Below the pieces are notes generated by a model. The model ran no database searches and was not told where the DNA came from. It saw nothing but the letters and a program-made list of their open reading frames with translations. The translations under genes and the position numbers were made by a program. This document shows positions 1 through 37,521 of a stretch of DNA of 37,521 nucleotides, in pieces. Origin of the DNA: a virus; the IMG/VR virus record IMGVR_UViG_3300042876_001009, positions 1 to 37,521 of that record, one strand, 5' to 3'. Position 1 is the first letter of the stretch. The number at the start of each line of letters is the position of its first letter.

Positions 1-120
1 GGCGTGGCGCGCCTGCTCATCACGCTCATCGTCGACTCGATGGAACTCGCCCGCGCATACGACACGCGCGTCACGCCGGACATCATCACCGCGGTCGTGC
101 AGGAGCGGGGCCTGTCATGA
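1..120 (+). CDS. C-terminal end of an early protein, possibly the transposition AAA ATPase
   Basis: The window opens inside an open frame that reads 39 residues to a TGA at 118-120. The visible tail (RLLITLIVDSMELARAYD, then TPDIITAVVQERG) is helical and looks like the C-terminal lid region of an AAA ATPase. In Mu-like phages the MuB-type target-selection ATPase is encoded upstream of GemA, so that is the best guess from position. No catalytic motif is in view. The stop overlaps the next start in an ATGA arrangement, which indicates translational coupling within the early operon. Confidence 0.4.
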   Translation, partial: GVARLLITLIVDSMELARAYDTRVTPDIITAVVQERGLS

Positions 121-569
121 TGATCACGCCGGCGCAGGTGCGCCAGATCCACGTGCTCACGTCCAAGCTCCGGCTTGATGACGACGCGTACCGTGCGCTG
201 CTCGCCGCGCACGGCGTGACGTCGAGCAAGAACCTCTCGAAGTCCGAGGCGATCGTCCTCATCGACCGGCTCACGACGCAGGCGGTCGACGCCGGCGTGT
301 GGGTGCGGCCCGTCGGGCGCAGCAAACGCGAGCGCATCGGTCGCGGCAGCGCCCGGTGGCAGAACGAGATGGCGACGCCGGCGCAGGTGAACATGCTCGA
401 AGCGATGTGGAGCCAGGTCACGCGTGCGACGACTCTTGAGAGCAGGCGCATCGCCTTCGACCGATTCATCCACAAACGGTTTCATCGGGGCGGGCTCATG
501 ATGGTCGAGATGGTGCTGGTCGAGAAGATCGTCCGCGCCCTCGAGGCCATGGGAGCGGAGAAGGACTGA
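117..569 (+). CDS. gemA: GemA-like early regulatory protein (Mu gp16, DUF1018)
   Basis: The 150-aa product begins MMITPAQVRQIHVLTSKLRL and continues with a DDDAYRALLAAHGV segment and a SSKNLSKSEAIVLIDRLT segment. This is the pattern of the Mu gp16/GemA family: an N-terminal helix, a 'dd.YRalL' motif and an 'S...Lt..ea..vi..L' helix. A second 'TPAQVNMLEAMWSQV' segment near residue 88 partly echoes the first. In Mu, GemA is an early protein that affects host gene expression and DNA topology; its exact role here is unknown. The start overlaps the preceding stop, and a second in-frame ATG at 120 is equally possible. Confidence 0.88.
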   Translation: MMITPAQVRQIHVLTSKLRLDDDAYRALLAAHGVTSSKNLSKSEAIVLIDRLTTQAVDAGVWVRPVGRSKRERIGRGSARWQNEMATPAQVNMLEAMWSQVTRATTLESRRIAFDRFIHKRFHRGGLMMVEMVLVEKIVRALEAMGAEKD

Positions 570-570
570 C

Positions 571-675
571 ATGCAGCACGTCATCTCAATCCTGATCCCT
601 GTGATCATTCTCCTCGCCTATTACTACGAGGACGTGCGCTCTACCCCACAATTCAAGAACAGGAGGAATCTGTGA
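571..675 (+). CDS. 34-aa single-span membrane micropeptide
   Basis: ATG at 571 opens a 34-aa frame. Residues 3-19 are a run of hydrophobic residues (HVISILIPVIILLAYYY), followed by a short charged tail ending FKNRRNL. The shape fits an N-out or N-in single-span membrane peptide of the kind found in phage early operons. It starts one base after the gemA stop and its last four bases overlap the GTG of the next gene, so it lies cleanly within the operon. No family is recognised. The support is composition and fit between neighbours only. Confidence 0.55.
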   Translation: MQHVISILIPVIILLAYYYEDVRSTPQFKNRRNL

Positions 676-1064
676 ACGGAGTAACCCCCGGTGGCCGGGT
701 GAGCATCTCGCCCGTCTACCTGCTCTCGACGCCGGCCGACCTGGTCGCGTGGATCGAGGCGGAAGTCGCATCCCGCGTCCAGCGCCTGCGGACCGACCCC
801 ACGGTAAGCACGCACGACCTTATCGCATGGGGCCGGGCGCACGACGTCATGAAGCTCATGCGCATGCTCGCCGCGCTCGATCCCTCGATGAACATCCACA
901 ACCCGCGTGAGTTCCTCGACGCGGTGCGCGAACAGACCCTATTTACCACTGAAATGATGACCGAATACAAGGCCCTTTCACAGCGCCTGCACGAAGCGGA
1001 AGCCGAGCTCGCCGTGCTGCGCGGGGCCGTCCCGACCAACCATACACCGGAGTATGCACCATGA
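672..1064 (+). CDS. Hypothetical early phage protein, helical
   Basis: A GTG at 672 follows an AGGAGG-like site at 660-666 and opens a 130-aa frame. The protein is mostly helical. A central stretch is rich in Met and Leu (DVMKLMRMLAALDPSMN), and the C-terminal third (YKALSQRLHEAEAELAVLRG) is a likely coiled coil. The stop overlaps the next ATG (ATGA). I do not recognise the family. A DNA- or protein-binding accessory role is possible, but nothing in the sequence decides it. Confidence 0.7.
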   Translation: MNGVTPGGRVSISPVYLLSTPADLVAWIEAEVASRVQRLRTDPTVSTHDLIAWGRAHDVMKLMRMLAALDPSMNIHNPREFLDAVREQTLFTTEMMTEYKALSQRLHEAEAELAVLRGAVPTNHTPEYAP

Positions 1065-1501
1065 ATAATTTCAAACCATTTCCCGTTCCGTGCGGTTGCA
1101 TCAAGACATTCTTGGAGCAGTACCATGCGAACCTGTTGACGAAAGGATGCACGGAAATCGATGTGTCGTTCGATGACTTCATCAACACAGTTGATCCAGC
1201 TGATCTCGGTGGTGATTACTTGACGCTCGGCAATCGCGTCAAGCTGTCATACATCAGCGCGATCGTGAACCCTGCGACTGGCAGGAAGAAACAGCAGAAG
1301 AAGTCATCGACGATCGTCTGGGCGTGGCGCTACTGTCCCTACTGCGGAGCCAAGATGAACACTGCGCACGTCGAATTAGAGTCGACCGACGTGCAGCCGT
1401 CATTTGTGCCTCGGCCCATCGGTAGAGATCTCGCATCCGACGAAGCGCGTCCCTACGACGGACAGACGCGCCGTGCACAGGGAGAGGAGGTGCAGTCATG
1501 A
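1061..1501 (+). CDS. Hypothetical early protein with a zinc-ribbon-like CPYCG motif
   Basis: The 146-aa product has Cys residues near the N-terminus (PCGCIKTF) and a clear knuckle WRYCPYCGAKM at about residues 90-100. Together these could form a zinc ribbon. The segment between them has mixed alpha/beta character, and the last 40 residues look disordered and charged. The ATG overlaps the previous stop and the stop overlaps the next ATG. Small zinc-ribbon proteins are common in phage early regions, often without known function. Base composition here is lower in GC than its neighbours, which suggests separate acquisition. Confidence 0.7.
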   Translation: MNNFKPFPVPCGCIKTFLEQYHANLLTKGCTEIDVSFDDFINTVDPADLGGDYLTLGNRVKLSYISAIVNPATGRKKQQKKSSTIVWAWRYCPYCGAKMNTAHVELESTDVQPSFVPRPIGRDLASDEARPYDGQTRRAQGEEVQS

Positions 1502-1827
1502 AGTTCACCTTCACGAATGATCAGCTCGCCATCCTCGCGTCATGCGAGGGTGGAGCGGATGTATACGGCTTCGCAGATGCACTATTTCTCAGAGGACTTC
1601 ATCAGACTCGCTGCGGTTTTGTCCGCATCGTCAAAGCTCGCTACGCACCGAAGAATGGCGCCGAACGGCAGCCGTATTTCGGTTGCATCCTGACGAGAAA
1701 AGGTCGGGATGTGCTTGCCATTCTGATGCGTGGAGGAGGAGGAGGGAGTGTTCCTCGATCGAGGCGCTGGGCCCAACCAGGAGACGACGAGTCTGATCTA
1801 TTCATGCGTGCGGAGGAGCCGTCGTGA
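1498..1827 (+). CDS. Hypothetical small early protein, winged-helix-like N-terminus
   Basis: A GGAGGT site just ahead of 1498 supports this start. The 109-aa product begins MKFTFTNDQLAILASCEGGA. Its middle ends in a PYFGCILTRKGRDVLAILM segment that resembles the last helix and wing of a small winged-helix fold, and a Gly-rich, disordered tail follows. It could be a DNA-binding protein, but no family is recognised. The stop overlaps the GTG of the following micropeptide gene. Confidence 0.6.
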   Translation: MKFTFTNDQLAILASCEGGADVYGFADALFLRGLHQTRCGFVRIVKARYAPKNGAERQPYFGCILTRKGRDVLAILMRGGGGGSVPRSRRWAQPGDDESDLFMRAEEPS

Positions 1828-1940
1828 AAAACCTGTCGGACGAATTTCTCAGCACGCTCGTTTCAGGTGCCATCGTGGTCGGAATCATGATCGCGATCGT
1901 TGCGATCGTCATGTCGCTGACCGGCTGGTGGGTGAAATGA
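1824..1940 (+). CDS. 38-aa single-span membrane micropeptide
   Basis: GTG at 1824 overlaps the preceding stop. The peptide has a polar N-terminus (MKNLSDEFLSTLVSG) and then one hydrophobic span (AIVVGIMIAIVAIVMSLTGWW) ending in a lysine. This is the second of three such peptides in the early operon. Its TGA overlaps the next ATG. No family is recognised. Confidence 0.55.
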   Translation: MKNLSDEFLSTLVSGAIVVGIMIAIVAIVMSLTGWWVK

Positions 1941-2272
1941 TGAACGCGCACGAACGCACACCCGGATGGTGCCAGATGGTTTCCGGGGAAGAGAACCGGT
2001 TGAACGTCCCGGGGCTGAATATCAGTCGCACGCCGAACTGGACATGCGAGGAACGGCTTTCGAATCGGCGGATGCGTGTCCTCATCTTCACCGACGGCGT
2101 CCTCATCGAGTTCCGCACGCTCGTGGACCGACGTACGCGTCTGTTCTACCGCAACCGCCTTGTGCTCTCGCGCGAAGCGGCCGTCCTGCTCCAGGATGCG
2201 CTGCTCCGATCAGCACGCGAGATGCTGGCCCGGGACCTGAGACAGGCGAAACAGATGGCGGAGGCAGCGTGA
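1937..2272 (+). CDS. Hypothetical early protein
   Basis: The frame is open further upstream, but the ATG at 1937 overlaps the micropeptide stop and gives a 111-aa product. That matches the coupled layout of the operon, so it is the preferred start. The protein has a beta-rich middle (RRMRVLIFTDGVLIEFRTLV) followed by two amphipathic helices rich in Arg, Leu and Ala. A single-domain DNA- or RNA-associated protein is conceivable, but there is no recognisable motif. Its stop overlaps the next start. Confidence 0.6.
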   Translation: MMNAHERTPGWCQMVSGEENRLNVPGLNISRTPNWTCEERLSNRRMRVLIFTDGVLIEFRTLVDRRTRLFYRNRLVLSREAAVLLQDALLRSAREMLARDLRQAKQMAEAA

Positions 2273-2394
2273 TGATCCTGCTCGCAGTACTCGTCATCGT
2301 CATCGCAGGCTGGATCAACCACATCTATCTCTGCCCCGCATATCGGAACATCCTGCGCGGTGTCCATGGAGATCCCGACGAGGAGATCTCATGA
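2272..2394 (+). CDS. 40-aa membrane micropeptide
   Basis: ATG at 2272 (a GTG one codon earlier is an alternative) opens a peptide with an N-terminal span MILLAVLVIVIAGWINHIYL and an acidic C-terminus (GDPDEEIS). It is the third membrane micropeptide of the early operon and overlaps both neighbouring genes. No family is recognised. Confidence 0.55.
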   Translation: MILLAVLVIVIAGWINHIYLCPAYRNILRGVHGDPDEEIS

Positions 2395-2618
2395 CACACG
2401 CCCCAGCCCCCGACCTATTCGACGTGATCAAAGCCCGCCAGCGCGTGCCACTTCTGCGGTACGAAGTGCGTGCACTGTTCGGCACCACCAGCACCGTGGG
2501 CATGCCCTGCGAGACCAAGGCGGATGCGCGACATGCGCTCCGCGCATCGCGTTCCCTCGTCTCGTGCACGTCCGCCGCCGTGTACGATGTCTGGGCCGGC
2601 ATGGAAATCGAGGTGTAA
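2391..2618 (+). CDS. Hypothetical small early protein
   Basis: The 75-aa product starts at an ATG overlapping the preceding stop. It contains a basic helical middle (DVIKARQRVPLLRYEVRALF) and a C-terminal segment SCTSAAVYDVWAGMEIEV. No domain is recognised. It is kept because it fits between neighbours in the coupled operon and no competing frame is better placed. Confidence 0.5.
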   Translation: MTHAPAPDLFDVIKARQRVPLLRYEVRALFGTTSTVGMPCETKADARHALRASRSLVSCTSAAVYDVWAGMEIEV

Positions 2619-2620
2619 CC

Positions 2621-2800
2621 ATGCCAGAATTCATCACGAAAGACGACGTACTCCGCACGCTGCATGTGTTCGCCAACAGCGAGGCGCAGGAACGCGAGTT
2701 GTCTGAAGGTCTGCGTGACTTCCTGCGAGATCTCGCCGCACTCAAAGACAATTCCGTGGAAGATCTCGTGCGCGGAGAGGAGGCCCTCGGCCATGCGTGA
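2621..2800 (+). CDS. Hypothetical 59-aa early protein
   Basis: ATG at 2621 begins two bases after the previous stop. The peptide is acidic and helical throughout (TLHVFANSEAQERELSEGLR, then SVEDLVRGEEAL). No family is recognised. Its end overlaps the next gene by eight bases. Confidence 0.5.
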   Translation: MPEFITKDDVLRTLHVFANSEAQERELSEGLRDFLRDLAALKDNSVEDLVRGEEALGHA

Positions 2801-3023
2801 GCAGCTCGACCTCTTCCCCGATCTCCCTGTCAACCCGCACCTTATCAATCCGATGGTGCGTACGCACGGTCCCGGCCCTGCCGGGCGCACCTGCCGAGAC
2901 TGCCAGCACGCGTTCGTATGGGTGCCGTGCCCATCGTGGATGCGCTGCGAAGGGTCGCGCAATGGATACGTCATCGCTGTGCGCAAAACCTATCCTGCCT
3001 GTGCCCGCTTCAACGAACGATGA
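2793..3023 (+). CDS. Small Cys-rich, probable zinc-binding phage protein
   Basis: ATG at 2793 opens a 76-aa frame. The second half has TCRDCQHAFVWVPC, then MRCEGSR and YPACARF. This CxxCxH...C...C...C spacing is typical of the small zinc-knuckle proteins often found in early and accessory regions of phages. The N-terminus has a MREQLDLFPDL segment that resembles a short interaction motif. The function is unknown. Confidence 0.6.
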   Translation: MREQLDLFPDLPVNPHLINPMVRTHGPGPAGRTCRDCQHAFVWVPCPSWMRCEGSRNGYVIAVRKTYPACARFNER

Positions 3024-3079
3024 CACGCGCAGTGCCATCGCATCACCTGTTCCCGACATCATTCATCAGGAGATACATC

Positions 3080-3553
3080 ATGTCGCAACACCGATCCACC
3101 GAACAGCTCGTCGCCATCGGTCTCGAGCTCACCACCCAGCGCCAGCTCATCGATCTGCAGCTTCACGAGGTGCGGCGGGAACTGGACGGGCGCTTCCCCG
3201 GCGTCAAGACGCAGGAGGAGATCTCAACGAAGAAGGGGCGCGCTGTCCGCATGGTGCGTCACGAGTACTGGATCGCGCCCGGCAAGCTCGGCGATGTTCG
3301 CCGCATCCTCGGCACCGCGTATGCGCACCTGCTCGATCCCGAACAGCCCCTCGTCGTCACGCCGCGGCTGCGCGCGCTTTCAAAGGACGAGCGCAGCGAT
3401 GTCGGCCGGCTCCTCCGGCCGTACATCAAGGTTGACCGACGGATACGAATCAGCTTCCGTGCGCCTCTCTCTGCGCTCGTCGTGACCGACGGTGTCGAAA
3501 GCCAGGTCGTCGACTTTGAAACCCTCTTCTCCGGGGACGGCCATGGCCATTGA
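3080..3553 (+). CDS. Hypothetical early protein, 157 aa
   Basis: The start is set at 3080 because AGGAG at 3069-3073 lies seven bases upstream. An ATG at 3020 overlapping the previous stop would add 20 poorly structured residues. The N-terminal third is helical (STEQLVAIGLELTTQRQLID). The centre is basic and mixed (STKKGRAVRMVRHEYWIAPG), and the C-terminus is beta-rich. No family is recognised. The position just before Gam suggests a role in DNA metabolism during transposition, but that is only context. Confidence 0.65.
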   Translation: MSQHRSTEQLVAIGLELTTQRQLIDLQLHEVRRELDGRFPGVKTQEEISTKKGRAVRMVRHEYWIAPGKLGDVRRILGTAYAHLLDPEQPLVVTPRLRALSKDERSDVGRLLRPYIKVDRRIRISFRAPLSALVVTDGVESQVVDFETLFSGDGHGH

Positions 3554-3857
3554 ATCCGTCGAGCAGGCGCTCGCCGATCCCGGTGCCAGCCAGACTGGCG
3601 AGCGCGAGCAGGCCCTTGTCGACCGCCGCCTCCGTCCGATCGTGCTGGGCTTCTGCCGGCTCCATCTCTTCGATGAATTTCACATGCGCGACCTGGTCGA
3701 ATACGTCAACGCGCGTCTCTCCAGCGCACCGGAGAGCGCCGGCCGCATCCTGCGTCTGCTGCGCACCGACGGTGTCGTCGACTTTGACGTGGTCAACCGG
3801 CGCCAGTCCCTCTACGTCATCCGTTCCGTGCACACCCAACATCCATCCAACCCATAG
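3543..3857 (+). CDS. Hypothetical protein, winged-helix-like
   Basis: ATG at 3543 overlaps the end of the previous gene. The 104-aa product has a helix (RRLRPIVLGFCRLHLFDEF), a second helix (HMRDLVEYVNAR), a third (SAGRILRLLRTDG) and a beta hairpin (VVDFDVVNRRQSLYVIRSV). This order is what a winged helix-turn-helix domain would give. A regulatory or replication-accessory role is possible. No family name can be assigned with confidence. Confidence 0.65.
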   Translation: MAIESVEQALADPGASQTGEREQALVDRRLRPIVLGFCRLHLFDEFHMRDLVEYVNARLSSAPESAGRILRLLRTDGVVDFDVVNRRQSLYVIRSVHTQHPSNP

Positions 3858-3864
3858 GCCCATC

Positions 3865-4389
3865 ATGGCACGCAAACTGAACCAGAAATCCACGCTCCAG
3901 ACAACCGACGACGCCACCGCCTGCATGCGCGAGCTGAAGGAGGTCACCATCGAGCTCGGCCGCATTCAGGCGGAGGCCGATGAGGCGCGTCTGAACATCG
4001 AGAAGAAGATCGAGGAGCTCGTCTCCCCGCTTGCAGAGCGGAAACTCACCCTCGAGCAGAATCTCAAACTGTTCTCTCTTGAGAACCGCAGCCTCTTCAC
4101 CGAGACGCGCAAAGTGAAAACACCGTTCGGCAGCTACGGCTTCCATCTCATGCCGCCATCGGTGGTCTCGATCATGAAGCGCATCGCCGACAACATCGCC
4201 TCGATGAAGGCCGGCGGCAAGCGGTACACGCGATTCATCAAGGTGAAGGAGGATCTCGACCGTGCCGGCATCAAGGCCGCCGTCGACGCGGGCGAACTCT
4301 CGCCGGCGGATCTCTCGGCCATCGGTCTGGCCATCCGGTCGGAGGAAGAGTTCGTCTACCACATCGATTCGCAGGAACTGGGCGTGTAA
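3865..4389 (+). CDS. gam: Mu Gam-like host-nuclease inhibitor
   Basis: The 174-aa product matches the Mu Gam family in length and layout. A long N-terminal coiled coil (about residues 20-75, rich in Glu and Lys) leads into the diagnostic segment TRKVKTPFGSYGFHLMPP and then a helical C-terminus with VKEDLDRAGIKAAVDAG. Mu Gam is a Ku-like dimer that threads linear DNA ends and shields them from exonucleases. Here it should protect infecting DNA or transposition intermediates. The next gene's ATG overlaps the stop (TAATG). Confidence 0.92.
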   Translation: MARKLNQKSTLQTTDDATACMRELKEVTIELGRIQAEADEARLNIEKKIEELVSPLAERKLTLEQNLKLFSLENRSLFTETRKVKTPFGSYGFHLMPPSVVSIMKRIADNIASMKAGGKRYTRFIKVKEDLDRAGIKAAVDAGELSPADLSAIGLAIRSEEEFVYHIDSQELGV

Positions 4390-4613
4390 TGAACACCCAG
4401 TGCCTCAACTGCAACGCGATCCGCACTGTGGCCGCACTGCGCGGCTCCAGTGCGGTCGCAATGTTCGGCTGCGCGATGGCCGCGACGGATCGCTGCTGGA
4501 CGCACCTCATGCACGGAGCGCGTCTTATCTGCTTCGAGCCACGGCAGGGCGAGCATGTCATGATCGAAGAACCACAGGACGCGCGCAGCGCGGAGGCGAC
4601 CCATGGGCATTGA
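4389..4613 (+). CDS. Hypothetical small Cys-containing protein
   Basis: The 74-aa product begins MNTQCLNCNAIRTV, a single CxxC knuckle, followed by a short hydrophobic Ala-rich stretch and an acidic tail. Its start overlaps the gam stop and its end overlaps the next gene by eleven bases. No family is recognised. Confidence 0.5.
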   Translation: MNTQCLNCNAIRTVAALRGSSAVAMFGCAMAATDRCWTHLMHGARLICFEPRQGEHVMIEEPQDARSAEATHGH

Positions 4614-5202
4614 AGACCAGTTGGCATTCATCGATTCCCTGCTCTGGAACATCCAGGGCGTGCTCGAAAACCTCGGCAAACCCGATGCGACGTTCCGTGA
4701 GCCTGCCGTGCACGCGTTCCTGCACCAGCGGCGCATCACGCGCGTGCCTCGAACCGCATTCCGTGAGTATGAACGGTCGGAACTGCAGCGCGCGATCGCG
4801 CTTCTGAGCCGGATCCACACGAACTACAAGGTTCAGTGGCGGAAGCTGTGCGAGCAGAATGCGCAGGAACGCGACGAGCGCCGTCGGCGTGAGCAGCTGC
4901 TGCGCGAGGAGTGCTACTCGTGGGATGCGATGCTCGCGTGGATGAAGGAACACGCCCACGGACAGAAACCGGCCGAGCTGTTCACGTTCGAGGGTGCCAT
5001 CGGTCGCGAGAACTACTTTCGTCTGCGTGCGCAGGCGATCCGGCTCTACACGCTGCGCGAGGCGGAGGATTTCGTGGCGACGCACAACACGTTGAACACA
5101 CCGATTGGTGTGCTCGATGCGTTCGACGTCGTCGCCATGCCGGAATTTGGAGGCACGTACTACGCGCCGCGCTTCACCACCACCATCAGGCAGGGATACT
5201 GA
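4603..5202 (+). CDS. Hypothetical early protein, 199 aa
   Basis: The 199-aa product is strongly helical and charged in the centre (SELQRAIALLSRIHTNYKVQ and a following RDERRRREQLLREE stretch). Its C-terminus is less regular and rich in aromatic residues (PEFGGTYYAPRFTTTIRQGY). It lies between gam and the mor-like gene, where Mu-like phages carry variable small genes. No domain is recognised. Confidence 0.65.
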   Translation: MGIEDQLAFIDSLLWNIQGVLENLGKPDATFREPAVHAFLHQRRITRVPRTAFREYERSELQRAIALLSRIHTNYKVQWRKLCEQNAQERDERRRREQLLREECYSWDAMLAWMKEHAHGQKPAELFTFEGAIGRENYFRLRAQAIRLYTLREAEDFVATHNTLNTPIGVLDAFDVVAMPEFGGTYYAPRFTTTIRQGY

Positions 5203-5204
5203 AC

Positions 5205-5531
5205 ATGATCGCACCGGAGTTGTGGTCGGAAATCACACCGGAGGACCTCGCAGCGTCCCCGGACATGCGCCTCATCTGCGAAAATCTCGGTCCAGAGACG
5301 CTGATGCGCCTTATGGAACTCATCGGGAAGACGTATCTGTACCTCGGCGAGAACAACCTGATGCCGTTCAAGGAGCGGTTCATCATGCAAAACAAGACAC
5401 GCTACACCCCAAAGGAATTTGCACGGAAGCTGGGACTTTCCGAGAATCGCGTGTTGTCCACGCTGCGGGAACATGGCGGCGTGCATGATCCAAAACAAAT
5501 GGACATTTTCGCTTCTTCTCAGTCAACCTAA
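5205..5531 (+). CDS. mor: Mor-family transcription activator (middle gene activator)
   Basis: The 108-aa product shows the Mor/C family order. An N-terminal dimerisation part has LICENLGPETLMRLMELIG followed by a short beta strand (KTYLYLGEN). A C-terminal helix-turn-helix follows (TPKEFARKLGLSENRVLSTL). Mor of Mu binds the middle promoter and recruits RNA polymerase. This gene is the last of the early operon, as in Mu, and no second family member (C) is visible in the window. Either this protein drives all later transcription or another activator is used. The ATG at 5205 lies two bases after the previous stop. Confidence 0.82.
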   Translation: MIAPELWSEITPEDLAASPDMRLICENLGPETLMRLMELIGKTYLYLGENNLMPFKERFIMQNKTRYTPKEFARKLGLSENRVLSTLREHGGVHDPKQMDIFASSQST

Positions 5532-5536
5532 CGACG

Positions 5537-5565
5537 TTGTTTTCGATGTTTAGATCCAGTAGATT
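5537..5565 (+). promoter_or_regulatory. Putative sigma70-type promoter for the structured RNA
   Basis: TTGTTT at 5537-5542 and TAGATT at 5560-5565 are separated by 17 bp. The expected transcription start, about seven bases downstream, coincides with G5572, the first base of the long terminal stem of the RNA described next. The boxes match consensus only moderately; the register with the RNA end is the main support. Confidence 0.4.
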
Positions 5566-5571
5566 CACACC

Positions 5572-5709
5572 GTCTACCCAACGCTACATGCCGGCGTGTC
5601 CCACATCGGGGCCGTCGGCATTTTCATGCCTCGACCTTCGGTCGAGTCTCCGGGATCCGCGAGGACCGGGCTTAACGCATGTAGCGTTGGTAGACAGGCT
5701 CGACCTTTT
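5572..5709 (+). ncRNA. Candidate structured RNA: multi-hairpin domain closed by a 19-bp stem
   Basis: GTCTACCCAACGCTACATGC (5572-5591) pairs with GCATGTAGCGTTGGTAGAC (5677-5695) with one bulged C. Inside are successive hairpins. GTCCC/GGGGC is at 5598-5602 and 5608-5612. GGCAT-TTTC-ATGCC is at 5617-5630. CTCGAC-CTTCG-GTCGAG is at 5630-5646. CCGG...TCC-GCGA-GGA-CCGG, with a GNRA-type loop, is at 5650-5669. A second CTCGACC at 5699-5705, followed by TTTT, could pair with GGTCGAG at 5640-5646 instead of the local partner, giving a possible alternative fold. No good reading frame fits this stretch. It lies between mor and a terminator that precedes a small membrane protein gene. Confidence 0.6.
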
Positions 5710-5739
5710 CTCTGTCACCCAGACAACTACACACCCACG

Positions 5740-5777
5740 GCGAGCAGCACGCGAATTTCGTGTGCTGCTCGCTTTTC
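5740..5777 (+). terminator. Intrinsic terminator ahead of the 61-aa membrane protein gene
   Basis: GCGAGCAGCAC (5740-5750) pairs perfectly with GTGCTGCTCGC (5762-5772). The loop can close further, and TTTT follows at 5773-5776. It ends only about 28 bases before the next start codon, so it can end early or RNA transcripts and also attenuate the following gene. Confidence 0.8.
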
Positions 5778-5805
5778 ATTTGAGCCCCTCACAACCGGAG
5801 TGACT

Positions 5806-5991
5806 ATGTACAAGAGCATCATTCGTCCAGCGCTTCTCGCAGTGGCCATCCTTATGATCCTCGCGACAATACTGCGTCTTTTCAATCACATTGCATCTCA
5901 GACTGACATCGGGATGGTGCTGGTGTCGGTAGCATTTATCGGTCTGGTCTATATCCTCGACGTTCGCCAAGCACGAAAACGGCTTGTCTGA
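5806..5991 (+). CDS. Small two-span membrane protein, possibly holin-like or exclusion-type
   Basis: The 61-aa product has two hydrophobic segments: about residues 6-24 (IRPALLAVAILMILATIL) and about 35-52 (IGMVLVSVAFIGLVYIL). A basic tail follows (DVRQARKRLV). GGAG at 5796-5799 supports the start. It is isolated between two terminators, behind the structured leader. In Mu the lysis gene follows the activator C, so a lysis-related role is possible. Superinfection exclusion is an alternative. No family is recognised. Confidence 0.6.
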   Translation: MYKSIIRPALLAVAILMILATILRLFNHIASQTDIGMVLVSVAFIGLVYILDVRQARKRLV

Positions 5992-6017
5992 TATACCGCA
6001 TATCGACGAACCCCAAG

Positions 6018-6050
6018 CGCGCCACAGATGCTCTCTGTGGCGCGTTTGTT
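6018..6050 (+). terminator. Intrinsic terminator T1
   Basis: CGCGCCACAGA (6018-6028) pairs perfectly with TCTGTGGCGCG (6034-6044) across the loop TGCTC, followed by TTTGTTT. About 40 bp around this hairpin recur almost unchanged at 9186-9228, beyond the restriction island. Confidence 0.85.
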
Positions 6051-6153
6051 TCATGGCTGACCCGATCTCCCACCCTCGCGCGATCGTGCCTCACAGGCCC
6101 GTTTCTGTGGCTCTGGCGCGCCCCCCTGAATCCGCCCCTCCCGCAACGCACAA

Positions 6154-6173
6154 CGCCGGCATCAATGCCGGCG
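6154..6173. terminator. Perfect hairpin downstream of the minus-strand gene
   Basis: CGCCGGCAT (6154-6162) and ATGCCGGCG (6165-6173) form a 9-bp stem with a two-base loop. It lies 25 bases past the stop of the minus-strand gene at 6199-6492, in the right place for its terminator. The following T-run on the minus strand is weak (TTGTGCGTT). Confidence 0.4.
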
Positions 6174-6198
6174 CTGTGTGTTCCTCCGCGGTTGTGCG

Positions 6199-6492
6199 TC
6201 ATCTTCTTCTGGTCGACCAGATGTTGCGCGTCTGGCGCCGGCGGGCGGCGATCTCGAACATCTGCTGGGCCCGGCCGGATGCGAGCGCTTCCTTCTCGCC
6301 GCGGATCAACACATCGAATCCGGTGCCCTCCTCGTTGAGACCGAGCATCTCGCGCAGGGACCGGACCAGATCCGGGATGTCCTGCGTGAGAACGTCGACG
6401 CTGGCCACCTGGACCAGCTCGGCGAGTGCGGCATGGAGGTGGTTGTGGGCGCGTTCGAGGTGCTGGTAGCGGGCGGCGGCGGTGGTGATCAT
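6199..6492 (-). CDS. Hypothetical helical protein of the restriction island
   Basis: The ATG at 6492 is chosen because AGGA lies nine bases upstream; a longer frame reaches 6633. The 97-aa product is helical: AARYQHLERAHNHLHAALAE, then VDVLTQDIPDLVRSLREMLG, then a basic end (AARRRQTRNIWSTRRR). It is divergent from the zinc-ribbon gene and shares the intergenic region with the palindromic promoter. That is a common position for a regulator, but no DNA-binding motif is evident and the family is unknown. Confidence 0.5.
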   Translation of the reverse strand: MITTAAARYQHLERAHNHLHAALAELVQVASVDVLTQDIPDLVRSLREMLGLNEEGTGFDVLIRGEKEALASGRAQQMFEIAARRRQTRNIWSTRRR

Positions 6493-6581
6493 GGCGATTC
6501 CTGTCGGGTTGGTGATGCTCAATGCTTGTCCCCAACGTGCGATCGTGCCATCTGCAGATGCAAGAGGATTCGGGTTGAATG

Positions 6582-6631
6582 GATACTTGACTCCACCTCC
6601 GCCCCTGCCTATATTGGTGGAGTTAAGTATC
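6582..6631 (+). promoter_or_regulatory. Strong sigma70-like promoter inside a 16-bp inverted repeat (probable operator)
   Basis: TTGACT (6587-6592) and TATATT (6610-6615) are spaced by exactly 17 bp. Outer arms GATACTTGACTCCACC (6582-6597) and GGTGGAGTTAAGTATC (6616-6631) are inverted repeats with one mismatch. The arms cover the -35 box and the probable start site, so a dimeric protein bound here would directly control RNA polymerase. The promoter points toward the gene at 6650, whose leader would be about 28 bases. Confidence 0.65.
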
Positions 6632-6649
6632 AATCATCCTGCTCCATCG

Positions 6650-7123
6650 ATGTCCTCAGACCAATCCTCGCTGACAATGCTGGCCTCCGAGGAGGAGTGC
6701 ATTTGCCATCTGGAGAAAATCCGTTGGCCGAGTGGTGTGATTTGTCCTAAATGTGGGAGCAAGAGACGATTCAGTCGCCTGTCCCGGGGCCTTCTGTTCA
6801 GATGCGGTGACTGCAATACTGATTTCTCTGTACGGAAGGGGACGATTTTCGAAGACAGCCACCTGCCCCTATCGAAGTGGTTCGCAGCGATCGAGATTAT
6901 TACGGCAGTCGGGACTCTGCCATCTTCGAGTGCGCTTGCGCAACGGATTGGTGTCTCAAGGAAAACTGCCAGCGCGATGCTGGAAAAACTCGAGGCTGTC
7001 GTTCGGTTTACAGCCCGTCCGCATCAAATGGTTTTTGATCAGCGTCCCATGCGTAGTCGCGTTCATGGACCAAGTGCTGCAGGCATTTCATCGTCGGCAT
7101 CCTCGTCCTCTCATCCTGCGTAG
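6650..7123 (+). CDS. Truncated IS1595-type protein: zinc ribbon plus HTH, no DDE domain
   Basis: The 157-aa product has a zinc ribbon with Cys pairs at residues 32/35 (CPKCG) and 52/55 (CGDC), followed by the IS1595 signature segment DFSVRKGTIFEDSHLPLSKW. A helix-turn-helix-like part comes next (SALAQRIGVSRKTASAMLEK). IS1595-family transposases continue into an ISXO2-like catalytic domain of about 150 residues. Here the frame drifts into a low-complexity Ser-rich tail and stops. The catalytic part is not found in the other two frames downstream. It is either a decayed insertion-sequence fragment or a domesticated DNA-binding regulator of the adjacent restriction genes. The palindromic promoter just upstream favours the latter, as inference. 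Confidence 0.6.
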   Translation: MSSDQSSLTMLASEEECICHLEKIRWPSGVICPKCGSKRRFSRLSRGLLFRCGDCNTDFSVRKGTIFEDSHLPLSKWFAAIEIITAVGTLPSSSALAQRIGVSRKTASAMLEKLEAVVRFTARPHQMVFDQRPMRSRVHGPSAAGISSSASSSSHPA

Positions 7124-7221
7124 ACGTTGTCGCTAATAGAGGAACATTTCGGTGGTCTTCAGTCATCCGATGCACGCGACCTGCTGACACTCTCATACAC
7201 GAATTGAAAAAATCCTCTCTC

Positions 7222-8040
7222 ATGAGCGGCGCCGCATATCAACTCAATCTCACTGCAGACACTTTGCTGAAGGCAGCTACGGAATATCCAGCCGAGCAGG
7301 CACTGAGACCTTGGCTTGGGAAGGTCAATCATGGTGACTGTCTGGAAATCATGCAGAAGTTCCCGCCAAAATCCGTAGGATTGATCATCACGAGCCCGCC
7401 GTACAATTTGAAGAACAGTTCCGGCAACGGAATGAAGGACGGCCGCGGCGGCAAGTGGATGAATGCCAAGCTCATCAACGGGTACGAATCTCATGAAGAC
7501 ACGATGCCACATGAGGAGTACGTTGAATGGCAGCGTGACTGTCTGGCTGGGATGATGCGAGTCTTGCGCGAAGACGGAGCCATTTTTTACAACCACAAGT
7601 GGCGGGTTCAAAGAGGCCTGCTGCAGGACAGATCGGACATAGTTCGAGATTTCCCAGTGCGACAGATCATCATCTGGAAACGCAGCGGCGGCATCAATTT
7701 TAATCCTGGCTATTTCCTGCCGACGTACGAGGTGATTTACCTCATCTGTAAACCCAAATTCGAACTCGCACCTCGTGCGAACGCTATCGGTGATGTGTGG
7801 ATGATTCCGCAGGAGATGAACAATCCGCATCCTGCACCGTTCCCTGTCGAGCTCGCTCAGAGATGCATCGAGGCGACAACGGCCAGAGTGGTCCTCGATC
7901 CATTTATCGGCTCTGGATCGACCGCCATCGCAGCGGAGGGTTGCAATAGGCAATGGATCGGAATAGACAACTCGGCTGAGTACTGCACGATGGCCACCGA
8001 CCGTATCAATACAGCAAGACAACATCTCAAGCGAACATGA
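7222..8040 (+). CDS. Beta-class site-specific DNA methyltransferase (N4-cytosine or N6-adenine)
   Basis: The 272-aa product has the catalytic motif TSPPYN at residues 57-62, before the AdoMet-binding motif DPFIGSGST at 226-234. This is the beta-class order used by many N4-cytosine and N6-adenine enzymes. The serine in SPPY is common among N4-cytosine methyltransferases. Other supports are VNHGDCLEIM before the catalytic motif and IWKRSGGINFN in the middle. Its stop overlaps the start of the endonuclease gene by four bases, so it should be the protective half of a type II system. ATG 7222 is preferred; TTG 7204 would add six residues. GC content is lower than in the phage structural genes. Confidence 0.9.
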   Translation: MSGAAYQLNLTADTLLKAATEYPAEQALRPWLGKVNHGDCLEIMQKFPPKSVGLIITSPPYNLKNSSGNGMKDGRGGKWMNAKLINGYESHEDTMPHEEYVEWQRDCLAGMMRVLREDGAIFYNHKWRVQRGLLQDRSDIVRDFPVRQIIIWKRSGGINFNPGYFLPTYEVIYLICKPKFELAPRANAIGDVWMIPQEMNNPHPAPFPVELAQRCIEATTARVVLDPFIGSGSTAIAAEGCNRQWIGIDNSAEYCTMATDRINTARQHLKRT

Positions 8041-8753
8041 CCATCGAACGCCCAACCCCTCCGAAGACAATGAAAGAGCTGTTCGCGCGGCTCAATCAGA
8101 TCATCCAGCACGGTGAATATGTAATGCCGGCCTCGTATCGAGGGACCGGAGCCCCGGGGCTCTTTCTCGAGGATCTGCTCGGTTTGCCGAACACCAACAA
8201 GGACACTCCTGACGCGGGTGAATGGGAAATCAAGTACTACACGCGAAAGACAGCGCTCATCACCTTGTTTCACAAGGAGCCGAGCCCGCGCGACGTCGTC
8301 CGATTCATGGTCAGCAAATGGGGCTGGCGGGATGATGACGGTCGCATGTGCTTCCGACACACTATTCGCGGGAAGTCGAAGGATTTCTACATCGATTCAG
8401 ACGCAGAGCAGGTCATCGTTCGTCGTATCGGCGGGAACGGCCTCGTTCCCCATTGGACGCACGACGATCTCCTGAGTATTGCCGGCGGAAAATTACGTCG
8501 ACTTCTGCTCGTCCGCGGAGAACGTGGAAGCGGGAAACGTGCCCAGAGAGTGATCTATGATCGGGTGGATCTTTATCAAAACCTCCAGTTGACATATTTC
8601 ATCGCAGAAGTGCTCAATGGCACCGTGGCAATCGATTTTGATGCTCGGGAGGCACGACCGGATAGCCAAGCGCTGCGAAACCATGGTACGAAGTTCCGAA
8701 TTCAGCCAGAGAATATCTGTCGCCTCTACGCTCGCAAGGAGCGTATCGGTTAA
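8037..8753 (+). CDS. MvaI/BcnI-family type II restriction endonuclease
   Basis: The 238-aa product equals the length usual for this family. The N-terminal half has GTGAPGLFLEDLLGLPNT (about residues 36-53), matching the family's 'G..G.PG..LE.LLG...N' segment. It is followed by PDAGEWEIKYY (58-68), which supplies the PD...ExK catalytic residues D59, E64 and K66. Known members MvaI and BcnI are monomeric enzymes that cut CCWGG and CCSGG; the sequence cut here cannot be read from the protein. The overlapping methyltransferase gene gives strong context. Confidence 0.85.
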   Translation: MTIERPTPPKTMKELFARLNQIIQHGEYVMPASYRGTGAPGLFLEDLLGLPNTNKDTPDAGEWEIKYYTRKTALITLFHKEPSPRDVVRFMVSKWGWRDDDGRMCFRHTIRGKSKDFYIDSDAEQVIVRRIGGNGLVPHWTHDDLLSIAGGKLRRLLLVRGERGSGKRAQRVIYDRVDLYQNLQLTYFIAEVLNGTVAIDFDAREARPDSQALRNHGTKFRIQPENICRLYARKERIG

Positions 8754-8777
8754 CCGCCACGATCCCTTGGAGGAGAT

Positions 8778-9107
8778 ATGAACCTGTGGTCCGATGATGA
8801 TCTGATCCTAGTGCTGGAGTTCTTTTTCAAATGCCCCGAACATCTGCATACCGACGGGCATCCGTGTTGTCAATCCTTCGCAGGTCTGCTCCAACGATCC
8901 CCTGGTGCGTTGGACAAGCTCCTGAGGAACATTAAAAGCGTTGTCACCAACAGCGCCGGACTTCCACATGCATCGGCAAAGGTCCGATCCTTGGTGGCGA
9001 GATTTGGCACCAATCTGCCGCAGTTGTATGCTTCCGCCATCGGCATACGGGCGGCACGTGGATGGCCTCCACTCGATTGCTGCGGTGAGATCTCCGCTCC
9101 TTCGTGA
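8778..9107 (+). CDS. Restriction-island small protein with a 'WSDDDL' domain
   Basis: A strong GGAGGAG (8767-8773) precedes the ATG. The 109-aa product starts MNLWSDDDLILVLEFFFKCP. It contains SPGALDKLLRNIKSV and GLPHASAKVRSL segments. This is the order of the small helical N-terminal module seen in many HNH-type restriction endonucleases (W.ree...a..ly...p; R.p.sv..kl.N; gl..as). Here it stands alone without a nuclease domain. It may be an accessory or specificity subunit of the system, or a remnant. The family link is from memory of the motif and was not searched. Confidence 0.6.
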   Translation: MNLWSDDDLILVLEFFFKCPEHLHTDGHPCCQSFAGLLQRSPGALDKLLRNIKSVVTNSAGLPHASAKVRSLVARFGTNLPQLYASAIGIRAARGWPPLDCCGEISAPS

Positions 9108-9185
9108 CGTACGCCGATCGATCGCATGGAACCCAGAGCGTGGGATCTCAATTCGGCTCATTGGAGCTGCTCACGCCCCAGACAT

Positions 9186-9222
9186 CAGCGCGCCACAGAT
9201 GCATTCTGTGGCGCGCTGTTTT
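9186..9222 (+). terminator. Intrinsic terminator T2, near-copy of T1
   Basis: CAGCGCGCCACAGA (9186-9199) pairs with TCTGTGGCGCGCTG (9205-9218) in a perfect 14-bp stem with loop TGCAT, followed by TTTTG. It ends the plus-strand restriction operon. The shared core with T1, including the downstream TGGCTG, makes these a direct repeat flanking the island. Confidence 0.87.
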
Positions 9223-9294
9223 GTGGCTGGCGGAATTTGTGCCTCCGACCGCTGGTCGGGGCGTGGCAGCCCATTTTTCCGCGATTCACGACGT

Positions 9295-9660
9295 TCAGTC
9301 GTCCATCCGCTCGAAATTCGCGAGGAACCGTTCGAGACACATGCTGTCGTCGAGACTCTTCCTGTTCCCGTCGGCATCCGATGGGAAAAAGTGGACATAG
9401 ACATGCGGACAGCACGCGACCCCATGCGAAAATTGCGGATAGTCGCTGACCAGCACGTAATCGATCGTGACCATCGAACCACGGGCCTGCTTCGGCATCC
9501 AGACATCTCCTGGCATGACGTTGAAATGCCGGCAGACGGAGGCATGGATCTCGTTTGACAGATTGCCGAGTTCGTGGGTGATCTGTACGCGCTGATGATG
9601 GAGAGGTACCATCAGCCGCATGTTGTTCATCACGTCGATCGGGTACTCAAGGGGTTTCAT
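9295..9660 (-). CDS. Hypothetical protein at the end of the minus-strand head operon
   Basis: The 121-aa product starts MKPLEYPIDVMNNMRLMVPL after an AGGAG nine bases upstream. It contains helical and aromatic-rich parts (HQRVQITHELGNLSNEIHAS; VTIDYVLVSDYPQFSHG; CCPHVYVHFFPSD). The low GC content and the lack of a head-protein motif make a cargo or regulatory role as likely as a structural one. It is the last gene transcribed on this strand before the terminator region. No family is recognised. Confidence 0.6.
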   Translation of the reverse strand: MKPLEYPIDVMNNMRLMVPLHHQRVQITHELGNLSNEIHASVCRHFNVMPGDVWMPKQARGSMVTIDYVLVSDYPQFSHGVACCPHVYVHFFPSDADGNRKSLDDSMCLERFLANFERMDD

Positions 9661-9690
9661 ATGGACTCCTGCTGTTGGATTGAGGATGTG

Positions 9691-10284
9691 TTACGCACTG
9701 CCGAGGAGGATCTCACCGATGGCTTCGATGTCCTCGTCTTGGATGACCAGATACGGCCGCGCATCGATGTGAATGACGTGCGGCTTGGTGTATTTCACAT
9801 CGGCGCGTTCCGATTCCGACATGGCCGCGACCTTCGCCTTCGAGACGAACTGCGCGCGCCCGCCGACGATGATGTAGGGTGTGCCTCCGGGGTGCTGGAT
9901 GTCCCCGCCGAACTGATGGATGGCCGAGTACACCATGCCGGCGCGCAGCACGAGCCCGTCGCCTTCGACGGCGTACGAGATGCTTTTGGCCAGCAGGCCT
10001 GAGTCCACAAGCGTCAACCCTCCGCTGCGTTTCCTGAAGCGTCCGCTGCTGTCGCGGCCACCTGGCGTTTCCTCTTTCGTGGCCTTGGTGGGCACCCACT
10101 TCTGTGTGCCGCCGGTGAACTCGCCGTTCCCGATCGACATGTACCGGCCGCCGACCTGGAAGTTCTCATCGATCGAGGTGAGGAGTAGTTCGCCGATTTC
10201 TGGCAGATGCGAGCCGACGTCCGGTACCGCGCGCCGCACCACATCCTGCAGGCCGGCATCATCGAAGGCGAGTAGTTCGTCCAT
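9691..10284 (-). CDS. Mu gpG-like virion morphogenesis (tail completion) protein
   Basis: The 197-aa product follows the phage virion morphogenesis family (Mu gpG / P2 gpS). An N-terminal helix (LPEIGELLLTSIDENFQ) leads to LTLVDSGLLAKSISYAV, then MVYSAIHQFGGDIQ, and a C-terminal ARPYLVIQDEDIEAIGEIL. The 'LvdsG.L..Si', 'ya.iHQfGg' and 'aRPfL....eD...i' motifs are the hallmarks of the family. It probably acts at the head-tail joint. In Mu, G directly precedes the protease gene I; here I lies about 6 kb away on the opposite strand because the module is inverted. Confidence 0.88.
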   Translation of the reverse strand: MDELLAFDDAGLQDVVRRAVPDVGSHLPEIGELLLTSIDENFQVGGRYMSIGNGEFTGGTQKWVPTKATKEETPGGRDSSGRFRKRSGGLTLVDSGLLAKSISYAVEGDGLVLRAGMVYSAIHQFGGDIQHPGGTPYIIVGGRAQFVSKAKVAAMSESERADVKYTKPHVIHIDARPYLVIQDEDIEAIGEILLGSA

Positions 10285-10287
10285 ACC

Positions 10288-10464
10288 TCACTCCGGGCGG
10301 TGCTGGTTCGGGAGGGACTCGCTCTTCGCACGCTCGGCGATGTCGAGGGCGCGTCGCAGCGCGCGTGAGAAGAAATAGGAGTCGAGTGCCTTCAGGCCGT
10401 AGAAGACGATGGGATAGCCGCACGCGACGGCGAGGAGATACACGATGACCGCGCCGTCACTCAT
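10288..10464 (-). CDS. 58-aa single-span membrane protein
   Basis: The product begins MSDGAVIVYLLAVACGYPIV, giving one hydrophobic span near the N-terminus followed by a basic amphipathic helix (SRALRRALDIAERAKSE). Its start overlaps the end of the upstream gene. A membrane peptide among head genes is unusual; no family is recognised. Confidence 0.5.
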   Translation of the reverse strand: MSDGAVIVYLLAVACGYPIVFYGLKALDSYFFSRALRRALDIAERAKSESLPNQHRPE

Positions 10465-10687
10465 CGAATGCGACTCCGAGCATGCCGAGCAGATCATCCA
10501 TGATCGTCGGCGCCTCGCCTGCGTAATGGACGAAGACGGGTGTGCCGTTGTTCGTCTTGAGTGCGTCCGGTCCGCAGGAGCAGCGCTTTGTGGACGTGTG
10601 CGTACGGCCTTTCCCGACGGGGAACAAATGGATTTCGTTGCGCCGCTGGTGGAAAAGCCACTGTTCGGTCTTGATTGGGGCACTCAT
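10457..10687 (-). CDS. Hypothetical 76-aa protein
   Basis: The ATG at 10687 overlaps the stop of the metallopeptidase-like gene (ATGA). The product has a basic N-terminal half (TEQWLFHQRRNEIHLFPVGK) with two nearby Cys (RCSCG). Its C-terminus is acidic and hydrophobic (APTIMDDLLGMLGVAFDE). No family is recognised; retention rests on the coupled arrangement with both neighbours. Confidence 0.5.
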   Translation of the reverse strand: MSAPIKTEQWLFHQRRNEIHLFPVGKGRTHTSTKRCSCGPDALKTNNGTPVFVHYAGEAPTIMDDLLGMLGVAFDE

Positions 10688-11298
10688 GAGGATGCTCCGA
10701 GTTCCGAGCCCAGTGGCTTGTGCCCGGTTGCACGCATGCTGAGCGTGAAGGCGTCCTCCCAGATCATGTCGCATGCGGCCTTCCACGTCTCCCCGTGGTC
10801 ATCATCGGGGAAGAGCACATGCGCGAGCTCGTGTGCAAGAAGTTCGGCGCAAGCCACGTACGGGACATCCCCGTCAATGTAGATGACGGGGTCCGATCCG
10901 TCGTCGGGAAACAGCGTCATCGCGGGCGCGCCAAGCTGCTCCGCAACGCCCTGCCCGATCCGCAGGTCAACACGGCGCCGCAGGTGGAAATTCCCAACGG
11001 CGAGGACGTTCATGAGAATGTCCGCCATGGTGTCAATGTAGCCGTACTCGAGTTCCTCTTCGACCATCGAGGCCACCGAGTAGTTCCGCAGGTATTCGAG
11101 CACGGGGACATACCGGCCGTTGGGATCGTCGGTGTCGAACGTGATATAGCCGCCGACCTCGGGCTTCGCCGCTTCGAGCCACTGCTCACCAACAGCGTGA
11201 GTGCGATGGCGACCGAGAAGACGTGGGCTGTAGCTCCTTGCCTTGGGGAGGATCTCTTCGATCCTGAATGCAACGGCATCGTACCTGGCTGACATCAT
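10684..11298 (-). CDS. Putative zinc metallopeptidase with HExxH motif in the head cluster
   Basis: The 204-aa product contains HELAH at residues 156-160 and a further His at 168 (FPDDDHGETW), the spacing expected for the third zinc ligand of a SprT- or M78-like minimal peptidase. The preceding segment (GDVPYVACAELLA) is a typical helix lead-in. The N-terminal half is unrelated to anything recognised. The start at 11298 overlaps the gpF stop. Mu encodes its prohead protease in gene I, and that gene is present separately here, so this is an additional putative peptidase. It might process head proteins or act on host proteins. Confidence 0.6.
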   Translation of the reverse strand: MMSARYDAVAFRIEEILPKARSYSPRLLGRHRTHAVGEQWLEAAKPEVGGYITFDTDDPNGRYVPVLEYLRNYSVASMVEEELEYGYIDTMADILMNVLAVGNFHLRRRVDLRIGQGVAEQLGAPAMTLFPDDGSDPVIYIDGDVPYVACAELLAHELAHVLFPDDDHGETWKAACDMIWEDAFTLSMRATGHKPLGSELGASS

Positions 11299-12215
11299 TT
11301 GCTCCGTGGTTTTTTCGTCTCGCGTTTGAACTGCGTTTGAAGCCCCTTTGAATACCCGCTCACATCGGGCGTATAGGGCTTCGTGGCGGGATTGTACGAC
11401 CACGCGGGATCCGCGCGGAACGTCTCCTTGCCGATCTTGATGGTGGCCGCAGGTCGTGCTTCCCCCGTCTTCTTCGAGACGAGCACGTCCTCCATGGTGA
11501 TGCTGCCTTCGCCCTTCCCACCGAGCTTCGCCTTGGAGACTTCGAGCCCCTTGCGTTTCAGCTCGCCGGCGGACAGTGTGCGCACGCGGCCGCGGCAGCG
11601 CCAGTGGTTCGGCGGGTAGAAGTAGGACCAGAACGGATCATCGAAGCGGTACACTGCTCCGCCGATCGAAGAGCAGAGGCGCGTCGTGCGGGCGTCCTTC
11701 ACCGAGACGTACTGCCAGAACGGCCGCGTTTCGGTCACGTCCATCATCCCCTCATACCGGCCGGCGCCGAGCGCCACCTGCAGGTTCGTCTGATAGATCG
11801 TGGCGAGGCGGTACGGCGACCCGAGCAGCGGCGGACGCGCATCCGACGGGATGATCGGCACGCCGGCATCATCTGTGGGGAACGGCTTCCCGTTCTCGTC
11901 GAGGAGATTTCCGTGGTCATCCATCGCCCAGGTGCGTCCCCACCAACCGGCAAGTTTCAGGTAGGGCTCGAGCGACTTCTGGAACTGGTCGAATGTCAAT
12001 CCCTCGGCCAGCGCACGGTCGGTCATCTGGCGGATTGCGGTCAGGATGTCCATGCGCGCGACCTTCGCCACGGTGAACGCGGTCGTGTGTGCGCGTTGCC
12101 ACATGTCCTGCCAATCCCACGTGACCGCAAATCCCTTCGCTTTGAGGAAGGCGACCGCCTTCTCGGGCGTGACCTTGAAGAGCACCTTGAGCAGGCCCGC
12201 GTCAATTGCCGGCAT
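11295..12215 (-). CDS. Mu gpF-like minor head protein
   Basis: The 306-aa product has the gpF signature near residues 165-210: PFWQYVSVKDARTTRLC, then VYRFDDPFWS and FYPPNHWRCRGRV. The N-terminal half is helical, with a TTAFTVAKVARMDILTAIRQ segment. The Mu gpF/SPP1 gp7 family is a minor capsid component at the portal, thought to help DNA ejection or head assembly. The ATG at 12215, with GGAG eight bases upstream, overlaps the portal gene end by 14 bases; an ATG at 12236 is an alternative. Confidence 0.9.
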   Translation of the reverse strand: MPAIDAGLLKVLFKVTPEKAVAFLKAKGFAVTWDWQDMWQRAHTTAFTVAKVARMDILTAIRQMTDRALAEGLTFDQFQKSLEPYLKLAGWWGRTWAMDDHGNLLDENGKPFPTDDAGVPIIPSDARPPLLGSPYRLATIYQTNLQVALGAGRYEGMMDVTETRPFWQYVSVKDARTTRLCSSIGGAVYRFDDPFWSYFYPPNHWRCRGRVRTLSAGELKRKGLEVSKAKLGGKGEGSITMEDVLVSKKTGEARPAATIKIGKETFRADPAWSYNPATKPYTPDVSGYSKGLQTQFKRETKKPRSK

Positions 12216-13851
12216 TGCCCGCTCCGCCTGCTGCATCACCCGCCTCGTTCTGCGCGCCGATGCGGCCGCAGATCTCACCGAGCCAGATCACTTTCGCCAG
12301 GTATTCCTCAAAGTCGGCCGTGGGGATGTCGGGGTAGAGCGCTTCGAGCCTGCGACCGACTTCCTCATACGACGACGCCGAGGAGACGAGATCAATGACC
12401 GGACGCATGATGCGCTCCATCTGCTCCTGCATCGCCTCCGGGGTGATGTCCGCGTACAGCGCGTCGACGGCATCCTGATCGGGGAAGTCGGACGGAAGAT
12501 CCTCGCTGAACGATGGTGCCGGCGGCGTGTTCGGATCCGGTGGCGTGTTCGGATCCGGCGGCGAGTTCGGATCTGCCGGCGAGTTCGGATCTGCCGGCGA
12601 GTTCGGATCTGCCGGCGAGTTCGGATCTGCGGGCGTCGGAACCACCGGTGCTGCCGGCGCCTCCTCTGCGAGGTCCTCATCCTCGAATCCATACGCCTTC
12701 ATCCAGTAGGTGCGCGTGAGCTTGACGCCCGCCTCCGACAGCGTCTTGTCGCGCTCGGCCAGGTCCTTGTCGACATCCTCCTGCTGGAACGGGATCACGC
12801 GGGGAGACTGCACGCCGGGACCGACGTTGACCTCCATGTACCAGTCGACGATGATGTTGATGTAGCGCACGACGAGGTTCGTAACCGACTGGATGCCTGT
12901 GGCCGCAACCTCGCCATGGGTCTTCGCCGCCGCGTACGATCCCGTGTCGCCGAGCTGCGTCGTGAGCGTCTCGCTCTTGATGGCCTTGGAGATCTCCTCG
13001 TTCGAGTAGCTGATCAGCGCCGCGAACAGGTCGCTCGATGCGGTCTTCTGCCCGGACTCGACGAACTCGAGCTTGTCGGTATCGTTGATGACGGCAACCG
13101 CGTCCTGGATCATCTTCCGGCCCATGCCGAGCAGCGACTGCCGTTCGGCATCGGTGGCGGATTGCGGCACGCGGATGACGACGTGCGGCATCCCGAACTT
13201 CTCGACGAAGGTCACCCAGAACTTCATGCCGCCCTTCTTGAACGCCACCGGCCAGAAGCAGCGCGAGAGCACGCCCGTGCCGTAGGGGTTGACGTAGGTC
13301 GCCCGGTAGCGCGGGATGAGGAACTTGCGCGGGTACTGGTCGAGCGGCTCCCCTTCGTTCTGGTTGTTCTTCGTGCGGAAGCGCAGGGATCCCTTGTCAT
13401 CCCACCCGAACCACTTGGGGGGCTTGGCCACCGCCTCATACGGGATCCAGAGGTCCCCGACCTGCTTCCACATGATCTCCAGCGGCTGATAGCCGTAGAG
13501 GCGCGCGTTGACGCACGCCTCGATGAACCCGTGCATGTCGAAGTCGCGCAGCCATTCGAGGATGGCCTTGGCGTGCTTCGACTTCGACTTGCCGCGGTCG
13601 ACGTCCCACTCGAGGGACTTGACGCCGTCGACGAGCGAGTCGACCACCGCGCCCACGTGCGCATCGAAGAGCAGCGCCTCGTAGACGTCGATGTCCTTGT
13701 TCTCGTTCTTGAGGATCGCGTCGGGATTGGGAAGGACGCCGAGCGCCTCGACGTAGTCGTAGGCGGAGCTGCGCGAGGTGATCTCGAGCGGGCTCGGCTT
13801 GGCTTCCGGCAGGTCGACGAATTCATTCGAACCAACGTAGAGACGGGGCAT
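12202..13851 (-). CDS. DUF935-type portal protein (Mu gp29-like)
   Basis: The 549-aa product has the DUF935 portal pattern: YEALLFDAHVGAVVDSLVDG, VKSLEWDV, YGYQPLEIMW, PRKFLIPRYRATYVNPYGTG and LTTQLGDTGSYAAAKTHGEV. The portal forms the dodecameric ring through which DNA is packaged. Near the C-terminus there is a Pro-Asp-Asn-rich low-complexity stretch made of six tandem units, then a helical end. ATG 13851 lies a few bases before the terminase stop and gives MPRLYVGSNEF; the longer upstream frame is not plausible. Confidence 0.92.
   Translation of the reverse strand: MPRLYVGSNEFVDLPEAKPSPLEITSRSSAYDYVEALGVLPNPDAILKNENKDIDVYEALLFDAHVGAVVDSLVDGVKSLEWDVDRGKSKSKHAKAILEWLRDFDMHGFIEACVNARLYGYQPLEIMWKQVGDLWIPYEAVAKPPKWFGWDDKGSLRFRTKNNQNEGEPLDQYPRKFLIPRYRATYVNPYGTGVLSRCFWPVAFKKGGMKFWVTFVEKFGMPHVVIRVPQSATDAERQSLLGMGRKMIQDAVAVINDTDKLEFVESGQKTASSDLFAALISYSNEEISKAIKSETLTTQLGDTGSYAAAKTHGEVAATGIQSVTNLVVRYINIIVDWYMEVNVGPGVQSPRVIPFQQEDVDKDLAERDKTLSEAGVKLTRTYWMKAYGFEDEDLAEEAPAAPVVPTPADPNSPADPNSPADPNSPADPNSPPDPNTPPDPNTPPAPSFSEDLPSDFPDQDAVDALYADITPEAMQEQMERIMRPVIDLVSSASSYEEVGRRLEALYPDIPTADFEEYLAKVIWLGEICGRIGAQNEAGDAAGGAGNAGN
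12524..12631 (-). repeat. Six tandem 18-bp repeats encoding PADPNS-type hexapeptides
   Basis: On the plus strand six units of GGCGAGTTCGGATCTGCC-like sequence follow each other; the first two read GGCGTGTTCGGATCCGG(T/C). On the coding strand they give a Pro-Asp-Asn-rich linker in the portal C-terminus. Such an array can vary in copy number by slippage without breaking the frame. Confidence 0.9.
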
Positions 13852-13852
13852 G

Positions 13853-15211
13853 TCAGTATCCTCGCAGGAGCTGCGTCGTGAAACGTTCGCCGCCGGTCGT
13901 GATGCGCACCGGGACGGAAGTGATGTCGTCGGCCGCATGCACGGCAAGGGCGGCGGCCCAGTACCGGTCGGCGTGGCCGATCAGGTCGTTGGCAGCCGCG
14001 TCGAAGCGGACGTTGCCCGAGGCGCTTGTCGTCTTGCGGATCGCGTGGAAGGAGTCCCGCACAAAGGTGTCGGCGGGGATGACGAGGCGGCGGTCCTCCA
14101 TGCGCGAGCGCAGGCGGTAGCTGAGGTCCTCCTTCACCGGGCCGTTGAACGTGACGGCCTCGATGCGGTAGCGGCCGAACTGGTCGATGGCCTCCTCGGC
14201 GAGCTGCATGCCGAGGCCCGTGGCATCGATGCAGGCGCGCCGCAGTTTCGGGTGCCGGAGCAGCTCGTAGAGCACCTCGCGCTGCTCGCGGAACGGCGTG
14301 CGTTCGAGCACGATGATGCGCCGCGTGTAGAGCACGCCGCCGAGCAGTTCCCCCACCCAGCAGACCGTGAGATCCTTGCGCCGGCCGATGTCGACGCCGA
14401 CGTAGAGATCCCCCGTGAGCGCCTGCAGGTCGGCCGTGAGCGTTGTGTCCTCCTCGCAGGACCGGATCAGATCATACGGCAGGAACGCGCTCGCCTCGTC
14501 GGTCGGGGTGCAGCAGTACTCCTGCTGCCAGGTGTCCTCATCGACGCAGTCCGCATGAATCTCCTCGATCCATGCATCGCGCTCCTCGGGACTTGTCACG
14601 CGCCCGGCGATCTTGTCGTAGAGCCCGTCGGCCACGGCCTGATAGATGTTCACCGTATGCAGCGACCAGCCGAGCTCGCCGCGGCGGATGCGCTCGATGA
14701 ACCGGTTGTAGAGGCTCGTGCGGCCGTTGTGCGTCGAGAGGATGCGCAGCGGAAATCCCCAGGTGATGACGGGACGCGCCGCCGCCCACATGCCCTCCTG
14801 GTCGTCATGCCAGGCGAACTCGTCGAGCACGACCTTGCCGCCCTTCGAGCGGAAGCCTTTCGGGTTCGAGGACAGCGCGTTGATGCGCCCGCCGTTCGCG
14901 AACTCGATCGTGAGCGCCTTGATGTCGCGATCCTTGTCGATGACGATTTCACCGAGGTCGCGTGCGACGATGTCGAGCAGCTTGGCCCACTTCGAGCAGT
15001 AGAAGATGTACTCCTTCGCCGCGCTCTCGTCGGCCGAGCTGAACCAGACGACGGGCACGCGCCCGAGCACGATGTCCTGCACGTCCTCCCAGCTCTGCAC
15101 GTAGGTCATGCCGATGCGGCGCGACTTTTCGCTGATCTTGATCTTGGCATCGTCTGCCAGCCAGCGGCGCTGGTACGGGAGAAAGTACGCTTCGAGGGAG
15201 AGGTCGTTCAT
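13853..15211 (-). CDS. Terminase large subunit (Mu gp28-like)
   Basis: The 452-aa product has a Walker-A-like segment SEKSRRIGMTY (residues 28-37), Walker B KVVLDEFAWH (126-135) and a coupling motif LSTHNGR (159-164). The C-terminal RNase-H-like nuclease has metal ligands within YVGVDIGRRKD (D274), CIDATGLG (D329) and NDLIGHADRYWA (about 409-419). It packages DNA by headful cutting. The product starts four bases after the small-subunit stop. In Mu-like phages, packaging starts at the left end and includes host DNA. Confidence 0.93.
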   Translation of the reverse strand: MNDLSLEAYFLPYQRRWLADDAKIKISEKSRRIGMTYVQSWEDVQDIVLGRVPVVWFSSADESAAKEYIFYCSKWAKLLDIVARDLGEIVIDKDRDIKALTIEFANGGRINALSSNPKGFRSKGGKVVLDEFAWHDDQEGMWAAARPVITWGFPLRILSTHNGRTSLYNRFIERIRRGELGWSLHTVNIYQAVADGLYDKIAGRVTSPEERDAWIEEIHADCVDEDTWQQEYCCTPTDEASAFLPYDLIRSCEEDTTLTADLQALTGDLYVGVDIGRRKDLTVCWVGELLGGVLYTRRIIVLERTPFREQREVLYELLRHPKLRRACIDATGLGMQLAEEAIDQFGRYRIEAVTFNGPVKEDLSYRLRSRMEDRRLVIPADTFVRDSFHAIRKTTSASGNVRFDAAANDLIGHADRYWAAALAVHAADDITSVPVRITTGGERFTTQLLRGY

Positions 15212-15215
15212 GGCG

Positions 15216-15626
15216 TCACGTGAGTCCGAGTTCCTGCATGATCTGTTTCATCCGCTCAACGCTTGGCCCCTTCTTCGCGGCGGGGTCGTCGGCCGGCGGC
15301 ATGGATTCCTCGTAGGCCCGCGCCTTCTGCATGCCGCTGCCGACACCGAGCAGATACGAGAAGAGATGGCGCGGCGGGACCTCGCCTTCGTCGAGCATCG
15401 TGTTGATCAGTTCCGCCACGCGGACACCGATTTTTCGCTGCGATTCCTCGATCGACGCGCCGTCGTACATGGCCTCGCGGCGCTTGCGGTCCCAGTCGCC
15501 CTCGGCCTTCCAGTTGCGGATGGTCTTCTCGGCGAGGCCGAGCTTCTCGGCGATGTCCGCCACGTTCATGAGCCGTGCGACGAACATCTCCTCGGCGGCG
15601 GCAAAGTGCTGGTCCTTCTTGCTCAT
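15216..15626 (-). CDS. Terminase small subunit-like protein with HTH
   Basis: The ATG at 15626 gives a 136-aa product with an N-terminal helix-turn-helix (MNVADIAEKLGLAEKTIRNW), then KAEGDWDRKRREAMYDG and a helical C-terminus. Its place directly ahead of the large terminase, as Mu gp27 precedes gp28, supports a small terminase role in recognising phage DNA. The fold resembles the DUF1804-type small terminase more than Mu gp27 itself. Confidence 0.75.
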   Translation of the reverse strand: MSKKDQHFAAAEEMFVARLMNVADIAEKLGLAEKTIRNWKAEGDWDRKRREAMYDGASIEESQRKIGVRVAELINTMLDEGEVPPRHLFSYLLGVGSGMQKARAYEESMPPADDPAAKKGPSVERMKQIMQELGLT

Positions 15627-15630
15627 CGCC

Positions 15631-15873
15631 TCACTCCAGATAGCGCTCGATACGGTCGATCTTCTCCTGCAGCGCGCGCAGCTGCGCATGGAGTTCGGCC
15701 AGCCGGCGGGAGGCGACGTGCACCTCGTCGGCCTCGATGTCGTAGGGCTCGGCGAGCGGGTCGAGCTGCGCGCGGATCTGGGTGATCAGTCCCCGCATTT
15801 CGAGCTCGATATCATGGCGCTTGCTCTTCTCCTCGGCAAGACGCCCCTGCATCTGCAGGCGTTCAGCATTCAT
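15631..15873 (-). CDS. Small coiled-coil protein (Mu gp26-position)
   Basis: The 80-aa product is nearly all coiled coil: MQGRLAEEKSKRHDIELEMR, then ASRRLAELHAQLRALQEKID. Its ATG overlaps the preceding stop. In Mu-like phages, one or two small helical genes of unknown function lie between the lysis region and the terminase, which fits. No catalytic motif is present. Confidence 0.65.
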   Translation of the reverse strand: MNAERLQMQGRLAEEKSKRHDIELEMRGLITQIRAQLDPLAEPYDIEADEVHVASRRLAELHAQLRALQEKIDRIERYLE

Positions 15874-16229
15874 GATGCGATCCTCCGTGTGCGGATTTCG
15901 TCGCGCAGGTCATCGATGCTCTTGCCGTTCGAGCGCGTGGCGCCCTTCATCTCGGCGAGCTGTGCGTTCTGCTGTGCGACCGCGTCGACGAGTTTGAGCG
16001 TGGTGGCGTTCTGCCGGCTCATCTGATCGGCATACGTGGCCATCATGCGCTCGCTGCTCGATCGGATCTCCTCGAGCCACTGCGTGCGTTCGGCGGTGAT
16101 GACGGTAAGAAAGCTCTCCTGCTGCTTCTGGTTCGAGCGGTGGGAGACATACCAGATGATGAAAATCAGGGCCGGGAAGCCCACGTACTTGAACAGGTCG
16201 ATGGCCCACGTGGGGAATACTTCGGGCAT
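15870..16229 (-). CDS. Membrane-anchored coiled-coil protein, DUF2730-like (Mu gp25 position)
   Basis: The 119-aa product has one N-terminal membrane span (about residues 10-28, IDLFKYVGFPALIFIIWYV) followed by a long charged coiled coil (ERTQWLEEIRSSSERMMATY and onward). This is the DUF2730 (Mu gp25) architecture. GAGGAG lies upstream of the ATG at 16229. It is the first gene of the minus-strand head operon, whose promoter must lie in 16230-16569. A spanin-like function has been considered for similar small anchored coiled-coil proteins, but it is unproven. Confidence 0.65.
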   Translation of the reverse strand: MPEVFPTWAIDLFKYVGFPALIFIIWYVSHRSNQKQQESFLTVITAERTQWLEEIRSSSERMMATYADQMSRQNATTLKLVDAVAQQNAQLAEMKGATRSNGKSIDDLRDEIRTRRIAS

Positions 16230-16569
16230 GGGTGCTCCTCGGAGGCGTCGCTCCGTCTGGTGAGGGAGAGGTGTCGGGGTGTCTACCTCGCTGGCGATTC
16301 TACGGTTTTCCGCCGCAAAACAATCCCAAATCGTTTGAGAGAACGGGGTTATCGGAATTGAGAACTTGCCCCCATGCAAATCAGCCGGCGGCAGCCTCCC
16401 ACTGACCCCGGATTTTGAACCCGAACCACACCCCCAGCATCGCGTAAATCATGCGTAACTCGCGCGACATTCGTGTAAATCCTGCGAGGCCTGCCCACGG
16501 TACCCCCGGGCAGCCGATCGGGGCGTACAGACGATTTCTGGGGGAGTTCGCAGCCCGATAAACCCCGCC
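16230..16569. promoter_or_regulatory. Divergent intergenic region between the two late operons
   Basis: No good frame fills these 340 bases; the long minus-strand frame across them shadows the protease gene. Both flanking late operons start here, so late promoters in both directions are expected. Two similar 18-19 bp direct repeats, CATCGCGTAAATCATGCG (16438-16455) and CATTCGTGTAAATCCTGCG (16468-16486), have core GTAAATC elements 31 bp apart, about three helical turns. They are candidate activator sites. No clear -10/-35 pair was found, as expected if an activator of the Mor/C type is needed. Confidence 0.45.
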
Positions 16570-17592
16570 ATGGCACGCAACTTCACCTTTGCCGTCTTCC
16601 GCACCGGAAAGCACACCGATTCCGCCGGCAACGAACGCGAGTGGACCGAGCAGGATCTCGACGAGATCGTCCGGCTCTACAACGAGCAGAAGGAGCATGA
16701 AGCTCCGATCGTCATCGGCCACCCGAAGACCAACGCGCCGGCGTTCGGCTGGATCGAGCGGCTCTTCCGCACGGGCGAGACGCTCTTCGCCGATGCGAAG
16801 GACGTGGCCGAGGAGTTCGTCGACTGGATCGGCCGCGGCCTGTACAAGAAGCGCTCGATCGCGCTCTATCCCGACCACACGCTCCGGCATGTGGGTTTCC
16901 TCGGCGCCGCGGCGCCGGCCGTCAAGGGCCTGCCCGACTGGGCGTTCTCGCAGGGCACCGAGCCGATGAGCTACGAGTTCGAGGACCGCGTCGAATTCTC
17001 CGATGCGTGGAAGTGGGACAACCTGCGCCGGCTCTTCCAGGGCATGCGCGAGTTTCTCATCGAGCTCAAGGGCATCGAGACCGCGGACAAGTTCCTCTCG
17101 TCGTGGATCATCGACACCATCAAGCCGCCCGCGGATCCCCTCGGCGATACCAACGACTATTCCGATCCCCATCCACTCAAGGAGCCTTTCATGAAAGACA
17201 AGGAAACCCCGGGCGATCCCGCCTCCGCCGCCCGCATCGCCGCGCTCGAGGCCGAGAATGCCAAGCTCGCGGCCGCCGCCCGCGCCGCCGAGTTCAGCGC
17301 GTTCCTCGACAGCGAGGAAATCAAGACCCGCGTGTCGCCGGCCATGCGCCCGCGCCTCATCGCCTTCTTCACCGCACCGCCTGACGCCACCGAGATCGAG
17401 TTCGCCGACGGCGAGGGCGACGGGAAGAAGATGGTCAAGCAGCCGCGCGAGGAGATGCTCAAGGACATCATCCGCTCGATGTCCCCGCAGGTCGAGTTCT
17501 CGGAGATCGCCAAGGGCGGGACAAGCCCGGCGAAGACCGACGCCGAGACGGAATTCGGCAAGCAGATCGCCAGCTCGCTCAAGCGCAGCTAG
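16570..17592 (+). CDS. Mu gpI-like prohead protease with scaffold C-terminus
   Basis: The 340-aa product begins MARNFTFAVFRTGKHTDSAG. It has the gpI features: EWTEQDLDEIVRLYNEQ, APIVIGHPKTNAPAFGWIER, LYKKRSIALYPDHTLRHVGF and LGAAAPAVKGLPDW. The N-terminal half is the protease. The C-terminal part (from about residue 208) is a charged coiled coil (AARIAALEAENAKLAAAARA) typical of scaffold. In Mu the same gene encodes protease I and, from an internal start, scaffold Z. This is the first gene of the plus-strand late operon. Confidence 0.92.
   Translation: MARNFTFAVFRTGKHTDSAGNEREWTEQDLDEIVRLYNEQKEHEAPIVIGHPKTNAPAFGWIERLFRTGETLFADAKDVAEEFVDWIGRGLYKKRSIALYPDHTLRHVGFLGAAAPAVKGLPDWAFSQGTEPMSYEFEDRVEFSDAWKWDNLRRLFQGMREFLIELKGIETADKFLSSWIIDTIKPPADPLGDTNDYSDPHPLKEPFMKDKETPGDPASAARIAALEAENAKLAAAARAAEFSAFLDSEEIKTRVSPAMRPRLIAFFTAPPDATEIEFADGEGDGKKMVKQPREEMLKDIIRSMSPQVEFSEIAKGGTSPAKTDAETEFGKQIASSLKRS
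17191..17592 (+). CDS. Nested scaffold protein (Mu gpZ-like) from internal start
   Basis: Within the protease gene an in-frame ATG at 17191 is preceded by AAGGAG (17179-17184) at six-base spacing. That is an unusually good ribosome site for an internal codon. It would give a 133-aa protein, MKDKETPGDPAS and onward, consisting of the coiled-coil scaffold part only. Mu makes Z from gene I in the same way. The scaffold is expected to fill the prohead and be degraded by the protease. Confidence 0.7.
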   Translation: MKDKETPGDPASAARIAALEAENAKLAAAARAAEFSAFLDSEEIKTRVSPAMRPRLIAFFTAPPDATEIEFADGEGDGKKMVKQPREEMLKDIIRSMSPQVEFSEIAKGGTSPAKTDAETEFGKQIASSLKRS

Positions 17593-17656
17593 CCGCTCCT
17601 GCGGCTGACCGCTCGCGCGGCTGACCGCTCGTGCGGCTGACCGCTCGTGCGGCTGA
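17593..17656 (+). repeat. Four tandem 16-bp units, each a mini-hairpin
   Basis: CCGCTCNTGCGGCTGA-like units repeat four times directly after the protease stop (17593, 17609, 17625, 17641). Each unit contains CCGC and GCGG around a four-base loop (TCCT, TCGC, TCGT, TCGT), so the transcript would carry four 4-bp hairpins in a row. Confidence 0.85.
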
Positions 17657-17682
17657 CCGGCCTGTGCAGCTGGCCTGCAGTT

Positions 17683-17721
17683 GCAGCGGGCGCACCTCCA
17701 CGCATGGCGTGCGCCCGCTGC
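17683..17721 (+). other. Strong hairpin without T-run between protease and decoration genes
   Basis: GCAGCGGGCGCAC (17683-17695) pairs perfectly with GTGCGCCCGCTGC (17709-17721), a 13-bp stem with a 13-base loop. No T-run follows. It could protect the abundant downstream capsid mRNA at its 5' side after processing, or weakly attenuate transcription. Confidence 0.7.
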
Positions 17722-17773
17722 ACCCGAATCATGCAAGTCCATCCCTGATCCATACATCGCATAGGAGTCCATC

Positions 17774-18121
17774 ATGGGCGTTTCACTTGGTCCGACTGTC
17801 GCCACCGCGTCGCTCGACAATTTCTTCGCCGGCAGTCATCCCCCCATCACCATCCCGGTCACGATCGCGGCCGGAGACCTCGTGCGCGGCACCGTGCTCG
17901 GTCGCGTGACCGCAAGCGGCGCATACATCGCCTACGACGCGGACGCCGTCGACGGCAGCGCGGTCCCGCGTGCCATCCTCGGCGAGGACTGCGACGCCAC
18001 CGGCGGCGCGGAGAAGAGCTTCGCGTACGTGCACGGCGAGTTCCGCGAGGACGCGCTCACCGGCATCGACGCCGCGGGCATCCTCGCCCTCCTCGGCGCC
18101 GGCATCGTGGTCAAGAGCTGA
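17774..18121 (+). CDS. Lambda gpD-like head decoration protein
   Basis: The 115-aa product matches the head decoration family: ITIPVTIAAGDLVRGTVLGR, then AYIAYDADAVDGSAVPRAIL and C-terminal GILALLGAGIVVK. Lambda gpD trimers stabilise the expanded capsid. AGGAG ten bases upstream supports the start. It directly precedes the lambda E-like capsid gene, the same D-E pairing as in lambda. Confidence 0.85.
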   Translation: MGVSLGPTVATASLDNFFAGSHPPITIPVTIAAGDLVRGTVLGRVTASGAYIAYDADAVDGSAVPRAILGEDCDATGGAEKSFAYVHGEFREDALTGIDAAGILALLGAGIVVKS

Positions 18122-18192
18122 CGCAGCACCAGCCGATCTGCAGCCACCAGATCCATCGCAACTGACACACCACTTTTCAAGGACCCACCAAC

Positions 18193-19212
18193 ATGGCAGC
18201 ACTCGATCAGTTCACGCCACGGAGCCTGACGACCGCGATCAATGAGATTCCGGCCGTCGTGACGTTCCTGCGTTCGCTGGTGTTCAAGACGCCGCGCCAG
18301 AGCTTCACCGAGGTCACCGATCTCGAGATCGTGACCGGCAAGCGCCGCGTGGCGCATTTCGTCTCGGCAGGCCGCGAGGCCATCGTCGTCGACAAGAAGG
18401 GGATGAAGATCATCTCCTTCCGCATCCCGCAGATCCGCGAGAAGAAGCCGTTCCAGGCATCGAAGCTCCTGCGCGAGAAATCCTCGGGCGTGAGCCCGTA
18501 CGTCAACGCCGGCGACCTGCAGGCCGCCGCGCAGCAGCTCGCCGCCACCGAGCTCCAGGAGTTCAAGGACGCCTACGCCCGCACGGGCGAGATGATGTGC
18601 GCGCAGGCGCTCGCCGGCAAGATCACGATCACGAAGGACGACGGCGACCTCGAAGTCGACTTCGCGCTCGACAGCGACCACAAGCCCACGCTGACCACAA
18701 CGGCGCGCTGGGGCCAGTCGGCCGCGAACATCATCAAGAACCTCCGCGACTGGAAGAAGCTCATCGCGCAGACCTCCGGGTACGCGCCGGACACGGTCAT
18801 CCTCGGCACGGATGCCGCGACGCTCTTCCTCCAGGATGAGAAGGTGCAGAAGATGCTCGACCTCAAGAACGTGCAGGCGGGTCTCATCGTCCTCGACGCG
18901 AGCAACCCGCAGTTCCTCGGCGCCTTCATGGGCCTGAAGTTCTACCAGTACGACGAAGGGTATGTCAACGATGCCGGCACCTTCGTCCCGTTCGTCGGCA
19001 CCAACGCCTGCATCATGGTCGCCACGGGCGCACCGTTCAACTTCTGGAACGGTCCGATCGACGACCTCGACGCCGGCCTCGTGCCCAAGGAGTTCTTCTC
19101 GAAGACCTTCCGCGAATCCGACCCGTCGATCGACTGGCTGCTCGCGGCCACCGCTCCGCTCCCGATGATCCACAACGCGAACGCGCTCGTCTCTGCGACG
19201 ATCGCCGGATAA
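18193..19212 (+). CDS. Major capsid protein, lambda gpE-like
   Basis: The 339-aa product is the length of lambda gpE. It shows family features: FLRSLVFKTPRQSFTEVTDL, KKPFQASKLLREKSSGVSPY, RTGEMMCAQALAGKITI, and a C-terminal FNFWNGPIDDLDAGLVPKEF. Mu and most close relatives use the unrelated gpT capsid sequence, so the capsid here is a mosaic. AAGGA precedes the ATG. The following 150 bases contain one stable hairpin (CCCGGAG 19319-19325 with CTCCGGG 19331-19337) and no gene. Confidence 0.9.
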   Translation: MAALDQFTPRSLTTAINEIPAVVTFLRSLVFKTPRQSFTEVTDLEIVTGKRRVAHFVSAGREAIVVDKKGMKIISFRIPQIREKKPFQASKLLREKSSGVSPYVNAGDLQAAAQQLAATELQEFKDAYARTGEMMCAQALAGKITITKDDGDLEVDFALDSDHKPTLTTTARWGQSAANIIKNLRDWKKLIAQTSGYAPDTVILGTDAATLFLQDEKVQKMLDLKNVQAGLIVLDASNPQFLGAFMGLKFYQYDEGYVNDAGTFVPFVGTNACIMVATGAPFNFWNGPIDDLDAGLVPKEFFSKTFRESDPSIDWLLAATAPLPMIHNANALVSATIAG

Positions 19213-19362
19213 GACACCCTCTCCCGCGCAGGTGCACGCCTGAATGCGGGACACGATCAGCGCAGCAACGAGGCGCTCCTGCCCTGACCCTCGCAGGCAA
19301 GCCACACCACACGGCAGACCCGGAGACCGGCTCCGGGACCATTATCCACACAGAACCGCCCC

Positions 19363-19800
19363 ATGGCCTACTCGAATATCGCCGACATCAAGGACGTGCT
19401 CATTCCACAGGGCGAGCTCTACGCGCTCGTCGACGACGAGAACGCCCACAAGGATGGCGAGTACAAGATGCTCGACGACCGCATCGCAACCGTGATCGCG
19501 AAGGCGGATGCAGAGATCGACGCACTGCTCCTGGGCCTCTATACGCTGCCGTTCAATCCCGTGCCGAAGATCATCACGATCATCAGCGCGAAGCTCACGG
19601 CCTACTACCTCTGGGCACGGCGCTCGGGCGAGAAGCCGGACAACGTCGTGACCGAATACAAGTGGTGCCAGCGCATGCTGGAGAAGATCGCACGCCGCGA
19701 GATCCAGCTCACCGAGTCGGCGCCCGTCAAAAGCGGCGCCCGGTTCGCCGATGCGCCCGGTCAGGTCTTTCCGAAATCCAGTCTGGACAAGATGCCGTGA
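19363..19800 (+). CDS. Mu gp36-like protein (DUF1320)
   Basis: The 145-aa product has the DUF1320 layout: an N-terminal YSNIADIKDVL, then DDRIATVIAKADAEIDALLL and TIISAKLTAYYLWARR with RMLEKIARREIQL following. In Mu-like phages it follows the capsid gene and belongs to the head-tail connector set. No ribosome site is obvious. The end overlaps the next gene through a GTGA sequence. Confidence 0.85.
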   Translation: MAYSNIADIKDVLIPQGELYALVDDENAHKDGEYKMLDDRIATVIAKADAEIDALLLGLYTLPFNPVPKIITIISAKLTAYYLWARRSGEKPDNVVTEYKWCQRMLEKIARREIQLTESAPVKSGARFADAPGQVFPKSSLDKMP

Positions 19801-20291
19801 CGACCGACCTCCCGCTCATCACCGCCACGGTCGTGCAGCATCTCGCCGCCGCACTCGGCGACGTCTACGCCGTCGGACCGATGGTCGACAATTTCGAGTC
19901 GTACCGCCTCGCGCATCCGAACGGGGCGATCCTCGTGCATTACTTCGGCTCGACGTTCAGCGGTGCGAACAACATCCCCATCCGGCAGGACATCACCCTC
20001 GACATCTACGTCGTCGGCCGCACGATCCATGGTCCGCAGGGAGTATGGGCAGTGAACCGCATGGTGCACGACGCGCTGTGGGGCTGGCGGCCCGTGCCTG
20101 CGGACGATGTGGTCGACCCGGCGCAGGCGGACGCGGCGCCCCGCCCTCCGCGCCAGCGCGCCGGACGCATGTATCCCGTGCGCGAGCAGATGGTGGCGCA
20201 CTCCCCGTCGCAGTGGCAGTACGTGCTCAGTTACGCCTTCTCCGCACCCATCCACGCCGAGCACGACACGCAGCGGAGCACGCCATCATGA
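19797..20291 (+). CDS. Mu gp37-like protein (DUF1834), head-tail connector or tail terminator
   Basis: GTG at 19797 overlaps the gp36 stop. The 164-aa product has GPMVDNFESYRLAHPNGAIL, then YFGSTFSGANNIPIRQDITL and a strand LDIYVVGR. A variable Pro-rich loop and the final QWQYVLSYAFSAPI follow. This matches the gp37 family (ligand-free beta/alpha connector proteins). It pairs with gp36 as in Mu. Confidence 0.82.
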   Translation: MTTDLPLITATVVQHLAAALGDVYAVGPMVDNFESYRLAHPNGAILVHYFGSTFSGANNIPIRQDITLDIYVVGRTIHGPQGVWAVNRMVHDALWGWRPVPADDVVDPAQADAAPRPPRQRAGRMYPVREQMVAHSPSQWQYVLSYAFSAPIHAEHDTQRSTPS

Positions 20292-20482
20292 ACGGCTCCC
20301 GCATCCACGACCTGCATGTCGGCGACATCGTCTCCTATCACGCGAAGGCGAACGGTCCGGTGACATCGTCCGGCCACCGCGTCCGGCAGATCGCGATCGT
20401 GCATGACCAGGTCGCGATCTGGATCACCGGCATCACCGGCTACCTGACGGTGCGCAATCTCTCGAAACCCCGCGAGGCATGA
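20288..20482 (+). CDS. Hypothetical 64-aa protein
   Basis: The ATG overlaps the gp37 stop. The peptide is beta-rich (RIHDLHVGDIVSYHAKANGP; QIAIVHDQVAIWITGITGYL) and might form a small SH3-like barrel. No family is recognised. Its end overlaps the next start. Confidence 0.5.
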   Translation: MNGSRIHDLHVGDIVSYHAKANGPVTSSGHRVRQIAIVHDQVAIWITGITGYLTVRNLSKPREA

Positions 20483-21066
20483 TCATGACCAAGCTCAAAC
20501 CCCTGCTGCAGTACATGCTCCCGGTGCTCGTGACCGCGGCGCTCACCTGGTACGCCAAGGACGGCTGCGCGCAGCCCGCGAGCCCGCCGGCGTCATCCGC
20601 TGCGCTTCCCGCTTCTGCGGCACCGGCCACGGTCGTGCGCGACAGCGTCGACCTCGACTCGGTTAAGGCGACGATCACGCCGCGCCTGCGCATCATCACG
20701 GTGCATGACGCCGCCGCGGGCGCTCCGTCCGATTCCGCCGCACAGGCGGACTCCGCCCGACGCTCCCAGCGCGCCCTCTCGGAGGCGCTCGCCTACATCG
20801 ACACGCTGCTTGCGGCGCTCGGCCGCAGCCCGGATCTCGGTGATATCACCGCCGCGCGCGACACGGTCCTGACCGACCTCGAAAAGGGCAGCGTCTACCG
20901 CGTGCATCAGGAGTACTCGTACGCCCGCATGGAATTTTCGCTCGGGCTCATCCACGAGTACATCGCGCGCGAGTCCACGTTCTGGTCCGAGCTCAGCACG
21001 TACGGGCCGTATGTGGCCGCGGCGACGGCCGTCCTCAAGATCGTCTACGATTCCCTCCACCATTAA
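20479..21066 (+). CDS. Hypothetical exported or membrane-anchored protein near the lysis genes
   Basis: The 195-aa product has an N-terminal hydrophobic segment (about residues 8-24, LLQYMLPVLVTAALTWYA) followed by an Ala/Pro/Ser-rich linker, which suggests export with an anchored N-terminus. The rest is helical, with regularly spaced Asp-Ser and Ala-Asp-Ser steps (DSAAQADSARRSQRALSEAL), and ends with a possible second hydrophobic helix (YVAAATAVLKIVYDSL). The topology and position before a holin-like gene suggest an envelope role such as a spanin. No family is recognised. Confidence 0.5.
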   Translation: MIMTKLKPLLQYMLPVLVTAALTWYAKDGCAQPASPPASSAALPASAAPATVVRDSVDLDSVKATITPRLRIITVHDAAAGAPSDSAAQADSARRSQRALSEALAYIDTLLAALGRSPDLGDITAARDTVLTDLEKGSVYRVHQEYSYARMEFSLGLIHEYIARESTFWSELSTYGPYVAAATAVLKIVYDSLHH

Positions 21067-21083
21067 CCCCCGAGGTGTTTCCC

Positions 21084-21569
21084 ATGCATGAAATCGCCCT
21101 CTCACGTCGCCCGCGCAACCAGGTCTCCCAGCGCGTCGTCGCACAGTCGCTCGACCGCCGCGCCCGCCGGGCTGCCATGCTCCTACTCATGATGATCGCC
21201 GTGGTTGTACTCGCGCCGATCATCGCAGCGGCACAGACCGTTGCGCAGGCTGCCGGCGTCACGCCGACGATCACGACCTGGCAGGATGCGCTCATCTACG
21301 CCCTGCCGCTTCTCGTGCCGATCCTCATCGCGCTCGCGAAGAAATGGCTGTACACCACCAAAGTGAATCTTGACGGATCGACGAGCTACGTGGCGCCGGT
21401 CTGGCTGCCGAAATGGAGCCTGCCGATCCTCGCACCTCTCATCGGTATGGCCATCGTGTGGCTCAGCTCCATTGGATCAACCACACCGAATCTCCTCATC
21501 GCTGCAGCGGCCGGTGCACTCGGCGTCTTCGTGCGTGAGGTCACGAAACCCCTGACGAACATCGGATGA
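21084..21569 (+). CDS. Putative holin, multi-span membrane protein
   Basis: The ATG at 21084 has GAGG eight bases upstream. The 161-aa product has a basic N-terminus (about 30 residues). Hydrophobic spans are near residues 30-50 (MLLLMMIAVVVLAPIIAAAQ), 70-87 (LIYALPLLVPILIALA), 110-128 (LPILAPLIGMAIVWL) and 133-150 (NLLIAAAAGALGVFV). The position directly ahead of an endolysin gene, the size and the number of spans fit a holin. The first span may be a cleaved signal sequence. Confidence 0.6.
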   Translation: MHEIALSRRPRNQVSQRVVAQSLDRRARRAAMLLLMMIAVVVLAPIIAAAQTVAQAAGVTPTITTWQDALIYALPLLVPILIALAKKWLYTTKVNLDGSTSYVAPVWLPKWSLPILAPLIGMAIVWLSSIGSTTPNLLIAAAAGALGVFVREVTKPLTNIG

Positions 21570-21581
21570 TCTCCCACCAGT

Positions 21582-21627
21582 CTGCCCCCCGTGCGGTGTA
21601 ACTACTCCGACACGGCGCGGGGGGCAG
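21582..21627 (+). other. Long GC-rich hairpin between holin-like and endolysin genes
   Basis: CTGCCCCCCG (21582-21591) pairs with CGGGGGGCAG (21618-21627). GTGT and ACAC near the loop can extend it. No T-run follows. It could be a weak terminator or a control point between holin and endolysin expression. Confidence 0.6.
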
Positions 21628-21689
21628 GCTACCCCTTTCGCGGGCCCCTACCCGGCATCTCCTGATAACGAATACGCACTGAGGATCCC

Positions 21690-22409
21690 ATGGCAAAGAA
21701 GACGACAAAACCCGACCACGCACCGAACGATGCGGACGCGAAGGCGCAGGCTGCGCTCGATGCGGTGCGCACGACCTATGCCGGCACGGTCCCCACCGTC
21801 GCCCGTGTCCGCGCCGCGGTCGTTGTGGCCGCACGCGCATTCGTCGGCGTGCGGGAGATCGGATCGTCCAACAGCGGCTACTGGATCGACCAGTTTCTCG
21901 GCCAGCTCGGACTCAATCCCGGGTACGCGTGGTGCATGGCGGTCGTGCAGTGGGTGCTCCGCTTCGTGGCCTCGATCTTCGGTCTGCCGGACCTGCTCCC
22001 GAACAATCAGGCCGGGACGCGGAACGTGTTCCTGTGGGCGAAGGGCAAGGGCTACACCACCGTCGACATCGCACTCGTGCAGCCCGGTGATGTCATCGTC
22101 TGGGCCGACGGTGCCACGGCGAACGGCCACACCGGCATCGTCGTCGATGTCACGCGCAACGGTAGCGAGTACATCCTCACGGTCGCCGAGGGCAACACGA
22201 GCGACAAGTCGTGGCGCGACGGCGGCGGTATGATGGTGAAGACGCACACGATCGCGGATGTCGCGACTGTCGGCCGCCCGGTCACGTCCGGCCGCTGGGT
22301 GCGCGGATTCATCCAGCTCGATCCGCTGTTCAACGCATCGGTGGCGGCTCTCGCCGCAGCGCCGGCGATCGCGACGAAGGCGGCCGCGGCACCTCAACCT
22401 GCAGCGTGA
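21690..22409 (+). CDS. CHAP-domain endolysin
   Basis: The 239-aa product has a CHAP-type cysteine peptidase/amidase core. The nucleophile Cys82 is in LNPGYAWCMAVVQWVL, a helix containing NNQAGTRNVFLWAKGKG follows, His147 is in ANGHTGIVVDV, and the third residue lies in TVAEGNTSD (167-172). CHAP enzymes cleave peptide bonds or the amide of peptidoglycan. There is no secretion signal, so release would depend on the holin-like protein encoded just upstream. The C-terminus is an Ala-rich tail. GAGGA precedes the ATG. Confidence 0.85.
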   Translation: MAKKTTKPDHAPNDADAKAQAALDAVRTTYAGTVPTVARVRAAVVVAARAFVGVREIGSSNSGYWIDQFLGQLGLNPGYAWCMAVVQWVLRFVASIFGLPDLLPNNQAGTRNVFLWAKGKGYTTVDIALVQPGDVIVWADGATANGHTGIVVDVTRNGSEYILTVAEGNTSDKSWRDGGGMMVKTHTIADVATVGRPVTSGRWVRGFIQLDPLFNASVAALAAAPAIATKAAAAPQPAA

Positions 22410-22418
22410 ACAGAGTGA

Positions 22419-22709
22419 GTGGTGGACACGAACGGACTCTACCAGGACGCGGCGACCGGTCGCACGATCGCGATCACGTCGCCGAAGTTCGTCACGGTGT
22501 CTTCGCCGCTCACGTTCATCACGATCGAGCATCCGTTCCCGCGCAGACATGTCAAGGTCACCGTCTACTCCTCTGATGACCATCTGATGCCGGAAGGCAT
22601 CGTCAGCAGCCTCTTCTGCGGCCAGCACAGTCCCGTTGTCACCAATGAATTCTATGTGGAAATCACGTTTAACGATCCTTTTACTGGTGTCATTCGCCTT
22701 GATTACTGA
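22419..22709 (+). CDS. Hypothetical 96-aa beta-rich protein
   Basis: GTG at 22419 (with a second in-frame GTG at 22422) opens a 96-aa product. It is composed of short strands (ITSPKFVTVSSPLTFITIEH; RHVKVTVYSSDDHLM; EFYVEITFNDPFTGVIRLDY). It overlaps the following signal-peptide gene by 56 bases in another frame. A small tail- or fibre-associated protein is possible; no family is recognised. Confidence 0.5.
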   Translation: MVDTNGLYQDAATGRTIAITSPKFVTVSSPLTFITIEHPFPRRHVKVTVYSSDDHLMPEGIVSSLFCGQHSPVVTNEFYVEITFNDPFTGVIRLDY

Positions 22710-23796
22710 GGCGCGCGCGCAGTGGAACTATGGCTTCGGCATCGGCCATGGGATCACGAATGCGCGCATCACCCTGTACTGGGATTCCTCGGCCGTGCGC
22801 GCCTCGGACTGGCTGCGCCCGTCGCTGGACTCGCTCGTGACCAAGGTGCTTGCCATGAACATCTCCCGCACGATCGACTCCGCGCTGACGCTCCCCGGAC
22901 GGAAGATCAACCTCGTGAACATCACGCAGGCGACGACGTCGACGAGCGGCTGGCTCTCTTCCACCGACTGGAACACTTTCAACGGGAAGGTGTCCTCCTC
23001 GCGCTCCATCTCGACGCAATATTCCCTCCAAGGCGGCGGAGATCTCAGCGCGAACCGGACGCTCCAGCTTGTCGGTGATGTGGCGAGTCCTTCGGCTTCA
23101 TACTACTACGGCACGAACAGCAGCGCGACGCGCGGCTGGTTCGCGCTTCCCGCGGCGGACACCACCGGGCGATTCTCCATGAACCGGCATCAGACCTCGC
23201 CCGGCACCGGGTATGGCGCGGCAGACGGCATCTACGGCAACAAGACGTTCTTCGGATCCGTCTCGATCGCAACGCTCACCGTGACGACCGTGCAGATGTC
23301 GTCGAGCTCGACGGTGATGAACAAGAAATCCACCGACTCGATGGTGGTGGTTCCGGTGCATTTCGCGCGCACGTTCACCGCGACCGACACGACGAACGTG
23401 CGTGATTTCCTTGTCGCCGGCGCGAGCGCGTGGGGCGGCGTCCCGAGCTCGGCCGATGCGCTCATCTCGGGATGGTCCTACTGCATCGCCGCCGCTGCCG
23501 GCACGACGAAGAAGGCCGATTGGGTGAAGGTCTCCGTCTCCTCGCCCTACGAGGTCGACCGCGGATCCACGCTCGTGCGCGTGGCGTACATCCCGAGCGG
23601 GCGTACCGACGATTTCCAATCGAGCCCCGCGATGCTGCGCCGCTTCATCATCCAGAAAAAGAACTTCACGGGATCCACCTGGTCGACGGTCGGCACGATC
23701 TACGTGCACACCGTGGATCTCACCGATTCCGGCAGCGCGGCGCCCGCGCAGGTTGTGCTTCATCTCAGGCTGAGGTATCCCGGTGATGCATACTAA
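22654..23796 (+). CDS. Fibre-like protein with an N-terminal signal peptide
   Basis: ATG 22654 gives a 380-aa product that starts MWKSRLTILLLVSFALITEA and continues RAQ, a textbook Sec signal peptide with likely cleavage after ARA. Residues about 98-115 carry TSGWLSSTDWNTFNGK and about 126-138 carry LQGGGDLSANRTLQL, both common in phage tail-fibre proteins. The rest is Ser/Thr-rich and beta-structured. Fibre-type motifs point to a receptor-binding or adhesive role, whereas the signal peptide points to export. ATG 22645 is an alternative start. Confidence 0.65.
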   Translation: MWKSRLTILLLVSFALITEARAQWNYGFGIGHGITNARITLYWDSSAVRASDWLRPSLDSLVTKVLAMNISRTIDSALTLPGRKINLVNITQATTSTSGWLSSTDWNTFNGKVSSSRSISTQYSLQGGGDLSANRTLQLVGDVASPSASYYYGTNSSATRGWFALPAADTTGRFSMNRHQTSPGTGYGAADGIYGNKTFFGSVSIATLTVTTVQMSSSSTVMNKKSTDSMVVVPVHFARTFTATDTTNVRDFLVAGASAWGGVPSSADALISGWSYCIAAAAGTTKKADWVKVSVSSPYEVDRGSTLVRVAYIPSGRTDDFQSSPAMLRRFIIQKKNFTGSTWSTVGTIYVHTVDLTDSGSAAPAQVVLHLRLRYPGDAY

Positions 23797-24268
23797 ATCC
23801 CGTTTCACGATCGCCGCGTGCGCCATCCTCCTGGCACTCGCGTGCAGCACGCCGGCGCGTGCGCAGTTCGATCCCGACGTGCACGTGCGCTTCATCGTGC
23901 GCACGGTGCACGCCGAGGATGTCATAAGCGATTCACTCGCGCTCTGGACCATCGGTCCGCGCACCGTCATTCTGCGCTGCATGGGCATCGTCGATTCCGC
24001 ATACAAAGCCGCTGCGGCCGTGCGCATCGGGATCTCCGGCGCGACGCTCACCCCGCCGCCTGCGGAGCTCATGTACTGGACGGAAATTTCCGAAGTGCCG
24101 GCAGGCACGCTGCGTGGTGCGGCACTCTCCGACGAAGGCACGGCGCTCTCGACTGCCGGCGCATGGTACGCACCGCAGCGCGCAGCCGCCGTCATGTTCT
24201 ACCACGAGGCGCCGACGGGCGACATCCGCGGCGCGCTTCGCATCATCCTTCTCATCGCCGAGTTCTGA
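23786..24268 (+). CDS. Secreted beta-rich protein of the fibre cluster
   Basis: The 160-aa product starts MHTKSRFTIAACAILLALAC and continues to a likely cleavage after ARA (STPARAQFD). The mature part is beta-rich: HVRFIVRTVHAEDVISDSLA, RTVILRCMGIVDSAYKAAAA and PQRAAAVMFYHEAPTGDIRG. It overlaps the previous gene by eleven bases and is followed one base later by the next signal-peptide gene. No family is recognised. It could be a fibre partner or chaperone exported together with its neighbours. Confidence 0.6.
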   Translation: MHTKSRFTIAACAILLALACSTPARAQFDPDVHVRFIVRTVHAEDVISDSLALWTIGPRTVILRCMGIVDSAYKAAAAVRIGISGATLTPPPAELMYWTEISEVPAGTLRGAALSDEGTALSTAGAWYAPQRAAAVMFYHEAPTGDIRGALRIILLIAEF

Positions 24269-24269
24269 T

Positions 24270-26516
24270 ATGCATAGAATGTCGCTTCTCACGCTCCTGC
24301 TCGTGTTCTCTGCGGCTGTCGCCGTGGCGCAGCCTGTGCCCATTCCACCGCGCGTCTGCGTCGTGTACGGGTACGTCTACGAATCGGATGGATCCATGGC
24401 CGCCGGACGCGTCATCGCGACCAAACGCACCATCCCGCTTGATCCGCAGCCGTTCATCCTCTCCCAGCAGCAGCGCACCGACACGGTACGGTCCACGGGC
24501 TTCATAGCACTGCGCTGCCTGCGGCACAGCGTGACCTACATCTCCGTGCTCGGGCGCTCCTCCTGTCTCGGTATTCCTGTTGATCCATCAGCGGTGGCCA
24601 TGCCGGTGCCGGACGCGGATTCGGTGCGCATCGAAACCATCCTCGCCACACGCGCGGATTCCATTCCGATCGCGACGCTCGCAACCATCCCGCTGCTCAC
24701 GATCGAGCACGGAACCGATCGTGGTGCCGTGTCGTCAGTCGTGCTGCAGGGGCCGGGTGTTTCCTCCGTCCTATTCAGCGGCACGCAGGCCGCAATCACC
24801 TTTTCTGGCGGCGGTGGTTCATCTGCTGCGTATGGAGACAGCATCCGCATCGCGGACAGCCTCGCGCGCGCAGCAGGATCAGTTGCAGCCGCGGCAAGCA
24901 GTGCCGCAAGCGGTGCGCTCGCCGATGCGCTCAGCGCACAACACGCCGCGCACATCGCAGACTCCGTAGCGCATGCCGGTTTGGACTCGGCCGTGGCAGC
25001 GGGCATCGCTGCGCGATCGGGATGGCTTGCCGCCGGCGTCGCGGACAGCATAGCACGTGTGGCCATCGCTCGCGTTGCGATCGCAGACAGCATCGCGCGT
25101 TATGCCGTGACAGTGGCTCGGAAAGTGGACTCACTGGGCACCGTCTCGCATGTGCTCGCTGCGCATGCCGACAGTCTCGCGGCCCACGCTGACGCACTCA
25201 TCATTGCACACGCCGCGCGCACAGACAATCCACACAGCACCGGATACGCGCAGGTCGGAGCTGATCCTGCTGGAGCGGCCGCAACGGTGCAGGGCAACCT
25301 CACGACGCATACTGGCAACACGAGTAATCCGCACAACGTCACAGCAGCGCAGATCGGCGCGATCACAACAGAGCTTGATCCAACTGTCGCCCTGCGCATC
25401 CGCGATTCCCTTGCACTCTACAATCTCCTTTGGATGCGAGCGGACTCCGCGACGATCGGGAAGATCCTTGACATGATGTATCCGCGCTCGGGAGGTGGTG
25501 GTGGCGACACAACACGAGCACTCCCAGCGTGGGACGGGCAGACCAAGACGGCGAACGGAATCATCGCCGGACTCGACACCGTGCGGACCAAACGCATCAC
25601 GGTTGGTGACGGCACGCGCCCCGTTTATTGGGATCAGTCTATCATTGCCGGATACATGACTACACCCACGGCGGTATGGGCGGACAAGGGGGTTGTTGTC
25701 GGTGGCGCGGGGGCATTTACCATTGATAGCTACAACACTGCACTCACACCCCTGTATCTAACCTTCTATTCTGGACTTGGCGGGAACCTCCGATGGTACA
25801 ACGGCGGGTGTGCGTACTTCGGTAAGCCGTTTGGCGTATTGAAAACCGACAATACGTGGCCCGCAACCTTCGGAAAGCAAAAGTTCACGGTGGAGGACGG
25901 TATGTACGCCGACACGGTGAAGGCGGGTGCAGGCGGAGTGCAGGCACCAACCGGCCCAGGCATCTTCAAGTATACAAAGACCGACTCGCTTAGAGCATCG
26001 TTGTGGGTTTTGGACAGCGCCGGTTGCGTTGTGTTGGACTCCGGGACCGTATGCGTGCAGAAGATTCAACCACCTCCGAAAAAGAATGCCGGTGTTCGAG
26101 CTCCAGCGGGTTACGGGTACGTCGACTTCTTTATTGACCTAGGCAATGTCGGCAGCACAACGTACATAGCAGACTTCGTCATAAGGGGTGACAGCACCAA
26201 CGGTGTTTTACCCGTACAGGCCGAGTTTGAATCCAACGGGTGGAGCGGTAGGTACCGTTGGAACTCGAAGTCGTGGGTGGGTGTCGGAGACTCGTATTGG
26301 GACGCAAACGGGTCGTACAGTAGAGCAGTTACTGGCTGGGATTGGTCGTGCAACATTATGGTGAATGCCCCTATCCTCCCGACGCTGTACTCAGCCAAGA
26401 TCAAGGTGCTCGTCAGTTACGGAGCGAATGTCTCAGCGTCTGGCGTGTTGCGCGTGTGGTTTCAGCAGACAGAAGCGAGCACTTCGACGTGGTATATCAA
26501 GATCACAGACCTATAA
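24270..26516 (+). CDS. Large fibre-like protein with a signal peptide, probable receptor-binding tip
   Basis: The 748-aa product starts MHRMSLLTLLLVFSAAVAVA, a signal peptide with likely cleavage at VAVAQ. A beta-rich N-terminal domain follows. Then comes an Ala/Asp/Ser-rich helical rod (about residues 190-310), where ADS and AD steps recur as in trimeric stalks. Two fibre motifs come next: NPHSTGYAQVGADP (about 320-333) and NTSNPHNVTAAQIGA (about 350-364). The C-terminal 280 residues are Gly- and Trp-rich beta structure. Their DNA (about 25620-26516) is visibly poorer in GC than the rod, suggesting an exchanged tip. Confidence 0.68.
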   Translation: MHRMSLLTLLLVFSAAVAVAQPVPIPPRVCVVYGYVYESDGSMAAGRVIATKRTIPLDPQPFILSQQQRTDTVRSTGFIALRCLRHSVTYISVLGRSSCLGIPVDPSAVAMPVPDADSVRIETILATRADSIPIATLATIPLLTIEHGTDRGAVSSVVLQGPGVSSVLFSGTQAAITFSGGGGSSAAYGDSIRIADSLARAAGSVAAAASSAASGALADALSAQHAAHIADSVAHAGLDSAVAAGIAARSGWLAAGVADSIARVAIARVAIADSIARYAVTVARKVDSLGTVSHVLAAHADSLAAHADALIIAHAARTDNPHSTGYAQVGADPAGAAATVQGNLTTHTGNTSNPHNVTAAQIGAITTELDPTVALRIRDSLALYNLLWMRADSATIGKILDMMYPRSGGGGGDTTRALPAWDGQTKTANGIIAGLDTVRTKRITVGDGTRPVYWDQSIIAGYMTTPTAVWADKGVVVGGAGAFTIDSYNTALTPLYLTFYSGLGGNLRWYNGGCAYFGKPFGVLKTDNTWPATFGKQKFTVEDGMYADTVKAGAGGVQAPTGPGIFKYTKTDSLRASLWVLDSAGCVVLDSGTVCVQKIQPPPKKNAGVRAPAGYGYVDFFIDLGNVGSTTYIADFVIRGDSTNGVLPVQAEFESNGWSGRYRWNSKSWVGVGDSYWDANGSYSRAVTGWDWSCNIMVNAPILPTLYSAKIKVLVSYGANVSASGVLRVWFQQTEASTSTWYIKITDL

Positions 26517-26527
26517 TCGGAGCAACC

Positions 26528-26962
26528 ATGAAACACGTCACTCTACTCCTTCTCCTCCTCGTCTTGTCCGTCACTGCATCTGCTCAGACCATGCGCGACA
26601 GCACGTACCAGACGCAGGTGCCCGCGAAGCAGTGCATCATTACCTACAACTACGGTGGCACGGCTGTGCGTGACACTCTGTCCCCCGAGGAGGCGGCCGC
26701 ATGGATCAACGTGCACGGCAAGTCATCGAACGACACAACGCGCCCGCTGCAGGAAGGGCTGAAGTCTCAGCTGCGCACCGAGATCGAACGGTGCAAGACG
26801 ATCTGGTACGCGCAGCGAGATCTCGAGCTCGGCCTCGTCGACCAGAACGACACGCTCACGCTCGCAGAGTACCGGGCGGCACGCACCGCGATCAGGGTGC
26901 GGTACAGGTCGTGGCTACAGGAGCGAAGCGTGAAGGTGCCGGTGCTTGGAGGCAACCCATGA
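26528..26962 (+). CDS. Small exported helical protein
   Basis: The 144-aa product starts MKHVTLLLLLLVLSVTASAQ, a signal peptide with likely cleavage after ASA. The mature protein is helical (SPEEAAAWINVHGKSSNDTT; TEIERCKTIWYAQRDLELGL; TLAEYRAARTAIRVRYRSWL). It overlaps the next small membrane gene by four bases. It is the fourth consecutive exported product of the cluster. A periplasmic role, for example as a spanin part or a fibre chaperone, is possible but not shown. Confidence 0.58.
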   Translation: MKHVTLLLLLLVLSVTASAQTMRDSTYQTQVPAKQCIITYNYGGTAVRDTLSPEEAAAWINVHGKSSNDTTRPLQEGLKSQLRTEIERCKTIWYAQRDLELGLVDQNDTLTLAEYRAARTAIRVRYRSWLQERSVKVPVLGGNP

Positions 26963-27153
26963 CCGCATGGATCCCACCCATCGTTGACTCATCGCGCGTC
27001 GCGTGGGCCGATTCGCTCTACAGCGCAGCAATGGCCGCACCAAGCGGCGGTGAATACGAAGGAATCATCGTGACCTTCTATATCGTCGCAGCCGTCGTCA
27101 CTATCGCTATCGTCGGCCTCATTGCATGGGGAGTGTATTCGATCGCGAAATGA
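26959..27153 (+). CDS. 64-aa single-span membrane protein
   Basis: The ATG overlaps the previous stop (ATGA). The peptide has a short polar N-terminus and one C-terminal span (IIVTFYIVAAVVTIAIVGLI). The coupling with the exported neighbour suggests the two proteins work together in the envelope. No family is recognised. Confidence 0.55.
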   Translation: MTAWIPPIVDSSRVAWADSLYSAAMAAPSGGEYEGIIVTFYIVAAVVTIAIVGLIAWGVYSIAK

Positions 27154-27248
27154 CGAAATCGCGAGAAGACCGGCACCTAATCGGTTCGTAAAACTGCATT
27201 CAATGGTTCGTACACATCCATTACACATTCAATCCACGAGGAATTATC

Positions 27249-27917
27249 ATGAACACATCACACGAGTCCATGTCGGCGGAAGGCGCGAACTTCGCCGTCG
27301 TCATCCCCGTCACGCTGACCGATGGCAAGGCGTCTGCGCTCGGCACGGCCATCAAGCACGAGGCGATTGAAGGTGCGGAGTACACCGAATCGAACGCCTC
27401 GAACAAGGTCGAGTACATCTCGTCGACCATGGCGAACGGTGTCTCGGTTGAGATCCCGAAGGTCACGAAGGTGCTCGACGGCACCACGGGCGCGGAGAAG
27501 AGCGGCGCCGGCGATGCCGTGAACAAGATGAGCTTCACGACGCTCGAAGTCGACGCGGCCGCCATGGAGGAACTCTCCGGCATCAAGGGCGAGAACGTCA
27601 TCACATGCATCCCGCTGGGATTCGGATCGGACGGTTCGAGCTTCGGCTACGCCTTCATGCTCGGCAAGCTCTCCGGCGACATCACGCGCGCGATGAAGGG
27701 CAACTCGACGATCACCGTCAAGGTGGAATTCTCGGCCACGACGCTCGTCGCAGACGTCGCCTTCACGTTCACCACGCTCAATAGTGCGTTCGGCATCGCG
27801 GTCGATCCGATGGGCGGTACCGCCATCACGAAGATCATCGATGTCGCGAATGCCTTCACTGCAGGTGAACTCACGGCCCTGTTTGCCGGCGAGATCGTCT
27901 ACAAGGACGCCGCGTAA
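27249..27917 (+). CDS. Putative tail tube protein
   Basis: The 222-aa product is rich in beta strands, Ala, Thr, Val and Gly: SNKVEYISSTMANGVSVEIP, NVITCIPLGFGSDGSSFGYA, STITVKVEFSATTLVADVAF. It has no export signal. Its composition, length, the good GAGG ribosome site and the strong hairpin behind it fit an abundantly made tail tube subunit. The name is inferred from position and composition; another structural protein cannot be excluded. Confidence 0.5.
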   Translation: MNTSHESMSAEGANFAVVIPVTLTDGKASALGTAIKHEAIEGAEYTESNASNKVEYISSTMANGVSVEIPKVTKVLDGTTGAEKSGAGDAVNKMSFTTLEVDAAAMEELSGIKGENVITCIPLGFGSDGSSFGYAFMLGKLSGDITRAMKGNSTITVKVEFSATTLVADVAFTFTTLNSAFGIAVDPMGGTAITKIIDVANAFTAGELTALFAGEIVYKDAA

Positions 27918-27930
27918 CCCTCCACCCACA

Positions 27931-27960
27931 GCGGCGCCCATGAACATGCATGGGCGCCGC
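27931..27960 (+). other. Perfect 12-bp hairpin after the putative tube gene
   Basis: GCGGCGCCCATG (27931-27942) pairs perfectly with CATGGGCGCCGC (27949-27960) around the loop AACATG. No T-run follows. It may stabilise the 3' end of a processed, highly expressed mRNA or partly terminate transcription before the less abundant tail-tip proteins. Confidence 0.75.
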
Positions 27961-27987
27961 CCCTGCCCATCAACGGAGCGAAATATC

Positions 27988-28281
27988 ATGACAGTAATGA
28001 CCATCTCACCGCTCGCGATCGAGCTCCTGAAATCCGCGCAGGCACAGGAGCAACGCCGGTTTAGTCGCATCGAAAAACGCGAGTATGCCGCGCTCATTGA
28101 TTCGAAATACCTGGTGCTGACGGATGGGGTCTACGTCCTGACGGAATCAGGCAAGAAGGCGCTCTCGGTGTTGTCCGAGAAGACCGACAAGCTGCCGGCA
28201 GTGGAGAAGCTCCCAGCGGTAGACAAGCTCCCGGTCGCAGACAAGATCCCGGCCGCACCGACTCCGACCAACGCTGGCTGA
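27988..28281 (+). CDS. Hypothetical tail-module protein with a Lys-Leu-Pro repeat tail
   Basis: The 97-aa product has a helical N-terminus (SPLAIELLKSAQAQEQRRFS), then EYAALIDSKYLVLTDGVYVL and LTESGKKALSVL, resembling a small winged-helix-like domain. Its tail repeats a KLPAV(E/D) unit (EKLPAVDKLPVADKIPA). Its stop shares bases with the next ATG. No family is recognised; a chaperone or regulator in tail assembly is possible. Confidence 0.55.
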   Translation: MTVMTISPLAIELLKSAQAQEQRRFSRIEKREYAALIDSKYLVLTDGVYVLTESGKKALSVLSEKTDKLPAVEKLPAVDKLPVADKIPAAPTPTNAG

Positions 28282-30593
28282 TGCCATCCTACCGACAGAT
28301 ATCGACCTATTACGAGGACGGCTTCGGCACGGTCACCACGATGTTCGTGGTGGCCGACACGTATGCCGAACTCTTCGATCTGTCGGAAGCGGCGGACGTC
28401 GATGTGTTCGCCGTCAGTTCGTCGAAGAAAGATCTCGACATCGCTGAAGGCATCATGGCCGAGGACGAACTCGAATTCACGATGGATGAAATGCTGGCGG
28501 CGACGAGTGCGGATGCCAGCGTGATCGCGTTCGTGCTCGAAGCACAAGGGGCCGCGCCTGCCGATCGACGGTTCTGCGCGTGGTTTGTCAACCCGGCTGA
28601 CACGGATGCACCGACGGTGAACGAATCGGAATTCGTCGGTCTCCTGCGCAGCAACATGAGCGCGACCGATGCCCTCTGGCAGGACGCGGAGTTCGGCACC
28701 GTCCCAACGCCGATCCGATCATGGCGCGTCCGCGCGCGGAATTTCTCCGAGGGATTTCTCGACCTCATCAGGCTCAAGGATCTGATCTACGGTCTCGGCG
28801 TCTCGACGGATCCTGACTACGTCCCCGGTATTGACGCGACCTGGGAAACGGCGAATGTCGCGCCGCGTCTCGGCTACTACTCCAACGCCGGTCTCACCGC
28901 GAAATGGGAGTCGATCGCGAGCCTGAACGCCGTGCTTCGCGCACTCGCCGACAACCTGCTCGCGGCCCTCGACCACCAGGGATACGGCACGTACACCATC
29001 GACTTCGTGGAGAGTCCGTTCGGCTTCGGTTTTCTGCCGGCGCGATTCGGCCACCACGGCTATGCAACGCCGCACCGCAACGCCGCCCTGCCGTACCAGA
29101 TCCAGCCGGGCACGCCGCGCGTCGTCAAGCTCGGCGACGGCATCGGCGACGAGGAGCAGCTCTACATCAACTACCTGACCGTGAAGCCCGCGTTCGCGAC
29201 AAGCCCGCCGGGGGGCGATCCGTTCACCTACGGGTGGGAACGCCTGGAGACGTTCCCGGACCTGCTCTATGCGATCGCAAAGTCGTTCGGGCTGTTCGTA
29301 CGCTTTGACTACACAAGCACGTCGAACCTGGAGATCTCCTTCCTCTCGCGCGCCGGCATCAAGAAGCACCAGATCTGGCTGCGCGACGTGTCCGAGGCGC
29401 AGATCGAGACGAAGGAGACCGCGAAGAGTGCGGCGAACCTGGTGCGATCGGAATCGTTCTATCTCGCCACCGCCGGCACCGAACGTTCGCAAGGTGTCAA
29501 CCACTACTGCTTCGACACCAAGCAGCATCTCTACACGATCTCGGACCTGACGAAGGACCGGCAGGCGAATGAGAAGGGAGACCGGCTGCTGTTCTCGATC
29601 GCGCCGACCATGCGCGACTTCGGCTACATCGGCGAGCCATGGGCATCGAGCGCGCTGCCGCACAACGCGCGGATGTACCGCGGTGCGACGGCCGCAACGA
29701 ACGAGCTGGAACACGCGGGCGGCATCACCACGGCGATCTACATCAAGATGCCGGGCTACAACGAGGCCGGTCTCGGCTCCGGCGACCGGATCATCCTGCC
29801 CGTCGCCATGCTTGTCACGGAGATCGACGGGCAGGACTGCCGCTACTACACGCTGCACGATTACGTCAACGAGATCACAGGGCGGGATTCCGGGTTCTAT
29901 GACGCGGAGTACTCGCTGACCGTGCCGTATCTCTGCTCGCATCGCATGAGCGCGGACGGCACGCACGCGAGCGATGACGGCGGCCGCGGCCGCATCTGGA
30001 ATCTCATCCTCGGATGCGAGCTCGTCTTCGACGGCCGCTCGTATGTGGTTGTTGGCATCGAGCGTGCCGGCGCGCAGCCGGAGACGCGCCTGCGCCTGCA
30101 CTACACCAGCCGCTTTTCCTTCTCTGCATCGACAGGAATCACGTCCCCGATCTCCCCGCAGAATTTCGAGACACCGCCGCCGGCAGGCGTGGTGCTCTCA
30201 AAGGAAACCTATGAAGACCTGGTCGCGGGCGACGCCATGCGCGCGGGCGACCTGGTGCGCGAAGGCACGGACGGCAAGGTCTACCGTGCCGCGGCGCGCG
30301 CCTCCACCTGCTATGATCGGCTCGTCGGCATCGCAGAGAATGACGCGGTCGCGGATGATGCCGTGCGCGTGCGCCTCGCCGGTATCATCGACATCCCCGC
30401 GTACGCGCTCACCGCCGGAGAACCTGTCTATCTGCGTACGACAACGATCGGCACCCCGAACATGAGTGCAACACCGCTGCTCGTCAACAATGGCACGGAG
30501 GATCTGTATGCATCGGTGGGCGTGGCGCTCACTGCGACCTCCGTGCGAATCAATTTCTCCGACCACATCATCTACTGGCCACCGCTCGCATGA
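28281..30593 (+). CDS. Large tail structural protein, probable tail tip or baseplate component
   Basis: The 770-aa product has a mixed N-terminal domain (TYYEDGFGTVTTMFVVADTY), a helical segment (ASLNAVLRALADNLLAALDH) and a long beta-rich centre (ERLETFPDLLYAIAKSFGLF; LEISFLSRAGIKKHQIWLRD). Near the C-terminus is a small beta domain (GDAMRAGDLVREGTDGKVYR; RVRLAGIIDIPAYALTAGEP), like the beta-barrel modules used in phage decoration proteins. The lack of a signal peptide and the position between tube and chaperone support a structural tail role. No specific family is recognised. Confidence 0.55.
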   Translation: MPSYRQISTYYEDGFGTVTTMFVVADTYAELFDLSEAADVDVFAVSSSKKDLDIAEGIMAEDELEFTMDEMLAATSADASVIAFVLEAQGAAPADRRFCAWFVNPADTDAPTVNESEFVGLLRSNMSATDALWQDAEFGTVPTPIRSWRVRARNFSEGFLDLIRLKDLIYGLGVSTDPDYVPGIDATWETANVAPRLGYYSNAGLTAKWESIASLNAVLRALADNLLAALDHQGYGTYTIDFVESPFGFGFLPARFGHHGYATPHRNAALPYQIQPGTPRVVKLGDGIGDEEQLYINYLTVKPAFATSPPGGDPFTYGWERLETFPDLLYAIAKSFGLFVRFDYTSTSNLEISFLSRAGIKKHQIWLRDVSEAQIETKETAKSAANLVRSESFYLATAGTERSQGVNHYCFDTKQHLYTISDLTKDRQANEKGDRLLFSIAPTMRDFGYIGEPWASSALPHNARMYRGATAATNELEHAGGITTAIYIKMPGYNEAGLGSGDRIILPVAMLVTEIDGQDCRYYTLHDYVNEITGRDSGFYDAEYSLTVPYLCSHRMSADGTHASDDGGRGRIWNLILGCELVFDGRSYVVVGIERAGAQPETRLRLHYTSRFSFSASTGITSPISPQNFETPPPAGVVLSKETYEDLVAGDAMRAGDLVREGTDGKVYRAAARASTCYDRLVGIAENDAVADDAVRVRLAGIIDIPAYALTAGEPVYLRTTTIGTPNMSATPLLVNNGTEDLYASVGVALTATSVRINFSDHIIYWPPLA

Positions 30594-30967
30594 TCCGCCT
30601 GAAGCATCAGAACGGCACCACCTCGCCGGTGGTGAAGACCTTCAGCGAACTCTCGCTCGTGGCGTTGCCTGAGACCGAGCGCGCCCAGCTGACGACGCTG
30701 CGCAAGCGCCGCGTCGACCACCTGCTCGCAACCTGGCGCACGTGGGCGATCGTGATCTCGACGGAGGCCGCCGTCAACGACGTGCTCGCGGTCAACGACT
30801 TCTGGACGGCCGAGCGTCGCTGGATCCAGTCCCCGTATGATGCGAACGACGCGCTGAACTGGATCGAGGTCACAACGGCGGGCGGCCGCGCGCCGATCAC
30901 CTACATCGACGGCATCGTCATGTGGCCGGAAGCGGCGCTTGAACTGTATGCGAAGGAGCCTGACTGA
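30590..30967 (+). CDS. Hypothetical tail-module protein, 125 aa
   Basis: The ATG overlaps the previous stop and the stop overlaps the next start. The product has a helical centre (PETERAQLTTLRKRRVDHLL; TWAIVISTEAAVNDVLAVND) and a C-terminal beta part (ITYIDGIVMWPEAALELYAK). No family is recognised. Tight coupling with tail genes suggests a minor structural or assembly protein. Confidence 0.6.
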   Translation: MIRLKHQNGTTSPVVKTFSELSLVALPETERAQLTTLRKRRVDHLLATWRTWAIVISTEAAVNDVLAVNDFWTAERRWIQSPYDANDALNWIEVTTAGGRAPITYIDGIVMWPEAALELYAKEPD

Positions 30968-31476
30968 TGCCCCCTGCGCCGCTGGTGTACGACTACCGCG
31001 ACATCACCGAGTGGCAGCACTCGCCGATCCACCGTGTGGTGCTGCACGACACGCAGTCGCTCGACCGCTTCCACCTCTACCATCCGCTCAGTGACAGCTC
31101 GTATGAGCTGCCGGCAACAGTCCGACGCGACATGCACGGATGCGACCGCGTGGTCGGTTGGACGTTCGCGGCCACGTTCCGCATGCTCCAGAACAACGTC
31201 GGTGACCTCCTTGCGAACCTCGACGCATACCGCGGCCGCGCTTTCGACGCGTACTTTTTTCTCAAACCCGATGCGTCGGTCAGCGGCCGCACGGTCACGA
31301 TCGCGTTGCGGGCGCCCGTCGGCGTCTCGTGGCGCATCGCGAGCGGGCCCATCGGCCCGGTGTTCGAACTGCAGCTGACGAAGGCGCTCACCTCCCTCTA
31401 TCAATACGCAGCGGACGGTGGCAATCAGACGCTGTGGAACGAGGACCAGTATCTCATCTCGGATCCCAACCCTTAA
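30967..31476 (+). CDS. Hypothetical tail-module protein, 169 aa
   Basis: The ATG overlaps the previous stop. The product is mixed alpha/beta (YRDITEWQHSPIHRVVLHDT; CDRVVGWTFAATFRMLQNNV; RTVTIALRAPVGVSWRIASG). It lies directly before the tail assembly chaperone gene, where long-tailed phages often place tube or terminator proteins, so it could be an alternative candidate for such a role. No family is recognised. Confidence 0.6.
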   Translation: MPPAPLVYDYRDITEWQHSPIHRVVLHDTQSLDRFHLYHPLSDSSYELPATVRRDMHGCDRVVGWTFAATFRMLQNNVGDLLANLDAYRGRAFDAYFFLKPDASVSGRTVTIALRAPVGVSWRIASGPIGPVFELQLTKALTSLYQYAADGGNQTLWNEDQYLISDPNP

Positions 31477-31487
31477 TCGGAAAGACC

Positions 31488-31988
31488 ATGGAAAAGACCT
31501 TTACTGTCAACGGCAACTCCTACATCTACTCGTTCTCCGATCTTCCGCTCTCGCACATCATGGCGATCGAGGAGATCTACTTCTTCAAGCGTGCGCAGAT
31601 CAAGCGGAGCCCTGCACGTTTCGAGGACGTCGTGGCGAGCGGTTCGTCGGACTACTTCGTCCGCGCTGCGGCCTACTTGCTGCTCCCGCTCAAGGAGGAT
31701 GGGTCCACCGGATCACCCGACCCAAAGGTGGTGCGCCGTTTCGTCGAAGGGCTGACCGGCGAGCAGGTCGAGAACCTCGAGGAGTGCATGCGGGATTTTT
31801 TCTCGAAGCGCAAGAGGTCGGATCTCGAATCCGACGTGCGATCGCGCGACTTTCTCACCCTCGAGGAGCTCGTGTCATTAGGAACGAAAGTGCAGACGCA
31901 GCTTTCCGCCGCGGCCAGCAACAGCGGCGCGAGCAGCTCGCCGAACACGCCGCCCTCGTTCACCCCGGAGAACTCGACCGAAGAGTGA
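31488..31988 (+). CDS. Tail assembly chaperone (G-type, with frameshift site)
   Basis: The 166-aa product begins MEKTFTVNGNSYIYSFSDLP and is helical and acidic, ending in a Ser/Asn/Pro-rich tail. It lies directly upstream of the tape measure gene, the fixed place of the tail assembly chaperone in long-tailed phages. At codons 103-105 it contains the slippery sequence T TTT TTC. A -1 shift there leads into a frame open to 32146. In lambda and Mu such pairs make G and GT proteins that hold the tape measure during tube assembly. Confidence 0.75.
   Translation: MEKTFTVNGNSYIYSFSDLPLSHIMAIEEIYFFKRAQIKRSPARFEDVVASGSSDYFVRAAAYLLLPLKEDGSTGSPDPKVVRRFVEGLTGEQVENLEECMRDFFSKRKRSDLESDVRSRDFLTLEELVSLGTKVQTQLSAAASNSGASSSPNTPPSFTPENSTEE
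31796..31802 (+). other. Programmed -1 frameshift slippery heptamer T TTT TTC
   Basis: In the frame of the chaperone gene the codons are GAT TTT TTC, so the heptamer T TTT TTC at 31796-31802 has the canonical X XXY YYZ form and register. Slippage gives a next codon CTC beginning at 31802 and a frame without stops until 32144-32146, just past the tape measure start. Confidence 0.75.
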
Positions 31989-32146
31989 ACCTCGCCATGC
32001 GCCATCCGCTCATCCTCCTGCTCGCCCGTCTCGGGCACCAGAGCCGCGCCCTTGATCCGGTGCGGCTCGCGGATGCGCGCGCGGTGAATTGGATGGATGC
32101 GCTGGCCGCCATCGAAGCCTACGCGGAGGACGCCCGTGCAGTCTGA
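31802..32146 (+). CDS. T-domain of the tail assembly chaperone, reached by -1 frameshift
   Basis: This is the -1 extension of the chaperone: 105 residues from the first frame followed by 114 from this frame, about 219 aa in total. The extension is helical (RREQLAEHAALVHPGELDRR; HPLILLLARLGHQSRALDPV; WMDALAAIEAYAEDA). Its stop overlaps the tape measure GTG by eleven bases. An independent GTG at 31985 or ATG at 31997 would give only about 50 residues with no good ribosome site. Frameshift expression is therefore preferred. Confidence 0.65.
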   Translation, partial: LEAQEVGSRIRRAIARLSHPRGARVIRNESADAAFRRGQQQRREQLAEHAALVHPGELDRRVNLAMRHPLILLLARLGHQSRALDPVRLADARAVNWMDALAAIEAYAEDARAV

Positions 32147-35100
32147 ACTGTCCCTGAAACTCACCTTCAATCCGGCACTTGATGTCGCGAAGCTGAATGT
32201 GATGCTGCGCGCGCTGAAAGACTCGCTCGGCCCGCTTGGCAAGGATGTGAAGCTCATCGACGGCAAGAAGCTCGAAGGGGAACTGCGTTCCGTGGCGCAG
32301 GGCATGAAGGAGACGGAGAAGGACATCCGCGCGGCCGAGGGTGCGCTGCTCGGATTCGAGAAGGCCGGAAAGAAGGCGGGGCAGAACGCGCCGGATCTCG
32401 GCCGGTTCTTCAAGGTCAATCAGATGGTGGAGGGGCTGCGATCGGCGTCCGGTGCGCTCACGGATTTCCTGCGACCTGGCGTGGACTTCGAATCCTCTCT
32501 CGCCGCCGTTGGTGCAGTGACGGGACAGAGCGGCGCAGCCCTTGAGGATCTCGGCGTGCGCGCGCGATCGCTTGCGGTCACATTCGGATCATCGGCCACG
32601 AGTCAGCTTGAATCGTTCCAGGGTATCCTCTCGAAGCTCGGTCCCCAGGTTGCAGAGAACGCCGGCGCATTGGAAATGATGGGCCGCAATGTGAACATCC
32701 TGAGTAAGGCATCGGGAGACGATGCGAAAACCAGCATGAACGCGATCGTCGACGCCATGCTGCAGTTCGGTCTCGTCACGGGCGATGCGGCGAAGGATGC
32801 CGAGACCTCGACACGCATCATCAACGGTCTCGCTGCCTCGGCGAAGGTCGGTGCCGCGGAGATCCCGCAGGTGGCGCAGGCCATCCTGCAGGCGGGTGTT
32901 GCCGCCTCTGGTGCGAACATGTCATTCGAAGCCACGAACGCGGCGCTGCAGGTGCTCGCGGTCGGAGGCAAGACAGGCGCTGAGGCGGGTGTTGCACTGC
33001 GCAACGTGATCGGGCTTCTTCAGAACGCGTCCGGCCCCGCCGCAGAGGCGATGGGGCAGATGGGCACATCGAGCAAGGAACTTGGCGAGCTGCTGACGAC
33101 CAAGGGTCTCGATGCGGCACTTGCGAAGCTGCGCGACGGGATGAAGAATCTCGGCACAGACGCGGAACGCAACAGCGCGCTGATGAAGATTTTCGGGATG
33201 GAGAACTCCGCAGCTGCCGGCATCATGCTGCGGAACCTCGATCAGATGAAGACGTTCGAACAGGGCATCGTCGCCGGTCAGCAAGGGGTCGGTTCAGCGT
33301 TTGAGCAGGCGGCCGTGCGGATGAACACGGCGCAGGGCTCAATGGATCGTGTGACGGCATGGATGCAGGACAAGGCGATCGGTGTGTTTAACATCTTCGG
33401 ATCGACCGTCACGGCGACCATGGGAATCGTTGCACAACTCGGACCGCAGCTCGCGTCGTTGGCGAACGTCAAGGCCATCATCCCGGATGGCACGATGGAG
33501 AAGGCCCGAGCGGGACTGCAGTCGATGCTCCCGACCATACAGAAGATCTCGCCGGCGCTTGTCAGGACCGGGGCCGACGGTGCGATGGCATTCGCGGGCA
33601 TGGGAAAGGCTGCGCTCGCGTTCGCCATGAACCCCTATGTGCTCGCGATCGCAGCGGTTGCTGGGCTCGTTACGGCCATCCATTATCTGGCGGGCGCAAA
33701 CCACGAGGCTGCTTCTGAGCGCCAGGGTGAGATGGAATCGCAGCTGCGCCTCATCGAACAGCAGAAGGCGGAAGCGTCATCGAAACTGGCTCTCTCGGAA
33801 AACACAAAAAATCTGACGAGCGAGTACATCCTCCTTGCCAAGCAGCTGCAGGCAGAAGGTGCGAGCAGCGCTGATGCGGCATCGAAGAAGGAACGACTCG
33901 CGAATATCACCGAGCAGCTCGATGCGAAGTATCCCGGTGTCATCAAGCGCACCGGCGACCTGGCGACCAATCTGCAGGCTGTGGAGAACATGGCGAAGCA
34001 GAGCGGTGACCAGGTCGCCAAGTATACGTCGGAGCTTCAGGGCTTGGATAACAAGGCGAAACAGCTTAACGATGCACTGACGAAGAATGCGGTCGCCGTC
34101 TCTAAGGAGAACCTTGAAAATTCGCTGGTGAATGAAGCGAGTGGTATCACCGGCGTGCTCAATAAGACGGCTGAGTTCTTCAATATGGACAGCACTACTC
34201 GAAAGAATGTTCGTGAATGGATGGGTGGATTCACCAAAGAAATCGAGAGTGCGAAGAGCGCAGATCAGCTGAAGGACGCCACGAGCAAATGGATCGCCGA
34301 TGCGATGAGCAAGGTGGACAAGGGTGAGTTCACGGCGAGACAGGCAGAGTTGGCCATCACGATGATTAAAAACGTGGAGAAGGCCCAGCAAGGATGGATT
34401 GACCGCATGCAGCAGAACATCAATGCTGCCGGCGCCAAGCTGAATGCACCCACTCCGCCCCCACCCCCTGATACGATTGGCTCTGAGATCGAGAAACTCA
34501 AGGGCAAGAAGAAGGGCCTGGAAGAAGTTCGCGAGAAAATCGTCATCTCGGGCCGCACTGAGGCGCAATACATGGCGGATAACAAGGGCAATCTCGAAGC
34601 GCAGGAGAACGTTCAGAAACGCATCGATCTTCTCGAGGGGAAGAACAAAAAGGAACACGGCAAGGACGCGTTCGAGCTGGCGAAAAAGGCCTATGAGAAC
34701 GAGCGCAAACGGCTCGATGCAGAGAGCAAGCTTGGAGCGCTCTCGCGCGAGACGCAGATGATCGTGGAGGACCGCACCGCCACGTCGAAGGACGAACTCG
34801 TCGACGCGCAGGAGAAGCTCAAAACACTCGAGTCGCAGCGCACGGAGTTGCAGCGCATTCTCAAGGTCGGGGCGGACGGGAAGATCGGCATCGCGTTCAA
34901 GAACGCCGACGAGCGGGCTGATGCCGACCAGATGGTGACCGACATGAACAACGCCATCACCGAGGCGCAGAATACCGTCGGCCGCGCGACGCTGAAGGTG
35001 GGCGTCGACGAGCAGGCACTCAAAGACGAGCTGCGATCGATGGAGCTCGACCGTCTCTCATTCGAGATCTCCCTTGGCATCAAGGAAGAGCCGGAGATGC

Positions 35101-36302
35101 TCGCGGCGCTCGAGGCGGATCTCAAGGCCCTGCGCGAGCGCATCTCGGCAGCGAACGACACCGAGCGCCGTGAGCTCGAGAAGAAGGAACTGGACCTCGA
35201 ACAGAAGGTGCAGGCCTCGCGCAAGCGTATCTACGATGAGAAGATCAAGGACATGGAGTATTCCCAGCAGCGCGAGGAGGAACTCGCCTCGAAGCTGCTC
35301 GATCGGATCAAGACGCTCGATGACGCGCTCCGCACCTCGATCCAGAACGCCGGCGCGAAACTGATCGACAAGAGCACTGCGGCGCAGCTCGATGCGCTCG
35401 AGCGACAGAAGGCGGAGACGTTGAAGATGACGGCCGACAACGAGGACGCGAAGGCGGCCGTCGAACAGGCGTTCGCAGCGCGTCGTGAAGCGATCGAGAA
35501 GTCGGCCGAAAACCGCCGCGCAAGCATCGAGGCGCGTGCACGCGGCATGGAGATCATCGCGGCCAATGCACGTGAAGCTGCACTCCTTGAGATCAAGCGG
35601 AACGGGATCGAGCAGCGGCTGGCGGAGGCGACAAAGCAGGGCGATGCCGAAGCGGTCAAGAATCTCTCGCGCGAGCTTGATACGCTGCAGAAGACGATCG
35701 CAGAGAAGAAGGACCCGCTCCTCGCCATCACCGACGAGCTCGCCACGGGCCTGCAGGAAGGCCTTGGCAACATGTTCGGCGGCAACATGGAGGGGATGGT
35801 CGACAGCTTCCGGGGCATGCTCTCGACGGTCGTCGGCATGCTGGAGCGCCTCGCATCCGCTGCGATCGTCAAGCTCGTGCTCGACTGGCTGGTGATCGAT
35901 CCGTCGAGTGCCGCGCTGCCGTGGTTCGTGAAGATCGGCCTGATCCCAGTCATGAACGCCGCAGCGTCCGGGCTCGTCAACGCACTTATTGGTCCGATCC
36001 TAGGCAACATCCTGTCGTTCTCGACGGGTGGACGCGTGGACAGTCCAACGCTGGCCGTGATTGGTGATGCGAGCCGTTCGCGCGCCGGCGCCGATACTGA
36101 ATGGGTCACGCGCGACAAGGATATCGCGGTGATCGCCCGAATGGCTGCAGCCGAGATGGCCTCACCGATGGAGGCGAAGCTCGACATCCTGATCGGTGAG
36201 ATCCGCGTGCTGCAGCAGGAACGGACCGTGCTGCGTGGCACGGACCTCGTGCGGTCGTATGACCGCACGGCGGCCTTGCGCGACGAGCGGGCGAGGACAT
36301 GA
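32136..36302 (+). CDS. Tail tape measure protein
   Basis: The start is GTG 32136, because GGAGG at 32125-32129 lies six bases upstream. The 1388-aa product has the TP901-type core in its first third: VDFESSLAAVGAVTGQSGAA, EIPQVAQAILQAGVAASGAN, ATNAALQVLAVGGKTGAEAG and RNSALMKIFGMENSAAAGIM. A hydrophobic segment follows near residues 490-515 (FAMNPYVLAIAAVAGLVTAI). Long charged coiled coils span about 540-1200, with a second hydrophobic part near 1265-1300 (GLIPVMNAAASGLVNALIGP). The tape measure sets tail length and enters the host envelope on infection. It is the largest gene of the window. Confidence 0.92.
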   Translation: MQSELSLKLTFNPALDVAKLNVMLRALKDSLGPLGKDVKLIDGKKLEGELRSVAQGMKETEKDIRAAEGALLGFEKAGKKAGQNAPDLGRFFKVNQMVEGLRSASGALTDFLRPGVDFESSLAAVGAVTGQSGAALEDLGVRARSLAVTFGSSATSQLESFQGILSKLGPQVAENAGALEMMGRNVNILSKASGDDAKTSMNAIVDAMLQFGLVTGDAAKDAETSTRIINGLAASAKVGAAEIPQVAQAILQAGVAASGANMSFEATNAALQVLAVGGKTGAEAGVALRNVIGLLQNASGPAAEAMGQMGTSSKELGELLTTKGLDAALAKLRDGMKNLGTDAERNSALMKIFGMENSAAAGIMLRNLDQMKTFEQGIVAGQQGVGSAFEQAAVRMNTAQGSMDRVTAWMQDKAIGVFNIFGSTVTATMGIVAQLGPQLASLANVKAIIPDGTMEKARAGLQSMLPTIQKISPALVRTGADGAMAFAGMGKAALAFAMNPYVLAIAAVAGLVTAIHYLAGANHEAASERQGEMESQLRLIEQQKAEASSKLALSENTKNLTSEYILLAKQLQAEGASSADAASKKERLANITEQLDAKYPGVIKRTGDLATNLQAVENMAKQSGDQVAKYTSELQGLDNKAKQLNDALTKNAVAVSKENLENSLVNEASGITGVLNKTAEFFNMDSTTRKNVREWMGGFTKEIESAKSADQLKDATSKWIADAMSKVDKGEFTARQAELAITMIKNVEKAQQGWIDRMQQNINAAGAKLNAPTPPPPPDTIGSEIEKLKGKKKGLEEVREKIVISGRTEAQYMADNKGNLEAQENVQKRIDLLEGKNKKEHGKDAFELAKKAYENERKRLDAESKLGALSRETQMIVEDRTATSKDELVDAQEKLKTLESQRTELQRILKVGADGKIGIAFKNADERADADQMVTDMNNAITEAQNTVGRATLKVGVDEQALKDELRSMELDRLSFEISLGIKEEPEMLAALEADLKALRERISAANDTERRELEKKELDLEQKVQASRKRIYDEKIKDMEYSQQREEELASKLLDRIKTLDDALRTSIQNAGAKLIDKSTAAQLDALERQKAETLKMTADNEDAKAAVEQAFAARREAIEKSAENRRASIEARARGMEIIAANAREAALLEIKRNGIEQRLAEATKQGDAEAVKNLSRELDTLQKTIAEKKDPLLAITDELATGLQEGLGNMFGGNMEGMVDSFRGMLSTVVGMLERLASAAIVKLVLDWLVIDPSSAALPWFVKIGLIPVMNAAASGLVNALIGPILGNILSFSTGGRVDSPTLAVIGDASRSRAGADTEWVTRDKDIAVIARMAAAEMASPMEAKLDILIGEIRVLQQERTVLRGTDLVRSYDRTAALRDERART

Positions 36303-36364
36303 TCGTGAGTGAACGTGTGTGCTGTCTGGGTGACGCCACCCCCATTCACTCATCTGAGGTAGAC

Positions 36365-37129
36365 ATGAAGAGTTTCATGGCGTACGTCGGCGGTAAGAGC
36401 CTGCTCGCCGATCGCATCATCCCCAAAATCCCGGAGCATCACGCGTACATAGAAGTGTTTGCCGGCGCGGCCTGGATGTTGTTCAAGAAGGAGCCCAGCA
36501 AGGTCGAGATCATCAACGACATCAACTCCGAGCTGATCACGCTCTACAGGTGCGTTCAGAACCATCTCGACGAGCTGGTGCGCTGCATGCGCTGGACGCT
36601 TGCCAGCAGGGACGAATGGGACCGTCTGCGTGAGGTGAAATCCGAGACCCTGACAGACATCCAGCGCGCGGTGCGATTCTTCTTCCTCGTGAAGAACTCG
36701 TTCTCCTCGAAGCTCGATTTTGCATCGTTCAGGGTGTCACCGACACAGCGTCCGACGATGAACCTCCTGCGCCTCGAGGAACAGCTCTCAGCGGCCCATC
36801 TGCGGCTTCATGGGGTCTACATCGAAAACAAGCCATACCAGTACATCATCGATCGATACGACCGCCCAGAGGCGTTCTTTTACCTCGATCCGCCCTACTA
36901 CGACTGTGAGGATGTGTACGGGAAGGGGATCTTCACGAAGGCCGATTTCCAGACCCTGAAGCAGCAATTACAAGGGGTGAAAGGGCGGTTTATCATGTCC
37001 CTAAACGATCGGAAAGAAGTGCGTGAGATCTATGGAAAGGACTTCAAAATTCAGAAGATCGCCACCAGATACAGCCTCTCCGCCTCAGGAAACGTCTCGG
37101 CGAACGAGTTGTTGATCAGCAACTTCTGA
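36365..37129 (+). CDS. dam: D12-class N6-adenine DNA methyltransferase (Dam-like)
   Basis: The 254-aa product has an N-terminal AYVGGKSLLADRIIP, motif I YIEVFAGAAWMLF (about residues 29-40), INDINSELITLYR, and the catalytic DPPYY at 175-179. Known D12 enzymes often methylate adenine in GATC, but the target here is not proven. It follows the tape measure after 62 bases that hold a small GGGTG/CACCC hairpin, and it lies beside the phage right end. That is where Mu carries its modification gene mom. GC content is lower than in the tail genes. The likely role is protection of phage DNA from host restriction. Confidence 0.9.
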   Translation: MKSFMAYVGGKSLLADRIIPKIPEHHAYIEVFAGAAWMLFKKEPSKVEIINDINSELITLYRCVQNHLDELVRCMRWTLASRDEWDRLREVKSETLTDIQRAVRFFFLVKNSFSSKLDFASFRVSPTQRPTMNLLRLEEQLSAAHLRLHGVYIENKPYQYIIDRYDRPEAFFYLDPPYYDCEDVYGKGIFTKADFQTLKQQLQGVKGRFIMSLNDRKEVREIYGKDFKIQKIATRYSLSASGNVSANELLISNF

Positions 37130-37141
37130 TGCACATTGGAT

Positions 37142-37180
37142 CCCCGGATGTCCGGTGCAACACGCCGGCGTCCGGGGCTT
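37142..37180 (+). terminator. Stable hairpin after the adenine methylase gene
   Basis: CCCCGGA (37142-37148) pairs with TCCGGGG (37171-37177), and inner CCGG elements (37152-37155 and 37165-37168) extend the stem. The downstream sequence is CTTCAAG, only weakly T-rich. It is the last possible stop for phage transcription before the element's end. Confidence 0.55.
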
Positions 37181-37186
37181 CAAGAC

Positions 37187-37289
37187 TGTGGCAAAATGTC
37201 CCATTCCCTTCGCGGCTCCCTTCGCGGCTTCTCAAACGGTTTGTGCCAAAATAGGTGCGGAAAAGTGCCAAAATGGCTGCGCCGTTACA
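37187..37289 (+). mobile_element. Prophage right end with transposase-site-like repeats
   Basis: Three related motifs occur: TGTGGCAAAATGTCCC (37187-), TGTGCCAAAATAGGTGC (37242-) and AGTGCCAAAATGGCTGC (37264-). Their AAAAT cores lie at 37193, 37248 and 37270, so the last two are exactly 22 bp apart, like the adjoining R sites of Mu. Between the first and second, CCCTTCGCGGCT is repeated in tandem (37206-37229). The end is placed at 37289, at the CA of GCCGTTACA, because Mu-type elements end in TG...CA and host coding similarity begins at the next base. Confidence 0.65.
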
Positions 37290-37521
37290 GTTGCGGCGCT
37301 CGTGCACATGATGCACGACCTCGATCACATAGTCGATGTGGCTCTGCGTGTACACGCGGCGCGGAATCGCGAGGCGCACCAGCTCCATCGCGGGTGCGAT
37401 GTAGCTTCCGTCCTCCGCGGTGCGGCCGAACATGACTCCGCCGATCTCGACGGCGCGGACGCCGCCATCCTCATACAGGGCGCATGTGATCGCCTGCGCG
37501 GGGAAATGCTCGCCGGGGATG
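37290..37521 (-). pseudogene. Host tryptophanase / tyrosine phenol-lyase family gene, interrupted by the prophage
   Basis: Read on the minus strand from the window edge, the frame gives PGEHFPAQAITCALYEDGGV, RAVEIGGVMFGR and ELVRLAIPRRVYTQSHIDYV, ending VVHHVHERRN. This matches the C-terminal part of the tryptophanase/tyrosine phenol-lyase family, PLP enzymes that split aromatic amino acids. The family normally continues for about 25-30 more residues to a HFTA-type end. Here the frame runs instead into phage DNA and stops near 37116, adding about 58 foreign residues. The enzyme is therefore probably inactivated in this lysogen. The N-terminal part lies beyond the window. Confidence 0.8.

Follow-up and report, generated by a model that had tools for sequence, protein, structure and literature searches.

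A highly stable predicted RNA fold between mor and a small membrane protein gene in a putative B3/Mu-type transposable phage

The 37,521 bases of IMG/VR virus record IMGVR_UViG_3300042876_001009, the stretch of phage DNA analysed here and called the window below, hold a five-helix RNA fold shortly behind the late activator gene mor (positions 5570–5698, + strand). The fold is real and lies far beyond chance. We read it as an orphan noncoding RNA of the phage: a small RNA that belongs to the mor transcription unit, ends at a terminator and is perhaps trimmed by RNase III. We put the probability of this reading at roughly 0.45. The reading draws on the strength and rarity of the fold, the noncoding character of the interval, the strong terminator directly behind it, the G-U pairs and GNRA loop found on the + strand, and the lack of a built-in antiterminator or a helix that blocks the ribosome binding site (RBS). 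The RNA is notable for its unusual stability and for its position at a hinge in the regulation of a transposable phage. Should it be transcribed, the switch of Mu-like phages from early to late expression would gain a step that involves RNA.

Genomic context

Judged by its gene content the window is a B3/Mu-type transposable phage, since it encodes GemA (PF06252, E 3.2e-13), Gam (PHROG 491, E 8e-22), a Mor/C-like activator, Mu-type head-assembly genes (PF05069, E 3e-9) and a terminase with 41% identity to that of Pseudomonas phage B3; these matches bear out the Mu-like setting that the initial annotation of this DNA had suggested. The early genes lie on the + strand and run through to mor (5205–5531, + strand), which encodes a 108-aa Mor/C-like late transcription activator (PHROG 836, “late transcriptional activator”, E 7e-7), and the head genes, on the − strand, extend from about 16.4 kb down to 9.7 kb. 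The two blocks are separated by the RNA, the gene for a 61-aa membrane protein, a truncated IS1595-like open reading frame (ORF) and a type II restriction-modification pair. The window begins at gemA and appears truncated on that side. The early operon (117–5531) is oriented towards the head genes and is inverted relative to the closest relative (L201–L203); in that relative and in phage B3 it runs towards the end of the contig or genome.

The region downstream of the membrane protein gene has several features of its own. The ORF at 6482–7123 carries an IS1595-type zinc ribbon and covers no more than the beginning of the transposase domain (about 50 of 215 positions), and may represent either a decayed transposase or a DNA-binding protein put to new use. 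It adjoins, just ahead of it, the restriction-modification pair (7204–8753), which consists of an N4/N6 methylase and an MvaI/BcnI-family endonuclease; one 513-position methylase model in PADLOC matches the methylase with its first half and the endonuclease with its second. A terminator-like hairpin is present in two copies that are 86% identical and in direct orientation (6016–6051 and 9187–9222). The copies lie on either side of the restriction-modification genes and the IS1595-like ORF, as though this cassette had arrived with or through a duplicated terminator.

Structure and stability of the RNA

The body of the RNA consists of a closing stem, P1, and four hairpins. The core of P1 pairs 5572–5578 with 5689–5695 and 5580–5591 with 5677–5688, giving the 19 pairs and one bulge that the initial annotation had described, where the bulged extra C can be placed at 5577, 5578 or 5579. 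Pairing of 5570–5571 with 5697–5698 across a bulged A5696 extends the stem to 21 pairs with two single-base bulges. All four inner hairpins that had been proposed were also predicted on the + strand: P2 (5592–5617), P3 (5618–5629, GGCAT-TTTC-ATGCC, with a TTTC loop), P4 (5630–5646, CTCGACC-TTC-GGTCGAG) and P5 (5649–5670), which is capped by a GCGA tetraloop of the GNRA type. The outermost pair of P3 competes with P2, and extending P3 to 5617 comes at the cost of P2. No bases separate P1, P2, P3 and P4 from one another, two precede P5, and six follow before P1 closes. A single fold dominates, with pair probabilities at or near 1 for P1 and P4, which points to a stable body rather than a switch. 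When growing prefixes of the transcript were folded, P4 had already formed by position 5647 and was retained in all later prefixes tested.

The predicted energy of 5570–5700 (131 nt) is −72.1 kcal/mol as compared with a mean of −46.1 (sd 4.1) for dinucleotide shuffles (z −6.34), and none of 200 shuffles matched the native fold. Perfect inverted repeats of at least 14 bp with a gap of 45–170 occur just once in the window, as the 14-bp core of P1; of 150 random windows generated from a second-order Markov model, 6 contained such a repeat. A chance fold of GC-rich intergenic DNA could draw on this last count, on the fact that a single sequence offers no covariation, and on a stretch of the window (9140–9290) that is about equally structured. 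We regard such an origin as hardly credible given the z-score and the shuffles, together with a 21-pair stem that encloses four perfect hairpins and has a terminator behind it. A GC-regressed scan of both strands placed the RNA among the top sites, with 9140–9290 as the strongest, at a step of 20 bases that misses the best register of the RNA. The 9140–9290 site is intergenic, lies between the converging restriction genes and head operon, and folds at −74.6 kcal/mol in 130 nt through a stem, GGAGCTGCTCACGCCCC / GGGGCGTGGCAGCCC, around a terminator-like hairpin and a second hairpin.

Both strands of the mor-proximal element fold nearly equally well (−71.7 and −68.8 kcal/mol), and the + strand is slightly favoured by its three G-U pairs and the GCGA loop. 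This near symmetry, along with the fact that P1 amounts to a near-perfect 21-bp terminal inverted repeat, would also suit an element acting at the level of DNA, such as a miniature mobile element with its inverted repeats, or a site for recombination or protein binding, in which folding of the RNA is incidental. We consider this very unlikely: four internal hairpins and a GNRA loop would not be expected of it, the element occurs as a single copy in the window, its flanks (5560–5571 and 5696–5707) are unrelated and show no target-site duplication, and the arms were not found in this context in the other phages searched.

Terminator and downstream gene

An intrinsic terminator follows the RNA body (5739–5780, + strand), as had been noted from the sequence; the terminator scan gave a 16-pair stem at 5739–5773, with 10 G-C pairs and −30.6 kcal/mol, and then the T-rich tail TTTTCATTT. 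The ATG of the 61-aa gene (5806–5991, + strand, stop included) lies 28 nt past the terminator, with a Shine-Dalgarno GGAG (5797–5800) five bases ahead of it, in agreement with the membrane gene and ribosome site of the initial annotation. The frame score of this ORF is +0.14, as opposed to −0.55 and −0.61 in the other + frames, where known genes score 0.43 ± 0.33 and off-frame sequence −0.49 ± 0.30, which makes the ORF coding-like. The 210 bases upstream of it in the same frame lack a coding score, indicating that the RNA interval is noncoding. The product is hydrophobic and, from two hydrophobic stretches judged by eye, probably a two-helix membrane protein; searches of Pfam, PHROG and PADLOC and a protein scan gave no family match for it.

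Promoter and alternative folds

Transcription of the RNA had been proposed to start at the first base of the closing stem from a promoter just upstream. The putative promoter there (TTGTTT-17-TAGATT, 5537–5565, + strand) is weak and did not hold up, with a consensus score of 7 of 12 that is at chance level and below the threshold of the promoter scan, which returned no match at this place. Scores of 7 or more are attainable at 4.9% of all window positions, so the fact that the expected start falls on the first base of P1 means little. Mor-dependent promoters, as established for Pm of phage Mu, do not need a good −35 box, and for this reason the RNA may still have a promoter here; a Mor-site motif common to the RNA region and the divergent late region was sought and none was found. 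An independent small RNA would be expected to carry its own promoter and terminator, and of these the terminator is present and the promoter is at chance level.

The same findings bear on whether the whole element is simply the 3′ end of the mor operon, made up of a 3′ UTR that stabilises and insulates and a terminator, which together would end early transcription and shield the mor mRNA from exonucleases, with no separate function of the RNA and with the 61-aa gene belonging to the next unit. The mor gene ends 38 bases ahead of P1, the strong stem and terminator follow in the same direction, the promoter is unsupported, and in several relatives the next gene lies directly behind mor. We think this unlikely, as the terminator would be sufficient by itself, five abutting helices are more elaborate than such a role requires, and the next gene would then be without a promoter of its own.

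The initial annotation favoured a riboswitch or attenuator, and the order on which it relied, a structured RNA followed by a terminator and a gene, is indeed present. A cis-acting attenuator leader, in which binding of a phage or host protein or of a small molecule to the RNA would set terminator readthrough and hence the level of the 61-aa membrane protein, is doubtful in our view and is nonetheless a serious rival. Besides the order of RNA, terminator, Shine-Dalgarno and coding-like ORF, the 28 nt between terminator and ATG leave little room for another promoter. The two exclusive folds that had been suggested were examined through GGTCGAG (5640–5646), which can pair with 5699–5705 as claimed; the best structure containing this helix reaches −57.4 kcal/mol rather than −72.8 kcal/mol, 15.4 kcal/mol worse, and the closing stem P1 must dissolve for it to form. 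A pseudoknot that joins the same segments with P1 intact was considered and rejected as sterically implausible, on the reasoning that the linker has just a few bases and the helix two turns.

A stable antiterminator was likewise not found. Between the RNA body and the 5′ arm of the terminator there is no helix of at least 7 pairs, and the best has 6 pairs, one of them G-U. While the terminator is still incomplete, a transient structure around 5698–5704/5737–5744 could form (−10.1 kcal/mol for 5696–5756) and delay it, but the completed terminator outcompetes this structure by more than 20 kcal/mol. The RBS could pair with CTTCGGT (5636–5642) or CTCCGG (5648–5653), both of which lie largely within P4 or P5; no strong sequestering helix was found and the RBS is not specially paired. 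Antisense pairing to the RBS was also sought and not found: 82% of window segments form a stronger duplex with the RNA than the start region does. A terminator and an RBS element do lie between the RNA and the ORF (5739–5773 and 5797–5800, with the ATG at 5806). The expression platform that defines a riboswitch or attenuator, two exclusive structures that control a terminator or a hidden RBS, was absent when tested, and so we do not class the RNA as a riboswitch. A protein-dependent form of attenuation that needs no built-in platform is compatible with these results. An independent small RNA, which the initial annotation had given as its alternative, fits them at least as well as the riboswitch or attenuator does.

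Relatives and homologue searches

About 170 related loci were gathered by terminase and capsid scans. The closest relative is IMGVR_UViG_3300021189_000088, with 63% identity in the terminase, 53% in the capsid and many more homologues. Its early operon runs the opposite way and its contig stops shortly past the homologue of the window ORF at 4389–4613, and mor was not found in it. Beyond gemA it has large early ORFs that, by position alone, take the place of the transposase genes. Mor identity in the other relatives is merely 24–36%.

A covariance model built from the single RNA sequence, which matches itself at 157.8 bits, found nothing above noise in the related loci (best 17.2 bits, E 2) and no homologue in 42 whole virus records or, across several phyla that carry related prophages, in about 1,470 genomes; stricter filters applied in searches of more than 40 genomes. 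Searches with blastn against phage and plasmid collections returned no homologue, exact and gapped stem patterns in IMG/VR contigs gave matches that do not fold like the RNA, and scans with Mor and the 61-aa protein yielded no homologue of the RNA locus. These searches show that the RNA has no close homologue within the collections searched; wider absence is not proven. The case also shows that a very strong single-sequence fold can be left without detectable relatives, so that its function has to be learned by experiment or with the help of genomes sampled anew.

One relative has a structured stretch after mor (L106, 1308–1424, − strand; z −4.4) that was considered as a counterpart and set aside, as the covariance model did not match it. 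Its inner part is unstable, its centroid structure is a plain long hairpin, and it contains terminator-like hairpins and is followed by an antirepressor-like gene, named by eye. An 18-base stem pattern taken from it matched only unrelated sequence in other phages, and at best the stretch is an analogue. In a scan of about 1.3 Mb of relatives for multibranch stems, the cases inspected either lay in coding regions or were simple repeat arrays. A separate observation in a related phage is an array of GTCCACTCCT-like repeats (L051, 6206–6340) that forms a hairpin of −58 to −62 kcal/mol between oppositely oriented gene blocks.

Proposed role

If the small-RNA reading is correct, we infer that 5570–5698 would be transcribed on the + strand, starting at a promoter close upstream that is Mor-activated or weak, or else arriving by readthrough from mor, and that the transcript would fold into the P1-closed body and stop at about 5774–5780, giving an RNA of about 205 nt. 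RNase III may then trim the two-turn P1 stem to leave about 129 nt, and the stable body could act as a trans-acting or protein-binding small RNA, with the 61-aa membrane gene expressed solely by terminator readthrough. Against the small-RNA reading stand the chance-level promoter, the lack of a homologue and hence of covariation, and the lack of a target, pairing to the downstream RBS region being weaker than to 82% of window segments; in addition, where a terminator precedes an ORF by 28 nt and this ORF has a good Shine-Dalgarno, control of the ORF is the more natural reading. More speculatively, and decidedly unlikely on present evidence, the RNA could belong to a new class of phage RNA, compact and built on a five-way junction, that is confined to a lineage of transposable phages with poor sampling. 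Such an RNA would regulate the early-to-late switch with Mor or serve to decoy an RNA-binding protein of the host.

Comparison with known systems

As the initial annotation had anticipated, no known RNA family was recognised: Rfam 15 gave no matches in the window, where the best sub-threshold match on the + strand reached 14.4 bits against a cutoff of 45, and ARAGORN found no tRNA or tmRNA genes. Few descriptions exist of small or leader RNAs in transposable phages, and among the titles and abstracts of the open-access literature we found no paper on an RNA adjoining mor. The mor regions of Pseudomonas phage B3 and Sinorhizobium phage StopSmel share homologues of GemA, Mor, terminase and portal with the window; mor lies at the genome end in B3 and is separated from the lysozyme gene by just 117 bp in StopSmel, and neither has an annotated RNA.

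Type III toxin-antitoxin loci (ToxIN, CptIN and TenpIN) likewise place an RNA and a terminator before a short ORF, but the locus described here has no tandem repeats (5300–9700) and no ToxN/CptN/TenpN-type endoribonuclease, and a small membrane protein stands in place of the latter. Attenuation leaders and riboswitches have the same succession of structured RNA, terminator, Shine-Dalgarno and ORF, and the RNA differs from them in its want of an alternative pairing between body and terminator, of an Rfam match and of a second fold of comparable energy. The phage small RNAs OOP of lambda and C4 antisense RNA of P1/P7 (RF01695) are also small, structured, terminator-ended and near regulatory genes. 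The RNA differs from these in having no family match, including no covariance match to RF01695 at E up to 10, and no antisense partner was found for it. We have therefore filed it as an orphan within the broad kind of phage structured noncoding RNA.
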